Source of the DNA: Microcaldota archaeon
Lineage (GTDB): Archaea; Micrarchaeota; Micrarchaeia; Micrarchaeales; Micrarchaeaceae
NCBI GenBank assembly: GCA_028866905.1
Contig: JAGWHI010000004.1
Coordinates: forward strand, 1 to 64,000
Length of the DNA: 64,000 nt
Direction: 5' to 3'
This document shows, one piece after another, positions 1 to 64,000 of this stretch (position 1 is the stretch's first letter; the number at the start of each line of letters is the position of its first letter). A model generated the notes under the pieces. The model did no database searches and was not told where the DNA came from. It was given only the letters and a program-made list of their open reading frames with translations. The translations under genes were made by a program, and so were the position numbers.

Positions 1-304
1 CCTTGCTCTTCACCCTGAAATAAGGGTCCAGCTCCCTGAACACGCTGTTCCTGTCCTTCTCTGTCTTGAAATAGCGCACGGTGGAGGTGGATTTGTCTAT
101 CGAAAATTCGAAGCTGCAGCTCATCGGATCGTGCTGGTTTATCGCCTTCACCCCATATCTGGCGAAATCCATGGAGGATTCGGGGCTCTCCACCTTGTGT
201 ATCTTGACTATTATGTTGTGGCTCAGCGTCAGCGACAGCTCGGAGTGCTCAAGGACCGCTTTCTCGCCTGGCTCTGGCCTCTTCCCTTTCCTGAAGATGG
301 ACAT
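1..304 (-). CDS. Partial CDS, unrecognised protein (N-terminal ~101 residues)
   Basis: The frame is open from an ATG at 304 to the window edge, so only the N-terminus is present. The protein starts MSIFRKGKRPEPGEKAVLEH and has no signal peptide or membrane segment. The visible part is mixed charge and looks beta-rich, with one Cys in a DPMSCSF segment. I do not recognise a family. It is divergent from the HAD gene at 369. That the frame is coding is supported by its codon pattern and by the competing frames being short; function is unknown. Confidence 0.6.
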   Translation of the reverse strand, partial: MSIFRKGKRPEPGEKAVLEHSELSLTLSHNIIVKIHKVESPESSMDFARYGVKAINQHDPMSCSFEFSIDKSTSTVRYFKTEKDRNSVFRELDPYFRVKSK

Positions 305-368
305 CTGATAGTTTAGCTTGGGCAAAGGAATAAGAGGCTGCTGTACAGCAACGACAATAGTGGTAGGC

Positions 369-968
369 ATGGCTGCCGATACCAAGTGTGTCATGTTCGA
401 CATGTTCGACGTCGTTATATACTACACCACCGACATGCACTACAGGTACATCGCCAGTAAGAACGGGCTTGGCTTCGGGCTTGTCAAGGGGCGTATGGAC
501 GTGCTGGAGAGGGAGCTTGACAGCGGCTCGATAACGGTGAGGGAATACGTGTCTAAGGCCGCGAGGAGACTCGGGATACATAGGAAGGGGGTGTACTATC
601 CCTATTTCTTCGAGCGCAGCATAAGGCCGAACCGTCCCATGATTAGGCTCGTAAAGCGGCTGCGCAAAAGGTACAAGACCGCGCTCATGACCAACGCGGG
701 TTTCCTGGAGTACAGGCTGGCTAAGGAGCTCATCGGGTTTGGGGGCTTCGATTACGTCTTCGCCTCGTGCTACCTTGGGATGATAAAGCCCAGCCCAAGG
801 CTATTCCGATACGCTGCTAAAAGGATGAGTCTTGATCCGCCTGAGATAACCTTCGTCGACGACAGGGAGAGGAACGTTGTGGCAGCCCGCAAGGTGGGTA
901 TGGACGCCATACTCTTCAGGGGAAATGAGGATTTCAGGAGGCAGCTCGCCAGGCGTGGTCTCGCATGA
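369..968 (+). CDS. HAD-superfamily hydrolase
   Basis: A ~199-residue haloacid-dehalogenase-like hydrolase, predicted cytosolic. Motif I is CVMFDMFDVVI: the first Asp (nucleophile) is present, but the position of the usual second Asp of DxD is Phe, as in the DxY/DxF type seen in 2-haloacid-dehalogenase relatives. Motif II is ALMTNAG, motif III the Lys of GMIKPSP, motif IV the Asp pair in ITFVDDRERN. ATG 369 is preferred over ATG 318, because the extra 17 residues precede the first core strand. The substrate cannot be inferred. It is followed by a small membrane-protein gene. Confidence 0.75.
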   Translation: MAADTKCVMFDMFDVVIYYTTDMHYRYIASKNGLGFGLVKGRMDVLERELDSGSITVREYVSKAARRLGIHRKGVYYPYFFERSIRPNRPMIRLVKRLRKRYKTALMTNAGFLEYRLAKELIGFGGFDYVFASCYLGMIKPSPRLFRYAAKRMSLDPPEITFVDDRERNVVAARKVGMDAILFRGNEDFRRQLARRGLA

Positions 969-1014
969 AAGCCAGTACAAAAGACTTTTAATTCGGCGCT
1001 CACAATCAACACGC

Positions 1015-1335
1015 ATGAAGAGCTTGCGCAAAATCTTGGTTGCAATTGTGGTGGGCGTTGCGATAACGCTGCTTAGCGGGGTATTCAACATCACGCCGCC
1101 GGGGCTTGTCGGAGCTACGTGGTACGGCTATCCGTTCTCCTGGCTGCAGTGGAGGGCGATAAGCCCGCAGTACAGCCCGTGGTTCATCACCCCGTTGTGG
1201 GGCCTGGCCGCAGACATAATATTCTGGGCTGTTATAACCTTCGTGATACTCGCCGTAGCAGGCTTGATCGTGAACGCCATGGCATCGGGACCCAGAAGGG
1301 CAGGCGCGAAAAGGGCCAGGAGGCGCAGGAGATGA
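1015..1335 (+). CDS. Small membrane protein, two predicted TM segments
   Basis: A ~106-residue protein of unknown function. A TM segment lies at about residues 6-24 (ILVAIVVGVAITLLSGVF), then an aromatic extracytoplasmic loop (WYGYPFSWLQW, QYSPWF), a second TM at about 65-85 and a strongly basic tail (GAKRARRRRR). The basic tail suggests a cytoplasmic C-terminus. A TATA-like element (ACTTTTAATTC) lies about 30 bases upstream, which supports ATG 1015 rather than the longer frame from 877. I cannot assign a family. Confidence 0.6.
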   Translation: MKSLRKILVAIVVGVAITLLSGVFNITPPGLVGATWYGYPFSWLQWRAISPQYSPWFITPLWGLAADIIFWAVITFVILAVAGLIVNAMASGPRRAGAKRARRRRR

Positions 1336-1336
1336 C

Positions 1337-1657
1337 TCAGGAATAGGGATTGTTCAACATGCTCCATTTCCTAGCCAGCAGGAACCCGGCGAAGAAAAGC
1401 ACAGCGTAGCCCAGCCATATCGACGGGCCTATCTCCGCAAGGACAGGTACGTACTGGCTCGCAATCAGGTATATCGTCCCGCCGATAATGAAGCTTATCA
1501 GCAGGGCCACGAAGTTCTCGATCTCTGTCGCCTCCCTCTGGAGCTTCTGGTACCTTATCCTCCTCCGCCTGTCGAGCCTCCTGAATATGTGCTTTGTCCC
1601 TATGTAAGAGTAGAGCTGTATCAGTATGTAGTTCACCAGGGGCGACATGTCCACCAT
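1337..1657 (-). CDS. Small membrane protein, two predicted TM segments
   Basis: A ~106-residue protein with a basic region (RRLDRRRRIRYQKLQREA) followed by two hydrophobic segments (VALLISFIIGGTIYLIAS and IWLGYAVLFFAGFLLA). The start could be GTG 1669, but ATG 1657 has a GTG ribosome-binding core five bases upstream, the spacing seen at other genes here. It follows the LAGLIDADG-like gene with essentially no gap, so the two are probably cotranscribed. Function unknown. Confidence 0.55.
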   Translation of the reverse strand: MVDMSPLVNYILIQLYSYIGTKHIFRRLDRRRRIRYQKLQREATEIENFVALLISFIIGGTIYLIASQYVPVLAEIGPSIWLGYAVLFFAGFLLARKWSMLNNPYS

Positions 1658-1661
1658 GTAA

Positions 1662-2177
1662 TCACTCACGCCTCTTGCGGTGCTCTGAAAGCCTCAGGCT
1701 GAACCCCTTTATGAAGGCCGCGAGCTCCGCCGCGTTTGCTATGTACGTCTTCCTTCCCTTGTTTACCGTGTGGAACCCAAGGCGCTCCAGCACCATCGCG
1801 TCCTCCTTTTTCATGCCGTAGAAATACAGCGCCTCGCCGTCCTCCCTGCCAACCGCGTCGAACATCCCTGCTATGTAGCTCCCGGAATACGCGTTCCTGT
1901 ACTTGAACACGTGCTCCCTGCGCTCCAGCGCCTGGTCGAACAGCCTGCCGATCTGAGAGTGGTAGAACCTTATCCTGGTGTCCTTCTCGCCCTTGTCCAC
2001 CATTATGGCGTTGGGCTCTATGCCGAACTCCTTCATCGCTATGCTGGCGAACCTCTCGGTGACGGAATCCAGCACGGAGAGCGTCATTATGCTGGAGCGC
2101 TCCCGCCTGAACTGGCTGCACAGCCCGAGCATGTAGCACACCTCGGGGTTCAGCTTAAGCTTCTTGGTCATTTGCAT
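1662..2177 (-). CDS. LAGLIDADG-fold protein (homing-endonuclease-like)
   Basis: A ~171-residue protein with two LAGLIDADG-like helices: CYMLGLCSQ near residue 12, and SYIAGMFDAVGREDG in the second half with an acidic residue at the expected metal-binding position. A single-chain endonuclease would use two acidic residues; the first motif ends in CSQ, so the first site may be degenerate. The gene starts about 120 bases beyond the 3' end of the 16S gene on the same strand, just outside the processing stem, and has its own TATA-like element (TTTTTAATC near 2216). LAGLIDADG proteins are typically encoded in archaeal rRNA introns; here it sits outside a 16S gene with no visible intron. Endonuclease, maturase-like and domesticated roles are all possible. 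Confidence 0.6.
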   Translation of the reverse strand: MQMTKKLKLNPEVCYMLGLCSQFRRERSSIMTLSVLDSVTERFASIAMKEFGIEPNAIMVDKGEKDTRIRFYHSQIGRLFDQALERREHVFKYRNAYSGSYIAGMFDAVGREDGEALYFYGMKKEDAMVLERLGFHTVNKGRKTYIANAAELAAFIKGFSLRLSEHRKRRE

Positions 2178-2229
2178 CAGCGATACTTGCGTCTGTGGAT
2201 ATTGGTTAAAGAAGATTAAAAAGAGGATT

Positions 2230-2270
2230 GGATTGTAGTCTTGAGGATTAATGCGAGAGAAAATCGCGAT
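2230..2270 (-). repeat. 3' strand of the 16S rRNA processing stem
   Basis: This segment (starting GGATTGTAGTCTTGAGGATT on the plus strand) is complementary over about 40 bases to 3822-3861 on the other side of the 16S gene, with small bulges. In archaea such flanking stems carry the bulge-helix-bulge cut by the splicing endonuclease during 16S maturation. Confidence 0.8.
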
Positions 2271-2300
2271 GTTGCAATGTATGCACACATGATTTTGTTC

Positions 2301-3785
2301 GAGGTGATCTATCCGCAGGTTCCCCTACGGATACCTTGTTACGCCTTACCCCTCCTCACAGAACCCTAACTCGAAAGATCCCGAAGGACCTGCCTCACTA
2401 GAGCCCTACTTGGGTGGGTTGGCGGGCGGTGTGTGCAAGGAGCTGGGACAGATTCACCGCTCGATGGTGACAAGCGATTACTAGGGATTCCAGCTTCATG
2501 AGGGCGAGTTTCAGCCCTCAATCCGAACCTGGGTTGGTTTTAGGGGTTTGGCTCTGCCTTTCGGCATTGCATCCCATTGTTCCAACCTTTGTATGCCGCG
2601 TGTAGCCCGGGAGATTCAGAGCATACTGACGTACCGTCGCCCTCTCCTTCCTCCTCTTTAAACAGAGGCGGTCCGAACAGAGTGCTGGGGATATATCTAT
2701 CCCCGTGGCAACTGTTCATGAAGGTCTCGCTCGTTACCGGACTTAACCGGACAGTTCACACCACGAGCTGACGATCGCCATGCACTACCTCTCGGCTTGT
2801 CAGGTAAGATCTTTAGTCTGACCTTCATTCTGCCGTCGCTCCCGGTAATATTCCCGACGTTGAGTTCAATTAAACCGCAGCATCCACCCCTTGTGTACTC
2901 CCCCGCCAATTGCTTTAAGTTTCAACCTTGCGGCCGTACTCCCCAGGCGGCAGACTTAACGCTTACGCTACGGTACTGCAATCGTTCAAGACAATTGCAA
3001 CACCAGAGTCTGCATAATTTACTGCTAGGGCTACTCGGGTATCTAATCCGATTCGTTCTCCTAGCCTTCGCTCCTCACTGTCGGATGCGTTCTGGTCGGG
3101 CGCCTTCGCCACCGTTAGTCCTTACAGGATTACAGGATTTTACCCCTCCCCCGTAAGTACTCCCGACCTCACCCGCTCCCTAGCTGATTGGTATCTCGCG
3201 CACGCATTGACGTTGAGCGCCAATATTTCACGCAAGACGGAATCTGCCAGCTACGAGCGCTTTAAGCCAAATAATCGTGGACACCACTTGTACTGCCGGT
3301 ATTACCGTGGCGGCTGCCACCGGTCTTGCCCAGTACTTATTCGCCAAGCTTGCTGAACTTGGCAAAAGGTTCACTAATGTGAACCACTCAGATTCCCCCC
3401 ATCACACTTACGTGCATTGTGGAGTTTGCGCGCCTGCTGCACGCCGTAGCGCTAGGGCCCTTGTCTCAGTGCCCTTCTCGGGGCTTACGCTCTCACGTCC
3501 CCTACGGGTTATAGGTATGGTGGGCCGTTACCCCGCCATCTGCCTGATCCGGCGCAGTCTCATCGTAAGGCGGAAGCGCTGCAATTTGCGCGCCTTTAAG
3601 CCATGACTCCTTCCAGATGTCATGGCCTATGGGGTATTATCGTCAGTTTCCCAACGTTATCCCCCTCCCTACGGTAGATTGACTACGTGTTACTGAGCCG
3701 TACGCCGCCCAACGAAGCCGTTGGGCTGACTTGCATGGCTGTCGAAATCTGATAGCAGTGTCCTCCAGCAGCATCGACTGGAGTC
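2301..3785 (-). rRNA. rrs: 16S ribosomal RNA
   Basis: Small-subunit rRNA of about 1,485 bases. Read on the minus strand, the 5' end resembles the archaeal start (ACTCCAGTCGATGCTGCTGG) and the 3' end reads GGATAGATCACCTC, giving the anti-Shine-Dalgarno complement of GAGGTGATC that matches the GGTG cores upstream of genes in this window. Universal blocks are visible, such as the decoding region near 2410-2430 (GTGTGTGCAAGG on the plus strand). Length is normal, so no large intron is present. No 23S or 5S gene or tRNA lies near it, so the rRNA genes are unlinked here. Short open frames inside this span are not genes. Confidence 0.97.
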
Positions 3786-3821
3786 AGTCGCAATCCAATT
3801 GACGTTATACGCAATTGTGGA

Positions 3822-3861
3822 TTGTGCGATTTCTCTCTTTGCATTCCTCAAGACTACATCC
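3822..3861 (-). repeat. 5' strand of the 16S rRNA processing stem
   Basis: The plus strand reads TGTGCGATTTCTCTCTTTGC then ATTCCTCAAGACTACATCC, the reverse complement (with few mismatches) of the segment at 2230-2270. Together they would close a helix around the pre-16S RNA. The element lies about 40 bases upstream of the mature 16S 5' end. Confidence 0.8.
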
Positions 3862-3960
3862 AATTCCAAGCGGGAATTTTCACAATAAGGCAACGAAAAA
3901 CGGCCTGTGAATTAACTGCCTTAAAAAGCCGAATTAAGCATTAGGAAGTTAGCCAGGAAA

Positions 3961-3972
3961 CATATATATAGG
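3961..3972 (-). promoter_or_regulatory. TATA box of the 16S rRNA transcription unit
   Basis: On the minus strand the sequence is CCTATATATATG, a strong archaeal TATA element, about 100 bases upstream of the 5' processing strand. This would start the precursor near 3935. The 3786-3960 leader is AT-rich, holds the processing strand and has no supported gene. Confidence 0.65.
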
Positions 3973-4001
3973 TTGCGCCGTCGAATGGCCCCTGGACGCC
4001 G

Positions 4002-4457
4002 CTATTTCCTCTCGAAAGCCATTGTGGACAGGGCGCTGTCGTCTATGGCGCGGCTTAAGGCTATGAAGCTGTCATAACCGTGCTGTACAAGCACTGCGAC
4101 AGTCCGTGAGCCCTTTGGGGCAGGCGCGGGAGATACCCATGCCCTCTGCTCTTTGGACAGCCGCTCCCATTCCTCCCTGTCGGATTTGAGTATGATGCCT
4201 TTCTTGTAATCCACGCACCCGTAGCCCAGGAAATCCGGCATGCCTTCGCTGCCATCTATTCTGAACCATTTGTCCGAAGCTTTAGTACGGTTGGATTGGT
4301 CCCCCAAGAATAGTATGAAGCTTTGCAACTTTGGGAGGGTGCCGCCGAATTCCGATGGTGTTCGCTCGGCCTTGCCTGTGTCGACTTCAAGATTCCTTAT
4401 GATCTCTATATCCGGGGCGCCGCGGCGCTTTTTAGATGCGGTTATGAATTTACTCAT
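4002..4457 (-). CDS. Hypothetical protein, 151 residues
   Basis: A soluble protein with a basic N-terminus (MSKFITASKKRRG) and no recognised domain. It has an acidic patch with the segment MPDFLGYGCVDYKKG and an alanine/proline turn (SPAPAPKGSRT). A TATA element (CCTAAATATTAAAAT on the minus strand, around 4497-4510) lies upstream and supports this start. It sits between the 16S promoter and the DUF99/rpoL/csl4 cluster but appears to be its own transcription unit. Function unknown. Confidence 0.6.
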   Translation of the reverse strand: MSKFITASKKRRGAPDIEIIRNLEVDTGKAERTPSEFGGTLPKLQSFILFLGDQSNRTKASDKWFRIDGSEGMPDFLGYGCVDYKKGIILKSDREEWERLSKEQRAWVSPAPAPKGSRTVAVLVQHGYDSFIALSRAIDDSALSTMAFERK

Positions 4458-4533
4458 GTGCCATCACTGGCGATGTTATGATAGAATTAGCCGCGATTTT
4501 AATATTTAGGCTTATCTGTGCTTAAAAAGCTTG

Positions 4534-5088
4534 TTATATCCTGCCTTTGGACTCTCCAGTTGATACGCCCCTCGCTATGAGGTGCGAGAGCCTAAGCATC
4601 TCGAACGTGATCGGAACCAGTTTCCTGAGCGTCTTCGTCGGCTTTGTGCCGCTGACGTAGAATCCGTCCAGGGACACCGGCTTCTTCTGCGCCCTGACCA
4701 GCGCCACGCTTTTGGAAACGTCGGCGTTGGACCTCTTCCCGTATTTCCTGAGCGCCGCGATCAGGAGTGATGGCCTGGGCCTGTGCCTCGTGAGCACTAT
4801 CACCTCCGCACCGAGTTTCTCCTTGAGCAATTCGGCATCTACAACGTTAAGCCCTGCCTGCGCTATCCCGTTGAGCGCTATCATGCCGACCTGGCCTGCG
4901 AACCTGGAGCGCTTGAGCATGGCGATTATCTTGCCTGTAGAATCAGTCCCGTTTACGGATACCTTGGACGAGAGTATCCCCTCGACCCTTGCGGATTGTG
5001 ACACAACTCCGAGGAGGAGGGCGCGCTTCCCGTTTATAGGGCCGGTCGCTATGGAAAGGATCCTGGCCCCCTGCTTCAGCTGCCTCAC
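4534..5088 (-). CDS. DUF99 family protein (endonuclease V-like fold)
   Basis: A ~184-residue member of the archaeal DUF99 (UPF0215) family, which is distantly related to endonuclease V nucleases; no activity has been shown for most members. Recognised from the segments GMIALNGIAQAGLNVVD, the LGAEVIVLTRHRPRPS strand and the C-terminal hydrophobic helix before RLSHLIARG. The start is a GTG whose last two bases overlap the TGA stop of rpoL (GTGA), implying translational coupling. It is the last gene of a csl4-rpoL-DUF99 operon, a context pointing to RNA or nucleic-acid metabolism. Confidence 0.75.
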   Translation of the reverse strand: MRQLKQGARILSIATGPINGKRALLLGVVSQSARVEGILSSKVSVNGTDSTGKIIAMLKRSRFAGQVGMIALNGIAQAGLNVVDAELLKEKLGAEVIVLTRHRPRPSLLIAALRKYGKRSNADVSKSVALVRAQKKPVSLDGFYVSGTKPTKTLRKLVPITFEMLRLSHLIARGVSTGESKGRI

Positions 5089-5363
5089 TTCTTCTTTGAT
5101 AGCTCTCCCTCAAGCTTTGTGAACTTCTCGGTCAGGTCCTCAAGGGTCTTAGAAAGCACGTCCGCGGCCTTCTTCTTGCCGGTCTTCAGCACCAGCACTG
5201 GCTTGCCCACCTCCGGGTGGTCCTTTGTCACGCCAGCGAACTCGACGTCGTCGTTCTTTAGCAGCTCGTTGGCTATCAGGTCAGGCACCGTAAGGTCGCC
5301 CGACTGGAACTCTATCCTGAGCTCCTTGGGCTCGTCCTTTATGATGTTCATTTCTGTTGCCAT
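5085..5363 (-). CDS. rpoL: DNA-directed RNA polymerase subunit L
   Basis: A 92-residue Rpo11-type subunit, the archaeal counterpart of eukaryotic Rpb11 and of the bacterial alpha N-terminal domain. It pairs with subunit D in the polymerase assembly platform. Family features are ELRIEFQSGDLTVPDLIANEL, the central DVEFAGVTKDHPEVGKPVL segment and the long C-terminal helix (LEDLTEKFTKLEGELS). The start is ATG 5363; longer versions of this frame run into csl4 and are spurious. The gene lies 14 bases after the csl4 stop and overlaps DUF99. Confidence 0.93.
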   Translation of the reverse strand: MATEMNIIKDEPKELRIEFQSGDLTVPDLIANELLKNDDVEFAGVTKDHPEVGKPVLVLKTGKKKAADVLSKTLEDLTEKFTKLEGELSKKK

Positions 5364-5377
5364 AATATCACTAATCG

Positions 5378-6106
5378 TTATTCGCTGTGCGGCCTGTGCC
5401 CATGGCCAGGACCATGCCCCATCCTTGGGCCTGGGCCTCGGTCGTGCCTTGGGCCGTGGCCCATCCTGTGGTACTCCGGTCTCGGCCTGTGCTCCGACCT
5501 CGCAGGCGGCTCCCTGAGTATGCGCTGCACCCCGTCGACATCGCCGAAGAGCGCGCTCAGCTTCCTGTGCTCTCTGTGCTCGCACGAGGGGCAGACCAGC
5601 GAGTGGTCGCTCCTCTTGAGCGACGAGCCGCACAGCTCGCAGTTGGCGTGTATGACCCCGGTGTCCGGCTCCCTTATGCCGAGAGTGTAGATGTCGGGGT
5701 CGTCGAAAAGGACCCTGGCCAGGATCACGTCGCCTGGCTTCATCGGCTGGCTCTTCCTCTCCTCCTGGTGGCCCGGGCCAGGCCTCGGGCCGTGGCGGTC
5801 GTCCTCGAGGAGTATCTTGCCGTCCTTGGGCGCCACGAACCTTACGCCGTTTATCACCATGTTGTCGAGCTTGAGGAATGCTACGGCCCTGAGGTAGTCG
5901 GTCACTACGCCGACAACCATCATGTTCTTCGCTATCCTCCTGACAGAGCTTGTAGACTGCACGCCTATCTGGCCGTCGCTCCTCTGCACCCTGCCGACCG
6001 CAGACGCGTAGATGTGTCCGTTATCTGCGAAGGAGTTAACGGCCGGCATGTTCTCCTCTTCGGTGGACAGGCTGTCCCCTGGCATTACGATTGTTTCATC
6101 GCTCAT
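5378..6106 (-). CDS. csl4: Exosome subunit Csl4 with a His/Gly/Pro/Arg-rich tail
   Basis: An RNA-binding cap subunit of the archaeal exosome (3'-5' RNA decay and tailing). Residues about 1-60 form the N-terminal domain, followed by an S1 domain (KNMMVVGVVTDYLRAVAFL, KPGDVILARVL) and a C-terminal zinc ribbon (CELCGSS and CPSC). Two features are unusual: a charged insertion inside the S1 region (DDRHGPRPGPGHQEERKSQP), and a C-terminal tail of about 40 residues of repeated R/H/G/P (e.g. MGHGPRHDRGPGPRMGHGPG). At 242 residues it is longer than typical archaeal Csl4 (~180-190). A TATA element (AGTATTTATGC) lies upstream. Rrp4, Rrp41 and Rrp42 are encoded at 13-15 kb. Confidence 0.9.
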   Translation of the reverse strand: MSDETIVMPGDSLSTEEENMPAVNSFADNGHIYASAVGRVQRSDGQIGVQSTSSVRRIAKNMMVVGVVTDYLRAVAFLKLDNMVINGVRFVAPKDGKILLEDDRHGPRPGPGHQEERKSQPMKPGDVILARVLFDDPDIYTLGIREPDTGVIHANCELCGSSLKRSDHSLVCPSCEHREHRKLSALFGDVDGVQRILREPPARSEHRPRPEYHRMGHGPRHDRGPGPRMGHGPGHGHRPHSE

Positions 6107-6210
6107 AGAATCGAATCCGTCGCATTTATCCGCTAAAAAAGGACGCGCATAAATACTCTGTTCTAAAAACATTTAATAATTGCTGTATGCCTATTCCTCT
6201 AGGTGTTAAG

Positions 6211-7482
6211 ATGGTTGAGGAGCTGAATCCTTTCAAGATAGCGCAGGAGCAGTTGGACAGGGCGGCGCAGGTGATGAATCTCGACAAGGCTGCGCACCAG
6301 ATACTCAGGGAGCCCAGGCGCACGCTGGTCGTGAACATGCCGGTCAGGATGAGGGGCGGCAAGGTACAGACATTCACAGGCTTCAGGGTGCAGTACAACG
6401 ACGCCAGGGGCCCGACGAAGGGAGGGATAAGGTACCACCCCGCGGAGAGCTTGGACACTGTCAAGGCCCTGGCGGCTTGGATGACGTGGAAGTGCTCTCT
6501 CGCGAACATACCCTTCGGAGGAGGAAAGGGCGGCATAATCTGCGACCCGAAGAAGATGGACGACACAGAGCTCGAGTCGCTCTCCAGGGCGTACATCAGG
6601 GCGATAGGCACATACATCGGCGACGACAGGGACATACCCGCGCCCGACGTGTACACCACGCCGCAGATAATGGCGTGGATGATGGACGAGTACGCGAACA
6701 TAATCAGGCACAACCAGTTCGGGGTGATAACCGGCAAGCCTGTGGAGGTATGGGGCTCCGAGGGGCGAACGGATTCCACAGCCATGGGTGCGATGTTCGT
6801 GATGCGCGAGGCGGCGAAGCTCCTGAAGATAGACCTCAAGAAGGCGAAGATTGCGGTGCAGGGGTTCGGCAACGCCGGCATGTACGCCTACACGCTGTCG
6901 AAGAAGATGTTCGGCTCCAAGGTGGTCGCCATAAGCGACTCCAAAGGGGGAATCTACGATCCAGACGGGCTAGACATAGAGAAGCTAGAGGATGCTAGGA
7001 AAAGGACCGGCAGCGTAGACGCATACAGGGGCAAGAATGCAAAGAAGATAACCAACGAACAGCTCCTGGCCCTGGACGTTGACATACTTATACCTGCAGC
7101 GATAGAAAACCAGGTGAGAAAGGACAATGCAGGCAAGGTGGAGGCGAAGCTGCTCCTCGAACTCGCTAACGGACCGGTTACACCCGAGGCAGACCAAATA
7201 CTTCATGAGAATGGAGTGCTCGACATGCCGGACTTCCTTGTCAACAGCGGTGGAGTTATAGGCTCGTACTTCGAATGGGCGCAGAACCTGACGCAGACCT
7301 ACTGGAAGACGCCGGAGTTCTACGCCAAGCTGGACGAAATAATAACTAAGTCCTTCAAGGACACGGTGCAGACAAGGAAGGACTACACAGGCAAGGGCAA
7401 GAAGATAACCCCCAGAACAGCGGCGTACATCATCGCTGTGGACAGGGTGGCAAAGGCGATGAAGGCGAGGGGCTGGTACTGA
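6211..7482 (+). CDS. gdhA: NAD(P)-dependent glutamate dehydrogenase
   Basis: A 423-residue Glu/Leu/Phe/Val dehydrogenase that interconverts glutamate and 2-oxoglutarate plus ammonia. The N-terminal domain has the substrate motif [11 protein letters not shown], with the catalytic Lys in [18 protein letters not shown], and DIPAPDVYT. The Rossmann domain has the glycine loop [10 protein letters not shown]. The C-terminal domain has [10 protein letters not shown] and [17 protein letters not shown] 6211 is preferred because a TATA element (ACATTTAATAATT) near 6172 places the transcript start close to it; the ATG at 6187 would leave no leader. The gene appears to be monocistronic. Confidence 0.95.
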
Positions 7483-8151
7483 CTAACTGTCCTTTCTCTT
7501 CCACTCGACCATTTTTGACATCTCGTGGAGTTCCCCGAGCAGCAGCTTTGCTATGCTGGATTGGCGCTCCGCAAGAGCATTCTTTTCAGCGGAATCGTCG
7601 TTGATGTTGCTTAACGCGAAAGCGGTAACATCGGTAAGTGCTTCTCCAAGGATTGTGACCGCGTTCTCCGCCGTTTCCCTCCTAAGCAGGTATGCCATCT
7701 TCGCAGCCTTGGGAATGTTCCCGTGCTCTATGGAGTTGTAAAGCACCTCCTTGGTGTCGCGGCCCTGGCGGACGGCCACGGCAAGCCCGAATATCTCGGA
7801 ATTTATCTCCTTGTTCACCGCGTTGTTTATCGCGGTGTTTATGAAAGAGTTGAGCGCGCTGTTGAGCATTACGGTGCGGTAATCCGCCGCAGAGTTCCCG
7901 GATACCTGGCTGTCTGTGAGATGCCTTATGCCCTCAATGGGCACTCCGGCCTCCGTGCCTAATTTCTTTATCAGTGGGATGACTATCTGGGCTGGCAGTT
8001 CCTTAGAGGCGCTCACAGTTTCCCTGAGCCTTATCAAATCGTTCTTGTTGGAGAAATCGAGAGAGGATAGGAGATCGGGCGAGGCGTCCTTTCGGAACCT
8101 AAGCCCTTGCTGCGGTGCCCTTTGCATTTCGCCACCGCAGGATATACTCAT
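7483..8151 (-). CDS. Hypothetical alpha-helical protein, 222 residues
   Basis: Predicted to be almost entirely helical and soluble. Alanine/asparagine-rich helices occupy the middle (MLNSALNSFINTAINNAVNK), followed by SIEHGNIPKAAKMAYLLRRE. A clean TATA element (CGTATAAATATC on the minus strand) lies about 25 bases before the ATG, predicting a nearly leaderless mRNA and fixing the start. It is convergent with gdhA with no spacing. I do not recognise a family; a structural or scaffold role is no more than a guess. Confidence 0.65.
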   Translation of the reverse strand: MSISCGGEMQRAPQQGLRFRKDASPDLLSSLDFSNKNDLIRLRETVSASKELPAQIVIPLIKKLGTEAGVPIEGIRHLTDSQVSGNSAADYRTVMLNSALNSFINTAINNAVNKEINSEIFGLAVAVRQGRDTKEVLYNSIEHGNIPKAAKMAYLLRRETAENAVTILGEALTDVTAFALSNINDDSAEKNALAERQSSIAKLLLGELHEMSKMVEWKRKDS

Positions 8152-8181
8152 GCCGAAGATATTTATACGTTGGCTAAATTT

Positions 8182-8349
8182 TCATTCCTTCTTGAGCACG
8201 AAGACGTAGCCCTTGAGCGACTCGTACGCCTTCTCCAGCTTCTTCATGTCTATGTTCTTCGGCAGGCTGGAAGGATTCTGCGCTGATATCCTCTTCAGGA
8301 GGTATTCGTGCATCTCCCTTAGCTGCGACATCTTCTCTTCGTTTCTCAT
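8182..8349 (-). CDS. Small hypothetical protein, ~55 residues
   Basis: A short charged protein starting MRNEEKMSQLREMHEYLL and ending in a Lys-rich KKLEKAYESLKGYVFVLKKE helix. The TATA element (TTTATAATTG, minus strand, around 8382-8391) favours the ATG at 8349 over the one at 8376. No family is recognised. It is a plausible real small gene because it has its own promoter and fills the space between two same-strand genes. Confidence 0.5.
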   Translation of the reverse strand: MRNEEKMSQLREMHEYLLKRISAQNPSSLPKNIDMKKLEKAYESLKGYVFVLKKE

Positions 8350-8385
8350 CCGACCACAGAAGAGTATTGGCGCCACAATTATAAA

Positions 8386-8988
8386 TTAGGCATGACGGCC
8401 ACGGGATACGGCAGTATAGGGCTTGACCCTGGCGCCGACCTTTTCATAAATGGACAGCAAATCCCTGTCGCTTATCCTCTTTTTTGCAGTGTTGAAGAAG
8501 CTTGCGATTTCCCCTTTGTTTTTGAATTTCTTAGAGTAATGAACCAGCTGTATTATGTAGTCAAGGGAGTCAATCTGCTTCACAAGCTTTGCCTCTGGTG
8601 TTTTCTGTTCCGTCAGTTCGACCCAGAGCATTGACCATTCACCCCTTTGGGGCTTAGGAAGGTATGATAGCATCTTCCTCATGTTAGTCGATTCTATCTT
8701 GTGTTTTGCAGCGGTGCTGATCCTCTGGTCCTTTTCATTTTCTTTAGTTGCAATATCCCCCGTTATTACCTCGTTTATGTCGTGGATAAGCGCCATTGCA
8801 ACGCATTTGCCGGCATCCAAACCAAATCTTTTCGCCATTATGTACGACATGACAGCGGTGCTAAAAGAGTGGTCTGCTACGTGCTCGGGATCAGAAATCT
8901 TGTTTTCGACCCACCCCGTACGCTTTACTGACTTGAGCTTGCCTATCTCAACCATGAACCTGAGAATCCTATCGAGGTCCTTGTCCAT
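8386..8988 (-). CDS. HD-domain hydrolase, YfbR/HDDC2-like
   Basis: A 200-residue metal-dependent HD phosphohydrolase resembling 5'-deoxynucleotidases. The HD signature is visible as the His of DPEHVADHS, the His-Asp pair of ALIHDINEVITGDI and a later Asp in QIDSLDYIIQ. Family members dephosphorylate nucleoside monophosphates, a role inferred here, not shown. ATG 8988 is chosen because the frame upstream runs into tRNA-Ser, whose 3' end is 14 bases away; the tRNA and this gene may share a transcript. Confidence 0.8.
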   Translation of the reverse strand: MDKDLDRILRFMVEIGKLKSVKRTGWVENKISDPEHVADHSFSTAVMSYIMAKRFGLDAGKCVAMALIHDINEVITGDIATKENEKDQRISTAAKHKIESTNMRKMLSYLPKPQRGEWSMLWVELTEQKTPEAKLVKQIDSLDYIIQLVHYSKKFKNKGEIASFFNTAKKRISDRDLLSIYEKVGARVKPYTAVSRGRHA

Positions 8989-9002
8989 ACGAAAACCATA
9001 AT

Positions 9003-9088
9003 CGCCGGGAGCGGGATTCGAACCCGCGGAAGCCATTTCTAGCTAAACAGCTTAGCAGGCTGCCGCCCTACCACTAGGCGATCCCGGC
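9003..9088 (-). tRNA. tRNA-Ser (GCU)
   Basis: The minus strand folds into a class II tRNA. The acceptor is GCCGGGA/TCCCGGC with discriminator G. The D arm reads CCTAGTGGTAGGGCGG, the anticodon loop CTGCTAA gives GCU, the variable arm is long (around TTAGCTAGAAATGGCTTC), and the T arm is GCGGGTTCGAATCCCGC. It reads AGC/AGU serine codons. No intron or encoded CCA is present. Confidence 0.95.
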
Positions 9089-9126
9089 ATTAACAGGAAG
9101 ATTTGCCGCTCATCATTTAATAATTT

Positions 9127-9408
9127 GTGGCAGAAGCCTGCCCCGCAACGCAGATTCCTGAGGGGTTTGCTGCATCTCCGCTCGGTCCTGTATCCTAAGA
9201 GCATAACTTATTTGCACGGCGGTTACCGCCTATATGCTTAAGGTTGCTCCTTCCGGCCTGGCCTGGTTTACACATATGGTTACCACTTAGGGCAAGACGT
9301 CAACACTTCGATGCAGGCCCAACGGGACGCTGCGGCACTAGACAGGCATTGGCCCGCCAAAAGGGATTTGCGGATGGGAAACCCTTAGCTTCCCGCCTAT
9401 CTGCCGGA
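9127..9408 (-). ncRNA. ffs: Signal recognition particle RNA (7S type)
   Basis: About 280 bases without a credible coding frame. On the minus strand the conserved SRP54-binding segment reads CCAGGCCGGAAGGAGCAACC (around 9241-9262), with GGTAACC loops on either side. The ends pair (GGCAGA near 9405 with TCTGCC near 9130), closing helix 1. A TATA box lies about 26 bases before the predicted 5' end. It would assemble with SRP54 (encoded at 38.5-39.8 kb) and deliver nascent membrane proteins to SecY (29-30.4 kb). Exact ends are approximate. Confidence 0.85.
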
Positions 9409-9426
9409 TAGATAATGGTGTTCCTA

Positions 9427-9438
9427 ATTTATATGCCT
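9427..9438 (-). promoter_or_regulatory. TATA box for the SRP RNA
   Basis: GGCATATAAATT on the minus strand, about 26 bases upstream of the predicted SRP RNA 5' end. It falls inside the longest aIF2beta frame, an argument that the aIF2beta start lies further downstream. Confidence 0.65.
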
Positions 9439-9461
9439 TTGCCGAGGCGGGAAACCGACCC

Positions 9462-9474
9462 TATTAAATATTTT
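9462..9474 (+). promoter_or_regulatory. TATA box for the aIF2beta operon
   Basis: The plus-strand element TATTAAATATTTT is centred near 9468. It predicts initiation near 9493, at a GTG in frame with aIF2beta. It is back to back with the SRP RNA promoter. Confidence 0.6.
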
Positions 9475-9492
9475 GGCGCGCCTACCTCTAAG

Positions 9493-9918
9493 GTGCAAAT
9501 ATTGACGGACAGTGAATACAATAGGCTGCTCGACCGCGCCTTCTCAAAGATGCCGAAGCTCGCTGCTGAGACCGTGGACTTCATCATACCGAAGGCCGAC
9601 TCTTTCATCCAAGGCAACGAGACGATAGTAAAGAACATTAAGGAGATAGCCGACCGGGCGAGGCGAAAGCCCACTGAGATATCCAGGTACCTGAGCAAGG
9701 AGCTTTCGGTGCCCGTCAACGCCCAGGAGCAGCGCCTCGTCATAAGCGGAAAGTTCTCTGCGGACGACATAAACAAGCGCGTCCAGAGGTTCTTCGAGAT
9801 CTACATCATATGCAAGGAGTGCCACAAGCCTGACACCCACTTCGAGAGCGCCGGGCGCGGCATGCTGCAGATAGTGTGCGAGGCGTGCGGCGCGAGGTAC
9901 GGGGTCAAGAACTACTAG
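9493..9918 (+). CDS. Translation initiation factor aIF2 subunit beta
   Basis: About 141 residues: the beta subunit of the heterotrimeric factor that brings Met-tRNAi to the small subunit. It has a short helical N-terminus (SEYNRLLDRAFSKMP), an alpha/beta core (IQGNETIVKN, RRKPTEISRYLSKEL) and a C-terminal C4 zinc ribbon (ICKECHKP and CEACGARYG). The frame is open from ATG 9415, but the promoter predicts a leaderless mRNA starting at GTG 9493; TTG 9502 is an alternative. It is followed at once by aIF1A. Confidence 0.92.
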   Translation: MQILTDSEYNRLLDRAFSKMPKLAAETVDFIIPKADSFIQGNETIVKNIKEIADRARRKPTEISRYLSKELSVPVNAQEQRLVISGKFSADDINKRVQRFFEIYIICKECHKPDTHFESAGRGMLQIVCEACGARYGVKNY

Positions 9919-9923
9919 GTGTT

Positions 9924-10241
9924 TTGATAGGAAAATTCAACAAGACCCATGACGAACGCCGCGGCGCGCCTGTGGAGTACAGGCTGAAGATGCCGCAGGA
10001 GGGCGAGGTCATCGGCACGGTGGCCAGGATATCGGGTGCGACAAGATTCGTAGTCAAGTGCACAGATGGGAAGGAGCGCGTCTGCACCATACCAGGTCGA
10101 TTGAGGAGGGCGTTCTGGATAAAGGAGAACGACGTCGTCATAGTGAGGCCGTGGGTGGTCCAGAGCGACGAGCGCGGGGACATAGTCTGGCGCTACAGCA
10201 TGTTCGACATTAACAAGCTGAAGGAGATCGGCAAGATCTGA
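9924..10241 (+). CDS. Translation initiation factor aIF1A
   Basis: About 105 residues with the S1-like OB fold of the IF1/eIF1A family: EYRLKMPQEGEVIGTVARI, then VKCTDGKERVCTIPGRLRR, and WIKENDVVIVRPW. It binds the A-site region of the small subunit during initiation. The start is uncertain. TTG 9924 lies only two bases after the GGTG ribosome-binding core, while an in-frame ATA at 9927 has the five-base spacing seen at other non-AUG candidates in this window. It forms an operon with aIF2beta. Confidence 0.9.
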   Translation: MIGKFNKTHDERRGAPVEYRLKMPQEGEVIGTVARISGATRFVVKCTDGKERVCTIPGRLRRAFWIKENDVVIVRPWVVQSDERGDIVWRYSMFDINKLKEIGKI

Positions 10242-10246
10242 TTCGT

Positions 10247-10723
10247 ATGGAAAACCAAACCGCTTACAAGTACGGCTTCTGGGTGTCGCTGATTGGAGCG
10301 ATTGCGTTGGTAGTGATAAGCGCGCTCGGGCTGGCATCGGTGCTGTACCTTGCGGGCGGAGGGTTCAGCGCAGCTCTTAACGCGACCACCAATTCCACAA
10401 TCGCTAACCAGATAGCCCAGCTGAAGAGCGAGGCCCCGATATTCGAGGCCAACTTCGCGATAAGCGCTGTTGCAGGCATAGTCATAGCAGTTGCGGCCAT
10501 AGTGATGAACAGGACGAAGAGCAGGATAAGGAAATGGTTCACAGTCATACTTGTCGTTTCGGTAATAGCGCTACTCTTCGGCGGAACGCTCCTCGCGATC
10601 ATACCCCTGATCGGCGGGATAATAGGGATGATGTACAAGGAGGAGAGCCAGCCCCAGCAGGCAGAAGCGGCACCTGTGCAGCACGATCATAGGGCTGCGC
10701 GCAAAAAGGGGCACAGGGGCTAA
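10247..10723 (+). CDS. Membrane protein with three predicted TM segments
   Basis: 158 residues. TM segments lie at about 10-36 (FWVSLIGAIALVVISALGLA), 69-88 (FAISAVAGIVIAVAAIVM) and 97-127 (FTVILVVSVIALLFGGTLLA and a glycine-rich IGGIIGMM). The tail is hydrophilic with HDHRAARKKGHRG. The arrangement resembles the DUF4064 type of small membrane protein, a weak resemblance only. It starts five bases after the aIF1A stop, so it is probably cotranscribed. Confidence 0.6.
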   Translation: MENQTAYKYGFWVSLIGAIALVVISALGLASVLYLAGGGFSAALNATTNSTIANQIAQLKSEAPIFEANFAISAVAGIVIAVAAIVMNRTKSRIRKWFTVILVVSVIALLFGGTLLAIIPLIGGIIGMMYKEESQPQQAEAAPVQHDHRAARKKGHRG

Positions 10724-10736
10724 CTATTTTGGTTCT

Positions 10737-11489
10737 TTAGACTTCAGGAAGCCTTAGCCTGTATAGGCGCTGCCTTGCGCCATACATCGTAATCTCACCG
10801 GAAATTACTACTTCCCTGGACTCCCCCATCGCCTTCAGTGTCCTTGCTGTTGTCGAGTGAGGTATTCCGGTCTCCTTGCTGATATCCGTAACTGACCTGT
10901 ACCGCGCACGTATCGATTCGGCTATCAATTTCCTGTAATGGGCCGCCAAAGACTCCTCGCTTACCAGCTTTTGATAGACATCGCCGGATTTTATCCTGTA
11001 TAGCTTCTCCCTTTTCCCTTCGGGGTTTATCCTGCCACCAATCGCAAGCACTTTTGAACTCCTAAGCTTGCCGAGGATCCTGTACACGGAGGATACCGGC
11101 ATCCCTGCCTCTATGCCTATTTCGCGTGCCGCCTTGTAGCTATCCTTTATCGACTCCACAACCGCCTTGCGGTAGTATGCGCTCTCGTTCTCAGGGATTA
11201 TGCCCACCACCCTAAGGGCATACCTCATATATCCCACGGACTTGTATTGTCCGTTAAGCTGGTCCGCAAGCTCCTCCTTTGGTATATTAGGATTCGAGAC
11301 TTTCAGGAAGACACCGGGTTCGAGCTCGAACGCGCCCCTTAGGGATCTTACTATGTTGTGAACGCTATAATCGGAAAGGTAGTCTCGCCTCTCCTTCACC
11401 ACCCCGGAGAGCTCCTTGTCTGTCTTAGCGCTCAATTCCCTCCTTAGCATCTCTGCGTTTCTTGTCTGCATGGAAGAGGAGATGGCCAT
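10737..11489 (-). CDS. Probable DNA-binding protein with two winged-helix domains
   Basis: 250 residues in which two similar segments recur. Near 115-165, SYKAAREIGIEAGMPVSSVY is followed by a wing ending EKLYRIKSG. Near 195-245, RYRSVTDISKETGIPHSTTA is followed by QRLYRLRLPE. Each matches a helix-turn-helix plus wing, so this is a tandem winged-helix protein, probably a transcription regulator. A TATA element (ATTTATATC) lies about 20 bases upstream of the ATG. It is convergent with the aIF operon and divergent from psmA. Targets unknown. Confidence 0.65.
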   Translation of the reverse strand: MAISSSMQTRNAEMLRRELSAKTDKELSGVVKERRDYLSDYSVHNIVRSLRGAFELEPGVFLKVSNPNIPKEELADQLNGQYKSVGYMRYALRVVGIIPENESAYYRKAVVESIKDSYKAAREIGIEAGMPVSSVYRILGKLRSSKVLAIGGRINPEGKREKLYRIKSGDVYQKLVSEESLAAHYRKLIAESIRARYRSVTDISKETGIPHSTTARTLKAMGESREVVISGEITMYGARQRLYRLRLPEV

Positions 11490-11555
11490 TAGAATAGGGA
11501 TGCCTCGGATAGATATAAATTGTTTTTGCGCGCGCTCCTTTTGGGCAAGGAAAGG

Positions 11556-11566
11556 GTTTATAAAGG
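11556..11566 (+). promoter_or_regulatory. TATA box of the proteasome/exosome operon
   Basis: GTTTATAAAGG is centred near 11561, predicting a transcript start near 11588 and a leader of about 48 bases before the psmA ATG. The leader holds a GGTG core seven bases before the ATG. Confidence 0.6.
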
Positions 11567-11635
11567 TTAATGGGCAATATCTATCTAGTTAGTGCGATTC
11601 CTATTTGTCATCTAATCGCTTATTGGTGAAAACGT

Positions 11636-12331
11636 ATGTATCCGAATGTGCAGGCTTACGACAGGGGAGTGATGTTCAGCCCCGACGGGAGGCTTTACCA
11701 GGTAGATTACGCTAAGGAGGCAGTCAGGAAGGGCGCCACATCCGTAGGGCTGGTGGCCAAGGACGCAGTGGTGCTCGTCGCGCACAAGCCGATCACAGAG
11801 CCGCTCGCCATACCTGGCACCATGCAGAAGATATTCAGGATCGACTCGTACATAGGCGCGACCTACAGCGGCCTCGCCGCAGACGGCCTGCACGTGGTCA
11901 ACATAATGAGGGGCAAGACCCAGACCCACAGGATGGTGTACGACGAGACGGAATCGGTCGAGACCGTGTCCCGTGAGATTGCCGAGGAGATGCAGATGGC
12001 AACCCAGTACGGAGGCATAAGGCCGTACGCGATATCGCTCCTCATAGGAGGGATCGACAAGAAGCCCCGCCTCTTCGAGGTGGAGCCCGGTGCCGCGTTC
12101 CTGGGATACAAGGCTGACGCGATAGGCGCGGGAAAGAAGACCGCGGACGATATACTCATAAAGGATTACAAGGACGAAATGAGCGTTGATGACGCCATAG
12201 CGCTAGGCGTGCGCGTCATCACAAAGGTCAACGAGAGGAAGCTGAACCCCGACATTGTCGACATATCGATAATACAGAGGGAGAAGGGGTACGTCATGCT
12301 CGCCTCAGACAAGATCGCGTCATACATATGA
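11636..12331 (+). CDS. psmA: Proteasome subunit alpha
   Basis: 231 residues. It forms the outer rings of the 20S proteasome and gates entry to the catalytic chamber. The N-terminal gate has the family's YDRGVMFSPDGRLYQVDYA signature, followed by the Ntn-hydrolase sandwich fold (KDAVVLVAHKP, IGATYSGLAADG, YAISLLIGGID). A GGTGA ribosome-binding site precedes the ATG. It is the first gene of an operon with SBDS and exosome subunits, an arrangement conserved across archaea. No beta subunit gene is in this window. Confidence 0.97.
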   Translation: MYPNVQAYDRGVMFSPDGRLYQVDYAKEAVRKGATSVGLVAKDAVVLVAHKPITEPLAIPGTMQKIFRIDSYIGATYSGLAADGLHVVNIMRGKTQTHRMVYDETESVETVSREIAEEMQMATQYGGIRPYAISLLIGGIDKKPRLFEVEPGAAFLGYKADAIGAGKKTADDILIKDYKDEMSVDDAIALGVRVITKVNERKLNPDIVDISIIQREKGYVMLASDKIASYI

Positions 12332-12359
12332 CCCTCCTTTTGTCCTGTCTTGAAGGCAT

Positions 12360-13061
12360 GTGATAGGATTGTCGTCTAACAAGCTGGTAGTCGCAAAGTA
12401 TTCGAAGAACGGCGACGAGTTCGAGATATTCATAAACGCCGACCTGGCGTACGAGTTCATAACGGGCAAGAGGAGCGACCCGCTCTCGGTGCTTGAGGCT
12501 GAGGAGGTGTTCAAGGACGCGAGGAAGGGGGAGCGCCAGAAGGAGGACAAGATAATGAAGGTGTTCGGTACGACAGACATTGCGAAGGTCGCCGAGATTA
12601 TACTGAAGAACGGCGATGTGCCGATAACGACGGAGCAGAGGAACAAGCTCACGGAGGATAAGAGGAAGCAGATCGTGGCTATAATATCCAAGAACTCTAT
12701 AGACCCGCGAACCAACGCCCCGAACCCGCCGATGAGGATCGAGAACGCCATGGCGCAGGCCAAGGTCTCGATAGACCCATTCAAGAACGCGAACGAGCAG
12801 GTAAACACTGTCGTGTCAAAGATAAGCGCGCTGGTGCCGATAAAGTTCACCACGGTTAAGATAACGGTGATCATACCGCCCGAATACACGAACAGGTGCT
12901 ACGGGGTGCTCAAGCAGTTCGGCGGAATAAGGCACGAGGAGTGGATGCCGGACGGCAGCCTCAAGGCCTCGGTGGAGTTCCCCGCAGGCATGCAGACCGA
13001 GTTCTTCGAGAAGATAAACAACGCCACGCAGGGTAAGGCGATAGCTAACATTGACAAGTGA
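12360..13061 (+). CDS. Ribosome maturation protein SBDS
   Basis: 233 residues: the archaeal orthologue of the Shwachman-Bodian-Diamond protein, which in eukaryotes acts with an EF2-like GTPase to release the anti-association factor from the large subunit. It has the N-terminal FYSH-like domain (KLVVAKYSKNGDEFEIFINA), a central helical domain with the IDPRTNAPNPPMRIENAM signature, and a C-terminal ferredoxin-like domain (KFTTVKITVIIPPEY). The start is GTG 12360, 29 bases after psmA. The context beside rrp4 and rrp41 is typical. Confidence 0.95.
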   Translation: MIGLSSNKLVVAKYSKNGDEFEIFINADLAYEFITGKRSDPLSVLEAEEVFKDARKGERQKEDKIMKVFGTTDIAKVAEIILKNGDVPITTEQRNKLTEDKRKQIVAIISKNSIDPRTNAPNPPMRIENAMAQAKVSIDPFKNANEQVNTVVSKISALVPIKFTTVKITVIIPPEYTNRCYGVLKQFGGIRHEEWMPDGSLKASVEFPAGMQTEFFEKINNATQGKAIANIDK

Positions 13062-13067
13062 GATATA

Positions 13068-13676
13068 ATGGAGATAGTCGTTCCAGGAGAGATTGTAAGC
13101 GACCAGCCGATGAGGTCGCAGAACACGAATGTGGAGGACGGCAAGACGTACGCCGTCAGGATAGCGCTAAAGGACAGCAGGAAGGGCACGCTGGTGCCGC
13201 TTGAAGGGGTCTGGAGGCCGCACGTCGGCGACATAGTCGTCGGGATAGTGACAGGCCAGAGGAGCTCTGTGTACGACATCGAGCTGAACTACTTCGAGCG
13301 CAGCATACTGGTGAGCGGCAAGTACGAGAGCCACCCGCTGTCGCCAGGCGAGCTCATCGAGGCGAAGGTGAAGGACGTCGAGAACAGGCGCACGGTGATA
13401 CTGGCGTACCCGAAGAGCCTGCACGGCGGGACCATAGTCGAGGCGGCCCCATCCAAGGTGCCCAGGATAATCGGCAAGGAGGACACCATGGTCAGGCAGA
13501 TAAGCGAGATGACTGGCACGCAGATAGTCGTGGGCAAGAACGGCATAATATGGATACGCGGCGACGAGCGCGGCGTGCTCAAGGCGAAGATGGCGATAAA
13601 GAAGATAGAGGATGAGGCCCACATACCTGGGCTCACCGAACGGATAAAGCAGATGTTGGAAAAAAATAGTGAATAG
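13068..13676 (+). CDS. rrp4: Exosome complex RNA-binding protein Rrp4
   Basis: 202 residues: a cap subunit of the archaeal exosome that binds RNA at the entry pore. The N-terminal domain (MEIVVPGEIVSDQP) is followed by an S1 domain (PHVGDIVVGIVTGQRSSVYD) and a KH domain with its signature glycines (IVVGKNGIIWIRGDE). It starts six bases after SBDS and nearly abuts rrp41, consistent with one transcript. Confidence 0.95.
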   Translation: MEIVVPGEIVSDQPMRSQNTNVEDGKTYAVRIALKDSRKGTLVPLEGVWRPHVGDIVVGIVTGQRSSVYDIELNYFERSILVSGKYESHPLSPGELIEAKVKDVENRRTVILAYPKSLHGGTIVEAAPSKVPRIIGKEDTMVRQISEMTGTQIVVGKNGIIWIRGDERGVLKAKMAIKKIEDEAHIPGLTERIKQMLEKNSE

Positions 13677-13677
13677 C

Positions 13678-14421
13678 ATGGGAGGATCGTCTCTTAACAA
13701 ACCGGAATTGATAATACACGGCAAGCGGACCGACGGCAGGGAGTTCGGCGAGCTGAGGAAGTTCAGGATAAAGGCTGGCATAGTGAAGAACGCTGACGGG
13801 TCGGCTTACCTCGAATGGGGGAACAACCGCATAATTGCGGCAGTCTACGGCCCCAGGGAGGCGATGCCGAAGCACTCGTCAGACCCGGCAAAGGCGGTGA
13901 TAAAGTGCAGGTACGCGATGGCGCCCTTCTCTTCGCTGTCGGAGCACGGGAGGAGCGGGCCGAACAGGCGCGCTACCGAGATATCCAAGGTGATAAAGGA
14001 GGTCTTCGAGAACGTGGTGCTCACACAGGAGTTCCCTGGCAGCGAGATAGCGATATTCATAGAGATACTGCAGGGCGACGGAGGCACAAGGGCTGCAGGC
14101 ATAACCGCAGCGTCGGTGGCTTTGGCAGCTGCCGGCATACCAATGAAGGACCTCCCGTTCGCCGTGTCGGCCGGGAGGATAAAGGACAAGATGGTCCTTG
14201 ACCTCAACATGATAGAGGACAACTACTCCGACTCGGACATGCCGCTAGCGGTATCGCCGAGGAACAACGAGATACTCCTACTCCAGATGGACGGCGGCCT
14301 GACAAAGGACGACCTGATGAAGGGCATAAACATGGTCGTCGAGTCAGGGAAGAAGATAACAGAGGCGCAGAGGCACGCGCTTAAGGAGATGTACGCCGAT
14401 TCCGGCGAGAATGGTGTTTGA
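13678..14421 (+). CDS. rrp41: Exosome catalytic subunit Rrp41
   Basis: About 247 residues: the phosphorolytic RNase PH-type subunit of the exosome hexamer. Signature segments are RTDGREFGELRKFRIKAG, the phosphate/RNA-binding RSGPNRRATEISKVI, and the active-site strand DGGTRAAGITAASVALA with the metal-binding acidic patch near DLNMIEDNYSDSDMPLA. ATG 13678 follows the rrp4 stop by one base and has a GTG core at good spacing; a GTG at 13669 is possible. Confidence 0.96.
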   Translation: MGGSSLNKPELIIHGKRTDGREFGELRKFRIKAGIVKNADGSAYLEWGNNRIIAAVYGPREAMPKHSSDPAKAVIKCRYAMAPFSSLSEHGRSGPNRRATEISKVIKEVFENVVLTQEFPGSEIAIFIEILQGDGGTRAAGITAASVALAAAGIPMKDLPFAVSAGRIKDKMVLDLNMIEDNYSDSDMPLAVSPRNNEILLLQMDGGLTKDDLMKGINMVVESGKKITEAQRHALKEMYADSGENGV

Positions 14422-14422
14422 A

Positions 14423-15208
14423 ATGAGCGCAATAGATTTGGTGATGGCAGAACACATAAGGCAGCTTGCCGCGCAGGGCAAGAGGGTAGACGCTAGGGGC
14501 GATTTCGATTTCAGGCCCATCAGCATAGCGGCCGGGATAATCGACAACGCCGAGGGATCCGCAGAGGTCGACATGGGCGGCACCCAGGTGCTCGCAGGGG
14601 TCAAGGTCGATTTGGGCGAGCCGATGTCCGATACCCCAGACAGGGGGAACCTGTCGGTGTCGGCGGAACTGCTGCCGATGGCGTCGCCGGACTACGAGGC
14701 CGGGCCGCCAAGCCCGACGGCAATAGAGCTAGCCAGGGTGGTGGACAGGGGCATACGCGCCGCTGAATGCATCGACCTGGAGAGCCTGTTCATAGAGGAG
14801 GGCAAGGTGTGGAGCGTATGGATAGACCTCTACGTCCTTAACTACAGCGGCAACCTTATAGACGCTGCCGGGCTCGCCGCAATGGCAGCGCTCAACACCT
14901 GCCGCGTGCCGAAGTACGAGGACGGCAAGGCGGTGCGCGAGGACAGGTCGAAGAGGCTGAAGATAGACAATATAGTAACGTCAACTACGTTCGGCAAGAT
15001 AAACGGCAGGGCGTTCCTTGACACTAGCGCGGAGGAGGAGGCCGCTGTGGACGGGCGGCTGACAATACAGACAGACGGCGAGCTGATAAGGGCGATGCAG
15101 AAGGGCCTGTCCGGCGGCTTCTCGGTCCAGGAGGTGTCCGACCTCGTCGACAGGAGCTTCGAGGCGCACACGAACCTAAAGGAATATATAACGAAAGCGT
15201 CAAAGTGA
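14423..15208 (+). CDS. rrp42: Exosome subunit Rrp42 (non-catalytic RNase PH-like)
   Basis: About 261 residues: the partner of Rrp41 in the alternating hexameric ring, contributing to RNA binding without the catalytic aspartates. Segments include KRVDARGDFDFRPISIAAG, GSAEVDMGGTQVLAGVKVDL and RVVDRGIRAAECIDLESL. Two ATGs are possible. 14411 overlaps rrp41 by 11 bases; 14423 has a GGTG core six bases upstream and is chosen. It is followed four bases later by rpl37ae. Confidence 0.95.
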   Translation: MSAIDLVMAEHIRQLAAQGKRVDARGDFDFRPISIAAGIIDNAEGSAEVDMGGTQVLAGVKVDLGEPMSDTPDRGNLSVSAELLPMASPDYEAGPPSPTAIELARVVDRGIRAAECIDLESLFIEEGKVWSVWIDLYVLNYSGNLIDAAGLAAMAALNTCRVPKYEDGKAVREDRSKRLKIDNIVTSTTFGKINGRAFLDTSAEEEAAVDGRLTIQTDGELIRAMQKGLSGGFSVQEVSDLVDRSFEAHTNLKEYITKASK

Positions 15209-15212
15209 TAAC

Positions 15213-15452
15213 ATGGCTAATGCTAGCATAAGATACGGGGCGAGCATAAGGAAGAGGCAGGCGGCCGTAAGGCAGCAGAAGAGCTCTGCCTACAAGTGCG
15301 ACGCCTGCGGAAAGGTAGCCGTAAGGAGGAGGGGCACGAGCATCTGGGTCTGCAAGAACTGCGGGGCCACGTATGCTGGAGGCGCGTACACTATGACCAC
15401 CCCAGCAGGGGAGATCGCGAAGCAGCTCATAACAGGGCTCGCCAAGAGATGA
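15213..15452 (+). CDS. rpl37ae: Ribosomal protein L37Ae (eL43)
   Basis: 79 residues with the C4 zinc ribbon CDACGKVAVRRR / CKNCGATYAGGAY typical of eL43, and a basic N-terminus (RYGASIRKRQAAVRQQKSS). It binds 23S rRNA in the large subunit. Its position after rrp42 and before rpoP follows the usual archaeal order, except that one extra gene intervenes. Confidence 0.95.
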   Translation: MANASIRYGASIRKRQAAVRQQKSSAYKCDACGKVAVRRRGTSIWVCKNCGATYAGGAYTMTTPAGEIAKQLITGLAKR

Positions 15453-15456
15453 AATC

Positions 15457-15819
15457 ATGGTAAAGATAACGTACGCCCCCATCAGCGAGCTGGTGATACA
15501 CGAGACGGTCAGGATAGACGTGGACGACCTCATAAGGAGCAGGCTTACGCCCGCCGGGGTCATGCCGCTATACTGGTGCAACGGAATACTATTCAGCTTC
15601 GCATCCGTCCCGATGAACGACGACCTCACGGAGGACTACCTCAAGGGCGTGATACACTGGATGGAGGTCCATTACACCGAGAAGAAGAGCTACGAGGAGG
15701 TCATGGAGCTCAACGACGAGGCGTTCAGCCCTAAGCTCAAGGTGCGCGTCATCGACACAAGCGCGTCGGCGCTCCACAACGACTTCGTGAAGTGGCTGAA
15801 GACTAGGAAGGAGAAGTGA
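15457..15819 (+). CDS. Conserved-context hypothetical protein, 120 residues
   Basis: A soluble protein of unknown family in the tightly packed ribosomal/exosome operon. It starts MVKITYAPISELVIHETVRI, has a central hydrophobic strand (YWCNGILFSFASVP) and ends in a basic helix (FVKWLKTRKEK). In many archaea the neighbour here is the KEOPS subunit Pcc1 or a prefoldin subunit; I see neither signature. Intergenic gaps are four bases on each side, so expression with ribosome and RNA-decay genes is very likely and a role in RNA metabolism is a reasonable guess. Confidence 0.6.
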   Translation: MVKITYAPISELVIHETVRIDVDDLIRSRLTPAGVMPLYWCNGILFSFASVPMNDDLTEDYLKGVIHWMEVHYTEKKSYEEVMELNDEAFSPKLKVRVIDTSASALHNDFVKWLKTRKEK

Positions 15820-15823
15820 TACT

Positions 15824-15958
15824 ATGCCATACGTATGCATGCACTGCGGAAAGAAGGTCAAGGCCATGGACGGCGGATTCGTGAGATGCCCGGCGTGCGG
15901 GTACAGGGCGCTCAAGAAGGCAAGGCCGAACCTCGCAAGGGAAGTCTCTACCGATTAG
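15824..15958 (+). CDS. rpoP: DNA-directed RNA polymerase subunit P
   Basis: 44 residues. The sequence MPYVCMHCGKKVKAMDGG, then VRCPACGYRALKKARP, is the classic Rpo12/Rpb12-type zinc ribbon (CxxC...CxxC). It sits next to subunits D and L in the polymerase platform. A GTG core five bases upstream of the ATG serves as ribosome-binding site. It is the last gene of the psmA-to-rpoP operon; a T-rich stretch follows at 15962-15980. Confidence 0.92.
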   Translation: MPYVCMHCGKKVKAMDGGFVRCPACGYRALKKARPNLAREVSTD

Positions 15959-16024
15959 GCTATTCCTTTTATTTTGTTGATCTGCGCTTGCGTTAGCGCA
16001 GGCCGTAGAAGCAGGGATTAGATA

Positions 16025-16264
16025 TCAGAGCGCTCCGACTATTATCGTCTCTGCAACGCTCTTTACCTTGTCGTACCTGACGCTGTTCTTGGCGAGGGCC
16101 TGCCTTGTGTTCTGGCTCCTGACCAGCTGGTCGCTCTTGACTAGCAATAGGTTGGCAACCTTTCCCTCCTCGAAGTCGACTATAACATCCTCGACAACGC
16201 CTATGCGCTTGCCGCTGTTGCTTATGATCTCCTTGCCGTAAAGCTCTGATAGAAGTATTGCCAT
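16025..16264 (-). CDS. PRC-barrel domain protein
   Basis: 79 residues forming a single PRC-barrel: MAILLSELYGKEIISNSGKR, the conserved IGVVEDVIVDFEEGKVANLL, and a KSDQLVRSQ...RYDKVKSVAETIIV strand. In archaea, standalone PRC-barrel proteins include the CdpB-type cell-division partners of SepF/CdvB as well as proteins of unknown role. ATG 16264 is used; an ATG three codons upstream overlaps the preceding gene. It lies at the end of a histone/zinc-protein/PRC transcription unit. Confidence 0.8.
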   Translation of the reverse strand: MAILLSELYGKEIISNSGKRIGVVEDVIVDFEEGKVANLLLVKSDQLVRSQNTRQALAKNSVRYDKVKSVAETIIVGAL

Positions 16265-16273
16265 GGGGTTCAC

Positions 16274-16813
16274 CTATCTGATTTCGATAATCCTCTTGGA
16301 AGCATATATTCTTATTATGTAGCCCTTGAGCTCCTTCATAAAGCGCTCTGCATCCTTCTCCAGCTCCGCAGCCTCCTGCTGGCTGAAGAGCTGCCTGTTC
16401 GAATTCACCAGCCGCTCTAGGTACGCGTCGGTAAGGAAATAGCTCTTTGTGCCGCACGATGCGCAGATGTAGATCGGCATTATCGGGAGGTCGGACGAAT
16501 TCCTATTCTGCTCGTAGTACCGCTTCAGCGCCGTTGCAGAGCATTTCGGGCACCGCTTGTCTATCTCCACGTCCGAAAACGGGGCCTCCTCGAACTTCAC
16601 CGCGCCGATTTCCGTGGCCACCTCCGAAAGCCTTCGCTCGAAGTCGAACATCCCCTTCTTGAAGAGGTTCTGGTCCGTTATGTGCCCATTCTTGTTGAAC
16701 CTCGTCTCGAGGATCCCGGAGCCCGCGGGCTCCCATAGGTATGTGCTGTCCTTGTGGGTGAGCCTGCGCTTCCCATCCACGGAAGTGGAAAGGTAAGCGG
16801 TCCCCTCTTCCAT
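16274..16813 (-). CDS. Zinc-ribbon-containing hypothetical protein, 179 residues
   Basis: An unrecognised protein with a predicted C4 zinc site: CPKC near residue 89 and CASC near residue 117. The N-terminal half is beta-rich (GTAYLSTSVDGKRRLTHKDS) and the C-terminal half is a charged helix (QEAAELEKDAERFMKELKGY). It abuts the histone gene upstream and the PRC gene downstream, so it is probably cotranscribed with both. The zinc ribbon suggests protein or nucleic-acid contact. No function can be named. Confidence 0.6.
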   Translation of the reverse strand: MEEGTAYLSTSVDGKRRLTHKDSTYLWEPAGSGILETRFNKNGHITDQNLFKKGMFDFERRLSEVATEIGAVKFEEAPFSDVEIDKRCPKCSATALKRYYEQNRNSSDLPIMPIYICASCGTKSYFLTDAYLERLVNSNRQLFSQQEAAELEKDAERFMKELKGYIIRIYASKRIIEIR

Positions 16814-17035
16814 CTAATCCCCGAACTCAAGGCGGAACTTGTTTATGTCGATTTCCGACACGGCCTTCCTTCCGGACCTCTTCGCGTTTGTGACAGCGTA
16901 CTTCGCGATGCGCTTTGCGCGCTTCTCCAGTATCCTTGCTATCGCGTTGGCGGCCTTGTCCGTCAGCCTTATTCCTGTGCCGCTGGCTATCGTCTTTATC
17001 GCGGCCTTGGATATCCTATTTGGCTTCTGTTGCAT
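16814..17035 (-). CDS. Archaeal histone
   Basis: 73 residues with the histone fold: ISKAAIKTIASGTGIRLTDK, the long central helix ANAIARILEKRAKRIAKYAV, and AKRSGRKAVSEIDINKFRLE. The RLTDKAA and GRKAVSEIDI segments match the L1 and L2 DNA-binding loops. It packages DNA as dimers or longer stacks. ATG 17035 (MQQKPNR) is preferred over the alternative three codons upstream. A TATA element (TTTTTATTACTT, minus strand near 17115) implies a leader of about 50 bases. Confidence 0.9.
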   Translation of the reverse strand: MQQKPNRISKAAIKTIASGTGIRLTDKAANAIARILEKRAKRIAKYAVTNAKRSGRKAVSEIDINKFRLEFGD

Positions 17036-17121
17036 AGTCAGCACTCAAGATCGTCATCATAGCGTGTGCTCAGAGCGCGGAGTCATCACTGGTAATGATG
17101 CTCGTTGAAGTAATAAAAAGG

Positions 17122-18624
17122 CTACGCAGATGCCACGGGCCTTATCAGCTTTGCCACCTGTTGCCTGGCTGCGGCCTCTATGTCCCCGCTTTGCGTTATC
17201 TCTCTTCCAACTATCGGATACCAGCTCTCCCCAAGAAGTTCGGTTATCTTGCCTATGTCGCCTCCCTGCTTGCCCAGGCCCGGCGACAGGAACCTGGTTG
17301 CGAAGCCGCAGTCCTCCGCTATTTCGCGTATGCGTTTTATCTCGTCCGGCTTTGTCGATGGGACGATAAGCTTCTCTATGCCTATGTTCAGCGCTATCTG
17401 GTATATCCTGAGCGCTCCCTCGCCCGATATGAATCCTCCCTCGCTTTCAAGGTATGCGGGGTGCGTCATTATGCCCCCGACCATCACATCAAGGCCGTTT
17501 ACCAGGGCCCAGTATATCCATGCGCGCTCGGTTTCTGAACCGGCCTGCGGGAAGAATATCACAGAGTCTATGCCCGCGCTTTTGGCCACTTCGGCGAAAG
17601 CCTTTCCGGTGTCCGGAATGTCCGTACCGGCTTTCTGATGGTCATAGATTATAGGTTTGTTTGTATAGCTCCTGGCTATGTTCATAACCTGCCCTAGGCC
17701 AAAGCCGAGGCCTAGTTCGAAGCCTATCTTGTATCCGACTATCCCTTCGATTTTATGGGTAAGCTTTACAAGTTTTTCGAACTCTTCGAGAGTGCGGACA
17801 TCTGCGGCGATTACTATGCCGCGGTCAGCACCGAATATGTTTTTCTGGTTAACCCTGCCCAGTTCCTTCCTTACCTCTTCAGTGCCGTAGACCCTTAGAT
17901 ATGTGCTGATGCGGTCAGCGGAATCGGATAGGCTTGGGGAATCCGATTCCTCCTTCAGGTATTTCTGGACGTCTATGGCCTTTACAGCGCTGATTACTTT
18001 GGCGCCCGTGGATTTGGATAGGGATTCTATCGGGTCGGATCCGTCTATCCCGACCTCCTGCCTGTTCACCGCAACCACTATTGCTGGGAAGGAAAGGTCG
18101 TCGGCAAGCTCCTTGAGCTCTTCTATCGCTGCTACCTTTGTGCCTCCCGTGGTTATAACGTCATCGACTATGATTATTATGTCCCCCTTCTGCGGGACTG
18201 CGCCGACCACTTTTTGCTTGGCCAGCTCCTCCTTGCTCGTTCCGAGGCCGGTTGCCTCGCCGTACTTCTTCTCGACGGGCCTTGTGTGGAAGGATGGGAC
18301 GTCGGCACCCATCTCTGCAAGAGACTGAGCTACTGAGGACGCCAAGGTTATCCCCTTCTGCGGCGGCCCGAATATCTTGATGCGTTTGAGCTTCTCCGGG
18401 TCGTTGAGTATGTCGCCGAGCCCCTCGACTATGGCTTGGGCATAGGTCTTTGCAAGCAGCGACTGGTCCTTCCCCAGGGTGAATGCTCCGGAGTTGAAAA
18501 ACCACGGTGACTTGCGTTTGCTTTTGAGGTCGAATTCGCCGAGCTTTATGGCGCCTATCTCCAGTGCCCTAGCTATGAGCTCGTTCTTGTGATCTTCCGC
18601 CTTTTGGGCGCTCTTATGCTTCAC
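17122..18624 (-). CDS. pyrEF: Bifunctional UMP synthase (OPRT-OMP decarboxylase fusion)
   Basis: 500 residues carrying the last two steps of pyrimidine synthesis. Residues ~1-215 are orotate phosphoribosyltransferase, with the PRPP loop IIIIVDDVITTGGTK and catalytic-loop residues around RPVEKKYGEATGLG. Residues ~235-500 are orotidine-5'-phosphate decarboxylase, with the active-site strand IYDHQKAGTDIPDTG (one residue longer between Lys and Asp than the common DxKxxD), then FFPQAGSETERAW and LSPGLGKQGGD. The order E-F matches eukaryotic UMPS; separate genes are usual in archaea. No other pyr genes are nearby. Confidence 0.92.
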   Translation of the reverse strand: MKHKSAQKAEDHKNELIARALEIGAIKLGEFDLKSKRKSPWFFNSGAFTLGKDQSLLAKTYAQAIVEGLGDILNDPEKLKRIKIFGPPQKGITLASSVAQSLAEMGADVPSFHTRPVEKKYGEATGLGTSKEELAKQKVVGAVPQKGDIIIIVDDVITTGGTKVAAIEELKELADDLSFPAIVVAVNRQEVGIDGSDPIESLSKSTGAKVISAVKAIDVQKYLKEESDSPSLSDSADRISTYLRVYGTEEVRKELGRVNQKNIFGADRGIVIAADVRTLEEFEKLVKLTHKIEGIVGYKIGFELGLGFGLGQVMNIARSYTNKPIIYDHQKAGTDIPDTGKAFAEVAKSAGIDSVIFFPQAGSETERAWIYWALVNGLDVMVGGIMTHPAYLESEGGFISGEGALRIYQIALNIGIEKLIVPSTKPDEIKRIREIAEDCGFATRFLSPGLGKQGGDIGKITELLGESWYPIVGREITQSGDIEAAARQQVAKLIRPVASA

Positions 18625-18661
18625 ACCACCACCTTAGCCAAGCATCACTTTGCTGAGATAC

Positions 18662-19360
18662 TTATGCCTTTCGTTTTGTCTTTTCAAGGTTCGCCTCCCT
18701 GAGCGAAACGAAAAACTCCTTGGGGTAGCCCTTCATCCTGGTGGCGCTCCAGACTATGTTTGGCACAGTTTCGAGATCCTTGGCGTACAGCGGGTGCGTG
18801 AGCTCTATCATGTGCCTCATGCGTATCCTGTCGCCATCCCTTGTGCCGGTAAAGAGGAGCTCCAGCAGCTCGAGGGTCTCCTGCTCGCTCCTGTGCATCC
18901 TCCTCATCTCCTCCTCGGGGAGCCCCGACACCGCTTTCTTGAAGTGCAGCGGCACCCTTCCGCGGAACATCTTGTTGAATATGAACCTCGTGCGCTCCGT
19001 ATGGTAGTCTATAGACACGACCGTGAGCTCGCCGATGTTCCTCATTCCGGAAATCATGTCGTCGACAAAATAGGCGTTGCCCGTGGTGTCCATGGACCTC
19101 TCCTCCTTGAGTATCCTGTCGCCAGGTATGCCAAGGGATATGGCGTACTCCTTCATCGCCTGCGCCTCGGTCCTTTCCGGGATGCCCATTATCTTGAACG
19201 ACTTGTAGCCCGACAGTATGACCAGCGCCTGAGGGTTCGCCTTGTAGAGCTCGGCCAGCTTCTCCACGCACCTCTTCGAGTCGTCCGGCAGGCTCCAGTC
19301 CCGGTTCAGCTCCCTGCCTAGAACCACTATCACATCCTTGCCAGCTTCCCTGATGTCCAT
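18662..19360 (-). CDS. DUF218 (YdcF/SanA-like) protein
   Basis: About 232 residues of the DUF218 Rossmann-like fold. Features are DVIVVLGRELNRDW, the glycine-containing VILSGYKSFKIMGIPERTEA, the ILKEERSMDTTGNAYFVDD segment, which matches the family's ExxSxxTxxNA pattern, and LTVVSIDYHTERTRFIF. Family members are linked to envelope integrity in bacteria but are biochemically obscure. No signal peptide is present here, so this version is cytosolic. A TATA box (GGTATAAAAAGG) lies about 27 bases upstream. Confidence 0.75.
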   Translation of the reverse strand: MDIREAGKDVIVVLGRELNRDWSLPDDSKRCVEKLAELYKANPQALVILSGYKSFKIMGIPERTEAQAMKEYAISLGIPGDRILKEERSMDTTGNAYFVDDMISGMRNIGELTVVSIDYHTERTRFIFNKMFRGRVPLHFKKAVSGLPEEEMRRMHRSEQETLELLELLFTGTRDGDRIRMRHMIELTHPLYAKDLETVPNIVWSATRMKGYPKEFFVSLREANLEKTKRKA

Positions 19361-19457
19361 CCGTATAAATTTTCCCCTCAATCCTTTTTATACCTTTGTC
19401 GCCATAGTTATACCGCTGCTTTTATAATGCGGAAACGAGCGGCAGATGGTGCGAAAA

Positions 19458-19778
19458 ATGACCGTTACTGACGTGAATGAGGCTGATTTCGAGAAGGAGG
19501 TGCTTGGCTCAAAGGTGCCGGTAGTCATAGACCTGTGGGCGGAGTGGTGCGGGCCGTGCAGGGTCTATTCCCCAATAGTCGACGAGGTCGCAAAGGGATA
19601 CGACGGCAAGGTGAAGTTCGTAAAGGTCAACGTTGACGACAACGAGAAGCTCGCCGTTAAGTACAACGTGATGAGCATACCCACAACCCTGCTGATTGTG
19701 GGCGGCAAGGTAAAGGCGATCAACGTGGGCGCAGTGCCCAAGGAGACGCTCAAGGGCTGGATAGACAAGAACCTGTGA
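19458..19778 (+). CDS. trxA: Thioredoxin
   Basis: About 106 residues with the WCGPC active site in VVIDLWAEWCGPCRVYSP, the cis-Pro loop VMSIPTTLLIVGG, and the C-terminal KETLKGWIDKNL helix. It is a thiol-disulfide reductant. ATG 19458 has a GGTG core six bases upstream and a TATA box (TTTATAATGC, 19421-19430) about 25 bases before the predicted transcript start; the ATG at 19446 would precede that start. Monocistronic. Confidence 0.93.
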   Translation: MTVTDVNEADFEKEVLGSKVPVVIDLWAEWCGPCRVYSPIVDEVAKGYDGKVKFVKVNVDDNEKLAVKYNVMSIPTTLLIVGGKVKAINVGAVPKETLKGWIDKNL

Positions 19779-19913
19779 TCCTTAGGGCAGGAAAACCTGT
19801 CCAAAACGAATATATATCTTGCAGGGCGCATCTCTTCCTAACAGCGTGAGAGTGATGGCAGTCCAACACGAACATGCCGTTCCGGCACGGGGCGGCGCTT
19901 GTACGAGGAACAG

Positions 19914-20162
19914 ATGCGGCGCATAAAGCCAATACTAGCCAGAGCCCTGAACAGGAACCAGATCCTTATCCTATGCAGCCTTGACGGCTACAGCAATATT
20001 ACCAGGCAGTTGGAAAAGATATCGGGAAGTTCTGGCGTCCCGCTTTCCACCCTAAAGCTCAATGCCAGGATTCTCATGGACATCGGAGTGATAGATTGCC
20101 GCGGAGGCGCGCCTCGGCTTACGGAGATGGGTAGGGCCATATTCAGCATAATGCGTATGTAG
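19914..20162 (+). CDS. Winged-helix DNA-binding protein, small
   Basis: 82 residues with a helix-turn-helix: NQILILCSLDGYSNITRQLE, GSSGVPLSTLKLNARILMDI, then a wing GVIDCRGGAPRLTEMGRAIF. This is the MarR/ArsR-like architecture used by many archaeal one-domain regulators. ATG 19914 has GAGG five bases upstream; a TTG at 19899 is possible. It abuts the phosphoribosyltransferase gene, so it may regulate the operon it heads. A TATA element (GAATATATATC) lies at 19807-19817. Confidence 0.65.
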   Translation: MRRIKPILARALNRNQILILCSLDGYSNITRQLEKISGSSGVPLSTLKLNARILMDIGVIDCRGGAPRLTEMGRAIFSIMRM

Positions 20163-20963
20163 GTGATATCATGGGCGAGCTATTTCACAGGGCGGGAACC
20201 GAAGACGGGCCAGCTGTTTGTCTTGGACGATGTGACGGCATTTGGAGCTGACAGGAGTAAGGTCAGCGATATAATCGGCGCGTTGAGGGGACGGCCCACG
20301 GTATTCGACGCCGTGGACCTTGCAAGGGAGCTTGGGCGCATGATCCCAGAGGGAGTGGATGCCGTGCTGCTTGGGAATGGGGGAATGGTGACATACCGGT
20401 TAATCGTGGATTCGGGCTCATGGTTTAAGCCGCCCATCGCCTGCCTGAACGTCAGACGCGATTATGTTTATATGCCAGGACAGAAGCGGCCTACAGTGTC
20501 GATCAAGATAGCGGCGGGGGACAACGGCACCGTATCCGGAGCGTATGCAAAGAGGCTCGTGCTTTTGGATGACGTCGTAGCCAGCGGCGGCACGATTAAT
20601 GCGTGCAGGCTATACCTCACTAACAACGCCATGGTGGACGGGCCTGCGGGCTTTGACTCGGCCTCTCTCGTGGCAAGCGGGGACTTGAGGGGGATCTTCA
20701 GGAGCAGTGTCGGGAGCACAATCGTTGGGATAAACGACACATACACTAGCCAGATTGTGAGAGGGCCCTCGGGGTTCCCTGCCATACTGTCGCTAAGATT
20801 CGCCCTGTTGAGGACGGATGACGCCCAGAAGATGGAATATTTGCTGAAGTATGCGGATAGTGGAAAAATAGGCGCATTGAAAAGCGCAATAAAGGACATA
20901 GACCGGGAATCGCTGGCCAGGGCTTACAGCAAACGCTCATTAGTCGACGAGGTGCTCAAATGA
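20163..20963 (+). CDS. Phosphoribosyltransferase-like protein
   Basis: 266 residues. The PRPP-binding loop is clear: RLVLLDDVVASGGTINACR, near residue 135. Before it are DAVLLGNGGMVTYRLI and TVSIKIAAGDNGTVSGAYAK, which fit a type I PRTase core. An extra C-terminal helical region (DAQKMEYLLKYADSGKIGAL) is not typical. The start is ambiguous: GTG 20163 opens this frame, but the best ribosome-binding site (GGTGATATC) points to ATG 20171 in another frame that stops after 26 codons. A frameshift or sequence error near the 5' end is possible. The LOG gene overlaps its stop (ATGA). Substrate unknown. Confidence 0.7.
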   Translation: MISWASYFTGREPKTGQLFVLDDVTAFGADRSKVSDIIGALRGRPTVFDAVDLARELGRMIPEGVDAVLLGNGGMVTYRLIVDSGSWFKPPIACLNVRRDYVYMPGQKRPTVSIKIAAGDNGTVSGAYAKRLVLLDDVVASGGTINACRLYLTNNAMVDGPAGFDSASLVASGDLRGIFRSSVGSTIVGINDTYTSQIVRGPSGFPAILSLRFALLRTDDAQKMEYLLKYADSGKIGALKSAIKDIDRESLARAYSKRSLVDEVLK

Positions 20964-21517
20964 TTAGGAAAAAAATTGTCCCACAGATCGGGGTGCTAGG
21001 GCCAGACAGGAGCAATATGCCTATGCAACGGGCGAAGAGGCTAAGGGTGGCAAAAATTGCAGAGGCGATAGGTAGGCTGATTGCAGAGAATGGGGCGATC
21101 CTGTTCAGCGGGGGCGGCGGAGGGGTCATGGAGGATGCATCCAGGGGAGCGAAGCTTGCGGGCGGAATGACTGTTGGGATTCCAGGCAGGGCACGCGGAT
21201 CCTCCAACAGATACGTGGACATAGAGATAGTTACTGACCAGGATGCTGGAAGTTTTATCGCTGCAGGCCTGCTATCCTGCGATGCCCTGATATTGATTCC
21301 CGGTGGCTCCGGCACCATGGCAGAGATGTGTATGGCGTATAGGAACGGGAAGAGGTGCGTGGTAATGAAAGGGTTTAGCAGACAGTACGACGCGCTTGTC
21401 GGCAATTATTTGGACCGTACGAGACGCATCAGGCTGCTTGGAGCGGACACAGCAGAGGAAGCGGTCGGATTGGCATTGTCCGGTTATGGTGCGAAAAATG
21501 CGAACCGCCTATTTTAA
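20960..21517 (+). CDS. LOG/TIGR00725-family protein (nucleotide phosphoribohydrolase fold)
   Basis: 185 residues with the LOG signature: AILFSGGGGGVMEDASRGAK, and the catalytic/phosphate motif LIPGGSGTMAEMCMAY (PGGxGTxxE). LOG enzymes cut the N-glycosidic bond of nucleoside 5'-monophosphates, releasing a base and ribose 5-phosphate; related SLOG domains bind signalling nucleotides. The start overlaps the PRTase stop, with GGTG five bases upstream. A PRTase (base plus PRPP to nucleotide) next to a LOG hydrolase (nucleotide to base) suggests a salvage or nucleotide-signal circuit, which is my inference. Confidence 0.8.
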   Translation: MIRKKIVPQIGVLGPDRSNMPMQRAKRLRVAKIAEAIGRLIAENGAILFSGGGGGVMEDASRGAKLAGGMTVGIPGRARGSSNRYVDIEIVTDQDAGSFIAAGLLSCDALILIPGGSGTMAEMCMAYRNGKRCVVMKGFSRQYDALVGNYLDRTRRIRLLGADTAEEAVGLALSGYGAKNANRLF

Positions 21518-21549
21518 TACTTTATTCGGCAAATATATGGTTGGTACTA

Positions 21550-22815
21550 ATGTCAGAAATCGGTTTCCCAAGGGGCGTGCGCGACCTCTTGCCGAACGAG
21601 GCGATATTCCGCAACGGGCTTATCGGCAAGATAGAGGAGGTCTACAGGCGCTTCGGCTTCACTACTATAGACACTCCGATGATCGAGCATATGTCCGTCC
21701 TGGGCGCTAAGGGGGGAATCGGAGAGGAGGGGGAGCTCATAATGAAGCTCGACGGGGAGAACCTGGGCCTTAGATACGACCAGACCGTCTCGCTTGCAAG
21801 GTACTTTGCCATGCACAGCGACCTGCCGCTGCCGTTCCGGAGGTATGCGATAGGCAAGGCTTGGAGGAACGACGAGCCGCAGAGGCTCCGCTACAGGGAG
21901 TTCATACAGGCGGACGTGGACGTGATAGGAGGGCGCGCCGATGCCGCTAACGCTGAGGTCTTGGCCGCCACAGCAATAATATTCGACGAGGTCGGCATGA
22001 AATACTCCATCAGGATCAGCGACAGGAGGCTTGTCGAAAGCGTATTCAGGAAGATAGGCGTGCCGGATGCGCTTGTGCCTAAGGTCGAGCACATAATCGA
22101 CAAGCTGCTCAAGATTGGCCGCGACAACGTATTCAAGATGCTGGTCGATGCCGGCCTGCAGGAGCAGATTGCCGAGCAGGTGATGGAACTCGTGGGCACA
22201 AAGGGCTCGAACGATGAGATAATCTCCTACGCAGAGAACTCCGCTGCCGACCCGAAATCGTCTGCCGAGCTGAAGGGGACGCTGGAGCTTCTCAAGGAGT
22301 ATCGCATAAACGGCGACATCGTGATTGACCTATCAATAATGCGCGGCCTGGACTACTACACTTCGATGGTTTTCGAGTTCATGCCGGAAGGCGACAGCCA
22401 CAGCATTGCGGCAGGCGGGAGGTATGACAACCTCATAGGGGTGTACGCCGCGAGAAGCGTGCCGTGCGTTGGTTGCTCCATTGGGGTCGATACCGTTGCC
22501 ACGCTCATGGATTTCTCGTCGTCGACCGAGCACACATACGCAAGGGTGTTCGTGATGCACATAAAGGACCAGAACTACAGGTACGCTCTTGGTGTCGCCA
22601 ACAAGCTTAGGGAGGCGGGCATACCGACCGACATAAATACCGCGGCTAGGAACATCTCCAACCAGCTGTCCTACGCAAACTCGCTCAGGATAAAGTACGC
22701 GGCGATCGTGGGCCCCGAGGAGGAGAAGCTGGGGCAGGTGAAGATCCGCGACCTTGTCAGCGGCGACGAGCGCACGTTGGCCGTAGAGGACGCGATAAAG
22801 CTTATCAAGGGATAG
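21550..22815 (+). CDS. hisS: Histidyl-tRNA synthetase
   Basis: 421 residues: a class II aminoacyl-tRNA synthetase. Motif 1 region MIEHMSVLGAKGG; motif 2 region FRRYAIGKAWRNDEPQRLRY; histidine-specific SIMRGLDYYTSMVFEFM; and the C-terminal anticodon-binding domain (VFVMHIKDQNYRYALGVAN, AGIPTDINTA). A TATA element (TTTTAATAC near 21517) places the transcript start almost at ATG 21550, so the mRNA should be leaderless; the TTG at 21541 is rejected on that basis. Confidence 0.96.
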   Translation: MSEIGFPRGVRDLLPNEAIFRNGLIGKIEEVYRRFGFTTIDTPMIEHMSVLGAKGGIGEEGELIMKLDGENLGLRYDQTVSLARYFAMHSDLPLPFRRYAIGKAWRNDEPQRLRYREFIQADVDVIGGRADAANAEVLAATAIIFDEVGMKYSIRISDRRLVESVFRKIGVPDALVPKVEHIIDKLLKIGRDNVFKMLVDAGLQEQIAEQVMELVGTKGSNDEIISYAENSAADPKSSAELKGTLELLKEYRINGDIVIDLSIMRGLDYYTSMVFEFMPEGDSHSIAAGGRYDNLIGVYAARSVPCVGCSIGVDTVATLMDFSSSTEHTYARVFVMHIKDQNYRYALGVANKLREAGIPTDINTAARNISNQLSYANSLRIKYAAIVGPEEEKLGQVKIRDLVSGDERTLAVEDAIKLIKG

Positions 22816-22823
22816 TGGATTTC

Positions 22824-23330
22824 ATGGCAAAGAATGACGTTGAGGCACTGACAAGGGAGAAGGTCGCGGCGGGCGGCGTGCTCGTGAGGCTCTACTTCGA
22901 CATGAGGAGCGACGACAAGGAGAAGCTGCAGCCAACGCTGCTGCACCTGGTCAACGAGCGGCTCATGAAGGAGCAGGGCGTTGTCTACTGCTACGGCGCC
23001 ATAGAGGAGCCGCTCAAGCAGGAGAACATGTACATAACAAGCGCCACAGTGACCGTGCTGTTCGACAGCTTTTTCCCGCTCGTCAACATCGCCTTCAACT
23101 ACGCGCCGGCAGGGGTGGAGATACTCCAGCCTTCGAAGGACATGACGCTGAAGATAGGCGACCTCCAGGCGATGCTGATGGACCTCTCAGGGATATCCGT
23201 GAAGTATTCGAAGTACATACTGGAGCGGGTGATGAAGAAGGAGGACCTCGATATGATAGACAAGGACCTCAAGAGCCGCGAGGAGATAGGCAGGCGCCTG
23301 CTAGAGAAGAAGGACGGAAAGGAGGGCTAG
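22824..23330 (+). CDS. Hypothetical protein, 168 residues
   Basis: An unrecognised soluble protein, probably cotranscribed with hisS (8-base gap). It begins MAKNDVEALTREKVAAGGVL with alternating strands and helices (LVRLYFDMRSDDKEKLQPTL, QGVVYCYGAIEEPLKQENMY, TVTVLFDSFFPLVNIAFNY) and ends in a basic helix (EIGRRLLEKKDGKEG). The compact alpha/beta pattern suggests a small-molecule or protein-binding domain, but no motif identifies it. Confidence 0.6.
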   Translation: MAKNDVEALTREKVAAGGVLVRLYFDMRSDDKEKLQPTLLHLVNERLMKEQGVVYCYGAIEEPLKQENMYITSATVTVLFDSFFPLVNIAFNYAPAGVEILQPSKDMTLKIGDLQAMLMDLSGISVKYSKYILERVMKKEDLDMIDKDLKSREEIGRRLLEKKDGKEG

Positions 23331-24758
23331 CTATCTCCTGTACCATACGGTGCCGAACTCTGTGTCCTCTACCTCTATCCCGAACTCTGACTTCAGCCTA
23401 TCCCTAATCGTGTCCGATTCCGCGAAGTTCTTCTGGGACCTCAGCGCCTCCCTGCGGGATATCAGCTTGCGGACCTCGTCTGGGAGCTTCTGCCTGTAAG
23501 TCTCCTCTTCGAGAAGGCCCAGGGTATTCGCCATCTTCACTATCGTGCTTATGGCCCTGTCCTTCTGCGGCCGGCTTATCGATGAGCCGCTCTCCGCTAT
23601 CGCCTTCAGCCTGTTGATTGTTATCGTTAGCTTCGACAGCGCCAGCGAGGTGTTGAAATCGTCGTCCATGGCTGCCGTGAAATCGTCTTCGAACTCCCTG
23701 GTCAGCTTTGCGACCTCCGAATCGACCCCCTCGTTGCTGCCCTCAGGCATGTTGTTGAAGACCGTGAGCGCCGAATACAGGTAGTCCATGTGCCTCTGCG
23801 CCTCCTTTATCGTGTCGTCGGTGAAGTTGAGCTCCTTCCTGTAGTGCGTCTTCGCGACCATGAGGCGGATCGCTTCCCTGGTGTTCCTCTCGAGCACGCT
23901 CCTTATGGTTATGAAGTTCTTGAGGCTCTTGCTCATCTTCTGCCCCTTTATGTTGAGGACGCCGGAGTGGAGCCAGTACTTCACGAAAGGCTTCTTGCCG
24001 AACGCCGCCTCTGCCTGCGCGATCTCGTTAGTCTGGTGGGGGAATATCAGCTCGTGCGCGCCACCGTGCAGGTCGTACTGCGGCCCGAATATAGTGGCTG
24101 TTATCGCGGTGTCCTCGATGTGCCAGCCCGGCCTGCCCTTGAGCTTTACGGTCTTCCATCCAGACCTGAGGGATATCTCCCAGCTCGGTTCACCTTCCTT
24201 CGCGCCCTTCCAGAGGGAGAAGTCGTACGGGTTCTTCTTCCTCTCGTCCGGCTCTATCCTGTGGCGCTCCAGGTCCTCGAGCTTCATCCCCGACAGCTTG
24301 GTGTAGTCCGCGAACTTAGAGACGTCGTAGAACACGTCGTTGTCCCTTATGTAAGCGTAGCCGTTGTTCAGCAGAAGCTGTATCTGGTCCCTCACGGGCT
24401 CTATGTAGTCGTGAGACCTCGGGTAGTCGCTGACGGAGTTCCTCACCCCCAGGCTATCCATGTCCTCAAGGAACCTCTTCTCGTACATCCTTGCGAGCTC
24501 GACCGGATCCATGCCGCGCTCCTTGGCCCTTGCTATTATCTTGTCGTCGACATCTGTTATGTTCTGCAGGTAGGTCAGGTCGTACCCCTTGTGCCTGAGC
24601 CACCTGGCGACTATGTCGAAGTCTATGTACGTCTTGGCGTGGCCTATGTGCGCGTCGTCGTACACGGTCTGGCCGCAGACGAACATCTTGACGCGCCCGT
24701 CGTTCATCGGCACGAACTCCTCGTACGACCTTGTCAGCGTGTTGTACACCTTAAGCAT
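23331..24758 (-). CDS. cysS: Cysteinyl-tRNA synthetase
   Basis: 475 residues: a class I synthetase. The HIGH signature is in VYDDAHIGHAKTYIDFD, preceded by the zinc-ligand Cys of MFVCGQTV; other ligand positions are in WHIEDTAI and the GGAHELIFPHQTNEIAQ segment. KMSKS is in GQKMSKSLKNFITI. The C-terminal helical DALR-like domain is present. It is convergent with the hisS operon, the stop codons abutting, and is the last gene of the cdc6-rpp30-pop5-cysS direction. Confidence 0.96.
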   Translation of the reverse strand: MLKVYNTLTRSYEEFVPMNDGRVKMFVCGQTVYDDAHIGHAKTYIDFDIVARWLRHKGYDLTYLQNITDVDDKIIARAKERGMDPVELARMYEKRFLEDMDSLGVRNSVSDYPRSHDYIEPVRDQIQLLLNNGYAYIRDNDVFYDVSKFADYTKLSGMKLEDLERHRIEPDERKKNPYDFSLWKGAKEGEPSWEISLRSGWKTVKLKGRPGWHIEDTAITATIFGPQYDLHGGAHELIFPHQTNEIAQAEAAFGKKPFVKYWLHSGVLNIKGQKMSKSLKNFITIRSVLERNTREAIRLMVAKTHYRKELNFTDDTIKEAQRHMDYLYSALTVFNNMPEGSNEGVDSEVAKLTREFEDDFTAAMDDDFNTSLALSKLTITINRLKAIAESGSSISRPQKDRAISTIVKMANTLGLLEEETYRQKLPDEVRKLISRREALRSQKNFAESDTIRDRLKSEFGIEVEDTEFGTVWYRR

Positions 24759-24766
24759 GCAATAAC

Positions 24767-25078
24767 CTAGTGCTCGAACTTTAAAAGCGCTTTTATCGTG
24801 CCGGAGCTCTTCAGCGTGTAGAACCCGATCCTCTGGCCCGCTAGGCTCTTGGTCAGGGCGAGCGCCAGTACAAGGTCGGGATTCCCCTGGAGCGCCGACT
24901 TTATCACGAACCTGCTGCCTGGCATCACCCTTATCACCTTGGGGTTAACCCTGTGGTACACGAGCTCGCCTATCGCCTTGCGCAGCTCAGGGTACAGCGA
25001 CCTGCCGAACTCCTTCGGGTCGGTTGTGCCTATAGCCGATGATGCCTCGACAAGCAGGTACCTTTGCTTCTCCCTCAT
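24767..25078 (-). CDS. rnp2: Ribonuclease P protein Pop5 (Rnp2)
   Basis: 103 residues, a little shorter than most archaeal Pop5 proteins. It has the family's opening strand (MREKQRYLLVEASSA), then GRSLYPELRKAIGELVYHRV and the GSRFVIKSALQGNPDLVLAL strand-helix near the end. Pop5 pairs with Rpp30 to form the heterotetramer that activates the RNase P RNA. The ATG overlaps the rpp30 stop (ATGA). Assignment rests on the sequence pattern plus its position next to rpp30. Confidence 0.8.
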   Translation of the reverse strand: MREKQRYLLVEASSAIGTTDPKEFGRSLYPELRKAIGELVYHRVNPKVIRVMPGSRFVIKSALQGNPDLVLALALTKSLAGQRIGFYTLKSSGTIKALLKFEH

Positions 25079-25596
25079 GATCCTCTACCGAATATCCTGT
25101 TTACCTCGCTAAGGCTGTACCTGGCGTACCTCTCCTCTGCGCCGATCAGCCTCGCGAGCTGTATCAGCTGCATGTATGAGCACATGCTCTCCTTCGAAGC
25201 GGCCATGCTCACCACGCTGACCTCCAGCCCCTGCTTCTTGGCGTAGGCGAAGAGCTTGGACATCTTGTACGTGTTCCTGACGCGCCTGTCGCCGTATGTC
25301 TCGGTTATCATCGACATCGGCAGGCAGAGCACAGTGCCGTTGGCCTTCATCGTCTCTATCAGCTTCTTGCCTATGGTCAGGTCCGATATCACTACAGCCT
25401 TAGCCCCCCTCTTCACAGCCTCTATCAGCCCGGATTCGTCAGACCCGATAGCGAGTGTCGCGACTGCGCCGCGCTTCTGGTCTATGTCGCTCTCTGCAAA
25501 GTCCTTCCCTGCCGAGAGTATGCGCGCGAAGCCCAGCCTCTTTTCGAAACCGGTCTCGAAGCTGCAGGTTGGGCGCACGACGTCATAGAAGTTCAG
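25075..25596 (-). CDS. rnp3: Ribonuclease P protein Rpp30 (Rnp3), probable CTG start
   Basis: 173 residues from the proposed start; family members are commonly above 200. The TIM-barrel-like core is seen in NFYDVVRPTCSFETGFEKRL, VATLAIGSDESGLIEAVKRG, AKAVVISDLTIGKKLIETMK and the C-terminal AEERYARYSLSEVNRIFGRG. A GTG at 25578 would delete the first strand (FYDVV). An in-frame CTG at 25596 has a strong GGAGGTG site five bases upstream and overlaps the cdc6 stop as CTGA, parallel to the ATGA at the next junction. I annotate the CTG. Confidence 0.8.
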   Translation of the reverse strand: MNFYDVVRPTCSFETGFEKRLGFARILSAGKDFAESDIDQKRGAVATLAIGSDESGLIEAVKRGAKAVVISDLTIGKKLIETMKANGTVLCLPMSMITETYGDRRVRNTYKMSKLFAYAKKQGLEVSVVSMAASKESMCSYMQLIQLARLIGAEERYARYSLSEVNRIFGRGS

Positions 25597-26819
25597 TCGA
25601 GCACCTCCGGCTTCGGCCTGTCGCCGTGCTGCTGGACGCCGAAGATGTCGCGCTCAAGCACCTCCTTCGTCTTGTCCTGCGGGTGTATGAGCTTTATCAG
25701 CTTGGTGTGCCCCCTTATGCCCTTGCCCGACTCGTATGTGAGTATCAGCCCCTGCATGTAGAGCTCCGACAGGTACTTCCTGTACCACCTCTCGCTCTTG
25801 GGCTCCTTGTGCAGCCCCTCCGCGAGGGACTTGTACCTGTTGTAAACCTCACCGCTGAATAGGTAGGTGTCCACGCCGTCGGTGAGCTTCTTGTATGTGC
25901 CGCCGCTGTTGGTGAGCAGCGTGATCGCGTAGAGCACCAGCTTCTGGTGCTCCGGCAGCACGGATATCATGTCGTAAACCACGTCGTCCTCCGCCATGCG
26001 GGATGCCTCCTGCGCCTCCTTCATCGTCAGGTGGTCAAATCCGCGCTCCTCGCTTAGCTCAGCCGCCTTGGAGAGCACCTTGAGCGAGAACCTCGCGTCC
26101 CCGCCCTCCTTGGCCGCTGTCGCGGCTATGAAGTGGAGTATCTCGTCGTCGTATGTGCTCTTCTTGAAACCGTGGGCCGCCCTGTCCCTGAGTATAGCGA
26201 ACAGCTCTGTGGCGTAGTAAGGCGGGAAGACAAGCTCCGTCTCGTAAAGCGACGACAGGCTCCTCGGGTCGAGGTCGTCCTTGAACGACACCCTGTTGGA
26301 TATGCCGACTATTGTGACGCCGCCGGCCTTGATGTCGCTGTTTATCCTTGTCAGCGTGTACACCAGGTCGTCAAGGTCCTTTATGACGTCTATCTCGTCT
26401 AGCACCACCACGAGGATCTTGTTGTCCTCCTCTATCCAGTTGGTGAGCTTCTCGTAGAGGTCTATCGCGCCGTATCCGCGCTTGGCGTACGTAGGCATGT
26501 GGTCGCTCACTATCTTGCTGAGGACGCGGAACCTCGAGTTGTACATGCGGCAGTTCACGTACGATATCTTGGCCTTGGCGCTGGGTATCTCGGCTATCTC
26601 CTTGACGACGTACTTGACGCACGAGGTCTTGCCAGTCCCGGTCTTGCCGTATATGAACAGGTTGCGCCCCCTCTCCCCCTTCAGCGAAGGCGCGAGCGCC
26701 TTCTCTATGCTGTTTATCTCCTTCTCCCTGTAGATGAGCTTCTGCGGCGTGTAGTGGGGCGAGAGGTACTCCCTCTTCTCGAATATCTTTGATTCCTTCA
26801 TGAAGTCGTTAAGAGCCAT
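25593..26819 (-). CDS. cdc6: Cdc6/Orc1 replication initiator
   Basis: 408 residues: an AAA+ initiator that binds the origin and helps load MCM. Walker A is IYGKTGTGKTSCVKYV, Walker B VVVLDEIDVIKD, sensor 1 VTIVGISNRVSF, sensor 2 GGDARFSLKVLS. The C-terminal winged-helix domain starts near residue 290 (ISVLPEHQKLVLYAITLL). ATG 26819 is chosen over 26858, since a TATA box (TTTTATAATC near 26867) predicts a start near 26840. It heads cdc6-rpp30-pop5, a replication gene driving an RNase P pair. Confidence 0.94.
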   Translation of the reverse strand: MALNDFMKESKIFEKREYLSPHYTPQKLIYREKEINSIEKALAPSLKGERGRNLFIYGKTGTGKTSCVKYVVKEIAEIPSAKAKISYVNCRMYNSRFRVLSKIVSDHMPTYAKRGYGAIDLYEKLTNWIEEDNKILVVVLDEIDVIKDLDDLVYTLTRINSDIKAGGVTIVGISNRVSFKDDLDPRSLSSLYETELVFPPYYATELFAILRDRAAHGFKKSTYDDEILHFIAATAAKEGGDARFSLKVLSKAAELSEERGFDHLTMKEAQEASRMAEDDVVYDMISVLPEHQKLVLYAITLLTNSGGTYKKLTDGVDTYLFSGEVYNRYKSLAEGLHKEPKSERWYRKYLSELYMQGLILTYESGKGIRGHTKLIKLIHPQDKTKEVLERDIFGVQQHGDRPKPEVLD

Positions 26820-26932
26820 TGGTCCCGCCTGCGCCGAGTTCGGTCTATATATCGGCATAAGATTATAAAAAGGGTTAGACAGGGGAGCATGGACAGAAGC
26901 TTAAAATAGTATTCGGTCATCGGATATTATAC

Positions 26933-27700
26933 ATGGCGACCTTCCGGCAGCACAAGACGACCAGGTGCGAGAAGCACTACCAGATAGAGTACAGCCTGAT
27001 GGGCGGCTTCCCCGTGATAGAGATAGTGAAGCAGCCCAAGAGCGTGTGGAGCGGGACTGGCGCAGCCCCCAGGGAAACGGAGTTCACAGACGAGTGGGAT
27101 GTGAAATCGTTGCTGCACAAGGCGCAGTTCAGCGACCTGGCCTCGAGGAAGGAGAGCGCGCTCTACCTGCTACAGCTGGAGCTCAGGCCCAACGAATTCA
27201 ACAGGTCCATCCTCAGGCAAGAAGATTTCGAGAGGCCGAGGAGGTACATGCTGCTGCACGCGGAGAGGGCTGGAAGCTCTTTCGAATTCGGAGTTGTTGC
27301 GGACTGGTCAAAGCTGAAGTGGATGACAGACAGGAGGATCATGGCCGACAGGCGCATTTCCGATGTCCTGTCGGAATTCGTACAGAAACACCATCGGTCG
27401 CGGGACGGCTTCGAGTTCCTGGACTGGTGGGAGGACGGGCTGTTCGAACTCAGGAAGGTCCCTTACCTCGGGCGGACGCACGTGATCGAAAGCGGAGACC
27501 TCATGTGCTGGAGGAACTACGAGGGCGAGAGCTGCGACTCCGTGGTAAGGATAAGGGACGGCAAGACTGACCCGCTCTTCCTTTTCGTCAAGAGCTACAG
27601 GTGGGGGACGGAGTGGAGCCACAACGTGGAGGAGGCTGACTATGATTACGTGAAGCTAGCCACAGCGCACCACCTTCTCCCTGTGGGGACCAGGGGTTAG
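26933..27700 (+). CDS. Hypothetical protein, 255 residues
   Basis: A soluble, Trp- and Arg-rich protein with no recognised family. Notable segments are RQHKTTRCEKHYQIEYSLMG at the N-terminus, VVADWSKLKWMTDRRIMADR in the middle, and FEFLDWWEDGLFELRKV. It is divergent from cdc6 across about 110 bases containing AT-rich promoter elements. The ATG follows GGATATTATAC directly, so the mRNA is probably leaderless or nearly so. Function unknown. Confidence 0.6.
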   Translation: MATFRQHKTTRCEKHYQIEYSLMGGFPVIEIVKQPKSVWSGTGAAPRETEFTDEWDVKSLLHKAQFSDLASRKESALYLLQLELRPNEFNRSILRQEDFERPRRYMLLHAERAGSSFEFGVVADWSKLKWMTDRRIMADRRISDVLSEFVQKHHRSRDGFEFLDWWEDGLFELRKVPYLGRTHVIESGDLMCWRNYEGESCDSVVRIRDGKTDPLFLFVKSYRWGTEWSHNVEEADYDYVKLATAHHLLPVGTRG

Positions 27701-27701
27701 C

Positions 27702-28769
27702 CTAGCCCTGGAGGTTGGTGTTGTTTAGGCTTACCAGTATCCCCCTGTCCTGGTGGGGGGTGCTGGCGAGGTTGAACCCCGTCACTGCTATGTAGTTCTG
27801 CTGCTGCAGCAGGTTCGCCACGACCTTTATCCTTATCGGCTTGTTGGCTAGCAGCGACAGCGGTATGCTGGCGTTCCTGAACGTGCTTGCAGCGTTTGCG
27901 CTCGTGGCGTTGAAGGTGTTGTAGTGGGCGATTATGGCGGGGCTGTTGTTGTACAGTATCTCGACGTAGAGGCCCTGGCTCTGCGGGCTTATTATCTTGA
28001 AGTTGAGGAAGGGCATCGATGTGCTGAACGCGCTAGATGTGATGTTTCCTGGCGCGACCGACAGTCCGCACGTGTACGTTGTAGCGAAGAACGTGCCGCC
28101 GTAGCCGCTCCATGGGGCGCCGAGGTAGCACTTGTTAGCATCGGCGTAGCTTATGTTCATCGGCGCGGTGCCGAAGCCCGGGTTGGTGAGGGTCCACCCC
28201 ACGTAGGTGCCTGTTGTGAAGTTTCCGTTGTAGACGTAATCGTAAGTCGTGGCCGGCGGCGTGGTTGAGTAGTTGAGCTTAGCTATCGCGTATCCGCATG
28301 TGCCTCCGCCGTTGCCTGTCCTGAATGTAACGGTGTAAACCTGGTGCGGCAGGGTGTAGTTGCCTATGAACGAGACGCAGCTGGACAGCGCCTGCTCGTC
28401 GGCGTATATCCTGCCGTCTGCGCCCTTTATCAGTATGTGGCCGCTGCCGGTGTTGCCGAAGGCCATCCAGAGACCTAGCGTTGTGTAGTTTGGCCAGGTG
28501 CATGTGACCGACATCCCGGTGTTGGGCGAGGCGTTCTGGAAGAACAGCTTGTCGCACGTCCCTATGTACGGCGCAGTGAGGTTGGCCGAAACCGTAGTGG
28601 TAGTTGTGCTGTGCGATACAGTTGTCGTGTTGGCGCCCTTTATCGTGGTCGTCGATGAGGCTGTCGTCTTGTGAGTCAGTATGGATGGTATCGCGAACCC
28701 TGTCGCCAGGTACCAGACGACCAATATCGCAATCACTATGATTATGTATGCGACTATACCCTTATGCAT
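27702..28769 (-). CDS. Membrane-anchored surface protein with a Thr/Ser-rich stalk
   Basis: About 355 residues: one N-terminal TM anchor (GIVAYIIIVIAILVVWYLAT), then a Thr/Ser-rich linker (TTTIKGANTTTVSHSTTTTT) and a large extracytoplasmic domain rich in Asn-X-Ser/Thr sites and aromatics. At least five cysteines (TCDKLFF, VTCTWPNY, SSCVSF, GGTCGYA, NKCYLG) suggest disulfides. The C-terminal part (FLNFKIISPQSQGLYVEILY) looks like a jelly-roll carbohydrate-binding fold, which is inference. ATG 28769 follows a TATA element (TTTATATGTG) near 28801. It is probably displayed on the cell surface. Confidence 0.7.
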   Translation of the reverse strand: MHKGIVAYIIIVIAILVVWYLATGFAIPSILTHKTTASSTTTIKGANTTTVSHSTTTTTVSANLTAPYIGTCDKLFFQNASPNTGMSVTCTWPNYTTLGLWMAFGNTGSGHILIKGADGRIYADEQALSSCVSFIGNYTLPHQVYTVTFRTGNGGGTCGYAIAKLNYSTTPPATTYDYVYNGNFTTGTYVGWTLTNPGFGTAPMNISYADANKCYLGAPWSGYGGTFFATTYTCGLSVAPGNITSSAFSTSMPFLNFKIISPQSQGLYVEILYNNSPAIIAHYNTFNATSANAASTFRNASIPLSLLANKPIRIKVVANLLQQQNYIAVTGFNLASTPHQDRGILVSLNNTNLQG

Positions 28770-28883
28770 CGGAAGCACCGGCAAGGATAATTGCACACAT
28801 ATAAATAAATATGTGGCGAATATGAAGTAAGTTTGCAGGTGTTATATTTGGGAAGCATACCCAGAAAATGGAAAAAGAAGGGA

Positions 28884-28961
28884 ATGATGCGCTGGAAGTG
28901 GAGGAAGAAGCGCAGGAAACGCTTGAAGCGCGCACAGAAGCGCAGGGTAGGAGAGCTCTAG
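28884..28961 (+). CDS. rpl41e: Ribosomal protein L41e (eL41)
   Basis: 25 residues: two Met codons, then RWKWRKKRRKRLKRAQKR and RVGEL. This matches the tiny, almost wholly basic eL41 family (MRxKWRKKRxRRLKRKRRK type), a single helix bridging the two ribosomal subunits. Either ATG 28884 or 28887 could start. A TATA-like element (GTTATATTTG, 28839-28848) lies about 40 bases upstream, and an inverted repeat (GAGAGCTCTAGCTCTTC) followed by a T-rich stretch at 28970-28995 forms a likely terminator. Easily missed by gene callers. Confidence 0.85.
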   Translation: MMRWKWRKKRRKRLKRAQKRRVGEL

Positions 28962-28985
28962 CTCTTCTATCTTTTTCTCTTCCTT

Positions 28986-30431
28986 TTATTTTGTTATCTT
29001 GGACAGCAGCGGGTACGTCTCGTATAGCTGGTCCGTCTTGAGCTGCTGGTAGAGCATGTAGATTATTCCTACCGTTAGGAGTATCCCCATGCCTGTGCCT
29101 ATCGCACCGCTTATGTTGGCCAGCGCTGCCAGCAGGCCGACGAATATGCTGCCCACCATAGTCAGAGTGGGTATGTACTTGTTGAGCACGTTCTCCACTA
29201 TCCTGGGGTCGCGCCTGAAGCCGGGTATCTGCCAGCCCATGTCCCCGAGCTGCTCGGATATGTTCTTGGGGCTCTGTCCGGTCATCTCGATCCAGAACCT
29301 CCCGAATATCACGCAGAGGCCCACCAGCACCAGCGTGTAGATTATGATGTGTATCCATTCTGGGACGAGCACGAAGCCCCCCCAGGGCATGTAGAGCTGC
29401 GATGTGCCAGTTATGAGCGTTGTTATGTAAGTCGAGTATCCGCCCACGGTGGTGTACGTGGTTGCAGGGGGTGAGAGCGGGGCTATCAGGTATGCTAGGC
29501 CACCGCCTATGAGCCCCTGGTTCTGCGGCGGGTAGTACGCTACGAATCTCGCCAGGCTCTGGAGCGGGCCGGTCACTCCCGACAGGAAGTGCAGCCAGAC
29601 AGTGAGGCTGAACTCCAGCGATGAGGCAAGTATGACAGGCAGCACGCTCACGTACAGCAGGGGCAACGGCAGGCGGCCGCCGACCCCGCGGAACTGGTCG
29701 AACGCCAGCGGCAGCTCTACTTTTATCTCGTAGATGTAGATGCTGAACACGAAGACCGCTATGGCTACGAACAGCGGTATGAAGGCTATGACCGCGTTGG
29801 AGAGCGCCGTTGCGCCTCCGCTCGCCACTGCCTGGATTGCGGTGGGCAGGAGGACGCCGAACGTTCCGGCTATTATCGAGTAGGAGACGCCGCTCGCTAT
29901 GAAGAGGTTTAGCCCCGATGTTACCCCGTATTTGGACATCATCTCGTCGAGGTAGATTATGAATATGGAGCCGAGCGTCAGCTGGAGTATGACCGGTACG
30001 ACCATGGCCTGCGACGCTGCGAGCACGTAGCCTGTGGAAACGAATATCGATGACTCGACAAGCGCTATCGTTATGGCAAGGCTCTTCTGTAGGGTCTGGA
30101 ACCTGGCCTTCTGCTGGGGGTCGTTGACGTCGAGCTTTATTATGCCCGAGCCGTTTATCAGCTGGAGCAGTATGCTCGACAGCACTATGGGGCTTATTCC
30201 TACAGTTATTATGCTGCCGGTCTTGGCGGCGAAGAGTATGCTTATCAGCTGCTGTATCGGAGCGCTGACGGCCACGGGGTTGAGCCCTATGGCCTTGGTG
30301 TTGTACATGAGGAAGTAGACGACGATTATCACGCCGGTCCACATCATCTTCTCCCTGAGGGAGAGCGGCGCGCCTGGCCCCTTTATCGAAGGTATGATTC
30401 GGCTTATGTGGTCTAGGAACTCGAGAGCCAT
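28986..30431 (-). CDS. secY: Protein translocase subunit SecY
   Basis: 481 residues with ten predicted TM segments. It forms the protein-conducting channel in the cytoplasmic membrane. Family features are the TM1 region (MMWTGVIIVVYFLMYNTKAI), the plug/pore-ring TM2 segment (GSIITVGISPIVLSSILLQL) and the cytosolic C5 loop that binds the ribosome (TGQSPKNISEQLGDMGWQIP, then GFRRDPR). ATG 30431 (MALEFLDHIS) is used; the start eight codons earlier overlaps the V4R gene. In most archaea secY sits in the ribosomal protein cluster; here its neighbours are a V4R and a DUF929 gene. Confidence 0.95.
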   Translation of the reverse strand: MALEFLDHISRIIPSIKGPGAPLSLREKMMWTGVIIVVYFLMYNTKAIGLNPVAVSAPIQQLISILFAAKTGSIITVGISPIVLSSILLQLINGSGIIKLDVNDPQQKARFQTLQKSLAITIALVESSIFVSTGYVLAASQAMVVPVILQLTLGSIFIIYLDEMMSKYGVTSGLNLFIASGVSYSIIAGTFGVLLPTAIQAVASGGATALSNAVIAFIPLFVAIAVFVFSIYIYEIKVELPLAFDQFRGVGGRLPLPLLYVSVLPVILASSLEFSLTVWLHFLSGVTGPLQSLARFVAYYPPQNQGLIGGGLAYLIAPLSPPATTYTTVGGYSTYITTLITGTSQLYMPWGGFVLVPEWIHIIIYTLVLVGLCVIFGRFWIEMTGQSPKNISEQLGDMGWQIPGFRRDPRIVENVLNKYIPTLTMVGSIFVGLLAALANISGAIGTGMGILLTVGIIYMLYQQLKTDQLYETYPLLSKITK

Positions 30432-30435
30432 TCGA

Positions 30436-31461
30436 TCATGCTTTTGTGAATTCAAGCTGGTATTTTCCGTCCTCTATCGACTCCTTCGACGTGAAGGAGG
30501 CCTTCGGGTATTCGCTCAGCATACCGCTTATCAGCGAGTTTGCGATTTCCACGAACTCGCGCCTCGAGTTCGACCTGGAGAACCCGACCTTTATGCAGTA
30601 TGGGCCTGTCTTCATGAGCTTGGGCGAGCCGAGCCCCATGAGCTCTATGGCCTTGGAGACCGCGCCGAGCGCCTCTCCGTTGCCCTTTAATGGGATTTCC
30701 CTGTAATGCTTAAATAGGTTTGCGCCGATGAGCGAGCCCGCTATCAGCGACAGGTATGACGACGATTTTACCACCTCCCTGTGCATGTGGTGCGAAAGCG
30801 AGAGCTGCTGGTACTCCTCGGCTATGGGCGCGACACGCCGCCTGCCTGAAACGTTGACCGCATTCTTGGCGACCAGAGCACCGAATCCGCTCATGACAAC
30901 GCCCTCGTCAGAAGATTCTTTCTGCTGCGCCCCAGACGTTACGAACCTGCACGAATCGGATCCGTTGTAGCAACAGCTCTCCTCAGCCGCGTTAACCTGC
31001 CGGCCCGTCGCTGCCGTAAGGAAGCCGGATATTATGCCGGCCTCGAAGACGTGAAGGTTTGCGCCCAGGTTCGCCCTGGACCTCTTCACGTCTATTATGA
31101 GCATGTTGGGAAGCACGCTGTATGTGGTGTTTGGGTACCCTATGTTCCTGAAGAAGTCCACAAGCCGGCCCAGGTACTGGTACTCCCACGCGTGCTGCTT
31201 GGATTGGCCCTTGGATATGGCGTAGACCAGCCTGCCCACCCTTATGCCTGACCTGTAGCTGATCTTCCTCATCGAAGGGCTGGCGCTGGACAGTATCGAT
31301 GCCAGGATCGCGGACTCCTCGTGAACCCGGGACGAGACCTGCCTTGATACTATCCTGTGCGCGAGTATCTCCTCCAGCGAGCTGTACACCCGCTGCGCCT
31401 TAGGCTTTGCGCTCCTCCTCTGCGCCGGCTTCCTTGCGGATCCCTTCCTCTTCGCTGCCAT
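30436..31461 (-). CDS. V4R-domain protein
   Basis: 341 residues. The N-terminus is strongly basic (AAKRKGSARKPAQRRSAKPK), then there is a helical region, and near residues 80-180 a V4R (4-vinyl reductase) domain: KISYRSGIRVGRLVYAIS, LHVFEAGIISGFLTAATG, then the zinc/cysteine segment AAEESCCYNGSDSCRFV. V4R domains bind small ligands in tetrapyrrole enzymes and signalling proteins. The C-terminal third is unassigned. It lies between DUF929 and secY with four-base gaps, so it is one operon. The basic tail suggests nucleic-acid or membrane association. Confidence 0.7.
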   Translation of the reverse strand: MAAKRKGSARKPAQRRSAKPKAQRVYSSLEEILAHRIVSRQVSSRVHEESAILASILSSASPSMRKISYRSGIRVGRLVYAISKGQSKQHAWEYQYLGRLVDFFRNIGYPNTTYSVLPNMLIIDVKRSRANLGANLHVFEAGIISGFLTAATGRQVNAAEESCCYNGSDSCRFVTSGAQQKESSDEGVVMSGFGALVAKNAVNVSGRRRVAPIAEEYQQLSLSHHMHREVVKSSSYLSLIAGSLIGANLFKHYREIPLKGNGEALGAVSKAIELMGLGSPKLMKTGPYCIKVGFSRSNSRREFVEIANSLISGMLSEYPKASFTSKESIEDGKYQLEFTKA

Positions 31462-31465
31462 CCAC

Positions 31466-32581
31466 TCAACTTATGCTCAGCCTCTGCTGTATGCCCTTTA
31501 TCGCGGGCAGGTTGCAGACGCTGGGGGTGTTGTTAAGCGAGGGGCAGAGCTGCGCTATGTACAGGTCGGCAGCGGCGTACTCGCCCCATGAGAACGAGGT
31601 GTTGAAGCTCCTTATCTGGTTGAGCACCTGGTCGTGCGTCATGTATGTCAATGGCAGCGACGAGCCTATCGTGGCGTTGAGGTTCCCGAATATCTCTCCG
31701 TTCGCCCCGCTGTACTGGTATGTCCCCCAGATCGTGTAAGGCGTGCCCTGGAAGTTGCCCATCTTAAGTATGTACTCGAAGGCGTCCTTGTAAGCAAGGT
31801 TGCCAGTTGCGTTGATCTGGTTCTGCATCGAGTTGAGCGGCTCCAGGTTGAACCCGCCGCTTATCGGCATCGTGTCCTCTATGACTATCAGGTTGACAAG
31901 GCTGCTGTTGTAGAACGAGCCGAGGTTGACCTGGCTACTGTTGTACGTTGCGGGCAGCCAGTATAGCGTGGGGACGTCCTGGTCGTGCAGCGCGCTGTAT
32001 CCCTTGTACAGGCTATTGAACGAGCCGAACTTCGCGAGCGCGAGCGCCATCGCCCACCTGTTCTCTCCGCAGAAGACGCAGGTTATAGACCCAAGGTATA
32101 TCACGGATGGCTTTCCGTTGACTGTGAAGGCGTTCACCTTCACGCCGGGGCTACCGGCCCCGCCGAAGAACGAGGCCAGCGAGTTGTTGAGCAGGTATTC
32201 GCCGGCCTTCTCGTAGTAGCTGTCCGGCTCGTTGTTGATTGCGCTGAGCTCGGTCTGGTTGAGCGGCGCGTTGATGCCGTTCAGGGTGCTGCCCAGGCTC
32301 TTGTTGTCGGTTATCACAGGATATGCTGCGAGCGACGATTGCGGGGTTATGAGCGCGCTTTGTATGTTGTAATCCGGCAGCGCCAGCGACGAGCCCTGTG
32401 ACCCCTGCGATGTGCCCGATGCGGACTGGGACTGCTGCACTATAGTAGTGGCAGGGGGCAGATGCTGGACTGTGTACAGCGCGTAGCCTGAAACGGCGAT
32501 CGCTATAATGCTAAGGGCTATAGAAAGGAAAGGGACAGCGCTTTTTGGCGACGATGTCCTACGGGTCTGCCGTCTGGGCAT
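31466..32581 (-). CDS. DUF929 family secreted thioredoxin-like protein
   Basis: 371 residues: a signal-anchor TM near residues 18-38 (FLSIALSIIAIAVSGYALYT), then a Gln/Ser/Gly-rich linker, and an extracytoplasmic DUF929 domain. The predicted redox motif is CVFC in LGSITCVFCGENRWAMALAL, a CxxC typical of this thioredoxin-fold family, plus one late Cys pair (LCPS, VCNL). DUF929 proteins occur in archaea and are presumed to act in disulfide chemistry at the surface. The cysteine-rich surface proteins encoded here are plausible clients. It shares a palindromic TATA box with the divergent TatD gene. Confidence 0.75.
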   Translation of the reverse strand: MPRRQTRRTSSPKSAVPFLSIALSIIAIAVSGYALYTVQHLPPATTIVQQSQSASGTSQGSQGSSLALPDYNIQSALITPQSSLAAYPVITDNKSLGSTLNGINAPLNQTELSAINNEPDSYYEKAGEYLLNNSLASFFGGAGSPGVKVNAFTVNGKPSVIYLGSITCVFCGENRWAMALALAKFGSFNSLYKGYSALHDQDVPTLYWLPATYNSSQVNLGSFYNSSLVNLIVIEDTMPISGGFNLEPLNSMQNQINATGNLAYKDAFEYILKMGNFQGTPYTIWGTYQYSGANGEIFGNLNATIGSSLPLTYMTHDQVLNQIRSFNTSFSWGEYAAADLYIAQLCPSLNNTPSVCNLPAIKGIQQRLSIS

Positions 32582-32609
32582 GGAATCCAACAACTATCGC
32601 AGAAAGGTT

Positions 32610-32617
32610 ATTTAAAT
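32610..32617. promoter_or_regulatory. Palindromic TATA box between the DUF929 operon and tatD
   Basis: ATTTAAAT reads the same on both strands. Centred at 32613-32614, it predicts transcript starts near 32588 on the minus strand (seven bases before the DUF929 ATG) and near 32640 on the plus strand (within the tatD leader). One element may therefore serve both directions; no second TATA-like element is obvious in the gap. Confidence 0.55.
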
Positions 32618-32714
32618 GCGCCTTGTCACTTTATCTGTATCGGTAGGTTGTTTGCAGTCAAAGCAGATCCTAAAGGAGAAGGAGAGGGAGACCCAACAGC
32701 GCACGAAGGTCGAG

Positions 32715-33452
32715 ATGGCGGACTCGCACACCCACCTTGACCTTTTCCAGGACCTTGCCCAGGTCGACAGCGCGATATCATACGGCGTGTCAACGATAAT
32801 CACCTGCGGGGTCGATACCAAGACCAACTTCAGGTCGCTGGAGCTGCAGGACGGCAGGCACATATTCGCAGCGCTGGGCGTAGACCCCGAGCACCTCTCA
32901 GGCATGGGCAAGGACGAGATCGATTTCAACATGAAGCTTATAAGGGAGAGGCGCGGGCAGATAGTGGCCATAGGCGAGGTCGGGCTCGATTACAAGATAA
33001 CATCGGAGAAGGAGGAGATCGCGAAACAGAAGTCCGCGTTCTCCGGGTTCCTGAAGCTTGCGAAGGAGCTGGACCTTCCGGTATGCATACATTCCAGGGA
33101 GGCGATGTCCGACACCATGGAGATGGTGGAGGAGAGCGGGGCGAAAAAGGTTATGTTCCATTTCTTCTCCGGAGACGAGCACGAGGCGATGCGCGCAGCG
33201 TCGAAGGGCTACATGATCTCCATACCGCCAATGGAGAGCTCGAAGCGCAGGCGGGTGATAAAGGCGGTTCCCATAGACAACCTTCTTGTGGAGACCGACT
33301 CGCCGGTTGCATCAGCGACTCCGAGGGACGTGGAGCGCGCGATAAGGATGGTATGCGAGGCGAAGGGGCTCGCCTTCGACAAGACTGCTGAAAGATTAAC
33401 ATTAAATACGAAGAGATTCTTTAATATTAGGAGCCCGCTGATGAGAATCTGA
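32715..33452 (+). CDS. tatD: TatD-family metal-dependent DNase/hydrolase
   Basis: 245 residues of the amidohydrolase-type TIM barrel. Metal ligands are HTHLD near the N-terminus, the Glu of GEVGLDY, the His of VCIHSREAM, the His of MFHFFSGDEH and the Asp of VETDSPVA. TatD proteins act as 3'-5' DNases or deacylases. ATG 32715 is chosen because the catalytic HTHLD should be near the N-terminus; an ATG at 32616 would add 33 atypical residues. The stop codon directly abuts tRNA-Arg, so the two are cotranscribed. Confidence 0.9.
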   Translation: MADSHTHLDLFQDLAQVDSAISYGVSTIITCGVDTKTNFRSLELQDGRHIFAALGVDPEHLSGMGKDEIDFNMKLIRERRGQIVAIGEVGLDYKITSEKEEIAKQKSAFSGFLKLAKELDLPVCIHSREAMSDTMEMVEESGAKKVMFHFFSGDEHEAMRAASKGYMISIPPMESSKRRRVIKAVPIDNLLVETDSPVASATPRDVERAIRMVCEAKGLAFDKTAERLTLNTKRFFNIRSPLMRI

Positions 33453-33540
33453 GGGCCCGTAGCTCAGCTTGGATAGAGCGACAGCCTTCTAAATCCATGA
33501 GGAAAGCTGAAGGTCGCGGGTTCAAATCCCGCCGGGCCCG
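33453..33540 (+). tRNA. tRNA-Arg (UCU) with a 13-base intron
   Basis: The acceptor is GGGCCCG/CGGGCCC with discriminator G. The D arm is GCTCAGCTTGGATAGAGC, the anticodon TCT lies at 33488-33490, and the T arm is GCGGGTTCAAATCCCGC. The anticodon 5' strand (CAGC) can pair with GCTG at 33506-33509 only if about 13 bases are removed at the canonical 37/38 position. The mature tRNA would be 75 bases. It begins on the base after the tatD stop, so 5' processing must release it from an mRNA. Confidence 0.9.
33492..33504 (+). other. tRNA-Arg intron (13 bases)
   Basis: AATCCATGAGGAA interrupts the anticodon loop one base 3' of the UCU anticodon, the usual archaeal intron site. The ends are ambiguous by a base or two because of flanking A residues. 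Excision would need the splicing endonuclease, whose gene is not in this window. Confidence 0.7.
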
Positions 33541-33608
33541 ATTGTTTTAACGGTAGGCAAATCGGCACGAATGTCATTTTACATACATGATCTAAAAGTA
33601 ATACATAG

Positions 33609-33622
33609 ATTTATATATTATA
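33609..33622 (+). promoter_or_regulatory. TATA box of the toxin-antitoxin pair
   Basis: ATTTATATATTATA is centred about 26 bases upstream of ATG 33640, predicting a fully leaderless mRNA. This region (33541-33640) is markedly AT-richer than the surrounding DNA. Confidence 0.6.
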
Positions 33623-33639
33623 TGTGCGTATATAATATC

Positions 33640-33900
33640 ATGCAGCAACAACTACTACATTATCCAAGGCTCGATACTGTGCTTATGGTAGAGGATGCCA
33701 TAAGGGAAGCTAAGGAATACCCTTCCAAAAGGCAGCTTTGGCTTTCTCTTAAGAAGCAGGTAATGTACCAGACGTTCAATGTGATTATAGAGTATCTCGA
33801 GGAATCTGGCAAGATAGTCCAGAAGGATGGCAGGATAATCTGGATATGGAACCCTGAACTAGTCAAGAAGTACAGCAATAGCAGTTTGGTGTTGAAATAG
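33640..33900 (+). CDS. Probable antitoxin/winged-helix protein paired with a RelE-like toxin
   Basis: 86 residues: YPRLDTVLMVEDAIREAKEY, then YPSKRQLWLSLKKQVMYQTF and IIEYLEESGKIVQKDGRIIW. This is a helix-turn-helix-like region followed by a beta hairpin with a IWIWNPE end. This small protein is found upstream of RelE-fold toxins in archaea, so an antitoxin or autoregulator role is likely but inferred. A leaderless start at 33640 is supported by the TATA spacing; upstream frames to 33571 are rejected. Its stop overlaps the toxin's proposed ATA start (ATAG). Confidence 0.7.
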   Translation: MQQQLLHYPRLDTVLMVEDAIREAKEYPSKRQLWLSLKKQVMYQTFNVIIEYLEESGKIVQKDGRIIWIWNPELVKKYSNSSLVLK

Positions 33901-34229
33901 CCGATAATAGAAGGGTTAGCATAGTCTTTGCAGATGAAAAGCTGAAGAAGGCTTACCACAAAGTACAGAAGGAAAATCCGCTACTCTACAAGTTTCTGGA
34001 CAGAGCAACAGATGACATAAAAGCAAATCCAACATGCGGCATTGAGATACCAAAACGCCTTATACCAAAAGTATACAGACAAAGATACGGCATAAACAAC
34101 CTCTGGAAATATAATCTGCCTGACGCTTGGAGGCTTGTATACTCCATAACTGGCAACGAAGTAGAGATAATAGCCATACTTCTTGAATGGTTCCCCCATA
34201 AAGAGTACGAAAGGCGTTTCAGGTACTAG
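33897..34229 (+). CDS. RelE/ParE-fold toxin-like protein, no canonical start codon
   Basis: About 110 residues: VSIVFADEKLKKAYHKVQKE, then FLDRATDDIKANPTCGIEIP, KRLIPKVYRQRYGINNLWKY and LPDAWRLVYSITGNEVEIIA, ending FPHKEYERRFRY. This is an archaeal RelE-like mRNA-interferase family. The coding frame is open from 33882 but contains no ATG, GTG or TTG before residue ~8 of the fold. An ATA at 33897 overlaps the antitoxin stop (ATAG) and has GGTG exactly five bases upstream. Either ATA is used, or the gene has lost its start. The rest of the frame is intact with all expected core segments. Confidence 0.65.
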   Translation: MADNRRVSIVFADEKLKKAYHKVQKENPLLYKFLDRATDDIKANPTCGIEIPKRLIPKVYRQRYGINNLWKYNLPDAWRLVYSITGNEVEIIAILLEWFPHKEYERRFRY

Positions 34230-34242
34230 TTTATTTTCACTG

Positions 34243-34353
34243 GGGTTTGTTTGCGTGCTAACGCTAAATCTGGGTGCTATGAAAAGAGAGAAAGCCAGTC
34301 AGAGTGGCTGGCTTTTAACCGGTAAGTCACGGATTCGAATCCCGTCGAACCCA
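34243..34353 (+). pseudogene. tRNA-Lys (UUU)-like remnant or atypical intron-bearing tRNA
   Basis: The 3' half is convincing: anticodon arm GCTGGCTTTTAACCGGT with UUU, variable loop, T-loop TTCGAAT, and acceptor strand CGAACCC plus A (34306-34353). The 5' half of a normal tRNA-Lys is not directly upstream. Instead GGGTTTG at 34243-34249 can pair with the 3' acceptor strand, followed by a small GCGT/ACGC hairpin, then about 35 extra bases containing an inverted repeat (AAAGCCAG/CTGGCTTT). The T stem has an A-C mismatch at its usually invariant closing pair. It may be an integration-site remnant or a tRNA with a non-canonical intron. Confidence 0.45.
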
Positions 34354-34371
34354 CAGTTTAAGGCGATAATC

Positions 34372-35463
34372 ATGGATGCTGAGCGGATTGTTGAGTTGCG
34401 GCTGGCCAATCTGGGCATATCTTCGCCTATGGGCCTTAGCCCTGGCGAAGTTGTGGCGCGGATTGGTGCAGTGCAGGCGCAGGACTATAACGCTGCGCTC
34501 TGGGCCGTCGGGTTAAGGTGCAGGGGCTCCACGATCGGCGATATCGAGAAGGCGATTGCGCTTGGCAAGATAATAAGGACCTGGCCACTGAGGCAGACGC
34601 TCCATTTCGTATCGCCGAGGGACGTCAGGTGGATGCTCGGCTTCTATCCGGAGAGGAAGATACCCAGATACCAAAGGGATAATGGCCTTACGGACCGGTC
34701 CCTCGTGGTCGGGCTGGGCTTGGTTGCCAAGGCGTTCAGGAAACGGGAATTTTTGAGCTACTCGGAAATGCACAAGGCGCTGGAGGGGACCGGCGTGCCG
34801 GAGTTGGACAAGACCGAGGTGCAGAGCCACGTAATAAGGCGCGCCGGGAGGATGGGCATAATATGCTTCGGCCCGCACCGTGGAAAGAGCCCTACGTTCA
34901 CGCTGCTTGACAACTGGGTGCCGAGAGCCGCACAGATGGATAAGCGGAGGGCTCTAGGGGAGCTTGCCTTGAGGTACTTCTCCAGCCACGGCCCTGCGAC
35001 AATCCAGGATTATGTGTGGTGGTCAGGGCTTAGGGTGTCCGAAGCTGCGGCAGGGATTGAGGCTTCCGTTCAGAAGCTCAGGAAGGAAATTTTTGATGGC
35101 AAAACGTACTACATGCGCGGCAGGGGCGCATCGAGGAGCGACAGCGACGCCCACCTGCTGCCCGCATTCGACGAGTATCTTGTAGGGTATAAAGACAGGG
35201 CCGCCATGCTAAGCAATGAAAAGACGCAGAAAATGCTTAGGAGCGGCAAGATCTTCTTCACGCACAGCAACGGAATATTCCTGCCCACCATAGTGATTTC
35301 AGGACAGGTACTAGGCACCTGGAAGTGCAGGCATGGGAAGGACAAATCGGTTGTTTCCGTTACGCCTTTTGTGCGGTTTGGCGCAGTGGAACGCTCCTTG
35401 GTGAGGGAAGCTGCGCAAAGATATGGGGAGTTTATCGGGAAGGGCATAGACGTAAAGGTTTGA
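34372..35463 (+). CDS. Winged-helix DNA-binding protein, AlkZ/YcaQ-like glycosylase family
   Basis: 363 residues of the HTH_42 (AlkZ) family, which includes bacterial DNA glycosylases that unhook interstrand crosslinks. Key features are the catalytic-type QxQ in IGAVQAQDYNAALWAVGLR, RTWPLRQTLHFVSPRDVRWM, the central winged-helix repeat region and the C-terminal LLPAFDEYLVGYKDRAAML. The longer frame from 34183 runs through the tRNA-like element, so ATG 34372 is used. The family is mostly bacterial. Its location beside a tRNA remnant and a toxin-antitoxin pair suggests horizontal acquisition. DNA repair is inferred. Confidence 0.75.
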   Translation: MDAERIVELRLANLGISSPMGLSPGEVVARIGAVQAQDYNAALWAVGLRCRGSTIGDIEKAIALGKIIRTWPLRQTLHFVSPRDVRWMLGFYPERKIPRYQRDNGLTDRSLVVGLGLVAKAFRKREFLSYSEMHKALEGTGVPELDKTEVQSHVIRRAGRMGIICFGPHRGKSPTFTLLDNWVPRAAQMDKRRALGELALRYFSSHGPATIQDYVWWSGLRVSEAAAGIEASVQKLRKEIFDGKTYYMRGRGASRSDSDAHLLPAFDEYLVGYKDRAAMLSNEKTQKMLRSGKIFFTHSNGIFLPTIVISGQVLGTWKCRHGKDKSVVSVTPFVRFGAVERSLVREAAQRYGEFIGKGIDVKV

Positions 35464-35516
35464 TTCCTTTTTCGTAGCTTTCGCTATGCCGCGCTCCTTT
35501 TTGGCATGAGGATTTA

Positions 35517-35903
35517 TCAGCGCCTCCTTGCGGTCTGCCAGAGGCCCATTACGTTGCCCTCGGGATCCTTGATGTATGCTGTCCAGCCCATGTCACCGAC
35601 CTTCTGCTTTCCGATTATTACCTTTCCGCCCGCCCTGGCGACCTTCTTCATTGCGGAGTCCAGGTTTGTGACATTTATTGTCACGACAGGCGACTTGATC
35701 TGGCCCATGCGCTTCATCATCCCCCCGTTTATCACGCCGCGGTCCCTTGGCATTCGCCCCTGCCTGTCCAGCGCACCGGTCAAGAGCATCGTATACTTCA
35801 TCTGCGGGAATTCCCGCATCCTCCAACCGAAGACGGAGCTGTAGAACCTCTTTGCCCTAGCCACGTTTCCTGCCGGTATCTCGAAATGAACTACGTTGTC
35901 CAT
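35517..35903 (-). CDS. VOC/glyoxalase-fold protein
   Basis: 128 residues with two beta-alpha-beta-beta-beta modules: MDNVVHFEIPAGNVARAKRF YSSVFGW and PVVTINVTNLDSAMKKVARA, ending in DMGWTAYIKDPEGNVMGLWQ. This matches the glyoxalase/bleomycin-resistance (VOC) superfamily. The metal-binding His is near the N-terminus (VVHFEIP); the final Glu is seen in PEGN. Substrate unknown. A TATA element (ATTTAAAACC) near 35937 supports ATG 35903. Confidence 0.8.
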   Translation of the reverse strand: MDNVVHFEIPAGNVARAKRFYSSVFGWRMREFPQMKYTMLLTGALDRQGRMPRDRGVINGGMMKRMGQIKSPVVTINVTNLDSAMKKVARAGGKVIIGKQKVGDMGWTAYIKDPEGNVMGLWQTARRR

Positions 35904-35978
35904 GCCACCACGCATAATCCGCTCATTTGGGTTTTAAATATCCTGCGGTGCGTGAGGAAAAGTCAGATACATACATCA

Positions 35979-36431
35979 TTACTTTGCGCCATCGGCCTGC
36001 GCCTTGCCCTCTTTCTCGTCGCCTTTTGGCGCTCGTCCCCCGCGCTTTGATTGTTTGTCTACTTTCGCATTTGCGAAGAGCACGGCGAGATCCTCCTCGC
36101 CCTGGAAATCCATCCACGCCTTTATGTATGAGGCTATGTTCTTGAACGGCCTTGTGTACCTGTCCGTCAGGGAGTACTCGCTGTCCTCGTGCTTGAGCAG
36201 CCCTATCTGCACGGCGTAGTCCAGGTATCTCTTCGCGGTTGCTATCGGTATGTTCTTCGGCGCGTCCTTAAGCCTGAGGGAGCCCCTCTTCTTAGCCTCG
36301 AGCAGAAGAGCTGAGAACCTGTACGCCTCGGTCTCGTTGTCGAAAAATACCTTGGCTATCTCCTTTACGTTCGGGCTCTTGAGCTTCTCCTTCAGCGGCG
36401 CGTCCTCGAACTCCCAGTACTTTATGCCCAT
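35979..36431 (-). CDS. Hypothetical winged-helix-like protein with a basic tail
   Basis: 150 residues. The middle has a helix-turn-helix-like run (APKNIPIATAKRYLDYAVQI) followed by a wing-like GLLKHEDSEYSLTDRYTRPF, suggesting DNA binding. The C-terminal 25 residues are charged and low-complexity (KQSKRGGRAPKGDEKEGKAQ). It is cotranscribed with or close to the DRG GTPase gene (28-base gap). No precise family. Confidence 0.55.
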   Translation of the reverse strand: MGIKYWEFEDAPLKEKLKSPNVKEIAKVFFDNETEAYRFSALLLEAKKRGSLRLKDAPKNIPIATAKRYLDYAVQIGLLKHEDSEYSLTDRYTRPFKNIASYIKAWMDFQGEEDLAVLFANAKVDKQSKRGGRAPKGDEKEGKAQADGAK

Positions 36432-36459
36432 GAAAAGACCTGTGTCGCAGTATTATAGC

Positions 36460-37569
36460 TCACAGCTCTTTTATAAACGTTATCTCGTCGCCGTCCTTCA
36501 GCACGTGAGCGGTCCCCACCCTCTGGTTCCTGAATTTCGCGCTTGGGCCGTTTATGTAGGCGCACTTGAGCTCGTCGAGTATCTCTGTATGCAGCTTCGC
36601 GGCAACGTCGCCCACAGTGGCCCCCTTCCTCACCACCATCGGCTTGTTGTCCTTGTCGCCCCCCTTTGGCCTTAGGTGTACGGTCATAACGCCGAGATTC
36701 CTGTATACCGCATCCCTTAGCGAGTCTATGTTCTTGTCGTCTGTCGCACTTATCGGGACTACCTCCATCCCATACCTGCGCGACATCGAAGCCGCTATGC
36801 TCCTGTAGTCAGGCCTTGTGTCTATCTTGTTCAGCGCTATTATCGCGCTGATGTATTGGACGTTGCCCGAGACCAGGGATATCAGCTCGTCCTCGGACAT
36901 CTTAGAATTCAGCTTTATCACGGCGTTGTGTACCCCGAACATCGTGAATATGGTGGTGACCGTCTTCTCGGGAAGCCCTGAACGGTTAGTCTCGACCCTG
37001 AGCCCAGACCCTCCGACGATCTCGTGCACGCTGTAGTCGGGCCTGACCTTTCCAGGGAATATCTTCAGCGCGTTAAGCTCGCCCAGCAGGTCGTCCATGT
37101 CGCCCACTGTGTTTATGTCGACAACGAAAACAACAAGGTCCGCAGACCGCATTGCTGCGATTACGCTTCTGCCGCCCCCCGCGCCCATGTGCGCGCCCTT
37201 TATTATCCCGGGCATGTCGAACACCTGTATGTGCGCGCCGTTGTAGATCATGGTCCCAGGTATTATAGTTGTCGTGGTAAACGCGTACGCAGCGGTCTTT
37301 GACGAGGTGTTGGCGATCCTGTTTATCAAAGAGGATTTTCCAGCACTTGGGAATCCGAGAAGCGCGACCGTGGCATCGCCCTGTTTCTTGACGAAGAAGC
37401 CCTTGCCGTGTACCCTCTTGCCGGCTTCGACGATGTCGCGCTTCACCTTTGCTATCTTCGCCCTGAGCAGGCCCAGATGGACGTTTGTCGCCTTGTTGTA
37501 CTTGGTCTTGGAGTACTCTTCCTGGAGCGTCTCCAGTTCCTTTTTCAGCGATTCGTCCTTGCCAGACAT
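36460..37569 (-). CDS. DRG-family GTPase with TGS domain
   Basis: 369 residues: an Obg-related GTPase of the developmentally regulated GTP-binding group, universal in archaea and linked to ribosomes and translation. An N-terminal coiled region (KKELETLQEEYSKTKYNKAT) is followed by the G domain: G1 GFPSAGKSSL, G3 DMPGIIKGA, G4 NKID, G5 ISATDDKNIDSL. An HTH-like insertion sits between, and a C-terminal TGS domain (VRKGATVGDVAAKLH, RVGTAHVLKDGDEITFIKEL) contacts RNA. Confidence 0.94.
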   Translation of the reverse strand: MSGKDESLKKELETLQEEYSKTKYNKATNVHLGLLRAKIAKVKRDIVEAGKRVHGKGFFVKKQGDATVALLGFPSAGKSSLINRIANTSSKTAAYAFTTTTIIPGTMIYNGAHIQVFDMPGIIKGAHMGAGGGRSVIAAMRSADLVVFVVDINTVGDMDDLLGELNALKIFPGKVRPDYSVHEIVGGSGLRVETNRSGLPEKTVTTIFTMFGVHNAVIKLNSKMSEDELISLVSGNVQYISAIIALNKIDTRPDYRSIAASMSRRYGMEVVPISATDDKNIDSLRDAVYRNLGVMTVHLRPKGGDKDNKPMVVRKGATVGDVAAKLHTEILDELKCAYINGPSAKFRNQRVGTAHVLKDGDEITFIKEL

Positions 37570-37693
37570 TGCAAAACCTTGCTTGATACTACCGCAAAAA
37601 TCGTATATGTTGATACATATTCATTTACAAGCAGTGGTATACTGAACATATCACTTTAAATATTTAAAGATAGACTCTTTTCGAGTGAAATAA

Positions 37694-37759
37694 ATGGCGG
37701 CAAAAAAGAGAAAGGGAAAAGCAAAGAAGTCTTCGAAGAAGAAAAAGTCTCGAAGGTAA
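37694..37759 (+). CDS. Lysine/arginine-rich micropeptide, 21 residues
   Basis: ATG 37694 opens MAAKKRKGKAKKSSKKKKSR plus R, then TAA. Sixteen of the 21 residues are basic and the rest small. A strong TATA-like region (CTTTAAATATTTAAAG, 37652-37667) precedes it by about 30 bases, and a hairpin plus T-run terminator follows, so it looks like a complete small transcription unit. It could be a tiny ribosomal or nucleic-acid-binding protein. The family is not recognised. Below the size cut-off of most gene callers. Confidence 0.55.
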   Translation: MAAKKRKGKAKKSSKKKKSRR

Positions 37760-37771
37760 AAAGAGGAAATA

Positions 37772-37807
37772 GGGTGGGTTGGTTTTAACACCCTTTTTCT
37801 TTTTTTG
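37772..37807 (+). terminator. Hairpin plus T-run after the micropeptide gene
   Basis: GGGTG at 37772-37776 can pair with CACCC at 37789-37793 around a 12-base loop, followed by TTTTTCTTTTTTT. T-runs alone terminate archaeal transcription; the hairpin strengthens the call. Confidence 0.6.
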
Positions 37808-37808
37808 C

Positions 37809-38504
37809 CTAATTTCTATTCCTGTTGATTTTTCCGTCGAAAATCAGGTCTATGATCTTTGACACACCATCGTATGCCACGGACATAGCGTAGCCTACAC
37901 CCACACCAAGAATTGGAAACTCGAGCCAATTGATGTGGTTGGACTGTATCGCCGCTGCGTTCTCCGGGTTCCCGAAAATGAGTATAGGCAGCGCTACTCC
38001 TATCGTTGCACCGTTGACTATGCCGAACGCTATCTTCCTCTTCGTTTCCATTATCCTCTCGGTTACCTGCCCCATCCTGCCGTACAGGTTTATCTCGCGC
38101 TCGTGGCGCCTCCTTAGCTTATGGAAGTCGTCTATTATCTCGTCATACGCCTTCTCCCTGGTATCGAACGCCTGGTTCGGCGAGTGGCCAAGCTTGCCCT
38201 CCCTGTCTATCTTTAACAGTTCGTTGAGGTACCAGTCCACCTTGTCCCTGAAGTCGATATTGGAGCGATGCCTGGCATCAGACCAGTTAGTGTACTCGCC
38301 CTTTCTGAGTAAAAAGTTGTATATCTCCTTCCCAATGGATGTGGATGGACTGTATTTCCCAGTCCCACCTTTGCTGTCGTCGATGAGTCGCATCAGCGCG
38401 TTGCGGCGGTCGTACTCCAGCCTCAGGTCCCTGACGTTCTTGTAAAGGTTAAGGACGTCGTTAGCCTGCGCCCACCTGGACTTCTGCTTGGTGTTGTCCT
38501 GCAT
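37809..38504 (-). CDS. Hypothetical membrane protein, 231 residues
   Basis: A charged, largely helical cytosolic N-terminal part (WAQANDVLNLYKNVRDLRLE, RRRHEREINLYGRMGQVTER) followed by two TM-like segments near residues 168-190 (FGIVNGATIGVALPILIFG) and 198-218 (LEFPILGVGVGYAMSVAYDG), and a short basic tail. A TATA element (CATATAAATATC) lies about 30 bases before the ATG, supporting a short leader. Function unknown. Confidence 0.6.
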   Translation of the reverse strand: MQDNTKQKSRWAQANDVLNLYKNVRDLRLEYDRRNALMRLIDDSKGGTGKYSPSTSIGKEIYNFLLRKGEYTNWSDARHRSNIDFRDKVDWYLNELLKIDREGKLGHSPNQAFDTREKAYDEIIDDFHKLRRRHEREINLYGRMGQVTERIMETKRKIAFGIVNGATIGVALPILIFGNPENAAAIQSNHINWLEFPILGVGVGYAMSVAYDGVSKIIDLIFDGKINRNRN

Positions 38505-38530
38505 GTGGAAAGCTGTGCGCTTGGAGATAT

Positions 38531-39838
38531 TTATATGTTAAGACCCGGCATTCCGGCAAGCCGCTTCTTTATGTTCCTGTCGTTCTTCAGCTTGTTGAAC
38601 GCGCGCTTCATCCTGTTGAATTCGGATATCAGTTGGTGTACCTCCTTTTCCGTGGTCCCGCTTCCCTTGGCTATCCTGGCTATCCTTGAAGGCGAATGCA
38701 GGAGGCTCTCATCCATGCGCTCCTCCTTGGTCATAGACGATATTATGTGCTTGTATTTGTTCAGCTTGTCCTGGCCCTTCTCCACCATCTCGTTCGGGAG
38801 GTCGGGGGCCCCCATCATGCCGAACAGGTTCTTGAGCGGGCCCATCTTGCTCATTGCCTTAAGCTGGGTGTAGAACGTGTCGAAGTTCAGCTCGTCGACC
38901 TGCATCTCCTCGGGCTTTATGTCCGCTTCCTTTATCGCGCTCTGTACCTTGTCTATCAGCGAGGATATGTCGGGTATTCCGAGCAGGCCGCCTATGAACT
39001 TGTCCGCATCGAACGGCTCGATGTTTGACAGTTTCTCGCCTATGCCTATGAAAAGGACGTTGGTGTTGGCAGCTGTGGCCGCGCTGAGCGCGCCTCCGCC
39101 TTTGCTCGATCCGTCCATCTTAGTGACTATGACCCCGGATATCTTCGCTGCCTTGTCGAACTCCCTGGCCTGCCTCCCCGCTACCTGTCCTGTGTCAGCG
39201 CTTATTACGAGTATCTTTTCCTCGGGATTGAATGCCGCTGCGACCGACTTCAGCTCCTCGATTAGCTGGTTGTCGAGCGCATTCCTTCCGCTAGTGTCGC
39301 AGATTATGACCTTCTTTCCCCTGAGGGCTTCGAGGCCTGCCCTGACCACCTTTGCGGGGTCTTTTTCCCCCTTTATCCCGAAGAACGAGACGTTCGCCTG
39401 CTTTGCCAGAGACTCGAGCTGCTCGTATGCCGCTGGCCTTGTCATATCGCAGCATATCAGGCCTGCGCTGAGTCCCCTGTCCTGGTAGTACTTCGCCAGC
39501 TTGGCAGATGTGGTGGTCTTGCCTGACCCGTAGAGGCCCATCATCAGTATCCTCTGCGGCTTGAGCTCCGGGGTGTGGCTTTTTCCCATCAGCGCTACGA
39601 GCTCGTCATAGACTATGTTGGTTATGTAGTCCCTTGGCGCGAGACCTGCCGGGGGCTTGCTCTTCAGCGCCTTCTCCTCTATGCGCCTGGTGATCGCCAG
39701 CACCAGCTGTACCTCTACGTCCGCGCTCAGGAGGCTCTTCTGGAGCTCCTTGTTGAACTCCTTTATCGTCTTCGCGTCTATTATCGTAGAGCGCGATATC
39801 TTCGCAAGGGCCTGTCTCAGCCCTTCGCCCAAATCCAT
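38531..39838 (-). CDS. srp54: Signal recognition particle protein SRP54
   Basis: 435 residues. It has the N domain helices, then the GTPase G domain: G1 MMGLYGSGKTTTSAKLAKYY, DTSGR, TKMDGSSKGGGALS and the closing GIGEKLSNIEPFD. The Met-rich M domain (residues ~300-435) binds the SRP RNA and signal sequences. G1 reads GLYGSGKTT rather than the common GLQGSGKTT. It works with the SRP RNA (9.1-9.4 kb) and delivers to SecY. Confidence 0.97.
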   Translation of the reverse strand: MDLGEGLRQALAKISRSTIIDAKTIKEFNKELQKSLLSADVEVQLVLAITRRIEEKALKSKPPAGLAPRDYITNIVYDELVALMGKSHTPELKPQRILMMGLYGSGKTTTSAKLAKYYQDRGLSAGLICCDMTRPAAYEQLESLAKQANVSFFGIKGEKDPAKVVRAGLEALRGKKVIICDTSGRNALDNQLIEELKSVAAAFNPEEKILVISADTGQVAGRQAREFDKAAKISGVIVTKMDGSSKGGGALSAATAANTNVLFIGIGEKLSNIEPFDADKFIGGLLGIPDISSLIDKVQSAIKEADIKPEEMQVDELNFDTFYTQLKAMSKMGPLKNLFGMMGAPDLPNEMVEKGQDKLNKYKHIISSMTKEERMDESLLHSPSRIARIAKGSGTTEKEVHQLISEFNRMKRAFNKLKNDRNIKKRLAGMPGLNI

Positions 39839-39880
39839 CAGAACCAGTATTAATTATGCCGTGCACAGCTTAAAAGCTAT

Positions 39881-40510
39881 CTAGAAATCCATCTGGGACC
39901 TGAGATCCTCGGGGTTGCGCCTTATCCTGTCAATGGCAAATTTCAGCCCTTTCTCGGTCAGAAGGACAAAACCTGACGGACTTCTCAGCATGTTCTTCTG
40001 CGTAATTATCCCATTTGCCCGGTACTTTTCTATGAAATCGGTTATCGAGGTAGGTTCTAACCTGTCCGCTTTTGAATGCTCGCCTATGAAGCTGGAGAGT
40101 TCCTCATTCGTTAGTTCGTTGAGTATGCCCCTTGCCTCAAGAATCTGCATTACTGCCTGAAATGGGGCCTGTGCCATCCCCAAGGATTCCTTCACCCCGC
40201 TTATCTCAATAGGTATGTTGGAGTAGCTAACAGTATCCCCAAACACATGAAAGGGAAACTTCTCAACAAGCATCGTGTCCATGACCTTCCCTTCGAACTT
40301 GGTCAGGATTATTTTATCCGCTGGAAGACTTCTGTCCATCTGCTTAGACAGCTCGCTTAACCTGGAATTCGCCGCGTACTCATCCTTAAGGGATTTATTG
40401 ACAAGATACGATGTTGAGTTGTTCTGGAAGCTTGACGAGGGGATTAGCTTTATTATTGTTGCCTCCAACTGCTCATTAAGCGCCTTTTGCCTGATTTTGT
40501 TTTTGTCCAT
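39881..40510 (-). CDS. Hypothetical protein, possible winged-helix C-terminus
   Basis: 209 residues. The C-terminal third (TSITDFIEKYRANGIITQKN, then MLRSPSGFVLLTEKGLKFAI) has a helix-plus-wing pattern. The N-terminal part is unassigned (LIPSSSFQNNSTSYLVNKSL; VMDTMLVEKFPFHVFGDTVS). A strong TATA element (ATTATATATATT) lies near 40537, so ATG 40510 is preferred over 40531, giving a short leader. It may be a regulator, but no family is identified. Confidence 0.55.
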   Translation of the reverse strand: MDKNKIRQKALNEQLEATIIKLIPSSSFQNNSTSYLVNKSLKDEYAANSRLSELSKQMDRSLPADKIILTKFEGKVMDTMLVEKFPFHVFGDTVSYSNIPIEISGVKESLGMAQAPFQAVMQILEARGILNELTNEELSSFIGEHSKADRLEPTSITDFIEKYRANGIITQKNMLRSPSGFVLLTEKGLKFAIDRIRRNPEDLRSQMDF

Positions 40511-40566
40511 TATTAATATGGCACTTGCCAAATATATATAATTTTGCAGCGCAGTAGTTGGGGACC

Positions 40567-41697
40567 ATGAAACTGGTTATAACGCAGTCGAACCTTACGC
40601 TAAAAGGGGGAGCAGAGGCTGTGCTCCTCAAGATCGCCCAGAGGTACAAGGCGAAGATCTACACCGCGGAGTACGACCCTAAGGGCACCTTTGAGGGCTT
40701 CAGGGACCTTGACGTCGAGGTGATAGGCAGGTCAGGGCTATATAGGGTGCTGCCGTACAGCAGGATGGCCCAGGGGCTCAACTACGGGCTCTCCTTCCTC
40801 AACCTCAAGCTCAAGGAAGACTATGACGTCATAAACCCGCACATGGCGCCGAGCCACTGGGTGAGGAAGAACAACCCCAGGGTTGTCTGGTACTGCCACA
40901 CCCCCCTGAGAGACGTGTACGACCTGTACGATTTCCGGCTCTCCCTGAAGAAGTTCTACGCCAGGCCTGTCTACAGGATAGGAGCTTACAACGTGAGGAA
41001 GATCGATCGCTCAGTGGTAAAGGACATAGAGTTCATATTCGCCAACAGCAGGAACACCAAGTCGCGCGTAAAGAGATACCTCGACAGGGATTCGGAGGTG
41101 CTGGGCGGAGGGATCGATTACAGGAGGTATTCGGACGATGGAGACGGCAAATACTTCCTTTACCCGTCAAGGTTCTCGCCTAACAAGAGGCAGGAGTACG
41201 CGCTGAAGGCGTTCGAGATGTTCAAGAGGATGAAGAAGGGCTACAGGCTACTTCTGGTAGGCCCGGTATCGAAGGACAGGTTCTACTACGACTATTACCA
41301 GAGGATAGCCGACGAGGCAAAAGCCATAGGCGACGTCAAGATAATAACCGAGGCTGACACCGATGCTCTAATCGGCCTATACTCCAAGGCTACTGCAGTC
41401 CTCTATACCCCGATCAACGAGGATTACGGGCTTGTCCCGCTGGAAGCCATGGCGAGCGGGAAGCCGATAATATCGGTAAATGAAGGAGGACCTAAGGAGA
41501 CGATCATGGACGGCTCGACAGGATTCCTTGTGAACAGCGCAAGGGAAATGGCAGAGCGCATGCGGCATGTCGCCGAGCACCCGAAACTGTCGGAGCAGAT
41601 GGGGAGGAGGGGCGCGGAAAGGGTAAGGAAGAACTACTCGTGGGACAGGTTCTTCGCCAGGTTCGACCAGGTGCTCAGGAAGGTAAAGCAGATGTAA
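40567..41697 (+). CDS. Glycosyltransferase family 4 (GT-B fold)
   Basis: 376 residues. It has an N-terminal acceptor domain (NLTLKGGAEAVLLKIAQRYK, INPHMAPSHWVRKNNPRVVW) and a C-terminal nucleotide-sugar domain with YPSRFSPNKRQEYALKAFEM and the E-x7-E signature in INEDYGLVPLEAMASGKPII, NEGGPKETI. It transfers a sugar from an activated donor, probably to a lipid or glycan for the cell envelope. The many Asn-X-Ser/Thr sites in nearby surface proteins make a glycoprotein or glycolipid role plausible. ATG 40567 is used; a TTG three codons upstream is weaker. Confidence 0.9.
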   Translation: MKLVITQSNLTLKGGAEAVLLKIAQRYKAKIYTAEYDPKGTFEGFRDLDVEVIGRSGLYRVLPYSRMAQGLNYGLSFLNLKLKEDYDVINPHMAPSHWVRKNNPRVVWYCHTPLRDVYDLYDFRLSLKKFYARPVYRIGAYNVRKIDRSVVKDIEFIFANSRNTKSRVKRYLDRDSEVLGGGIDYRRYSDDGDGKYFLYPSRFSPNKRQEYALKAFEMFKRMKKGYRLLLVGPVSKDRFYYDYYQRIADEAKAIGDVKIITEADTDALIGLYSKATAVLYTPINEDYGLVPLEAMASGKPIISVNEGGPKETIMDGSTGFLVNSAREMAERMRHVAEHPKLSEQMGRRGAERVRKNYSWDRFFARFDQVLRKVKQM

Positions 41698-41700
41698 TGG

Positions 41701-42888
41701 TCAGCCTGTGCTCTCGGTCACTGATCCAACCGCAGTGTGGGGGAAACCTGTACTTATGTCTGTGTAGTTCACCAGCACATAGCCATGGAAAGTCCCCCCT
41801 TTCGCTGCAGTATAAAGTGCGCCCCCTAGGGCGTAGCATTGCGCCGACAGCGTCAGGTTTCCGTATGCCGGCACGGCTTTCTGCGGGGATATGGGACGCA
41901 TGTTGGCGATTGTGCCGTTCTCGTTGCACCCTGCCGCAGTTATGTTTATCTGCGATTGGGACGACTGCTCTATTTGCACGGTGATAATGCCGTTAGCGGA
42001 CATGGAGCTGTTCAAACAAGAGAAGTATCCGGGCATCAGGCAACCGTTTTGGGCCACGGTAAGGTTCTGCAGCTGCTTCGGAAGCACGAACTGAGACTGC
42101 GACACGCTGGTGTTGAAGCCCGTGGCGGTCATGTCTACTACTGGAGTTGTCTCGTTCTGGTTTAGTATCACTGAATAGTAGGTGTAGTTCATCACCACCT
42201 TAAGCGGTGTGCCGTACTTCTGGTCCATGCAGGCGAACAGGGAGTACGAGCCGCCCTGGCTGGTGTTGAGCTGCCCGTATTCGCCTATCCCCAGGCTTGC
42301 TATGAACGTGCTGAGCAGCGACGACCCCTTGCTGTTGCTCATTATCAGGAACGCGTCGCAGCTCCTCCCTGCGAACGATTCGGCACCGAGATAGTTTGCC
42401 TGGAGGTTTGGGCTGGAAAAGTTCACATTGAGGAGGGACTCCATGGTGATGTGGCTAACGGTGTAATTGGACTTGTAGCACGAGGTGGCGTTGGCGGATC
42501 CGCCGCATATCGTGACCGTGCCGTTTATGTCGTAGAGCGTGGCGTTTCCGAGCGCGTTGGCGCTCAGCGTCTCCTTCTTCGTGCTGTTATTGAGGACGTA
42601 TTGCCTTAGCGTAAGGCTGGGCTTCTGCTGCCCCAGCAAAGAGACGTTGTAGTCCACCTCGTAGTCCTTGGCGGTTTTGGCTATAGTAGCATACTGCTCC
42701 AGCTTCTGCTGCGCTACCGAAGAGGACAGCTGGCCAGATTGAGAGGTCTGGCCAGTCGCCCCTTCTGAGTTGCCCAGTATAAGCAGCACCATAGTTACCC
42801 CGACCACTGCGGCAACGACTATTATAGCCGCGATGAGCTTTCTGCCGGATGCTGTGTGTCCCGTTTGCGGGTCTGATGCGCCATCCAT
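41701..42888 (-). CDS. Surface protein, five-member paralog family (member 1)
   Basis: 395 residues: an N-terminal cytoplasmic tail, one TM near residues 17-39 (LIAAIIVVAAVVGVTMVLLI), then an extracytoplasmic domain with many Asn-X-Ser/Thr sites. Conserved family elements are a spaced Cys pair (TICGGSANATSC), the FAGRSCDAFLIMS motif, and LFACMDQKYGTPLKVVMNYT with a further Cys. After the shared core comes a beta-sandwich-like tail (CLMPGYFSCLNSSM, ITAAGCNENGTI). It is the last of three tandem paralogs on the minus strand. Attachment, S-layer-like or adhesion roles are possible; none is shown. Confidence 0.75.
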   Translation of the reverse strand: MDGASDPQTGHTASGRKLIAAIIVVAAVVGVTMVLLILGNSEGATGQTSQSGQLSSSVAQQKLEQYATIAKTAKDYEVDYNVSLLGQQKPSLTLRQYVLNNSTKKETLSANALGNATLYDINGTVTICGGSANATSCYKSNYTVSHITMESLLNVNFSSPNLQANYLGAESFAGRSCDAFLIMSNSKGSSLLSTFIASLGIGEYGQLNTSQGGSYSLFACMDQKYGTPLKVVMNYTYYSVILNQNETTPVVDMTATGFNTSVSQSQFVLPKQLQNLTVAQNGCLMPGYFSCLNSSMSANGIITVQIEQSSQSQINITAAGCNENGTIANMRPISPQKAVPAYGNLTLSAQCYALGGALYTAAKGGTFHGYVLVNYTDISTGFPHTAVGSVTESTG

Positions 42889-42903
42889 GAAATGCAGCTG
42901 GTT

Positions 42904-44211
42904 TCAGGTGACCTTTATGGTGATTGTGGCGAACTTTGTGGCTATGTCGGATACGCCGTTGGCGGTAGCCGAGTAGTTGAGCCATAGGTAGCCATCGAAC
43001 GAGGTGCCGACAGACTTCGATGGCAGCACAGACGATGACAAGGGTATGGTCACGTTAAAGCTCTGGCCCGGGAGAATAGTGCTTATGGGGGCGGAGCTGC
43101 TGAGCGTTAGCGGAAAGCCGCCTGTACCTATGGAGGAGTTGGACGGCGCCGCGCTTATCACCGCGTTGTATATAACAGATCCGGTGTTCTGGCCAAAGGT
43201 GAATGAGAGATCGCCGCTCGTGTTCAGCCTCTGGTTTATGCATAGGTAGGCCGAGGCGGATATGCAGCTAGTCGACGGGACAGCACCGCCGTGGGACGAA
43301 TAGTTCTGCGGTGCGGCCGGAAGGACGAACTGCAACTGCTGCACATTTGTGGTGAAGTTGGTTGCAACCATGTTCAGTATCTGCGTAGTGGTCGTGTTAG
43401 CGGCCAGTTTAGAGTACGTGGTAATGCTCTCGTTCAGCTGCTCGGGTATGCCGAATTCCTTGTCGAGGCATGCGCCTATGTTGAACGTGGCGTTCTGATA
43501 TCCGGAGAGCACGCTGAGTCCAGATGAGCTTACGTTGCCCAGGCTTGAAGTGGATAGCACCTTTTCCAGCTGTGTCAGGTTCTTGCTGCTGACCGACACC
43601 ACGTAAAAATCGCACTGCCTTCCGGCGATTGTCTTTGTGCCGGCAAAGCTGACCGGGACTCCGGCAGGCAGTCCGTTGAACGTGCTTAGCGTCTGGCTGC
43701 TGGTTAGAAGCGACAATCCGCTAGTTGACCCGAGCCCGGATAGGCAGCTGGGCTGCGACGATGCGGCGGTCTGCTCGCATACTGTGGCTGTGCCGTTGAG
43801 GAAGTATACGGCTACCGAGCTCGACGCACCGTAGGTCGATGGAATCGCCATAGAAATCTTCGATGTCCTGTTGTTAAGCTCGTAGTAGTTAAGCGAGAGG
43901 TTTGATGCGCCGGCAGCGGCGAGCGCTGGTATGTCCATCTGGTAGCTTATCCCGAAGGTGTGCGACTCCATGCTCTTGGCGCTGTATGCCTGGAGCTGCT
44001 CGGCAGGGCTCAGCTGTCCGCTGACGCCCTGCTGGGACGACGATCCTGAGAACTGCCCCTTCAGATATACCACAGCGCCTATCGCTATGACAAGCACCAC
44101 TATAGCGACTATTATTATCTTGGCGTGCGAGCCGCCTGCTGGGGCCGCCTGGCTTTGCTGGTCGGCGTCTGGCTGCTGCGTCTGGGCCGTATCTTGCTGC
44201 TGTTCGTCCAA
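42904..44211 (-). CDS. Surface protein, five-member paralog family (member 2)
   Basis: 435 residues: a Gln/Ala-rich cytoplasmic N-terminus, one TM near 31-49 (IIIVAIVVLVIAIGAVVYLK), and the family core with ATVCEQTAASSQPSC, IAGRQCDFYVVSV, FNIGACLDKEFGIPEQLNES and the motif QILNMVATNFTTNVQQLQFV. The C-terminal domain (GDLSFTFGQNTGSVIYNAVI, FDGYLWLNYSATANGVSDIA) resembles an Ig-like sandwich and recurs in member 1. Many Asn-X-Ser/Thr sites. It overlaps no neighbour; the 15-base gap to member 1 suggests cotranscription. Confidence 0.75.
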   Translation of the reverse strand: MDEQQQDTAQTQQPDADQQSQAAPAGGSHAKIIIVAIVVLVIAIGAVVYLKGQFSGSSSQQGVSGQLSPAEQLQAYSAKSMESHTFGISYQMDIPALAAAGASNLSLNYYELNNRTSKISMAIPSTYGASSSVAVYFLNGTATVCEQTAASSQPSCLSGLGSTSGLSLLTSSQTLSTFNGLPAGVPVSFAGTKTIAGRQCDFYVVSVSSKNLTQLEKVLSTSSLGNVSSSGLSVLSGYQNATFNIGACLDKEFGIPEQLNESITTYSKLAANTTTTQILNMVATNFTTNVQQLQFVLPAAPQNYSSHGGAVPSTSCISASAYLCINQRLNTSGDLSFTFGQNTGSVIYNAVISAAPSNSSIGTGGFPLTLSSSAPISTILPGQSFNVTIPLSSSVLPSKSVGTSFDGYLWLNYSATANGVSDIATKFATITIKVT

Positions 44212-44259
44212 CCTAGCACCTATGGTTGAAGTAGAGATGCGAAACTATTTAATTATGGG

Positions 44260-45135
44260 TCACGGGACCTGGAACTCGCTCTGCGTTACGTTGGTCGAGA
44301 AGTTCAGCGCAGTGACGTCGTAGACAGTGTAGAGCTGTGACGATGCATTCTGGCCGGCCTGCGATTTTGGGGCCATGTAGGATATGCCTATGTGCTCCAC
44401 CACGCCGTACTGCTTGTCGAAGCACATGCTTATGTGGAAGGTGCCGCCCTTGTATCCGGAGAGCATGCCTGCCGCCTCGGAACCGGTGACCATGCCTGAC
44501 GATGAGATCGCCTGCTCCACCAAAGAGGAGTTGGTGTACCCTACGGTGATTCCGTAGGCATCGCACTGCCTTCCCGCTATTGTAGCGTTGCCCGAATAGC
44601 TGACGTAGGCGCCCTTGGGCACGCTGTATATGGGGCTGACCAGGCTCGTCTGCTGCTGGGACATCATCGAGGCGTTGCCGCCCATCATGGCGCAGCTCAT
44701 GTTGTACCCGGGATTCTGGCTGCAGAGCGTCTGGTTGCCGTTTATGCTGTAGAGCACGGTGCTCGCCATGCCCATGAACATCGAGGTCTTGTACGACGAG
44801 CCGTTGAGCTCGAAGTAGCTGGCCTGCATGCTGTTGTTTTCTGACGCGCCGAAGCCGGAGCCCGGGGCCCATACTATGTAGCTCACCTCTATCGTGTGGG
44901 GCATCCTGCCCATCGCGAGGTAGGAATCTATCTGCTCCGCGTAGTTGAGCTTGCCGAATGTGCCGTTCGCCTGCTGGGAGGCGGCGGGGTTGATTATCGA
45001 GTAGAGCTGGGGCTTGAAGGCCGCTATAGATGCTACAGCCAGGGCAAGTATGACGATTGATGCAACGATAAGCTTAACGTGTGCACCGTAGGAGATCGGG
45101 GTGGGGCTCCTTCCGGTCTGGGTTGCTGATACCAT
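44260..45135 (-). CDS. Surface protein, five-member paralog family (member 3, minimal)
   Basis: 291 residues: the shortest member, ending with the family core and lacking the C-terminal sandwich. One TM near 22-44 (LIVASIVILALAVASIAAFK), then the core: QTLCSQNPGYNMSCAMM, IAGRQCDAYGITVGYTNSSL, FHISMCFDKQYGVVEHIGIS, and VYDVTALNFSTNVTQSEFQV at the C-terminus. It defines the minimal conserved unit of about 240 extracytoplasmic residues. It lies directly downstream of the TBP-like gene on the same strand (31-base gap). Confidence 0.75.
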   Translation of the reverse strand: MVSATQTGRSPTPISYGAHVKLIVASIVILALAVASIAAFKPQLYSIINPAASQQANGTFGKLNYAEQIDSYLAMGRMPHTIEVSYIVWAPGSGFGASENNSMQASYFELNGSSYKTSMFMGMASTVLYSINGNQTLCSQNPGYNMSCAMMGGNASMMSQQQTSLVSPIYSVPKGAYVSYSGNATIAGRQCDAYGITVGYTNSSLVEQAISSSGMVTGSEAAGMLSGYKGGTFHISMCFDKQYGVVEHIGISYMAPKSQAGQNASSQLYTVYDVTALNFSTNVTQSEFQVP

Positions 45136-45166
45136 CGTCGCACCTTGGGTTCAACTGCGGCGCCAG

Positions 45167-45508
45167 TTACTTCTTCTCCGCCGGGGGGTTTAGCGATATT
45201 ACGTACTTCGATATGATTTTGGCGGCATAGGCGAGCACCTTCTTGATGTTGGCCTCGGTGTTCGTGCCTGTGCATATCATCTTGCCGTTCTTGAATAGTA
45301 TGAGCACGGCCTTGGGCTCCGCAACCTTGAAAATCGCCCCGGGAAACTGCTCTGGCTCGTAGTCCACTGCCTTGACGTCCTTAGAAAGGGCGTAGAGGTC
45401 TATGACAGCGTGAAGGTCGGCGCTGACCACGACATTCTGCACCTTTATCTGCGGAGACTTTATGTCGCCGGACTGGCTGGCTCCAGACTCTGGCTTCTTC
45501 TTTGCCGT
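45167..45508 (-). CDS. Single-repeat TBP-like protein (C-terminal TBP half only)
   Basis: Archaeal TATA-binding protein is two tandem ~90-residue repeats; this gene encodes one. PQIKVQNVVVSADL, YEPEQFPGAIFKVAEPKAVL and LFKNGKMICTGTNTEANIKK match the second TBP repeat, including the two phenylalanines (QFPG and LFKNGK) that intercalate at the DNA kink. The track-supported GTG (45442) would delete the first strand. Upstream in frame are a Lys/Ser-rich linker and no ATG, GTG or TTG; an ACG at 45508 (reading AKKKPESG next) has GGTG five bases upstream and is taken as the start. TATA DNA binding as a homodimer or with a partner half is inference. Confidence 0.75.
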   Translation of the reverse strand, partial: TAKKKPESGASQSGDIKSPQIKVQNVVVSADLHAVIDLYALSKDVKAVDYEPEQFPGAIFKVAEPKAVLILFKNGKMICTGTNTEANIKKVLAYAAKIISKYVISLNPPAEKK

Positions 45509-45518
45509 AGGAACACCC

Positions 45519-45533
45519 GTATATATTTAAAGG
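45519..45533 (-). promoter_or_regulatory. TATA box of the TBP-like gene
   Basis: CCTTTAAATATATAC on the minus strand, upstream of the TBP-like gene and back to back with the element for the divergent reductase gene. The single-repeat TBP may therefore be expressed from a strong TATA promoter of its own. Confidence 0.6.
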
Positions 45534-45538
45534 GAAAG

Positions 45539-45550
45539 GTTTAAATACTG
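45539..45550 (+). promoter_or_regulatory. TATA box of the geranylgeranyl-reductase-like gene
   Basis: GTTTAAATACTG is centred near 45543, predicting a transcript start near 45570, about 12 bases before the proposed ATC start at 45582. Confidence 0.6.
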
Positions 45551-45581
45551 TTTAAGGATCCTGTCTAGTTTTGGTGGTACC

Positions 45582-46703
45582 ATCGGCTCGACGGTAAGCG
45601 TTGTAGGCGCGGGCGTAATCGGCCTGGTGCTCGCGAAGGAGCTCGCGCAGAACGGCATAGACGTCACTGTATACGACTCCAAGAGGAGCGTGGCGGAGGG
45701 CTCGGCAAAGGCGTCGGGCATACTGTCGAGGAAGGGGCTGGAGAGCATAGGCGTAGACTTCAGGCCCTCGGTGGTCAACACGCTCGACGGCGCCGTGATG
45801 TACGCCAGGAACGTCAGCATGAGGGTGAAGGCGAAATCGCTGATGGCTTACGTTGTCGACAGGGGGAAGTATGCGGAGCTGTGCGCGAAGGAGGCGAGGG
45901 AGGCCGGTGCCAGGATCGTCCTTGGGCGCAGGTTTGACAGGGAGGGCATAGTCGGATTGAGGGACGAGTCGAAGGTAATCGTGGGTGCGGACGGCGCGGT
46001 ATCGAATGTGGCGAGCGCGTTCGGCTTCCCGAAGATCGACGAATTCGTGCTTACGTACAAAGCGGAGTACAGGGGGGCAAGGATACCGGACAGCCACATG
46101 GTGGGGCTCTTCTTCAGCGGCGACATAGCCAAGAGGTTCTTCGGATGGAGCGTACCCTATTCGGACGACGTGATAGAGGTGGGTGTGGGCACCAGCACTA
46201 AAGGCAACAGGAACAGCATGCAAGCCTTCAGGAACCTGCTAAAGCACTGGGCGATAGCCGAGCAGCTCGACGGCGCCAGGAACATTGCGGGCAACGCGAG
46301 CATCATACCCCTTTCGATGAGGAAGAAAACAGTCAAAGGGAACGTGTTGCTTGTTGGGGATGCGGCTGGCCAGGTGAAGGCCACTACCGGCGGTGGGATA
46401 GTGTTCGGATCAGCATGCGCAAAGGTAGCTGCCAAGATGATTTCGGATAGCGTGGAGCGCAGGCTCGCTTTGTCCAGGTACGAGAGGGCATGGAGGAAAA
46501 GGTACGGCACCGACCTGTACATGCACAGGTTCGTACACGCGGCGTACTCGGGCCTTGACGCGCGGGGGCTTGACCGGCTGTTCAGGCTCTCCAGGCTTTT
46601 CGGCGCTGAAAGATTCCTCAGCGAGTACGGAGACATGGACAGGCCGAGCCTGGTGCTGAAGAGGTTCTTCCTGCGCGGCCTGTTCGGCAGGTCGTACGAC
46701 TAA
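45582..46703 (+). CDS. Geranylgeranyl-reductase-family flavoprotein
   Basis: 373 residues from the proposed start. The FAD dinucleotide motif is VSVVGAGVIGLVLAKELAQN at the N-terminus, and the second family signature is NVLLVGDAAGQVKATTGGGI. In archaea these enzymes saturate the isoprenoid chains of membrane lipids (digeranylgeranylglycerophospholipid reductase). The frame needs residues before GTG 45627 to complete GxGxxG, yet upstream there is no ATG, GTG or TTG; an ATC at 45582 has GGTG five bases upstream and the transcript starts near 45570. CTG 45561 is a less likely alternative. Confidence 0.85.
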   Translation: MGSTVSVVGAGVIGLVLAKELAQNGIDVTVYDSKRSVAEGSAKASGILSRKGLESIGVDFRPSVVNTLDGAVMYARNVSMRVKAKSLMAYVVDRGKYAELCAKEAREAGARIVLGRRFDREGIVGLRDESKVIVGADGAVSNVASAFGFPKIDEFVLTYKAEYRGARIPDSHMVGLFFSGDIAKRFFGWSVPYSDDVIEVGVGTSTKGNRNSMQAFRNLLKHWAIAEQLDGARNIAGNASIIPLSMRKKTVKGNVLLVGDAAGQVKATTGGGIVFGSACAKVAAKMISDSVERRLALSRYERAWRKRYGTDLYMHRFVHAAYSGLDARGLDRLFRLSRLFGAERFLSEYGDMDRPSLVLKRFFLRGLFGRSYD

Positions 46704-46723
46704 GGCCGGCCAGGATTGGTCAA

Positions 46724-48130
46724 TCAACCCGGAGCCGGAGAGCTCGCCGGCGTGTTGAATGCGCCGAACAGGTACGATGACGCGCTATTCGCCGCGGCTA
46801 TTACCGGCTGCGGATATAGCCCTATCGCTACCACCACCACTAGGCAGGCGAGCATCACAAAGGTTATCGGAGTCGGCATCCCTATGAGCTTGGGCCTCCC
46901 GTTCGAGTAGATGCTGAGCATCAGGCGCCCATAGTAGTATATCGATATGAAGCTGTTCAGTATTCCCACAAGGGCTAGGGAGAGCAGGCCGCCGGACACG
47001 GCGCCAGAGAAGAGCAGGAACTTCCCGTAGAATCCCGCGAGCGGTGGCAGCCCCGCAAGGGAGAGCATGAATACCGTGAGCGTTGCCGCTGCCAGGGGCG
47101 CCCTTTTCGAGAGCGCGGAATAGTCGTCGACCGATTGCTTGCCCTGCTGCTCCAGCCAAAGTATTATTGCGAAGCTCCCGATTATGGTGAACGAGTGGGC
47201 TATTATCTGGTAGATGCTAGCTCCGATGCCGTACTGCGTCGCTGTCGCGAAGCCTATCAGTATGTATCCGGCCTGTGATATCGAAGAATACGCGAACATC
47301 CTCTTGACGTTCTTCTGCACGAGCGCCATTATGTTTCCGAAGAACATGGTGAGCACAGACAGCGCGAGGAACGCCGGAGCGAGCTTCGGAATGTACGCCG
47401 CGAAGAGCACGAACGAAACATATGCGAGCGCTACGAAAGCGACCTTCTTGTTGATCCCTGCAAGCAGGGCGGTTATGTTGGACTTTGCCCCTTGGTAAAC
47501 GTCGGGTATCCAGAGGTTGAACGGGAAGAGCGAGGCCTCGAAGGACAGCGCAGCTACCGCGAGCAGCGCGCCCAGCAGCATCAGCCCGGACACCGGAGCG
47601 CTGATGGACGAGAATGCTATGGAGAGCCCAGGGTCGTAAGCCATCAGCGCTGCTATGCCTAGGGCGAACGCGGCCACTGCCATTGCGCTCATCACGAAGA
47701 ATTTCACCGCGGGCTCTGCGGAGCCGCTTTCAAGCGCTATCAGGAACACTGTCGGGACCGCTATCGCCTCCATTCCCAGGATAAGGCTGATGAGCGAGTT
47801 GGAGGTGTCGACTATCATCACTCCGACAGCCACTACTGACAGCAGCGCTGACAGGGCGCTGAACCTGTTGGAGTACGCATAGGACAGTACCGAAGCAAAT
47901 ATCAGAGTTATGGAGAACAGCACTCCGAAGAGCGAGGAGAACTGCGATACCTGTATCGCCGAGGACGCATAGTAGCCGGTAGCGAATGCGTAGGCGAAGG
48001 TCGCGCCGATCAGTGCTAGGAATACGACGTTGGAGGCCAGGGCTATCCTTGCGTTCCTGTGCAGCAGCGTGGATAGCCCGGAGGCCGCAAGAAGGACCGC
48101 GAGGGCGCCTATGGTGTATTCGATTATCAT
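46724..48130 (-). CDS. nuoN: NADH:quinone oxidoreductase-like subunit N (NuoN)
   Basis: 468 residues with about 14 predicted TM segments, an antiporter-like proton-pumping subunit of complex I. Characteristic runs are SLILGMEAIAVPTVFLIALE, SLFPFNLWIPDVYQGAKSN and GINKKVAFVALAYVSFVLFA, where the transmembrane Lys residues and the Pro of FNLWIPDVY are typical. It is the last gene of the nuoHIJKLMN operon, on the minus strand. Confidence 0.9.
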   Translation of the reverse strand: MIIEYTIGALAVLLAASGLSTLLHRNARIALASNVVFLALIGATFAYAFATGYYASSAIQVSQFSSLFGVLFSITLIFASVLSYAYSNRFSALSALLSVVAVGVMIVDTSNSLISLILGMEAIAVPTVFLIALESGSAEPAVKFFVMSAMAVAAFALGIAALMAYDPGLSIAFSSISAPVSGLMLLGALLAVAALSFEASLFPFNLWIPDVYQGAKSNITALLAGINKKVAFVALAYVSFVLFAAYIPKLAPAFLALSVLTMFFGNIMALVQKNVKRMFAYSSISQAGYILIGFATATQYGIGASIYQIIAHSFTIIGSFAIILWLEQQGKQSVDDYSALSKRAPLAAATLTVFMLSLAGLPPLAGFYGKFLLFSGAVSGGLLSLALVGILNSFISIYYYGRLMLSIYSNGRPKLIGMPTPITFVMLACLVVVVAIGLYPQPVIAAANSASSYLFGAFNTPASSPAPG

Positions 48131-48136
48131 AAGACG

Positions 48137-49543
48137 TCACAGCGTTATTGCGTTTAGCAGCACGAAAGGCAGGATCCCGAGCGCGAACGTTGCGAACAGC
48201 AGCGCGCCGTAGCCTATAAGGTTCGCTGCCGAGGGGTGCTGCGAGGCCCTCAGGCGCCCGTCGCTTGGGAATATCCGGTTTATGAAAACAAAAAGGTATG
48301 CGCCGACCAGTATCAGCGCTCCGAGCGGGATAAGCCCTGCAAGCCCGAAGGTGCGCGTCGCGCCCATGAATATCAGTATGTCTGCTATGAACCCTGCGGT
48401 CAGCGGAAGGCCAAGTGTCGCGAAGACCGATACAACCAGGGTGTACCCCGTCGCCGCGGCGTCGCGCAGTATCCCTTTCAGCATGTTGGCGTTGATGTCG
48501 CCGTACATGTACTCCAGGGCGCCCAAGGCGAGGAATAGCAGGGATATCGATATGCCGTGCGCGAGCATTCCGTATAGCGCGCCTGCGTACCCTAGCGACG
48601 ACATAGAGGATATGCCGACCAGTATTATGCCGAGTTCTGCCATGCTCGTGTAGGCTGCCATGCGCTTGACGTTCAGCTGGCGCATCCCTACGAAAGCGGC
48701 GTAGAAAGCCGATATGCCGGCTATGAATAGCGCGTACTGCGCTACGGTGGAGGAGGGCGCCATCAGCATGAACATCGTAAGCATGCCGTACGCGCCGAAC
48801 TTTGAGAGTATTCCGGATATCATCATGGATCCCTGGGTTGACGCTGATGAGTAGGCGTCAGCCATCCATGAATGGAAGGGGAAGACGGGCATCTTTATCA
48901 TGAAGGCCACGAAGAGCGCGGCTATTACGCCTATGTCTATCAGGTGCGGGAGCGATCCTGACGCAGCGGATATGCTTGAATAGTCCAGCGAGTGCGATGG
49001 CACATACACGTACAGCGCTATCATGGCTGCGAGCAGCAGCGAGCTCGCGGCTATCGAGTATACGAGGAACTTCAGGGCTGCCCTGCGGTTGTCGCCGGAG
49101 CCGAGCGCGTATATCATGAAGAAGGACACTGCGACGCCTATGTCCCAGAATATGAAGAATATGAAGAGGTTGACGGCCATGAACAGCCCGAGGGCCGAGA
49201 ACTCCAGCATCAGGGCCAGGAAGTTGGCCTGCCTCACCTGCGACCGCCTGTGGTTGCCGGCAAGCACAGCGGCAAAGCCGACTATCGAGACCATCAGCGA
49301 CAGCACAAGCGAGATCCCCCCAAGGCTGAAGGATATCGGGACGTTTATCGCTGGGATGTAGCCGGCCGTTGCGGAATCTATCTGCTGCGGCAACCCGCCG
49401 AACAAGGCGCTTCCGGCGACCATTGCAAGCACTAGTACCGCGGCGATGAGCGCGACAGCCTGGGATAGCCTTTCCTTCAGCAGGTATGACAGGATAGCCC
49501 CTGCGAGCGGGATGATCAGCAACGAAGATATGAGGATCGTCAT
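48137..49543 (-). CDS. nuoM: NADH:quinone oxidoreductase-like subunit M (NuoM)
   Basis: 468 residues, about 14 predicted TM segments, antiporter-like. Runs include LGLFMAVNLFIFFIFWDIGV, MIKMPVFPFHSWMADAYSSA (the family PxxPFHxW/LPDA region) and ISGILSKFGAYGMLTMFMLM with the buried Lys. It shares a four-base overlap with the upstream nuoL stop, as elsewhere in this operon. It pumps protons in the distal membrane arm. Confidence 0.92.
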   Translation of the reverse strand: MTILISSLLIIPLAGAILSYLLKERLSQAVALIAAVLVLAMVAGSALFGGLPQQIDSATAGYIPAINVPISFSLGGISLVLSLMVSIVGFAAVLAGNHRRSQVRQANFLALMLEFSALGLFMAVNLFIFFIFWDIGVAVSFFMIYALGSGDNRRAALKFLVYSIAASSLLLAAMIALYVYVPSHSLDYSSISAASGSLPHLIDIGVIAALFVAFMIKMPVFPFHSWMADAYSSASTQGSMMISGILSKFGAYGMLTMFMLMAPSSTVAQYALFIAGISAFYAAFVGMRQLNVKRMAAYTSMAELGIILVGISSMSSLGYAGALYGMLAHGISISLLFLALGALEYMYGDINANMLKGILRDAAATGYTLVVSVFATLGLPLTAGFIADILIFMGATRTFGLAGLIPLGALILVGAYLFVFINRIFPSDGRLRASQHPSAANLIGYGALLFATFALGILPFVLLNAITL

Positions 49544-51288
49544 AGTGAACCACCGAATGCCAGCACAAGTATCGCCAGCCCTATAGCGAATAGCAGCATG
49601 TATACGCTGGGATTGCCAGACTCGAGGAGGGCCGGTATGCGCTCGAATGCTATCAGTGCCCGCCCGAGCGCGTTGATTCCCCTGTCAAGCCCGTAATCGA
49701 ACCTGTCGGCCGCTGACGCCAGCACGTTGAAGGCACGTGCAATCGAATAATAGGATATGTCGAACGCCCTCCTGTTGTAGAGCAGCCATGCTCTTGACGG
49801 GACTGCCACGGCGTGCTTCCTGTAGAACAGCAGGTAAGCTGCGGCAAGCCCCATCAATCCAACTGCGCCTTCCTCCAATCCGGGGTAGAATATGGAACCT
49901 GCGCCCCTCGTGGAGAGATAGTTGTATATGAAGTAGAAGGAGATCGCCAGCGATATCAGGACCATGGTTATTGCGGGGACCAACATTGACTTCCTTAGCG
50001 CGTGGTACTCCTGCTCCGCCCTCTTCCTCGACCCCGAAAGCGGCACGAAGAGCCACCTGAAGATATAGGTCGAGCTCGCGAAGCTTATCAGCAGCAGGAG
50101 GGAGCCTACAACTGCATCGGTTGCAGATGACGATATCAGGGACTTCTCGATCCAGCTCCCGAACGGGAATATGCTCGCAAGCGATAGTGAAGCGAGGAGC
50201 ACTGCGATGAAAAGCGTCCTGTTCCTCGGGGAGTTTCCAATCTTGAATATGTCGCTCTGCTCATCGTTCATGCGCATTATCGAACCAGAGCTTAGCAGGA
50301 GCGGGGCCTTGTAGAACGCCTGGACTATGAAGAGCAGCGTGGCGGCGTACAGGTTGCCCAGGCCCACCGCAATCAGCATGAGCGAGAGGTCCTCAATCGT
50401 AGAGTACGCGAGTATGCGCTTTATGTGCCGCTCCACCAGGGCGTTCGACACCGCAAGCAGGGCGGTCACTATCCCTATCCAGAGTATTACGTTCTGTAGG
50501 CCTGCAGCCACATACATGGGCATGAGCACCATGACAAGGAAAACCCCGGCCTTGACCATTGTTGATGAGTGAAGGAATGCAGATACTGGGGCGGGGCCTT
50601 CCATCGCGTCGGGAAGCCATTCGTTGGTTGGGAACTGCGCTGACTTGGTGAAAGCAGCGAACAGTATCAGCAGCAAGGGTACCGCAGCGTTGCCTGGGGC
50701 CTGCATTATCGCGTTGAAGTCCAGGGTGCCGTATTGGAGGAACAGCAGCACTATGGCTGCCAGCATGGCGATGTCACCCAGGAATATTATCGTTATGGAT
50801 CTCCTGGCTGCAAGGGCTGCGGCCTCCTTGTTGGTGTAGAACCCGATGAGCAGGTAGCTTGTGAGGCCCAGGAACTCCCAGGCTATGAACATCGTGAGGA
50901 AGCTGCCCGAAACTGCGAAGAGCATCATGGATGACGCGAAGACGCACATCTCAGCATAGTACCTTCCCTGGTCGCTTGGCGTCCTTATGAAGCCGGTGGA
51001 GTACAGCATCACGAACGGCATTACCACGGACACCAGCAAAAGGAGGATCTTGTTGAGCATTAGGGTATAGAACCCGAGCTGGAAGGTGAAGCCGGCGATG
51101 CTGAACCAGCCTATAGACTGCTGGGTAGCGGGGCCCGTAAATATCGCCGCAGCAAGCGCAAGTGAGACAAGGCTCATTGCGAAGGAGAAATAGCCCACCT
51201 TCATGCTCCTCCTCCAGAGCATGGCGACTGCTGCAGCTAAGAGAAGCGGCAGTATCGGAAGGATTGCGGCGGGGATCGGAAGGCTCAT
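49540..51288 (-). CDS. nuoL: NADH:quinone oxidoreductase-like subunit L (NuoL)
   Basis: 582 residues, the largest antiporter-like subunit, with about 15 TM segments. Key runs are FIAWEFLGLTSYLLIGFYTN (conserved Glu), FTKSAQFPTNEWLPDAMEGP (typically AKSAQFPLHxWLPDAMEGP) and SAFLHSSTMVKAGVFLVMVL. It has a shortened C-terminal lateral-helix region, ending PSVYMLLFAIGLAILVLAFG. The start overlaps the nuoK stop. Confidence 0.93.
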   Translation of the reverse strand: MSLPIPAAILPILPLLLAAAVAMLWRRSMKVGYFSFAMSLVSLALAAAIFTGPATQQSIGWFSIAGFTFQLGFYTLMLNKILLLLVSVVMPFVMLYSTGFIRTPSDQGRYYAEMCVFASSMMLFAVSGSFLTMFIAWEFLGLTSYLLIGFYTNKEAAALAARRSITIIFLGDIAMLAAIVLLFLQYGTLDFNAIMQAPGNAAVPLLLILFAAFTKSAQFPTNEWLPDAMEGPAPVSAFLHSSTMVKAGVFLVMVLMPMYVAAGLQNVILWIGIVTALLAVSNALVERHIKRILAYSTIEDLSLMLIAVGLGNLYAATLLFIVQAFYKAPLLLSSGSIMRMNDEQSDIFKIGNSPRNRTLFIAVLLASLSLASIFPFGSWIEKSLISSSATDAVVGSLLLLISFASSTYIFRWLFVPLSGSRKRAEQEYHALRKSMLVPAITMVLISLAISFYFIYNYLSTRGAGSIFYPGLEEGAVGLMGLAAAYLLFYRKHAVAVPSRAWLLYNRRAFDISYYSIARAFNVLASAADRFDYGLDRGINALGRALIAFERIPALLESGNPSVYMLLFAIGLAILVLAFGGSL

Positions 51289-51590
51289 CTCTCATCCCTC
51301 AGCTTGGACAGCGCCCGGATGTCCATGCCATTGCCGGGCTTTGCGAGCAGCCGGTACACCGCGACTATCACTATCACTTCAGAGACCGCTATCGCCCAGA
51401 CGGCGAAGAGGAACGGGATTATCGCCGACTGCGCTACCAGCGAGAACACCCCGGTGGCCAGCAGCGTGCTGGAAAGTAGCGCAATCTCCGCTGACACCAT
51501 GATAAGGAGGAAATGCCTGCTCGCGACCATCCCGGCTATGCCTATCGAGAAGATTCCGACGCTTAGCAGCAGCAGGTATAGGAATATCAT
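51285..51590 (-). CDS. nuoK: NADH:quinone oxidoreductase-like subunit K (NuoK)
   Basis: 101 residues, three TM segments. The second TM holds the conserved Glu (LLIMVSAEIALLSSTLLA) and the third the family pattern LFAVWAIAVSEVIVIVAVY with the second membrane Glu; both are needed for proton translocation. ATG 51590 overlaps the nuoJ stop by four bases, and a longer frame reaching 52061 is a shadow of nuoJ. Confidence 0.92.
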   Translation of the reverse strand: MIFLYLLLLSVGIFSIGIAGMVASRHFLLIMVSAEIALLSSTLLATGVFSLVAQSAIIPFLFAVWAIAVSEVIVIVAVYRLLAKPGNGMDIRALSKLRDER

Positions 51591-52057
51591 CTCTTTCCAC
51601 CGCTCCTGAGGAGGATTATCGCGCCCACTGTAGCGCCAAAGGCGAGCAGCGCCATTATGTAAAAGTAGAAAACGGATGCGCCTATCTGGGATCCCACCTG
51701 CTGGCCGGTTATCTGGGCCGGCTCCGTCTCCGCAGCCCCCATGCTCAGCAGCGGATACGAGAGCAGCACGAACATCATGGCGAACACCGCTATGAACAAC
51801 GCCTTGCTCGTCATCAGCTTCGCAAGGTAGCCCTCGGTTGCTACCCCGACGAACAGGTAGGTGGATATCCCGCCTATCATTATGAACATCTGTATTGCTG
51901 CGAGAAGCGGCTGGTTCAGCGCTAGGAATATCAGCGAGTTTATGAAGAACGCGGCTGAGAGCGAGACGACCACGTCGACTATGTCCCTGAAAACATAGAC
52001 GAGCAGGAGGGCTATGATTTCGGCTAGAGCCAACACGAAAAATATTGTCTCGCTCAT
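51587..52057 (-). CDS. nuoJ: NADH:quinone oxidoreductase-like subunit J (NuoJ)
   Basis: 156 residues with five predicted TM segments. Runs are FFVLALAEIIALLLVYVFRD, NSLIFLALNQPLLAAIQMFI (typical LNAxFLAxIQxxxY region) and GASVFYFYIMALLAFGATVG. It lies between nuoI and nuoK, as in most complex I operons. Confidence 0.88.
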   Translation of the reverse strand: MSETIFFVLALAEIIALLLVYVFRDIVDVVVSLSAAFFINSLIFLALNQPLLAAIQMFIMIGGISTYLFVGVATEGYLAKLMTSKALFIAVFAMMFVLLSYPLLSMGAAETEPAQITGQQVGSQIGASVFYFYIMALLAFGATVGAIILLRSGGKR

Positions 52058-52064
52058 GCAAACC

Positions 52065-52442
52065 CTACTTCAGGTCTTCCGGCCTCTTGTCGAGCGCTCG
52101 CCTGTCGTACGCCTCGAAGTCGTGGTCCTTGGTAAGCACCAGGCACTCGGTCGGGCAGACCTCCTCGCAAAGGGCGCAGAAGAGGCAGCGCTCGAGGTTT
52201 ATCTCCGGCATCACCTTGGGCCCCTTCTCGGTCTGCACTTCGACCATAGTTATCGTCTTGTTGGGGCAGATTCGCTCGCAAGCCCTGCAGCTTATGCAGG
52301 TCTTCATGTCCAGCTTGTGCACGCCCCTGAACGTGTCCGTCAGCGTCTCCTTCTCCTCAGGGTACTGGAGCGTCGACGGTGTGGTCAGCGCCTGTTTCAC
52401 AACGCGCCCGAAGGGTTCCAGGTCCATGCTTACCCCTATCAT
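52065..52442 (-). CDS. nuoI: NADH:quinone oxidoreductase-like subunit I (NuoI, 2x[4Fe-4S])
   Basis: 125 residues with two tetranuclear iron-sulfur motifs, CISCRACERICP and CLFCALCEEVCP, that carry electrons toward quinone. A short N-terminal segment (MDLEPFGRVVKQALTTP) would lie at the membrane. ATG 52442 overlaps the nuoH stop (ATGA); an in-frame ATG at 52427 is possible. It is the only peripheral-arm subunit in the window. Confidence 0.94.
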   Translation of the reverse strand: MIGVSMDLEPFGRVVKQALTTPSTLQYPEEKETLTDTFRGVHKLDMKTCISCRACERICPNKTITMVEVQTEKGPKVMPEINLERCLFCALCEEVCPTECLVLTKDHDFEAYDRRALDKRPEDLK

Positions 52443-53470
52443 CTAAAGATTATAAATGTTATCAGCAGATTCGCCACAGACAGAGGAAGCAGGTATATCC
52501 ACCCCATCCTGAGTATCCGGTCGAGCCGCATGCGGAAGAGCGTGCCCCTCACCACTATTATCGCGGTCGTGACGATCACCACCTTTATCGCAGTCCATAC
52601 CCATGACGGCAGGATCGGCCCGTTCCATCCACCGAGGAAGAGCACCGTTATCAGGAGCGACCCAACGAAAAGCCTTGTATAGTCGAGGAGCAGCGCCATT
52701 GCGTAATACGGCGCGCTTACGTCGGTCAGCCAGCCTGCTATGAGCTCGCTGTCCGCTTCCTTCAGGTCGAACGGGGGCCTCTCGAGCTCCGCGAGCAGTA
52801 CGAAGAAGAACAGGACGAAGCCGAGCGGCATCAGCACTATGTACCACATGGAGCTCTGCGCCTGCACTATCGACTGGAGGCTGTATGTGCCCGCGAGCAG
52901 CGCTATCGCGACGACCACAAGGATCAGGGGCGCCTCGTAGCTGAGCATCATCACCACAGCCCTCTGGGCGCTTATCGAGCCGAACTTGTTTCCCGATGTC
53001 CAGCCGGCGAGGAAGACAAGCAGTGGCGAGAACGACAGTATGAGGAAGACCAGTATGAGGCCGATCCCCGAATCGAAGCCTATGAACGTTGGGGAGAACG
53101 GCATGAAGGCCAGCATCAGTATGAACAGCGCGGTGAGCACAGGCAGGGTGAATACGAATAGCCTGGTGGCCCTGTCAGGTATTATGTTCTCCTTCGTCAC
53201 CAGCTTTATCGCGTCGGCCACGTTCTGGAGCACTCCCCACTTCCCCAGGTAGGTGGGGCCCCTCCTCGAATGTATCCTGGCGACCAGCTTCCTCTCCAGC
53301 CAGCCGCCCATTATGGTGTAGAAGGTGAATATCAGCGCCAGCGCTATTGCGAATATTATAAGCGCGATGAGGAGCGAGGCAGCCTCGAGCCCGGTGCCGG
53401 AAAGCACCCCGTGGAGGATTCCGTATATGGAGGTGTAGAGGTAGCCCACGCCTCCGCTAGATATCTCCAT
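52439..53470 (-). CDS. nuoH: NADH:quinone oxidoreductase-like subunit H (NuoH)
   Basis: 343 residues, eight predicted TM segments, forming the quinone chamber at the base of the membrane arm. The signatures are ERKLVARIHSRRGPTYLGKW (usually GPxxxGxxGxLQ), LQNVADAIKLVTKENIIP, and the loop ELERPPFDLKEADSELIAGW with conserved Glu residues. ATG 53470 lies about 30 bases after a TATA box. It is the first gene of nuoHIJKLMN. Confidence 0.95.
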   Translation of the reverse strand: MEISSGGVGYLYTSIYGILHGVLSGTGLEAASLLIALIIFAIALALIFTFYTIMGGWLERKLVARIHSRRGPTYLGKWGVLQNVADAIKLVTKENIIPDRATRLFVFTLPVLTALFILMLAFMPFSPTFIGFDSGIGLILVFLILSFSPLLVFLAGWTSGNKFGSISAQRAVVMMLSYEAPLILVVVAIALLAGTYSLQSIVQAQSSMWYIVLMPLGFVLFFFVLLAELERPPFDLKEADSELIAGWLTDVSAPYYAMALLLDYTRLFVGSLLITVLFLGGWNGPILPSWVWTAIKVVIVTTAIIVVRGTLFRMRLDRILRMGWIYLLPLSVANLLITFIIFR

Positions 53471-53495
53471 GCGACCAATAATGCTTGTATCGCGC

Positions 53496-53508
53496 TTTTT
53501 ATATAGTT
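53496..53508 (-). promoter_or_regulatory. TATA box of the nuoHIJKLMN operon
   Basis: CTATATAAAAAGC on the minus strand predicts a transcript start near 53478, eight bases before the nuoH ATG. Confidence 0.65.
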
Positions 53509-53560
53509 TGGTGGCGTACGGAGGATTTAATTGCCTTGCCGTGCAAATATCTGTGGTTAG

Positions 53561-53830
53561 ATGGAGCTCAGCGAGCGCTCTAAGAGGATAATCCGCGACG
53601 GGAGCATAAAGCTGCGCGTCACAAGGTCCGGAATGATCCAGCAGATAACCTTCAAGGTGCGGAGGGTTCCGCTGGGCACCGGGGCTACGACCCTGGAGCT
53701 GTACTTCGACCGCGTCATAGATGCCCACGAGCTGCAGAGGCTTGCTGACGAGACCGGCCTGCCGGTCCATGCTGACAAGATAGCAGCGTATCCGGCCGGC
53801 ACGAGTGCAAAGGACTATATATCTCTTTGA
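53561..53830 (+). CDS. Hypothetical protein, 89 residues
   Basis: A small basic-then-acidic protein: MELSERSKRIIRDGSIKLRV, VRRVPLGTGATTLELYFDRV, IDAHELQRLADETGLPVHAD, ending KDYISL. The pattern suggests two or three strands plus a helix. Divergent from the nuo operon across about 90 bases containing GGATTTAATTG. No family recognised. Its stop lies 16 bases before the tpiA ATG; the overlapping AT-rich CTATATATC near 53818 may be the tpiA promoter inside this gene. Confidence 0.55.
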   Translation: MELSERSKRIIRDGSIKLRVTRSGMIQQITFKVRRVPLGTGATTLELYFDRVIDAHELQRLADETGLPVHADKIAAYPAGTSAKDYISL

Positions 53831-53845
53831 GATTGACTCTTACTC

Positions 53846-54532
53846 ATGGACGGGCGCAGGACCCTTGTAGTGAATTTCAAGGGCTACTCCTCCGGATTCG
53901 AGAAGGGAAAGGAGATAGCGACTGCATGCGGCAAGCTGCTCGCGGGCAGCGGCATAGATGCTATAGTGGCGCCGCCTGCCACAATGCTTAGGGAGATATC
54001 GGAGGTTACGCGCACATTCTCGCAACATGCGGAGCCGTACGTCAATGGGAGCCACACGGGGAGGATTACAGTAGCGGAGATAGGAAGGAGTGGCGCTGAT
54101 GGTTCATTCCTGAACCATTCCGAGAGCACGATGGGCGGCACGGACATAAGAAAGGCTGCCAGAATGCTAAGGGAGAAGGGGCTGGAGTCGATGCTCTTTG
54201 TGGAAACTGCAGAGGCTGCAAGGAATTTCCTGCTCCGAACCGGGAAGTTCGAATGCAGGCCGGAGTATATAGTTTTCGAGCCGCATGAGATGATAGGCGG
54301 CGATATCCCGGTTTGCGTGAGCCACAGGCAGGAGATAATCCTATTCGCAAATATCGCTGAGGAAGCGGGTTCGATCCCCTTGGTGGGCGCGGGAATAAGG
54401 ACGCCGCTCGATGTAGAGCGCAGCATGGACCTTGGAGTCGGCGGTGTGGTGGTATCCTCTGGGATAATGCTTGCGAGCGATCCGGTTAAGGAGATCTGGG
54501 CCCTTGCGAAGGCGCTAGGTACTAGCCCTTAG
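53846..54532 (+). CDS. tpiA: Triosephosphate isomerase
   Basis: 228 residues, the short archaeal form. Catalytic residues: Asn and Lys in LVVNFKGYSSG, the electrophile His in FLNHSESTMGG, and the base Glu in IVFEPHEMIGGD, where many archaeal enzymes read EPPELIG; here EPHEMIG. LVGAGIRTPLDVE and GVVVSSGIMLA match the phosphate-binding loops. It interconverts dihydroxyacetone phosphate and glyceraldehyde 3-phosphate. It is convergent with the surface-protein operon, overlapping by 11 bases. Confidence 0.9.
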   Translation: MDGRRTLVVNFKGYSSGFEKGKEIATACGKLLAGSGIDAIVAPPATMLREISEVTRTFSQHAEPYVNGSHTGRITVAEIGRSGADGSFLNHSESTMGGTDIRKAARMLREKGLESMLFVETAEAARNFLLRTGKFECRPEYIVFEPHEMIGGDIPVCVSHRQEIILFANIAEEAGSIPLVGAGIRTPLDVERSMDLGVGGVVVSSGIMLASDPVKEIWALAKALGTSP

Positions 54533-56276
54533 TAGCCCAGACGCCATCGACCGAAACATTGAGGGGACAGGCTGTGGATTTATAATCAAACAGCGTTCCA
54601 GCATCCAGATATATAGAAGAATAGTTGCCGGTGAACGTGCTGTTCATCGGACCGAGGGATGTGACCGTACTGTTGAGGTGCACATCAGGCATTCCAATGC
54701 CAGCTGTCGAGCTGTATCCCCCATACGGACTTGGGGTGCGCCCGTTGACGAACATAGTCGCATTGGTGCTGTCTGGGTATCCTGGGCACTGGGCCACGCT
54801 GGCCTTCCATCTGATTGTGAAGGTGCCGTTTATAGCCTCTGGGAAATTCCACTGCCATGATGCCTGCTGTACCTTTGTCTGGTTGGCATCATATATTGTC
54901 ATAGTACCGTAACGGCCGTCCGGTATAAATGTCTGGTTGGCGTCAGTCTCGTTGGCATCGGAATAAACTAACACGCCGCTCCATGTACCTGGTGTAAAGT
55001 TAAGGCTTACGGGATATACTATATTCCCGGAGCTTCCCGGGCCGCTGTTATTAGTTATCGTAGTCGGGGATATTGTGGTTGTGGATCCATAATAACCAGA
55101 AACGTCACAGGTTTCTGGATAACATGAGCCGGATATGCAGACTGTAGGATTCTGTACATTGTACGAGTAAGCTGTAGAAAGGGCTACGACGCCGGAAAGA
55201 TTTACGGTACCGCGGTATGTTTGCCCCGGCTTCAAGATTCCGTTATATGGCAGCCATCCAGGCTGGGCGTCGTAGAAATATTTTTCTGCAGTTATTTTAG
55301 CCTTCTGGGTGAGGTACGCCTTTGTCCCTGGAATACCGGAGCTTGCACTAGTGCCGGTCAAGTTCAGCACCCTGAATGTGGTATTTGAAATGCTCACTAA
55401 TGGCGTGAAGGTTATGGTGATGTTAGTCGGATAGCAGAATACGTAGTCGACCTCCAGGTTGATTGGCGGTTTGAAGTCGGAGTATTGCAGATGTGGATGC
55501 GAGATCGATTCGGCGGTAATGTTAAGGTAATATGTTGATGTGTTCTTGGCCAGCAGTTTGGAGTATGCGGACGTATAGATTGACAGTTGGTCGGGTATGC
55601 CGGATGTAGTGCTTATGCATTCTGATATGAACACTGTGGAATTTGCGCTTGGAGGAAGTCCTGATGGTGATGGAAGCGCGCTAAGATTCTTCTGGCTTAC
55701 TGCCATCAGGAAGCTATCGCATGAATCTCCGGCGAAGGTCCTAGTGCCATTGTAGGTAATCTTGCTATTATTTAGTATCGCTGTTGTGTTCGGGTTAAAG
55801 TTTGTCAGGAACAGCCCGCCATTGCCGTTTTGCGCATAGCATGACAGGCCGCTGGAGTACGAACCGATTGGCTCCGTACATGATATCGTAGTGCCATTGG
55901 TTGTATAAACTGCAAGGGCACCTGCGCTCCCCAAGTCCACTAAGAGTTTAGAGTTTTTATAGGTGGCATTGTTCAGCACATATTCCGTTAAATTTATCTC
56001 GCCCTGCAATGCCATCTGGGATTGGCTCAGCGCTGCGCCGCTGGCCACATACCCGATCTGGAGACTCTGTGACAGGTTAGCAAGGCTTATGTCTGTGATT
56101 AACCTCTGCTTTGCAGTCTGGTTATGCGTTAGGGCCGACGTGTTTATCTTTATGACGTTGGTGTACGCAAGCAGCGCGAGTACTGCTATGAAAGCAATGA
56201 TTATTATCGAAATTGAGAATAGGACGCCTCTTGAATGCCTGCTCCCCTGCGTTTCGACAAACGCCAAGGCGATCAC
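54522..56276 (-). CDS. Surface protein, five-member paralog family (member 4, long)
   Basis: 584 residues: TM near 17-40 (VLFSISIIIIAFIAVLALLA), then the family core: TTISCTEPIGSYSSGLSCYA, RTFAGDSCDSFLMAVSQKNL, STVFISECISTTSGIPDQLS and the motif TYYLNITAESISHPHLQYSD. After the core comes a large region with Cys pairs (YPTNITITF, PTVCISGSCYPETC) and a C-terminal beta domain (FPEAINGTFTIRWKASVAQC). The start is GTG 56276, overlapping the upstream paralog's stop (GTGA-type). Very many Asn-X-Ser/Thr sites. Member 5 is its immediate upstream partner. Confidence 0.75.
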   Translation of the reverse strand: MIALAFVETQGSRHSRGVLFSISIIIIAFIAVLALLAYTNVIKINTSALTHNQTAKQRLITDISLANLSQSLQIGYVASGAALSQSQMALQGEINLTEYVLNNATYKNSKLLVDLGSAGALAVYTTNGTTISCTEPIGSYSSGLSCYAQNGNGGLFLTNFNPNTTAILNNSKITYNGTRTFAGDSCDSFLMAVSQKNLSALPSPSGLPPSANSTVFISECISTTSGIPDQLSIYTSAYSKLLAKNTSTYYLNITAESISHPHLQYSDFKPPINLEVDYVFCYPTNITITFTPLVSISNTTFRVLNLTGTSASSGIPGTKAYLTQKAKITAEKYFYDAQPGWLPYNGILKPGQTYRGTVNLSGVVALSTAYSYNVQNPTVCISGSCYPETCDVSGYYGSTTTISPTTITNNSGPGSSGNIVYPVSLNFTPGTWSGVLVYSDANETDANQTFIPDGRYGTMTIYDANQTKVQQASWQWNFPEAINGTFTIRWKASVAQCPGYPDSTNATMFVNGRTPSPYGGYSSTAGIGMPDVHLNSTVTSLGPMNSTFTGNYSSIYLDAGTLFDYKSTACPLNVSVDGVWATKG

Positions 56277-58084
56277 GATTTAGTAGCCCAGACGCCATAC
56301 ACGGTAGTGTTGAGCGGGCAGGCCAGGTCATATGTGTCCGAGTACTGCTCCAGCGATATCGCGGAGTACTTGCCCGTTATCTTCGTTGTCGTCAGGCCTA
56401 TGGTATCATTCGTGGTGTTGAGGGTCCAGGTGTTGTAGCTGGAGCTTGAGCTCTGGGAGGCCTGGCCGTACACATACGGCGTATACGCATCAAGGTATAT
56501 GTAGGACTGGATAGGATATCCGCTGCATGGGGTTACGCTGGACTTCCATTTCACGTAGAATGTGCCGTTGACAGAATTGTTGAAGTACCAGACCCATGTG
56601 GAATATTCGTTCTGGGAATCCCATGCGTCCCTCGTCGTCATTGTCCCTCCTGTCCCTGTGCCGTTGCTGAAAGTTGCAGATGGGTTCGTCTGGTTGTTGT
56701 AAGTGCTTGGGTAATAACTTCCGCCAGCCTGGTACACCACGTTAACCGGATACACAGTGCTGCCGCTTGAAACCTTGGCTGTGTTGTTGGTGATTACCGG
56801 CGCGGGGGTTGTGGTGTAGTTGTAGTACCCGCTGGACGAGTAGTTGTACGGCTGGTACACGTAGCAGTACTTCTGCTGGCATGAGCCGTTGACGCATATG
56901 TTGGGGTACAGGTAGGTGCCCGTGGGTATCCCGTTCGTTGCTGTGGTGAACGACCCTGAGACGTTGTAGCTCTTGCCGAACTTGAGCGGCTGGCCCAAGT
57001 TTATAACCACGTTGGGAACGCTGTGCAGAGTGCTCTCAGAATACGGCACCGTGGTGGTGCTGTACACATTGTAGAACGAGTAGTTCTTGTACGACAGGTT
57101 GGATACCAGTATCGTGCTGTTGGACGTGTCCTCATACGAGGTGAAGTTGACTATTATCTTTGTCGGAGTGCAGCTCACAAGGTTCACCGACGATGTTATG
57201 GGCAGCTGGAAGGTCTGCGCGTTGAATGACTGGTGGCTTATCGATGTTGCGTTTATCGTCATCAGCGTTGTCGTGATGTTCTTCGACAGCAGCTTGGAGT
57301 AGCTACCGTACGACAGCGACAGCTGGTCGTCTATGCCGTACGACTTGCTTATGCACTCCGATACGGTTATCGTCGAGTTGCCGAACAGGGACGATGCGAA
57401 GCTCGAGAGCAGGCCGCTGTTCGTGCTGCCGTACAGGCCGTATGCGCTCGTGGCGTTGAGTATCTTGGTGAGGTTCTGCGGCGTTATGGAGATGTCGTAC
57501 AGGTTGCAATCGTCCCCCGCTATGTTCCTTGTCCCGTTGAACTTGACCGAGGTGTAATTGAACGCCTTGGCGCCGCTTCCTATGCTGAAGTTGCCGGACA
57601 GGTACTGCGACGTGCTCGCGCCTGGCTCGCAGGTAAGCCCGCTGCTGTATGCGCTTAGGCTGGAAAGCTCCGTGCATGTGACAGCGGTGCCGTTTATGCT
57701 GTACACCGCCTCTGCGCCGTATGAGCCGAGGACCACCAGCACCTTGGACGTCCTGTTGTTTAGCATGTCGAGAGTCATGTTTATTGTGCCGTTGGACCCG
57801 CCTATAAGGCTAAGCTCCGAGGATAGCGAGGGAATGCCGAGCTTGTATTGCACCTGAAGGTTCTGGACGTTGTTGTTAGCCTTCATGTCGCTGAGCAGCA
57901 TCTGCTTTGGGGTCTGCGGCACCCCGCCCAGTATGGAACCCAGGCCGTTTATCGTGATTATCTTCTGCTGGAGCATCACCGCGAATATGCCCACGAGTAT
58001 TATTATAGTGATGATTGTCGCTATGTACACAGTGGCATGCGCCGCGTAGCCGTGTGCCTGGTTCTGCGCTGGTTGGTCTTCCAT
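56273..58084 (-). CDS. Surface protein, five-member paralog family (member 5, long)
   Basis: 603 residues: TM near 17-39 (YIATIITIIILVGIFAVMLQ), then the core: AVTCTELSSLSAYSSGLTCE, IAGDDCNLYDISITPQNLTK, STITVSECISKSYGIDDQLS and TTLMTINATSISHQSFNAQT. The tail repeats the member-4 architecture, with ICVNGSCQQKYC, FNNSVNGTFYVKWKSSVTPC and a Ser/Tyr-rich end. Members 4 and 5 are closer to each other than to members 1-3. It is transcribed toward member 4. Confidence 0.75.
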   Translation of the reverse strand: MEDQPAQNQAHGYAAHATVYIATIITIIILVGIFAVMLQQKIITINGLGSILGGVPQTPKQMLLSDMKANNNVQNLQVQYKLGIPSLSSELSLIGGSNGTINMTLDMLNNRTSKVLVVLGSYGAEAVYSINGTAVTCTELSSLSAYSSGLTCEPGASTSQYLSGNFSIGSGAKAFNYTSVKFNGTRNIAGDDCNLYDISITPQNLTKILNATSAYGLYGSTNSGLLSSFASSLFGNSTITVSECISKSYGIDDQLSLSYGSYSKLLSKNITTTLMTINATSISHQSFNAQTFQLPITSSVNLVSCTPTKIIVNFTSYEDTSNSTILVSNLSYKNYSFYNVYSTTTVPYSESTLHSVPNVVINLGQPLKFGKSYNVSGSFTTATNGIPTGTYLYPNICVNGSCQQKYCYVYQPYNYSSSGYYNYTTTPAPVITNNTAKVSSGSTVYPVNVVYQAGGSYYPSTYNNQTNPSATFSNGTGTGGTMTTRDAWDSQNEYSTWVWYFNNSVNGTFYVKWKSSVTPCSGYPIQSYIYLDAYTPYVYGQASQSSSSSYNTWTLNTTNDTIGLTTTKITGKYSAISLEQYSDTYDLACPLNTTVYGVWATKS

Positions 58085-58124
58085 AATACCAGTTAATGGT
58101 ATGAAACATCCTATAAATGCCTTT

Positions 58125-58625
58125 CTACTTGCTCTCCCTTATCAGCGCTATCGCTTCCGCCTTGCCCTTGAACGCGCCGAGCTTGACGAACTTGCCCTTC
58201 TCCAGCTCCTTGTAGTGCTCGAAGAAGTGCTTGAGCCTGTCCTTGAAGTGCTGCGGCAGGTCGCCTATGTCCCGGATCGAAGCTGACGACGGATCCACCT
58301 TCTCGACAGGCACGGCGAGTATCTTGTGGTCCACCCCTTCCTCGTCGTTCATCTCTAGGAGGCCGACAGCCCTGCACTTTATCGCGCAGCCCCTCTGTAT
58401 AGGCGCGGATATCACCAGCACGTCGAGAGGGTCGCCGTCCTTCGCCTTAGTACCAAGTATGGACCCGTAGTTTGTGGGGTACACCATCGACGTGTATAGG
58501 AACCTGTCCAGCACCAGGGCATCTAGCTCGTGGTCGTACTCGTACTTCTCGTTGGTGTTCGCCTGTATCTCTATGAATGAGTAGAACGTCTCGGGGAAAT
58601 CGTTTGTCTGCTTGTCCTTCATCAA
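58125..58625 (-). CDS. ppa: Soluble inorganic pyrophosphatase
   Basis: 166 residues: a family I pyrophosphatase that pulls biosynthetic reactions forward by hydrolysing PPi. The signature DGDPLDVLVI is present, along with ETFYSFIEIQANTNEKYEYD near the N-terminus, FLYTSMVYPTNYGSILGT with the active-site Tyr, DHKILAVPVEKVDP and HFFEHYKELEKGKFVKLGAF. Two Met codons (58625, 58622) are equivalent starts. Confidence 0.96.
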   Translation of the reverse strand: MMKDKQTNDFPETFYSFIEIQANTNEKYEYDHELDALVLDRFLYTSMVYPTNYGSILGTKAKDGDPLDVLVISAPIQRGCAIKCRAVGLLEMNDEEGVDHKILAVPVEKVDPSSASIRDIGDLPQHFKDRLKHFFEHYKELEKGKFVKLGAFKGKAEAIALIRESK

Positions 58626-58655
58626 AGCACCTGCCTAGTATCGCAATCTGTTATT

Positions 58656-59390
58656 TTATACTTTCTGGAGAAGCGCTGTAATCCCGAAGTTAGTGAAGAC
58701 CTGCTGCGCCGCCCTGACACTGCCCTCGGAAACACCCATGCTGTAGCATAGGTCAAGGCGCCCTGTGCCAGTGCCCACGAGCACTATGCTCGTAGCCGCG
58801 AGTACCACGTTGTTGATGTTCATCGCGCTGAATCTGCCATCGCTCTTCTCGAGGCCCCTTAACAACGTGAGCGCACGCCTTGTCCTTTCATCGCCTATGC
58901 CAAGCAGCTCTGAATAGAAAACAACGTATTCGTGCGGGAAGGGAATCACAGTGCCTAGGCTGAGGCCGTTCTCCATGTGGGTGAACACCTTCCTGACATC
59001 CGGGGCGTACATGCCCATCCTGTCGGATACGTAGAGCGGCGTCACAGGTATGCCCAGCCTTATCGCCGCGTGGGTTATGGACGCCGCGAGCACAGCCCTT
59101 TCCCTTGTGAGGTTCCTCGCCTTGTCGTAGGCCCTCTCGTGGGGCCCTTCCATGGAGCCGTACCTGAAGGAGAACCTCTGGTATATCCTGTTGTACTTCT
59201 GAGCCTTGTGGTACAGCTCTATGGTCGAATGGACCAATGCCTTCTTCAGCCCCTCCTTCCTCACCAGCCCGGTGTAGAGGTCCGCGCGGTTCGCAGATAG
59301 CGTGACTATCGCCTCGTTGAGAACGGATATCTTCTCCCTTGCCCCGCTCGGCTTTTGCTTCATGGCGTTCGCTGGGGCCTGGACATACAT
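58656..59390 (-). CDS. TFIIB-core-like protein without zinc ribbon (1)
   Basis: About 244 residues. It has two cyclin-like repeats resembling archaeal TFB. Repeat one: RERAVLAASITHAAIRLGIP, then DVRKVFTHMENGLSLGTVIP. Repeat two: EYVVFYSELLGIGDERTRRA, INNVVLAATSIVLVGTGTGR and GVSEGSVRAAQQVFTNFGIT. No CxxC zinc ribbon or B-finger region precedes them; the N-terminus has helices and a long basic part. TFB contacts TBP-DNA and recruits polymerase via the missing domain, so this could be a regulator or a divergent factor. Start: ATG 59390 fits the TATA (GCATAAATATC near 59426); ATG 59363 is possible. Confidence 0.6.
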   Translation of the reverse strand: MYVQAPANAMKQKPSGAREKISVLNEAIVTLSANRADLYTGLVRKEGLKKALVHSTIELYHKAQKYNRIYQRFSFRYGSMEGPHERAYDKARNLTRERAVLAASITHAAIRLGIPVTPLYVSDRMGMYAPDVRKVFTHMENGLSLGTVIPFPHEYVVFYSELLGIGDERTRRALTLLRGLEKSDGRFSAMNINNVVLAATSIVLVGTGTGRLDLCYSMGVSEGSVRAAQQVFTNFGITALLQKV

Positions 59391-59455
59391 AAAAAGCCTC
59401 AATCCTGTCTGTTTCCCGAGATATTTATGCCTTCCCGGGGCGTTCCGCTAATCGC

Positions 59456-60145
59456 TCATATGCGGAGCGTCCTGTTTATCTCAACCCTGGCCTGCTCGAC
59501 CACTTTCGGGTGCATGCCGAGCGCGGAGAACGACGCGTCGGCATCGAACGGCTGGTGGGTTGCGTTCATCACTATCGATATCGATGCCGCGGCCCTCACG
59601 TCAGGCGTGTAGTTTGTGTGGTTCTGTATGCCCACCCTGAGGAAGAACGAGAGCTTGTTCTTTATCTGGTTGAGCGTGGGTGTGTTTATGCCGAGCGCCC
59701 TTGCGAACTCGTCGGCGTAATCCATCTCCTTCGGCGCGTGGCCGTTGAGCATTATTGTGCCGGACCTCATCATCCTGGAGTAGACCTCCTTCGACAGCGC
59801 CTGGTCTGCCCCGAACTTGTTTACGACGTACCCCCTTGTAACCGCGAACTTGTTGTCTGCCACAGCGGCGTAGACTGACGTGGCTATAAGGCCGTTCTCT
59901 ATGTCCGACCTCTTCCCTATTACAGAATCAAGGATGTGGAAGCCCTTTGCGCGCCCGAAGAGCTCCTTTGCCTTTGTCCTCACCTTTGCCTCTATCGACT
60001 TGTCGCCGTTCATCCCCCTGTTGATGAACATCTCCGCACCCTCGTCAGAATACGCCTTTGACAGCTTGCCTACAAGCTCTATGGCCGGCGTCTGTATCAG
60101 CTGGATGGTCTTCTGCTGGTTCCTGCTCTTGTCGGTTTTGCCCAT
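59456..60145 (-). CDS. TFIIB-core-like protein without zinc ribbon (2)
   Basis: 229 residues with the same two-cyclin-repeat design. Repeat one: SDIENGLIATSVYAAVADNK, then QALSKEVYSRMMRSGTIML. Repeat two: DYADEFARALGINTPTLNQI, DVRAAASISIVMNATHQPFD, LGMHPKVVEQARVEINRTL. It lacks a zinc ribbon and starts GKTDKSRNQQKTIQLIQTPA. It may be a paralog of the next gene, with a TATA element (GCATAAATATC near 60188) supporting ATG 60145. Whether it acts in transcription initiation is inference from fold similarity. Confidence 0.6.
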   Translation of the reverse strand: MGKTDKSRNQQKTIQLIQTPAIELVGKLSKAYSDEGAEMFINRGMNGDKSIEAKVRTKAKELFGRAKGFHILDSVIGKRSDIENGLIATSVYAAVADNKFAVTRGYVVNKFGADQALSKEVYSRMMRSGTIMLNGHAPKEMDYADEFARALGINTPTLNQIKNKLSFFLRVGIQNHTNYTPDVRAAASISIVMNATHQPFDADASFSALGMHPKVVEQARVEINRTLRI

Positions 60146-60211
60146 GGACACGCCTGAATTATCAGGAAAACTATTCTACGCATATGATATTTATGCGTTA
60201 TCTTCAGCCGG

Positions 60212-61909
60212 CTAGCGGAACGATGTGACGTTGAGCGTCCCTACGTCTGTGACGTTCCTGCCCGAAAGCGTGTAGTTGACTGTCAGCGTGTAGCTCGTCT
60301 TAGCAGCGAGGTAGGATGGGCCTGGCGCCAGGCTGCACGGGAAGAACACCTGGTACTGCTGGCCGGCCTTTATCGTGCTGTTGTACGGGTAGTGCGGGCC
60401 GACGCCTGGCAGGTAGCAGGATATCCAGTTGAGGACGATGCTGCTGGTGTGGTTGTTGGTCAGGTTGACTGTGGCAGTAGAGTTGGCGTAATCGTAATTG
60501 GAGAACCTGCACCCTATCGACAGGTTGGAGAGCGAGCACGAGCTCTGCACTGCCGGGGCCCAGGAGAGCGACGCGCCGCTGACGTTCAGCTTGTCGAGCA
60601 GGTTGGTCGCGCTCTGGTGCGCGGCTATCGCCTGAGTGCTGTTGACTACCGAATACATCGTGATGTTGTAGGCTGGGGTTATCTCAGTAGTGTTGATCAG
60701 CGCTATCGAAGTGACGTTGCTGTTTGCCGGCAGTATGTATTTAGAGCATGCGCTGGTGTTTCCCTTGGAATACGACAGGCCAAGGCAGGACATGCCGGTT
60801 GTGGTTATGTTGAGCGGCGGTTTGTTGGTCGTTACCCTGCTCAGGAAGGTGCCGTACCTGTTGGTTACGAGCACGGAGCCCGACAGCGTGGTGTTGGTGT
60901 ACGACCACAGCCTTCCCTCCACTGTGGAGTTTATCGAGTAGAAGAAGTTGTCAAGGTACCTGCTGAACGCCTTGTCTGCTGCGAAGCTGTCGTTTATCGC
61001 CCTTGCCAGGTCCGGCCTGTATGATGCGTTTATTATCGATGCGCACGTCCCCTGCTTGGAATCGTTAGAATACTCGACCAGCTTTGTGTAGCCGCCGGAA
61101 TAGTAGTAGCACATGCTGGTGGTGTTGCCCAGCCTCAGCTCTGTCACCCCGGTGCCGTTTACGCTGACGTTCCTAGCCGGGAACGGGTAGCTGGACATTA
61201 TCTCGCTGATGTATGCCGGCACAACAGGGCCCTGCATCCATGCGGAGTATGCGGATGCGCCATTGGAATATGCCACGTACGTGCCGTTAAGCTGCGTTAT
61301 AAGGCCGAGCAGGTCGGCGTATATCTTTGTGCCAATGCCTGGCGACAGCCCGAGGGTCGGGCCGAGGAACGATAGGTTGTACTCCGTGTACAGCACAGCC
61401 GGATCCTCGGTGACGTTGCGCTCCAATGTGAAGCTTATGGCCCGCGTAGCGTTCGCGTTGGGTATCGACAGGAACGGGTTCTGAGGCCCCGGTTCTGTGA
61501 CGTTCACGCTCAGAGCGGCCTGGGCCGCGGCCCTGTCTGCGACGTTTAGCAGTGTTCCAGGATCGAACACCGCAGAGAAGTTGTATGTCCCGCTGTAATC
61601 GTACGGCGCGTTGAACGGTATCGTTCCGCTCTGGCCAGGCGCCAGCGTTATGCGGTACGTGTAAGCCTGCCCGTTCATGTATACGACAAGCGGGTCGCCC
61701 TTTATCGTTGACTGGCCGGTGTTGGTTATGTTTATCGACATGTGGCCGACCATGTACGGGTAGACGCTCTTGTAGCTGTCCAGGTTTGTGAGCCTGACTG
61801 ATACGCCATAGCTCTGCGACAGCTGCGAATGCAGCACGTACGCCCCTGCTATCGATATTATTATCGCCACCGCGCCGTAGATCAGAATCTCGTTCCTAGA
61901 AATCTCCAT
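60212..61909 (-). CDS. Membrane-anchored surface protein, CARDB-like N-terminal domain
   Basis: 565 residues: TM near 7-30 (EILIYGAVAIIISIAGAYVL), then a domain resembling CARDB/Ig-like repeats (SINITNTGQSTIKGDPLVVY; AGQQYQVFFPCSLAPGPSYL), with a large middle region rich in Asn-X-Ser/Thr sites and several cysteines (SMCYYYSGG, QGTCASIIN, TGMSCLGLSY, NTSACSKYIL). Not an obvious member of the five-paralog family: it lacks AGxxCD. Extracytoplasmic. It overlaps no gene; the winged-helix gene starts 60 bases further upstream. Confidence 0.7.
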   Translation of the reverse strand: MEISRNEILIYGAVAIIISIAGAYVLHSQLSQSYGVSVRLTNLDSYKSVYPYMVGHMSINITNTGQSTIKGDPLVVYMNGQAYTYRITLAPGQSGTIPFNAPYDYSGTYNFSAVFDPGTLLNVADRAAAQAALSVNVTEPGPQNPFLSIPNANATRAISFTLERNVTEDPAVLYTEYNLSFLGPTLGLSPGIGTKIYADLLGLITQLNGTYVAYSNGASAYSAWMQGPVVPAYISEIMSSYPFPARNVSVNGTGVTELRLGNTTSMCYYYSGGYTKLVEYSNDSKQGTCASIINASYRPDLARAINDSFAADKAFSRYLDNFFYSINSTVEGRLWSYTNTTLSGSVLVTNRYGTFLSRVTTNKPPLNITTTGMSCLGLSYSKGNTSACSKYILPANSNVTSIALINTTEITPAYNITMYSVVNSTQAIAAHQSATNLLDKLNVSGASLSWAPAVQSSCSLSNLSIGCRFSNYDYANSTATVNLTNNHTSSIVLNWISCYLPGVGPHYPYNSTIKAGQQYQVFFPCSLAPGPSYLAAKTSYTLTVNYTLSGRNVTDVGTLNVTSFR

Positions 61910-61913
61910 GAGC

Positions 61914-62369
61914 TTACCTTGACTTGAGGCCCTTTATCGCTATGACTACCTTCTCCTTTATAGGGTTTATCTCCGAGCTCAGGTAGCTGTTGACCCAGCT
62001 CTCCTCGTCGTACCTGTCGCCTATGCTCGGCTGCGTGAGGAAATAGCGCCCCTTGGAGTTGTTGACGATCTTGGCCTTCTTGAGCTGGAGCAGGTGGTAG
62101 CGCAGCGTCTTCTCGTTTATCTGCGCCCAGTGCTTCTCTATGTAGTCCATGAGCTCGTCGACCCTTGGGTCCTTCCTCTGGACGAACTGGAAGTGCATTA
62201 TCGCGTCCAGCACCGGGAGCATCTGCTGGCGCGACTCGCCTGGGTTTATCACGCCGAGCGCCAGGGCGAGCCACCTTATGAGCGAGCGCCTGGTCTCCAA
62301 GACCTCCTTGGTGAGGCTCATGTTCCGCAGCGTTATCTCGCGCTCTATGAACTTGGCCTCGTTGATCAT
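61914..62369 (-). CDS. Winged-helix regulator-like protein
   Basis: 151 residues. The central part has a winged-helix pattern: IEKHWAQINEKTLRYHLLQL, then KKAKIVNNSKGRYFLTQPSI. Flanking helices lie before it (TRRSLIRWLALALGVINPGE). ATG 62369 has a GTG core six bases upstream. It is four bases from the surface-protein gene on the same strand and probably controls or is coexpressed with it. Target unknown. Confidence 0.6.
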   Translation of the reverse strand: MINEAKFIEREITLRNMSLTKEVLETRRSLIRWLALALGVINPGESRQQMLPVLDAIMHFQFVQRKDPRVDELMDYIEKHWAQINEKTLRYHLLQLKKAKIVNNSKGRYFLTQPSIGDRYDEESWVNSYLSSEINPIKEKVVIAIKGLKSR

Positions 62370-62450
62370 GAAAAGCACTGTGCCATTTAGGTTTCCATAT
62401 TCACAAATAAATAACTTGCCATAGCAAATTTAGTCTGTTCAGTGGTGGAT

Positions 62451-62843
62451 ATGTCTCAGAAGATTTTGGCGGACAGGGGGTCGCTTGAGGGAATAAGGTC
62501 TACGATAAGGAAGTTCGGCGTGGACGAGAAATTCGTCGACCCGTTTGCGCTGGCTTATGCGACGGGCTACCTGGGCAATATGGCAACGCCGAAGGCAGGC
62601 ATGCTTTCGGACATAGCAAACGGGCTGGGCTCTGAACAGAGTTGGGCGAGGGAGCTGGTCAACCAGGGCATAATAAGGCACATGCCAGGTGTGAAGGAGG
62701 CTGTGCACGCCAGCCTCCTGTTCGGGAAGAGCGGTTCGGCGCGGGGCGCGCACGACGGCGTTGACGAGGCAGTGTTCACTGCAGGGAAGAGGCTGCACGA
62801 CATGATAAGGAACGCAAGTGTGGGTGGTGATCCCTACGACTGA
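62451..62843 (+). CDS. Hypothetical alpha-helical protein, ~130 residues
   Basis: Predicted mostly helical: LEGIRSTIRKFGVDEKFVDP, FALAYATGYLGNMATPKAGM, SWARELVNQGIIRHMPGVKE, ending in a short polar tail. The helical layout recalls a cyclin-like repeat, but no motif supports that. ATG 62451 is used; the GTG at 62442 adds three residues. The next gene overlaps its 3' end by 26 bases, pointing to coupled expression. Confidence 0.5.
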   Translation: MSQKILADRGSLEGIRSTIRKFGVDEKFVDPFALAYATGYLGNMATPKAGMLSDIANGLGSEQSWARELVNQGIIRHMPGVKEAVHASLLFGKSGSARGAHDGVDEAVFTAGKRLHDMIRNASVGGDPYD

Positions 62844-63225
62844 GTTCAGGATTGACACCGTTTTCAGCCCCGACACGATAAAGGCTTACACTAAGAACGA
62901 GGTGTCGATGACGATACGCATAACCAGCGGCGACAAGGAGAGGAGCCACTGGTGCGAGTGCGAGGTCAAGGCCAATCCCCCGCTCTCGCTCGCGAGGGAC
63001 GCCGAGCTGGGCCTGGGCAAGGCGAAGGTAGGCATAGTCAAGCCGTCAGGCAGCATAGAAAAAAGGATAAATCTCTATACTAAGAACAATAATTACCCCG
63101 ACGAGTACTCGCTGAAGATAACGGCATTCATCTACGACGAGGACGGGGCGATCGCAGAGAGGATCGAGCAGAATGCGTCCATACAGTGCAAGGAGCAGCA
63201 GGTCGATCCTGCTGTGCAGCAGTGA
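62818..63225 (+). CDS. Hypothetical beta-rich protein
   Basis: About 135 residues of beta-rich, Ig-like appearance: EFRIDTVFSPDTIKAYTKNE, VSMTIRITSGDKERSHWCEC, GKAKVGIVKPSGSIEKRINL, EYSLKITAFIYDEDGAIAER. No signal peptide, so probably cytosolic. GTG 62818 is the first start, but the GTGs at 62824 and 62827 are equally possible. It is followed by a DUF4382-like surface protein gene. Unknown function. Confidence 0.5.
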   Translation: MWVVIPTTEFRIDTVFSPDTIKAYTKNEVSMTIRITSGDKERSHWCECEVKANPPLSLARDAELGLGKAKVGIVKPSGSIEKRINLYTKNNNYPDEYSLKITAFIYDEDGAIAERIEQNASIQCKEQQVDPAVQQ

Positions 63226-63245
63226 CGCTGATATTTGGTGAATCA

Positions 63246-64000
63246 ATGGCAAACGCGGCGGGTTTCATAATAGCTGGCGTGGTGGTTATAGCCATCCTCA
63301 TTTTCGCAGGGGTGTACCTGGGGGGATTGGCGCAGGCCGCTGGGCCTACGAACAGTATGCCTATACAGCTGACAGACCCTCCGCAGGTCCCGAACGGCAC
63401 CACTGCTCTTGTGGTAACGTATTCCGGGATAATGGTGCACGAGGAAGGGAAGAACACGACCGGCTTCGTTAACGTCACCGGCTCAGGCAGCATAAACCTG
63501 CTCACCCTGACGAACAACGTCTCGCAGATAATAGCTATAGCGAAGATAAGCGCCAACTCCAGCGTAGATCTGGTGAGGTTCAACATCACCGGCGCCACCA
63601 TAACGATAAACGGCACCACCTACAACGTGTCTGTGCCAAGCAAGACGCTCAGCGTGCGCGTAGAGGGCAACGAGGTCGGTGAGAACACCACTGCTGTGGT
63701 GCAGCTCTCGCCAACAGTGATACAGCTTTATGCTGGCAACCAGACCAAGTTCGTGATGGTGCCTTCCGCAATAGCGGTAAGGCTCAGGAACGCACAGGTC
63801 AACGCGACAGCGAGGGGCGAGGTCGATGAGAGGCTTAGGCTCAACGGCACCGCCATAGAGAGGCTGAACAGGACAACCCCATCCATAGCGATAACATCAG
63901 AATCGCTCGCGGTGTCTGGCAACCAGACTACATTCTCGGTTACGGTGCAGGACAGGAGCAACCAGAGCGTGGCCATAAGGCATGTGCTGGTCAAGGGCCT
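63246..64000 (+). CDS. Partial CDS: membrane-anchored DUF4382-like surface protein
   Basis: Runs off the window end. It starts at ATG 63246 with a TM segment (FIIAGVVVIAILIFAGVYLG) and then a domain matching DUF4382: TTALVVTYSGIMVHEEGKNT, GSINLLTLTNNVSQIIAIAK, LVRFNITGATITINGTTYNV, VPSKTLSVRVEGNEV. It is rich in Asn-X-Ser/Thr. GGTG lies five bases before the ATG. DUF4382 domains are extracytoplasmic; function unknown. Confidence 0.75.
   Translation, partial: MANAAGFIIAGVVVIAILIFAGVYLGGLAQAAGPTNSMPIQLTDPPQVPNGTTALVVTYSGIMVHEEGKNTTGFVNVTGSGSINLLTLTNNVSQIIAIAKISANSSVDLVRFNITGATITINGTTYNVSVPSKTLSVRVEGNEVGENTTAVVQLSPTVIQLYAGNQTKFVMVPSAIAVRLRNAQVNATARGEVDERLRLNGTAIERLNRTTPSIAITSESLAVSGNQTTFSVTVQDRSNQSVAIRHVLVKG

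What the first reader, a model, noticed from the sequence alone, without database searches (positions are those of the whole stretch)
45167..45508. TATA-binding protein reduced to one repeat
Seen: the gene encodes about 113 residues that match only the second half of archaeal TBP (PQIKVQNVV, YEPEQFPG, LFKNGKMICTG), with a Lys/Ser-rich linker in place of the first repeat, and its upstream boundary is a promoter. Known: TBP is normally two tandem repeats forming a pseudo-symmetric saddle. Inference: this is either a split TBP whose other half lies elsewhere, a homodimeric TBP, or a regulatory half-TBP next to a full TBP gene. Homodimeric function would preserve an ancestral form.
Basis: partly seen in the sequence, partly recalled or inferred. 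Interest (0 to 1): 0.8.

Follow-up and report, generated by a model that had tools for sequence, protein, structure and literature searches.

The report
Single-repeat TATA-binding proteins in Micrarchaeota
This ultra-small archaeon, like many of its relatives, has no normal two-lobed TATA-binding protein but two separate genes that each encode one lobe, so its promoter-recognition saddle probably has to be assembled as a protein dimer, a form of the transcription machinery long imagined as ancestral and here open to direct testing.

Summary
Window 45167-45508(-) encodes a 113-residue protein with one complete TBP repeat and a short disordered tail. The genome (885 kb, 90% complete) has no two-repeat TBP; its only other TBP gene, on another contig, is also a single repeat. 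Genomes of the window's family nearly always keep this pair, A and B. In the sister family and about a dozen other Micrarchaeota families, many genomes at least 90% complete have exactly one single-repeat TBP, so only a homodimer could build the saddle. Other families have tandem TBPs, but their lobes are mostly 60-80% identical and group with the Micrarchaeota single repeats, not with canonical N and C lobes. On an RpoB' tree the single form is basal in the phylum, so tandem forms were probably re-made there; gene conversion is an alternative. Decay and assembly error are excluded. Best reading: a dimeric TBP, probably an A-B heterodimer here. In passing: B genes of this family mostly have a conserved ACG start codon. 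No dimer was modelled or measured.

The parts
45167..45508 (-). tbp-B: single-repeat TBP gene, 113 codons plus TAA stop (45167-45169)
   Evidence: PF00352 full-length match, 85.3 bits; AF2 core pLDDT above 90 and TBP-only top PDB fold matches
45506..45508 (-). ACG codon at the start position of tbp-B
   Evidence: 22 of 31 f1 B genes have ACG 3-5 nt after an SD-like motif; seven loci have no ATG, GTG or TTG between stop and domain
45514..45518 (-). Shine-Dalgarno-like GGGTG, 5 nt before the ACG
   Evidence: sequence; same motif and spacing in relatives
45537..45549 (-). TATA-like AGTATTTAAACC of the tbp-B promoter (inferred)
   Evidence: sequence; position fits a start site just upstream of the SD, not tested
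45170..45453 (-). TBP repeat and C-terminal tail; the PF00352 match is 45203-45451
45531..46703 (+). open frame of the divergent geranylgeranyl reductase family gene, conserved neighbour of tbp-B in the window's family (its true start codon is unclear)
   Evidence: TIGR02032 E 3e-41 for 45627-46703; divergent arrangement in nearly all f1 B loci

Best explanation
The gene encodes a functional single-repeat TBP subunit. The saddle is not one chain but a dimer of two such subunits, joined where the two lobes meet in normal TBP. In most other single-repeat Micrarchaeota it would be a homodimer, because there is one gene only. In the window's family the gene was duplicated long ago into A (here on contig C6) and B (this gene), and the working TBP is most likely an A-B heterodimer, which restores the lobe-to-lobe asymmetry of canonical TBP; some A-A may also form. 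Each subunit supplies two DNA-kinking phenylalanines and a TFB-contacting stirrup, and one ordinary TFB binds one end and gives direction through the BRE. Shown: gene, fold, copy numbers, absence of a two-repeat TBP, selection, TFB gene, phylogeny. Inferred: dimerisation, A-B pairing, TATA binding, polarity from TFB. My estimates: dimeric TBP in general about 0.85; A-B as the main species in this family about 0.55. The confidence below is for a dimeric TBP of single-repeat subunits in which B takes part.
For: Only two TBP repeats in the genome, both single-repeat genes. By my count, 28 of 32 f1 genomes at least 90% complete have exactly two matches, and 11 of 19 such f2 genomes exactly one. 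One ordinary TFB with two cyclin repeats in nearly all f1 genomes. Both Phe positions and the YEPEQFPG stirrup are kept in A and B. Strong purifying selection on A and B. AF2 model matches one half of TBPs. TATA-like AT peak at the usual place upstream of tRNA genes in a one-repeat genome. B is more like the canonical C lobe than A is.
Against: No dimer was modelled or measured. B is absent from many f2 genomes, so A does not need B there. In the profile test no Micrarchaeota repeat is clearly an N or a C lobe. The conserved ACG start of B hints that B is made in smaller amounts than A, which fits a minor partner as well as a heterodimer.
Confidence: 0.72

Rival explanations
1. A is the general TBP and works as a homodimer; B is a specialised alternative TBP (B-B, or A-B at some promoters only), like the multiple TBPs of haloarchaea but at half size.
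For: Many f2 genomes have A and no B; A-type repeats resemble the one-gene forms of other families more than B does; the ACG start of B suggests low or regulated output.
Against: B is kept almost without exception in f1, across some 27 genera, under purifying selection at least as strong as on A.
Confidence: 0.35
2. Evolutionary rival: the ancestor of Micrarchaeota had an ordinary tandem TBP whose lobes were made alike by gene conversion, and single-repeat genes arose later by losing one lobe, perhaps several times.
For: Lobes of several tandem Micrarchaeota TBPs share identical runs of 42-47 nt, with dS down to 0.28, so conversion happens.
Against: Single repeat is basal on the RpoB' tree; tandem lobes do not group with canonical N and C lobes. 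Neither excludes early conversion.
Confidence: 0.3
3. The canonical TBP gene was cut in two: A is the old N lobe and B the old C lobe.
For: B has the P-x-I-x-I-Q-N start typical of C lobes and A often has the E-N of N lobes.
Against: A and B fall together in one Micrarchaeota clade with single and tandem repeats (99/100), and grouping Micrarchaeota N with canonical N, or C with C, is rejected at p 0.0035 and 0.0054; one-gene relatives exist.
Confidence: 0.04
4. Decaying duplicate or assembly error.
For: None found.
Against: Same architecture in dozens of genomes, some of them single-contig; dN/dS about 0.01-0.12 for B; no stops in the frame.
Confidence: 0.01

Closest known systems
Canonical archaeal TBP (PDB 1MP9, 2Z8U, 1PCZ, 1D3U)
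   Same: Same fold per lobe, same DNA-face residues, both Phe positions, same stirrup; works with TFB
   Different: One chain with two tandem lobes of about 180 residues; here one lobe per chain and two genes
Multiple TBPs of haloarchaea (e.g. Halobacterium plasmid-borne TBPs)
   Same: Several TBP genes in one genome
   Different: The haloarchaeal ones fetched and read here are two-repeat proteins; here each gene is one lobe
Hypothetical pre-duplication TBP lobe (PMC7221094, PMC4910066)
   Same: A single lobe before duplication and fusion was inferred from sequence
   Different: Proposed only as an ancestor; PMC4910066 finds N and C lobes of 34 species in two clean clades, which Micrarchaeota lobes do not follow
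Poxvirus VITF-3 (PMC12917281)
   Same: A heterodimer does promoter recognition in a TBP/TFIIB-like system
   Different: There the heterodimer is a TBP/TFIIB-like pair forming a ring; here both partners are TBP lobes

Membership tests
Canonical TATA-binding protein | TBP repeat (PF00352) over its gathering score | tested here: met
   85.3 bits against 22.9, whole model covered
Canonical TATA-binding protein | Two tandem repeats in one chain | tested here: not met
   One repeat in 113 residues; NCBIfam full-length TBP models stay under their cut-offs (86.2 bits against 181)
Canonical TATA-binding protein | Conserved intercalating Phe pair and DNA-face Asn/Val in each lobe | tested here: met
   Alignment with canonical lobes
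Canonical TATA-binding protein | TFB-binding stirrup and a TFB gene in the genome | tested here: met
   YEPEQFPG in A and B; one TFB gene. Binding itself was not tested
Canonical TATA-binding protein | Only TBP of the genome | tested here: met
   Only A and B found; genome 90% complete
Canonical TATA-binding protein | Binds and bends TATA DNA as a saddle | not testable with these tools
   Needs a dimer model or biochemistry
Other TBP-domain proteins (RNase HIII N-domain and similar) | TBP-like domain attached to an enzyme | tested here: not met
   No other domain; best RNase HIII fold match E 0.15

The most novel reading that the evidence does not exclude
The single-repeat TBP of Micrarchaeota descends directly from the primordial one-lobe, homodimeric TBP that existed before the duplication which made canonical TBP; tandem forms in the phylum are independent repeats of that duplication, and A-B is an independent route to an asymmetric saddle.
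Probability: 0.12. Interest if true: 0.95.

Novelty: new variant of a known kind. Interest (0 to 1): 0.82.

Why it matters
TBP is used across archaea and eukaryotes and is described as two fused lobes; the one-lobe dimer has been a hypothetical ancestor. A phylum with one-gene single-repeat forms, two-gene pairs and tandem forms shows likely steps of that evolution in living lineages and makes them testable by biochemistry. It also poses a sharp question: how direction is set when TBP is truly symmetric, which tests the view that TFB and the BRE give polarity. The paper library held here shows no report of it, but that library is partial, so priority is not established.

Tried and rejected
(1) Full TBP or orphan canonical half elsewhere in the genome: only A and B found. 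(2) Fission of a canonical TBP into old N and C lobes: rejected by the repeat trees. (3) Palindromic TATA boxes in a one-repeat genome: not above chance, 0.12 against 0.125 expected. (4) ACG as a general start codon in the family: not enriched after SD-like motifs in 228 other open frames, although the neighbouring reductase may also lack a normal start. (5) Other phyla for TBP history: not reached; the genome search here covers this phylum, so canonical TBPs came from PDB, haloarchaeal plasmids, one viral contig and one odd contig of a relative's MAG. (6) Virus-borne relatives: two viral contigs matched; the one read carries a canonical two-repeat TBP. (7) A first table of sequences upstream of tRNA genes had minus-strand loci unturned; replaced.

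Full report
What is there. The minus-strand frame 45508-45167 encodes 113 residues with one full PF00352 repeat. AlphaFold2 with 32 aligned sequences gives a core above pLDDT 90 and a disordered N-terminal tail. Foldseek against PDB returns TBPs as the top 44 matches, aligned over about 80 columns, i.e. half of a 180-residue TBP. The claim that it is specifically the second half does not: against profiles built from 11 canonical N lobes and 11 canonical C lobes it scores 88.4 and 84.8 bits. Type B repeats are, however, among the most C-like of the Micrarchaeota repeats, and full-length NCBIfam models place the window protein on the C half in most cases.

The rest of the genome. A whole-genome search finds exactly two TBP repeats, this one (B) and C6:34398-34643 (A), both single-repeat genes. 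There is one ordinary TFB gene with two cyclin repeats, and the same holds for nearly all f1 genomes. The related loci found in the public genome collection are from MAGs named mostly Candidatus Micrarchaeota.

Distribution. In 60 relatives and 276 genomes of the phylum, the window's family (f1) has two single-repeat genes, at separate loci in the genomes fetched. By my count from the table, of 32 f1 genomes at least 90% complete 28 have exactly two matches, two have three, one has one and one has none. In sister family f2, 11 of 19 such genomes have exactly one and 8 have two. The genomes read from families f14-f16 and f18-f27 also have single repeats, mostly one per genome. Families f3-f13 have tandem two-repeat TBPs in the genomes read. 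Single-contig genomes show the pattern too, so it is not a binning artefact.

Selection. Between orthologous B genes dN/dS is about 0.01-0.12 in the pairs printed, and for A about 0.01-0.21. The gene is not decaying.

Relationship to canonical lobes. Maximum-likelihood trees of single repeats, tandem N and C lobes and canonical N and C lobes put all Micrarchaeota repeats on one side of a branch (99/100). Holding Micrarchaeota N lobes with canonical N lobes is rejected (p 0.0035), and likewise C with C (p 0.0054). Only 89 columns are available and many forks are unresolved; whether the group attaches to canonical N or C is open. Lobes of tandem Micrarchaeota TBPs are 53-80% identical (mostly 60-80%), against 42-57% in the canonical ones. 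Some share identical runs of 42-47 nt, with dS down to 0.28, so gene conversion between lobes happens and must be kept as a rival.

Polarity of change. An RpoB' tree of 30 genomes, rooted with Pyrococcus and Sulfolobus sequences taken from PDB alignments, has single-repeat families f23-f27 as the deepest branch; f20 and f21, also single, lie at the base of the rest; tandem families are nested. Three changes of state suffice within the phylum, with a single-repeat root. A single tandem group is not rejected (p 0.29); one group of all single-repeat genomes has p 0.07. So single repeat is the likelier ancestral state of the phylum, with re-fusion one to three times. Whether the phylum's ancestor lost a lobe or never gained one cannot be decided here.

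A and B. The B clade is well supported (100/99) and contains both f1 and f2 members, so the duplication predates the f1/f2 split and many f2 genomes lack B. A and B both keep the Asn of the DNA face, both Phe positions and the YEPEQFPG stirrup. Six columns separate them; one is Leu to Ile two residues before the second Phe, a position that contacts DNA in known TBPs (structural roles from general knowledge of TBP structures).

How it probably works. In canonical TBP the two lobes meet around a pseudo-dyad (general knowledge). A single-repeat chain contains the elements of one whole lobe, so two chains could form the same saddle. In one-gene genomes this would have to be a homodimer. Here A-B is the most likely form, because B is kept almost without exception in f1 and carries C-lobe-like features; A-A plus a specialised B remains a real alternative. 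TFB is asymmetric and single, and direction in archaea is known to rest on TFB-BRE contacts (reviewed in PMC7289017), so a symmetric TBP could still give directed initiation. tRNA promoters of a one-repeat genome show an AT peak at -36 to -24 (74% against 46% at -60 to -40), as expected of TATA boxes at the usual place. Their TATA-like hexamers are not more palindromic than chance.

Start codon. In 22 of 31 f1 B genes an ACG follows an SD-like motif (mostly GGTG) at 3-5 nt. In seven loci no ATG, GTG or TTG exists between the upstream stop and the domain; in four the in-frame stop directly precedes the ACG. A-type genes have an ATG, GTG or TTG available upstream of the domain. ACG is not enriched after SD-like motifs in other open frames. 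A possible reading is a conserved weak start that limits B, perhaps to set the A:B ratio; this is inference.

Literature. Searches for single-repeat or homodimeric TBP and for TBP in Micrarchaeota or DPANN found no report. PMC4910066 found N and C lobes of 34 species in two clean clades and inferred one duplication. PMC7221094 describes TBP as two lobes derived by duplication and fusion. PMC8407392 lists TBP among factors conserved in most DPANN genomes, in the one passage that names it. Brindefalk et al. 2013 on the TBP-domain superfamily was not held.

Limits. No dimer or DNA complex was modelled. The genomes are largely MAGs of one phylum. Counts by completeness are mine from the printed tables.

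Noticed in passing
window 45506-45508(-); L039, L043, L050, L058, L062, L077, L079, L080, L089 and others: Conserved ACG codon in place of ATG/GTG/TTG at the start of the B-type TBP gene, 3-5 nt after an SD-like motif, in 22 of 31 genomes of the family. Possibly a weak start that keeps B scarce.
   Followed up: partly
window 45531-46703(+): The divergent geranylgeranyl reductase gene has no ATG, GTG or TTG ahead of its Rossmann motif (SVVGAGVIG), so it too may start at a non-standard codon; L082 looks similar.
   Followed up: partly
L020 (G059, family f2), contig end: An A-type repeat preceded in the same frame by the end of another repeat, 93 of 93 nt identical: a very recent in-frame TBP fusion, or an artefact of the contig end.
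   Followed up: partly
L003 (G009:C43, 8.4 kb contig): A canonical two-repeat TBP in a Micrarchaeota MAG that also has both single-repeat genes; perhaps a contaminating contig, possibly of another archaeon.
   Followed up: no
L207-L210 (G147, G151, family f15): Two or three near-identical single-repeat TBP genes per genome, two of them 1.3 kb apart in G151: recent duplications.
   Followed up: no
L368 (G131, family f6): RpoB' is split into two overlapping matches in separate frames: frameshift, split gene or sequence error.
   Followed up: no
G037, G044, G049, G055 (family f2): More TFIIB-domain matches than the usual two, i.e. extra TFB or TFB-like genes.
   Followed up: no
window 33453-33540(+): tRNA-like gene with an unassigned four-base anticodon call (acag); possibly an unusual or intron-bearing tRNA.
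   Followed up: no
L234, L235 (IMG/VR contigs): Two viral contigs of 84 and 150 kb match the TBP query; L234 encodes a canonical two-repeat TBP.
   Followed up: partly
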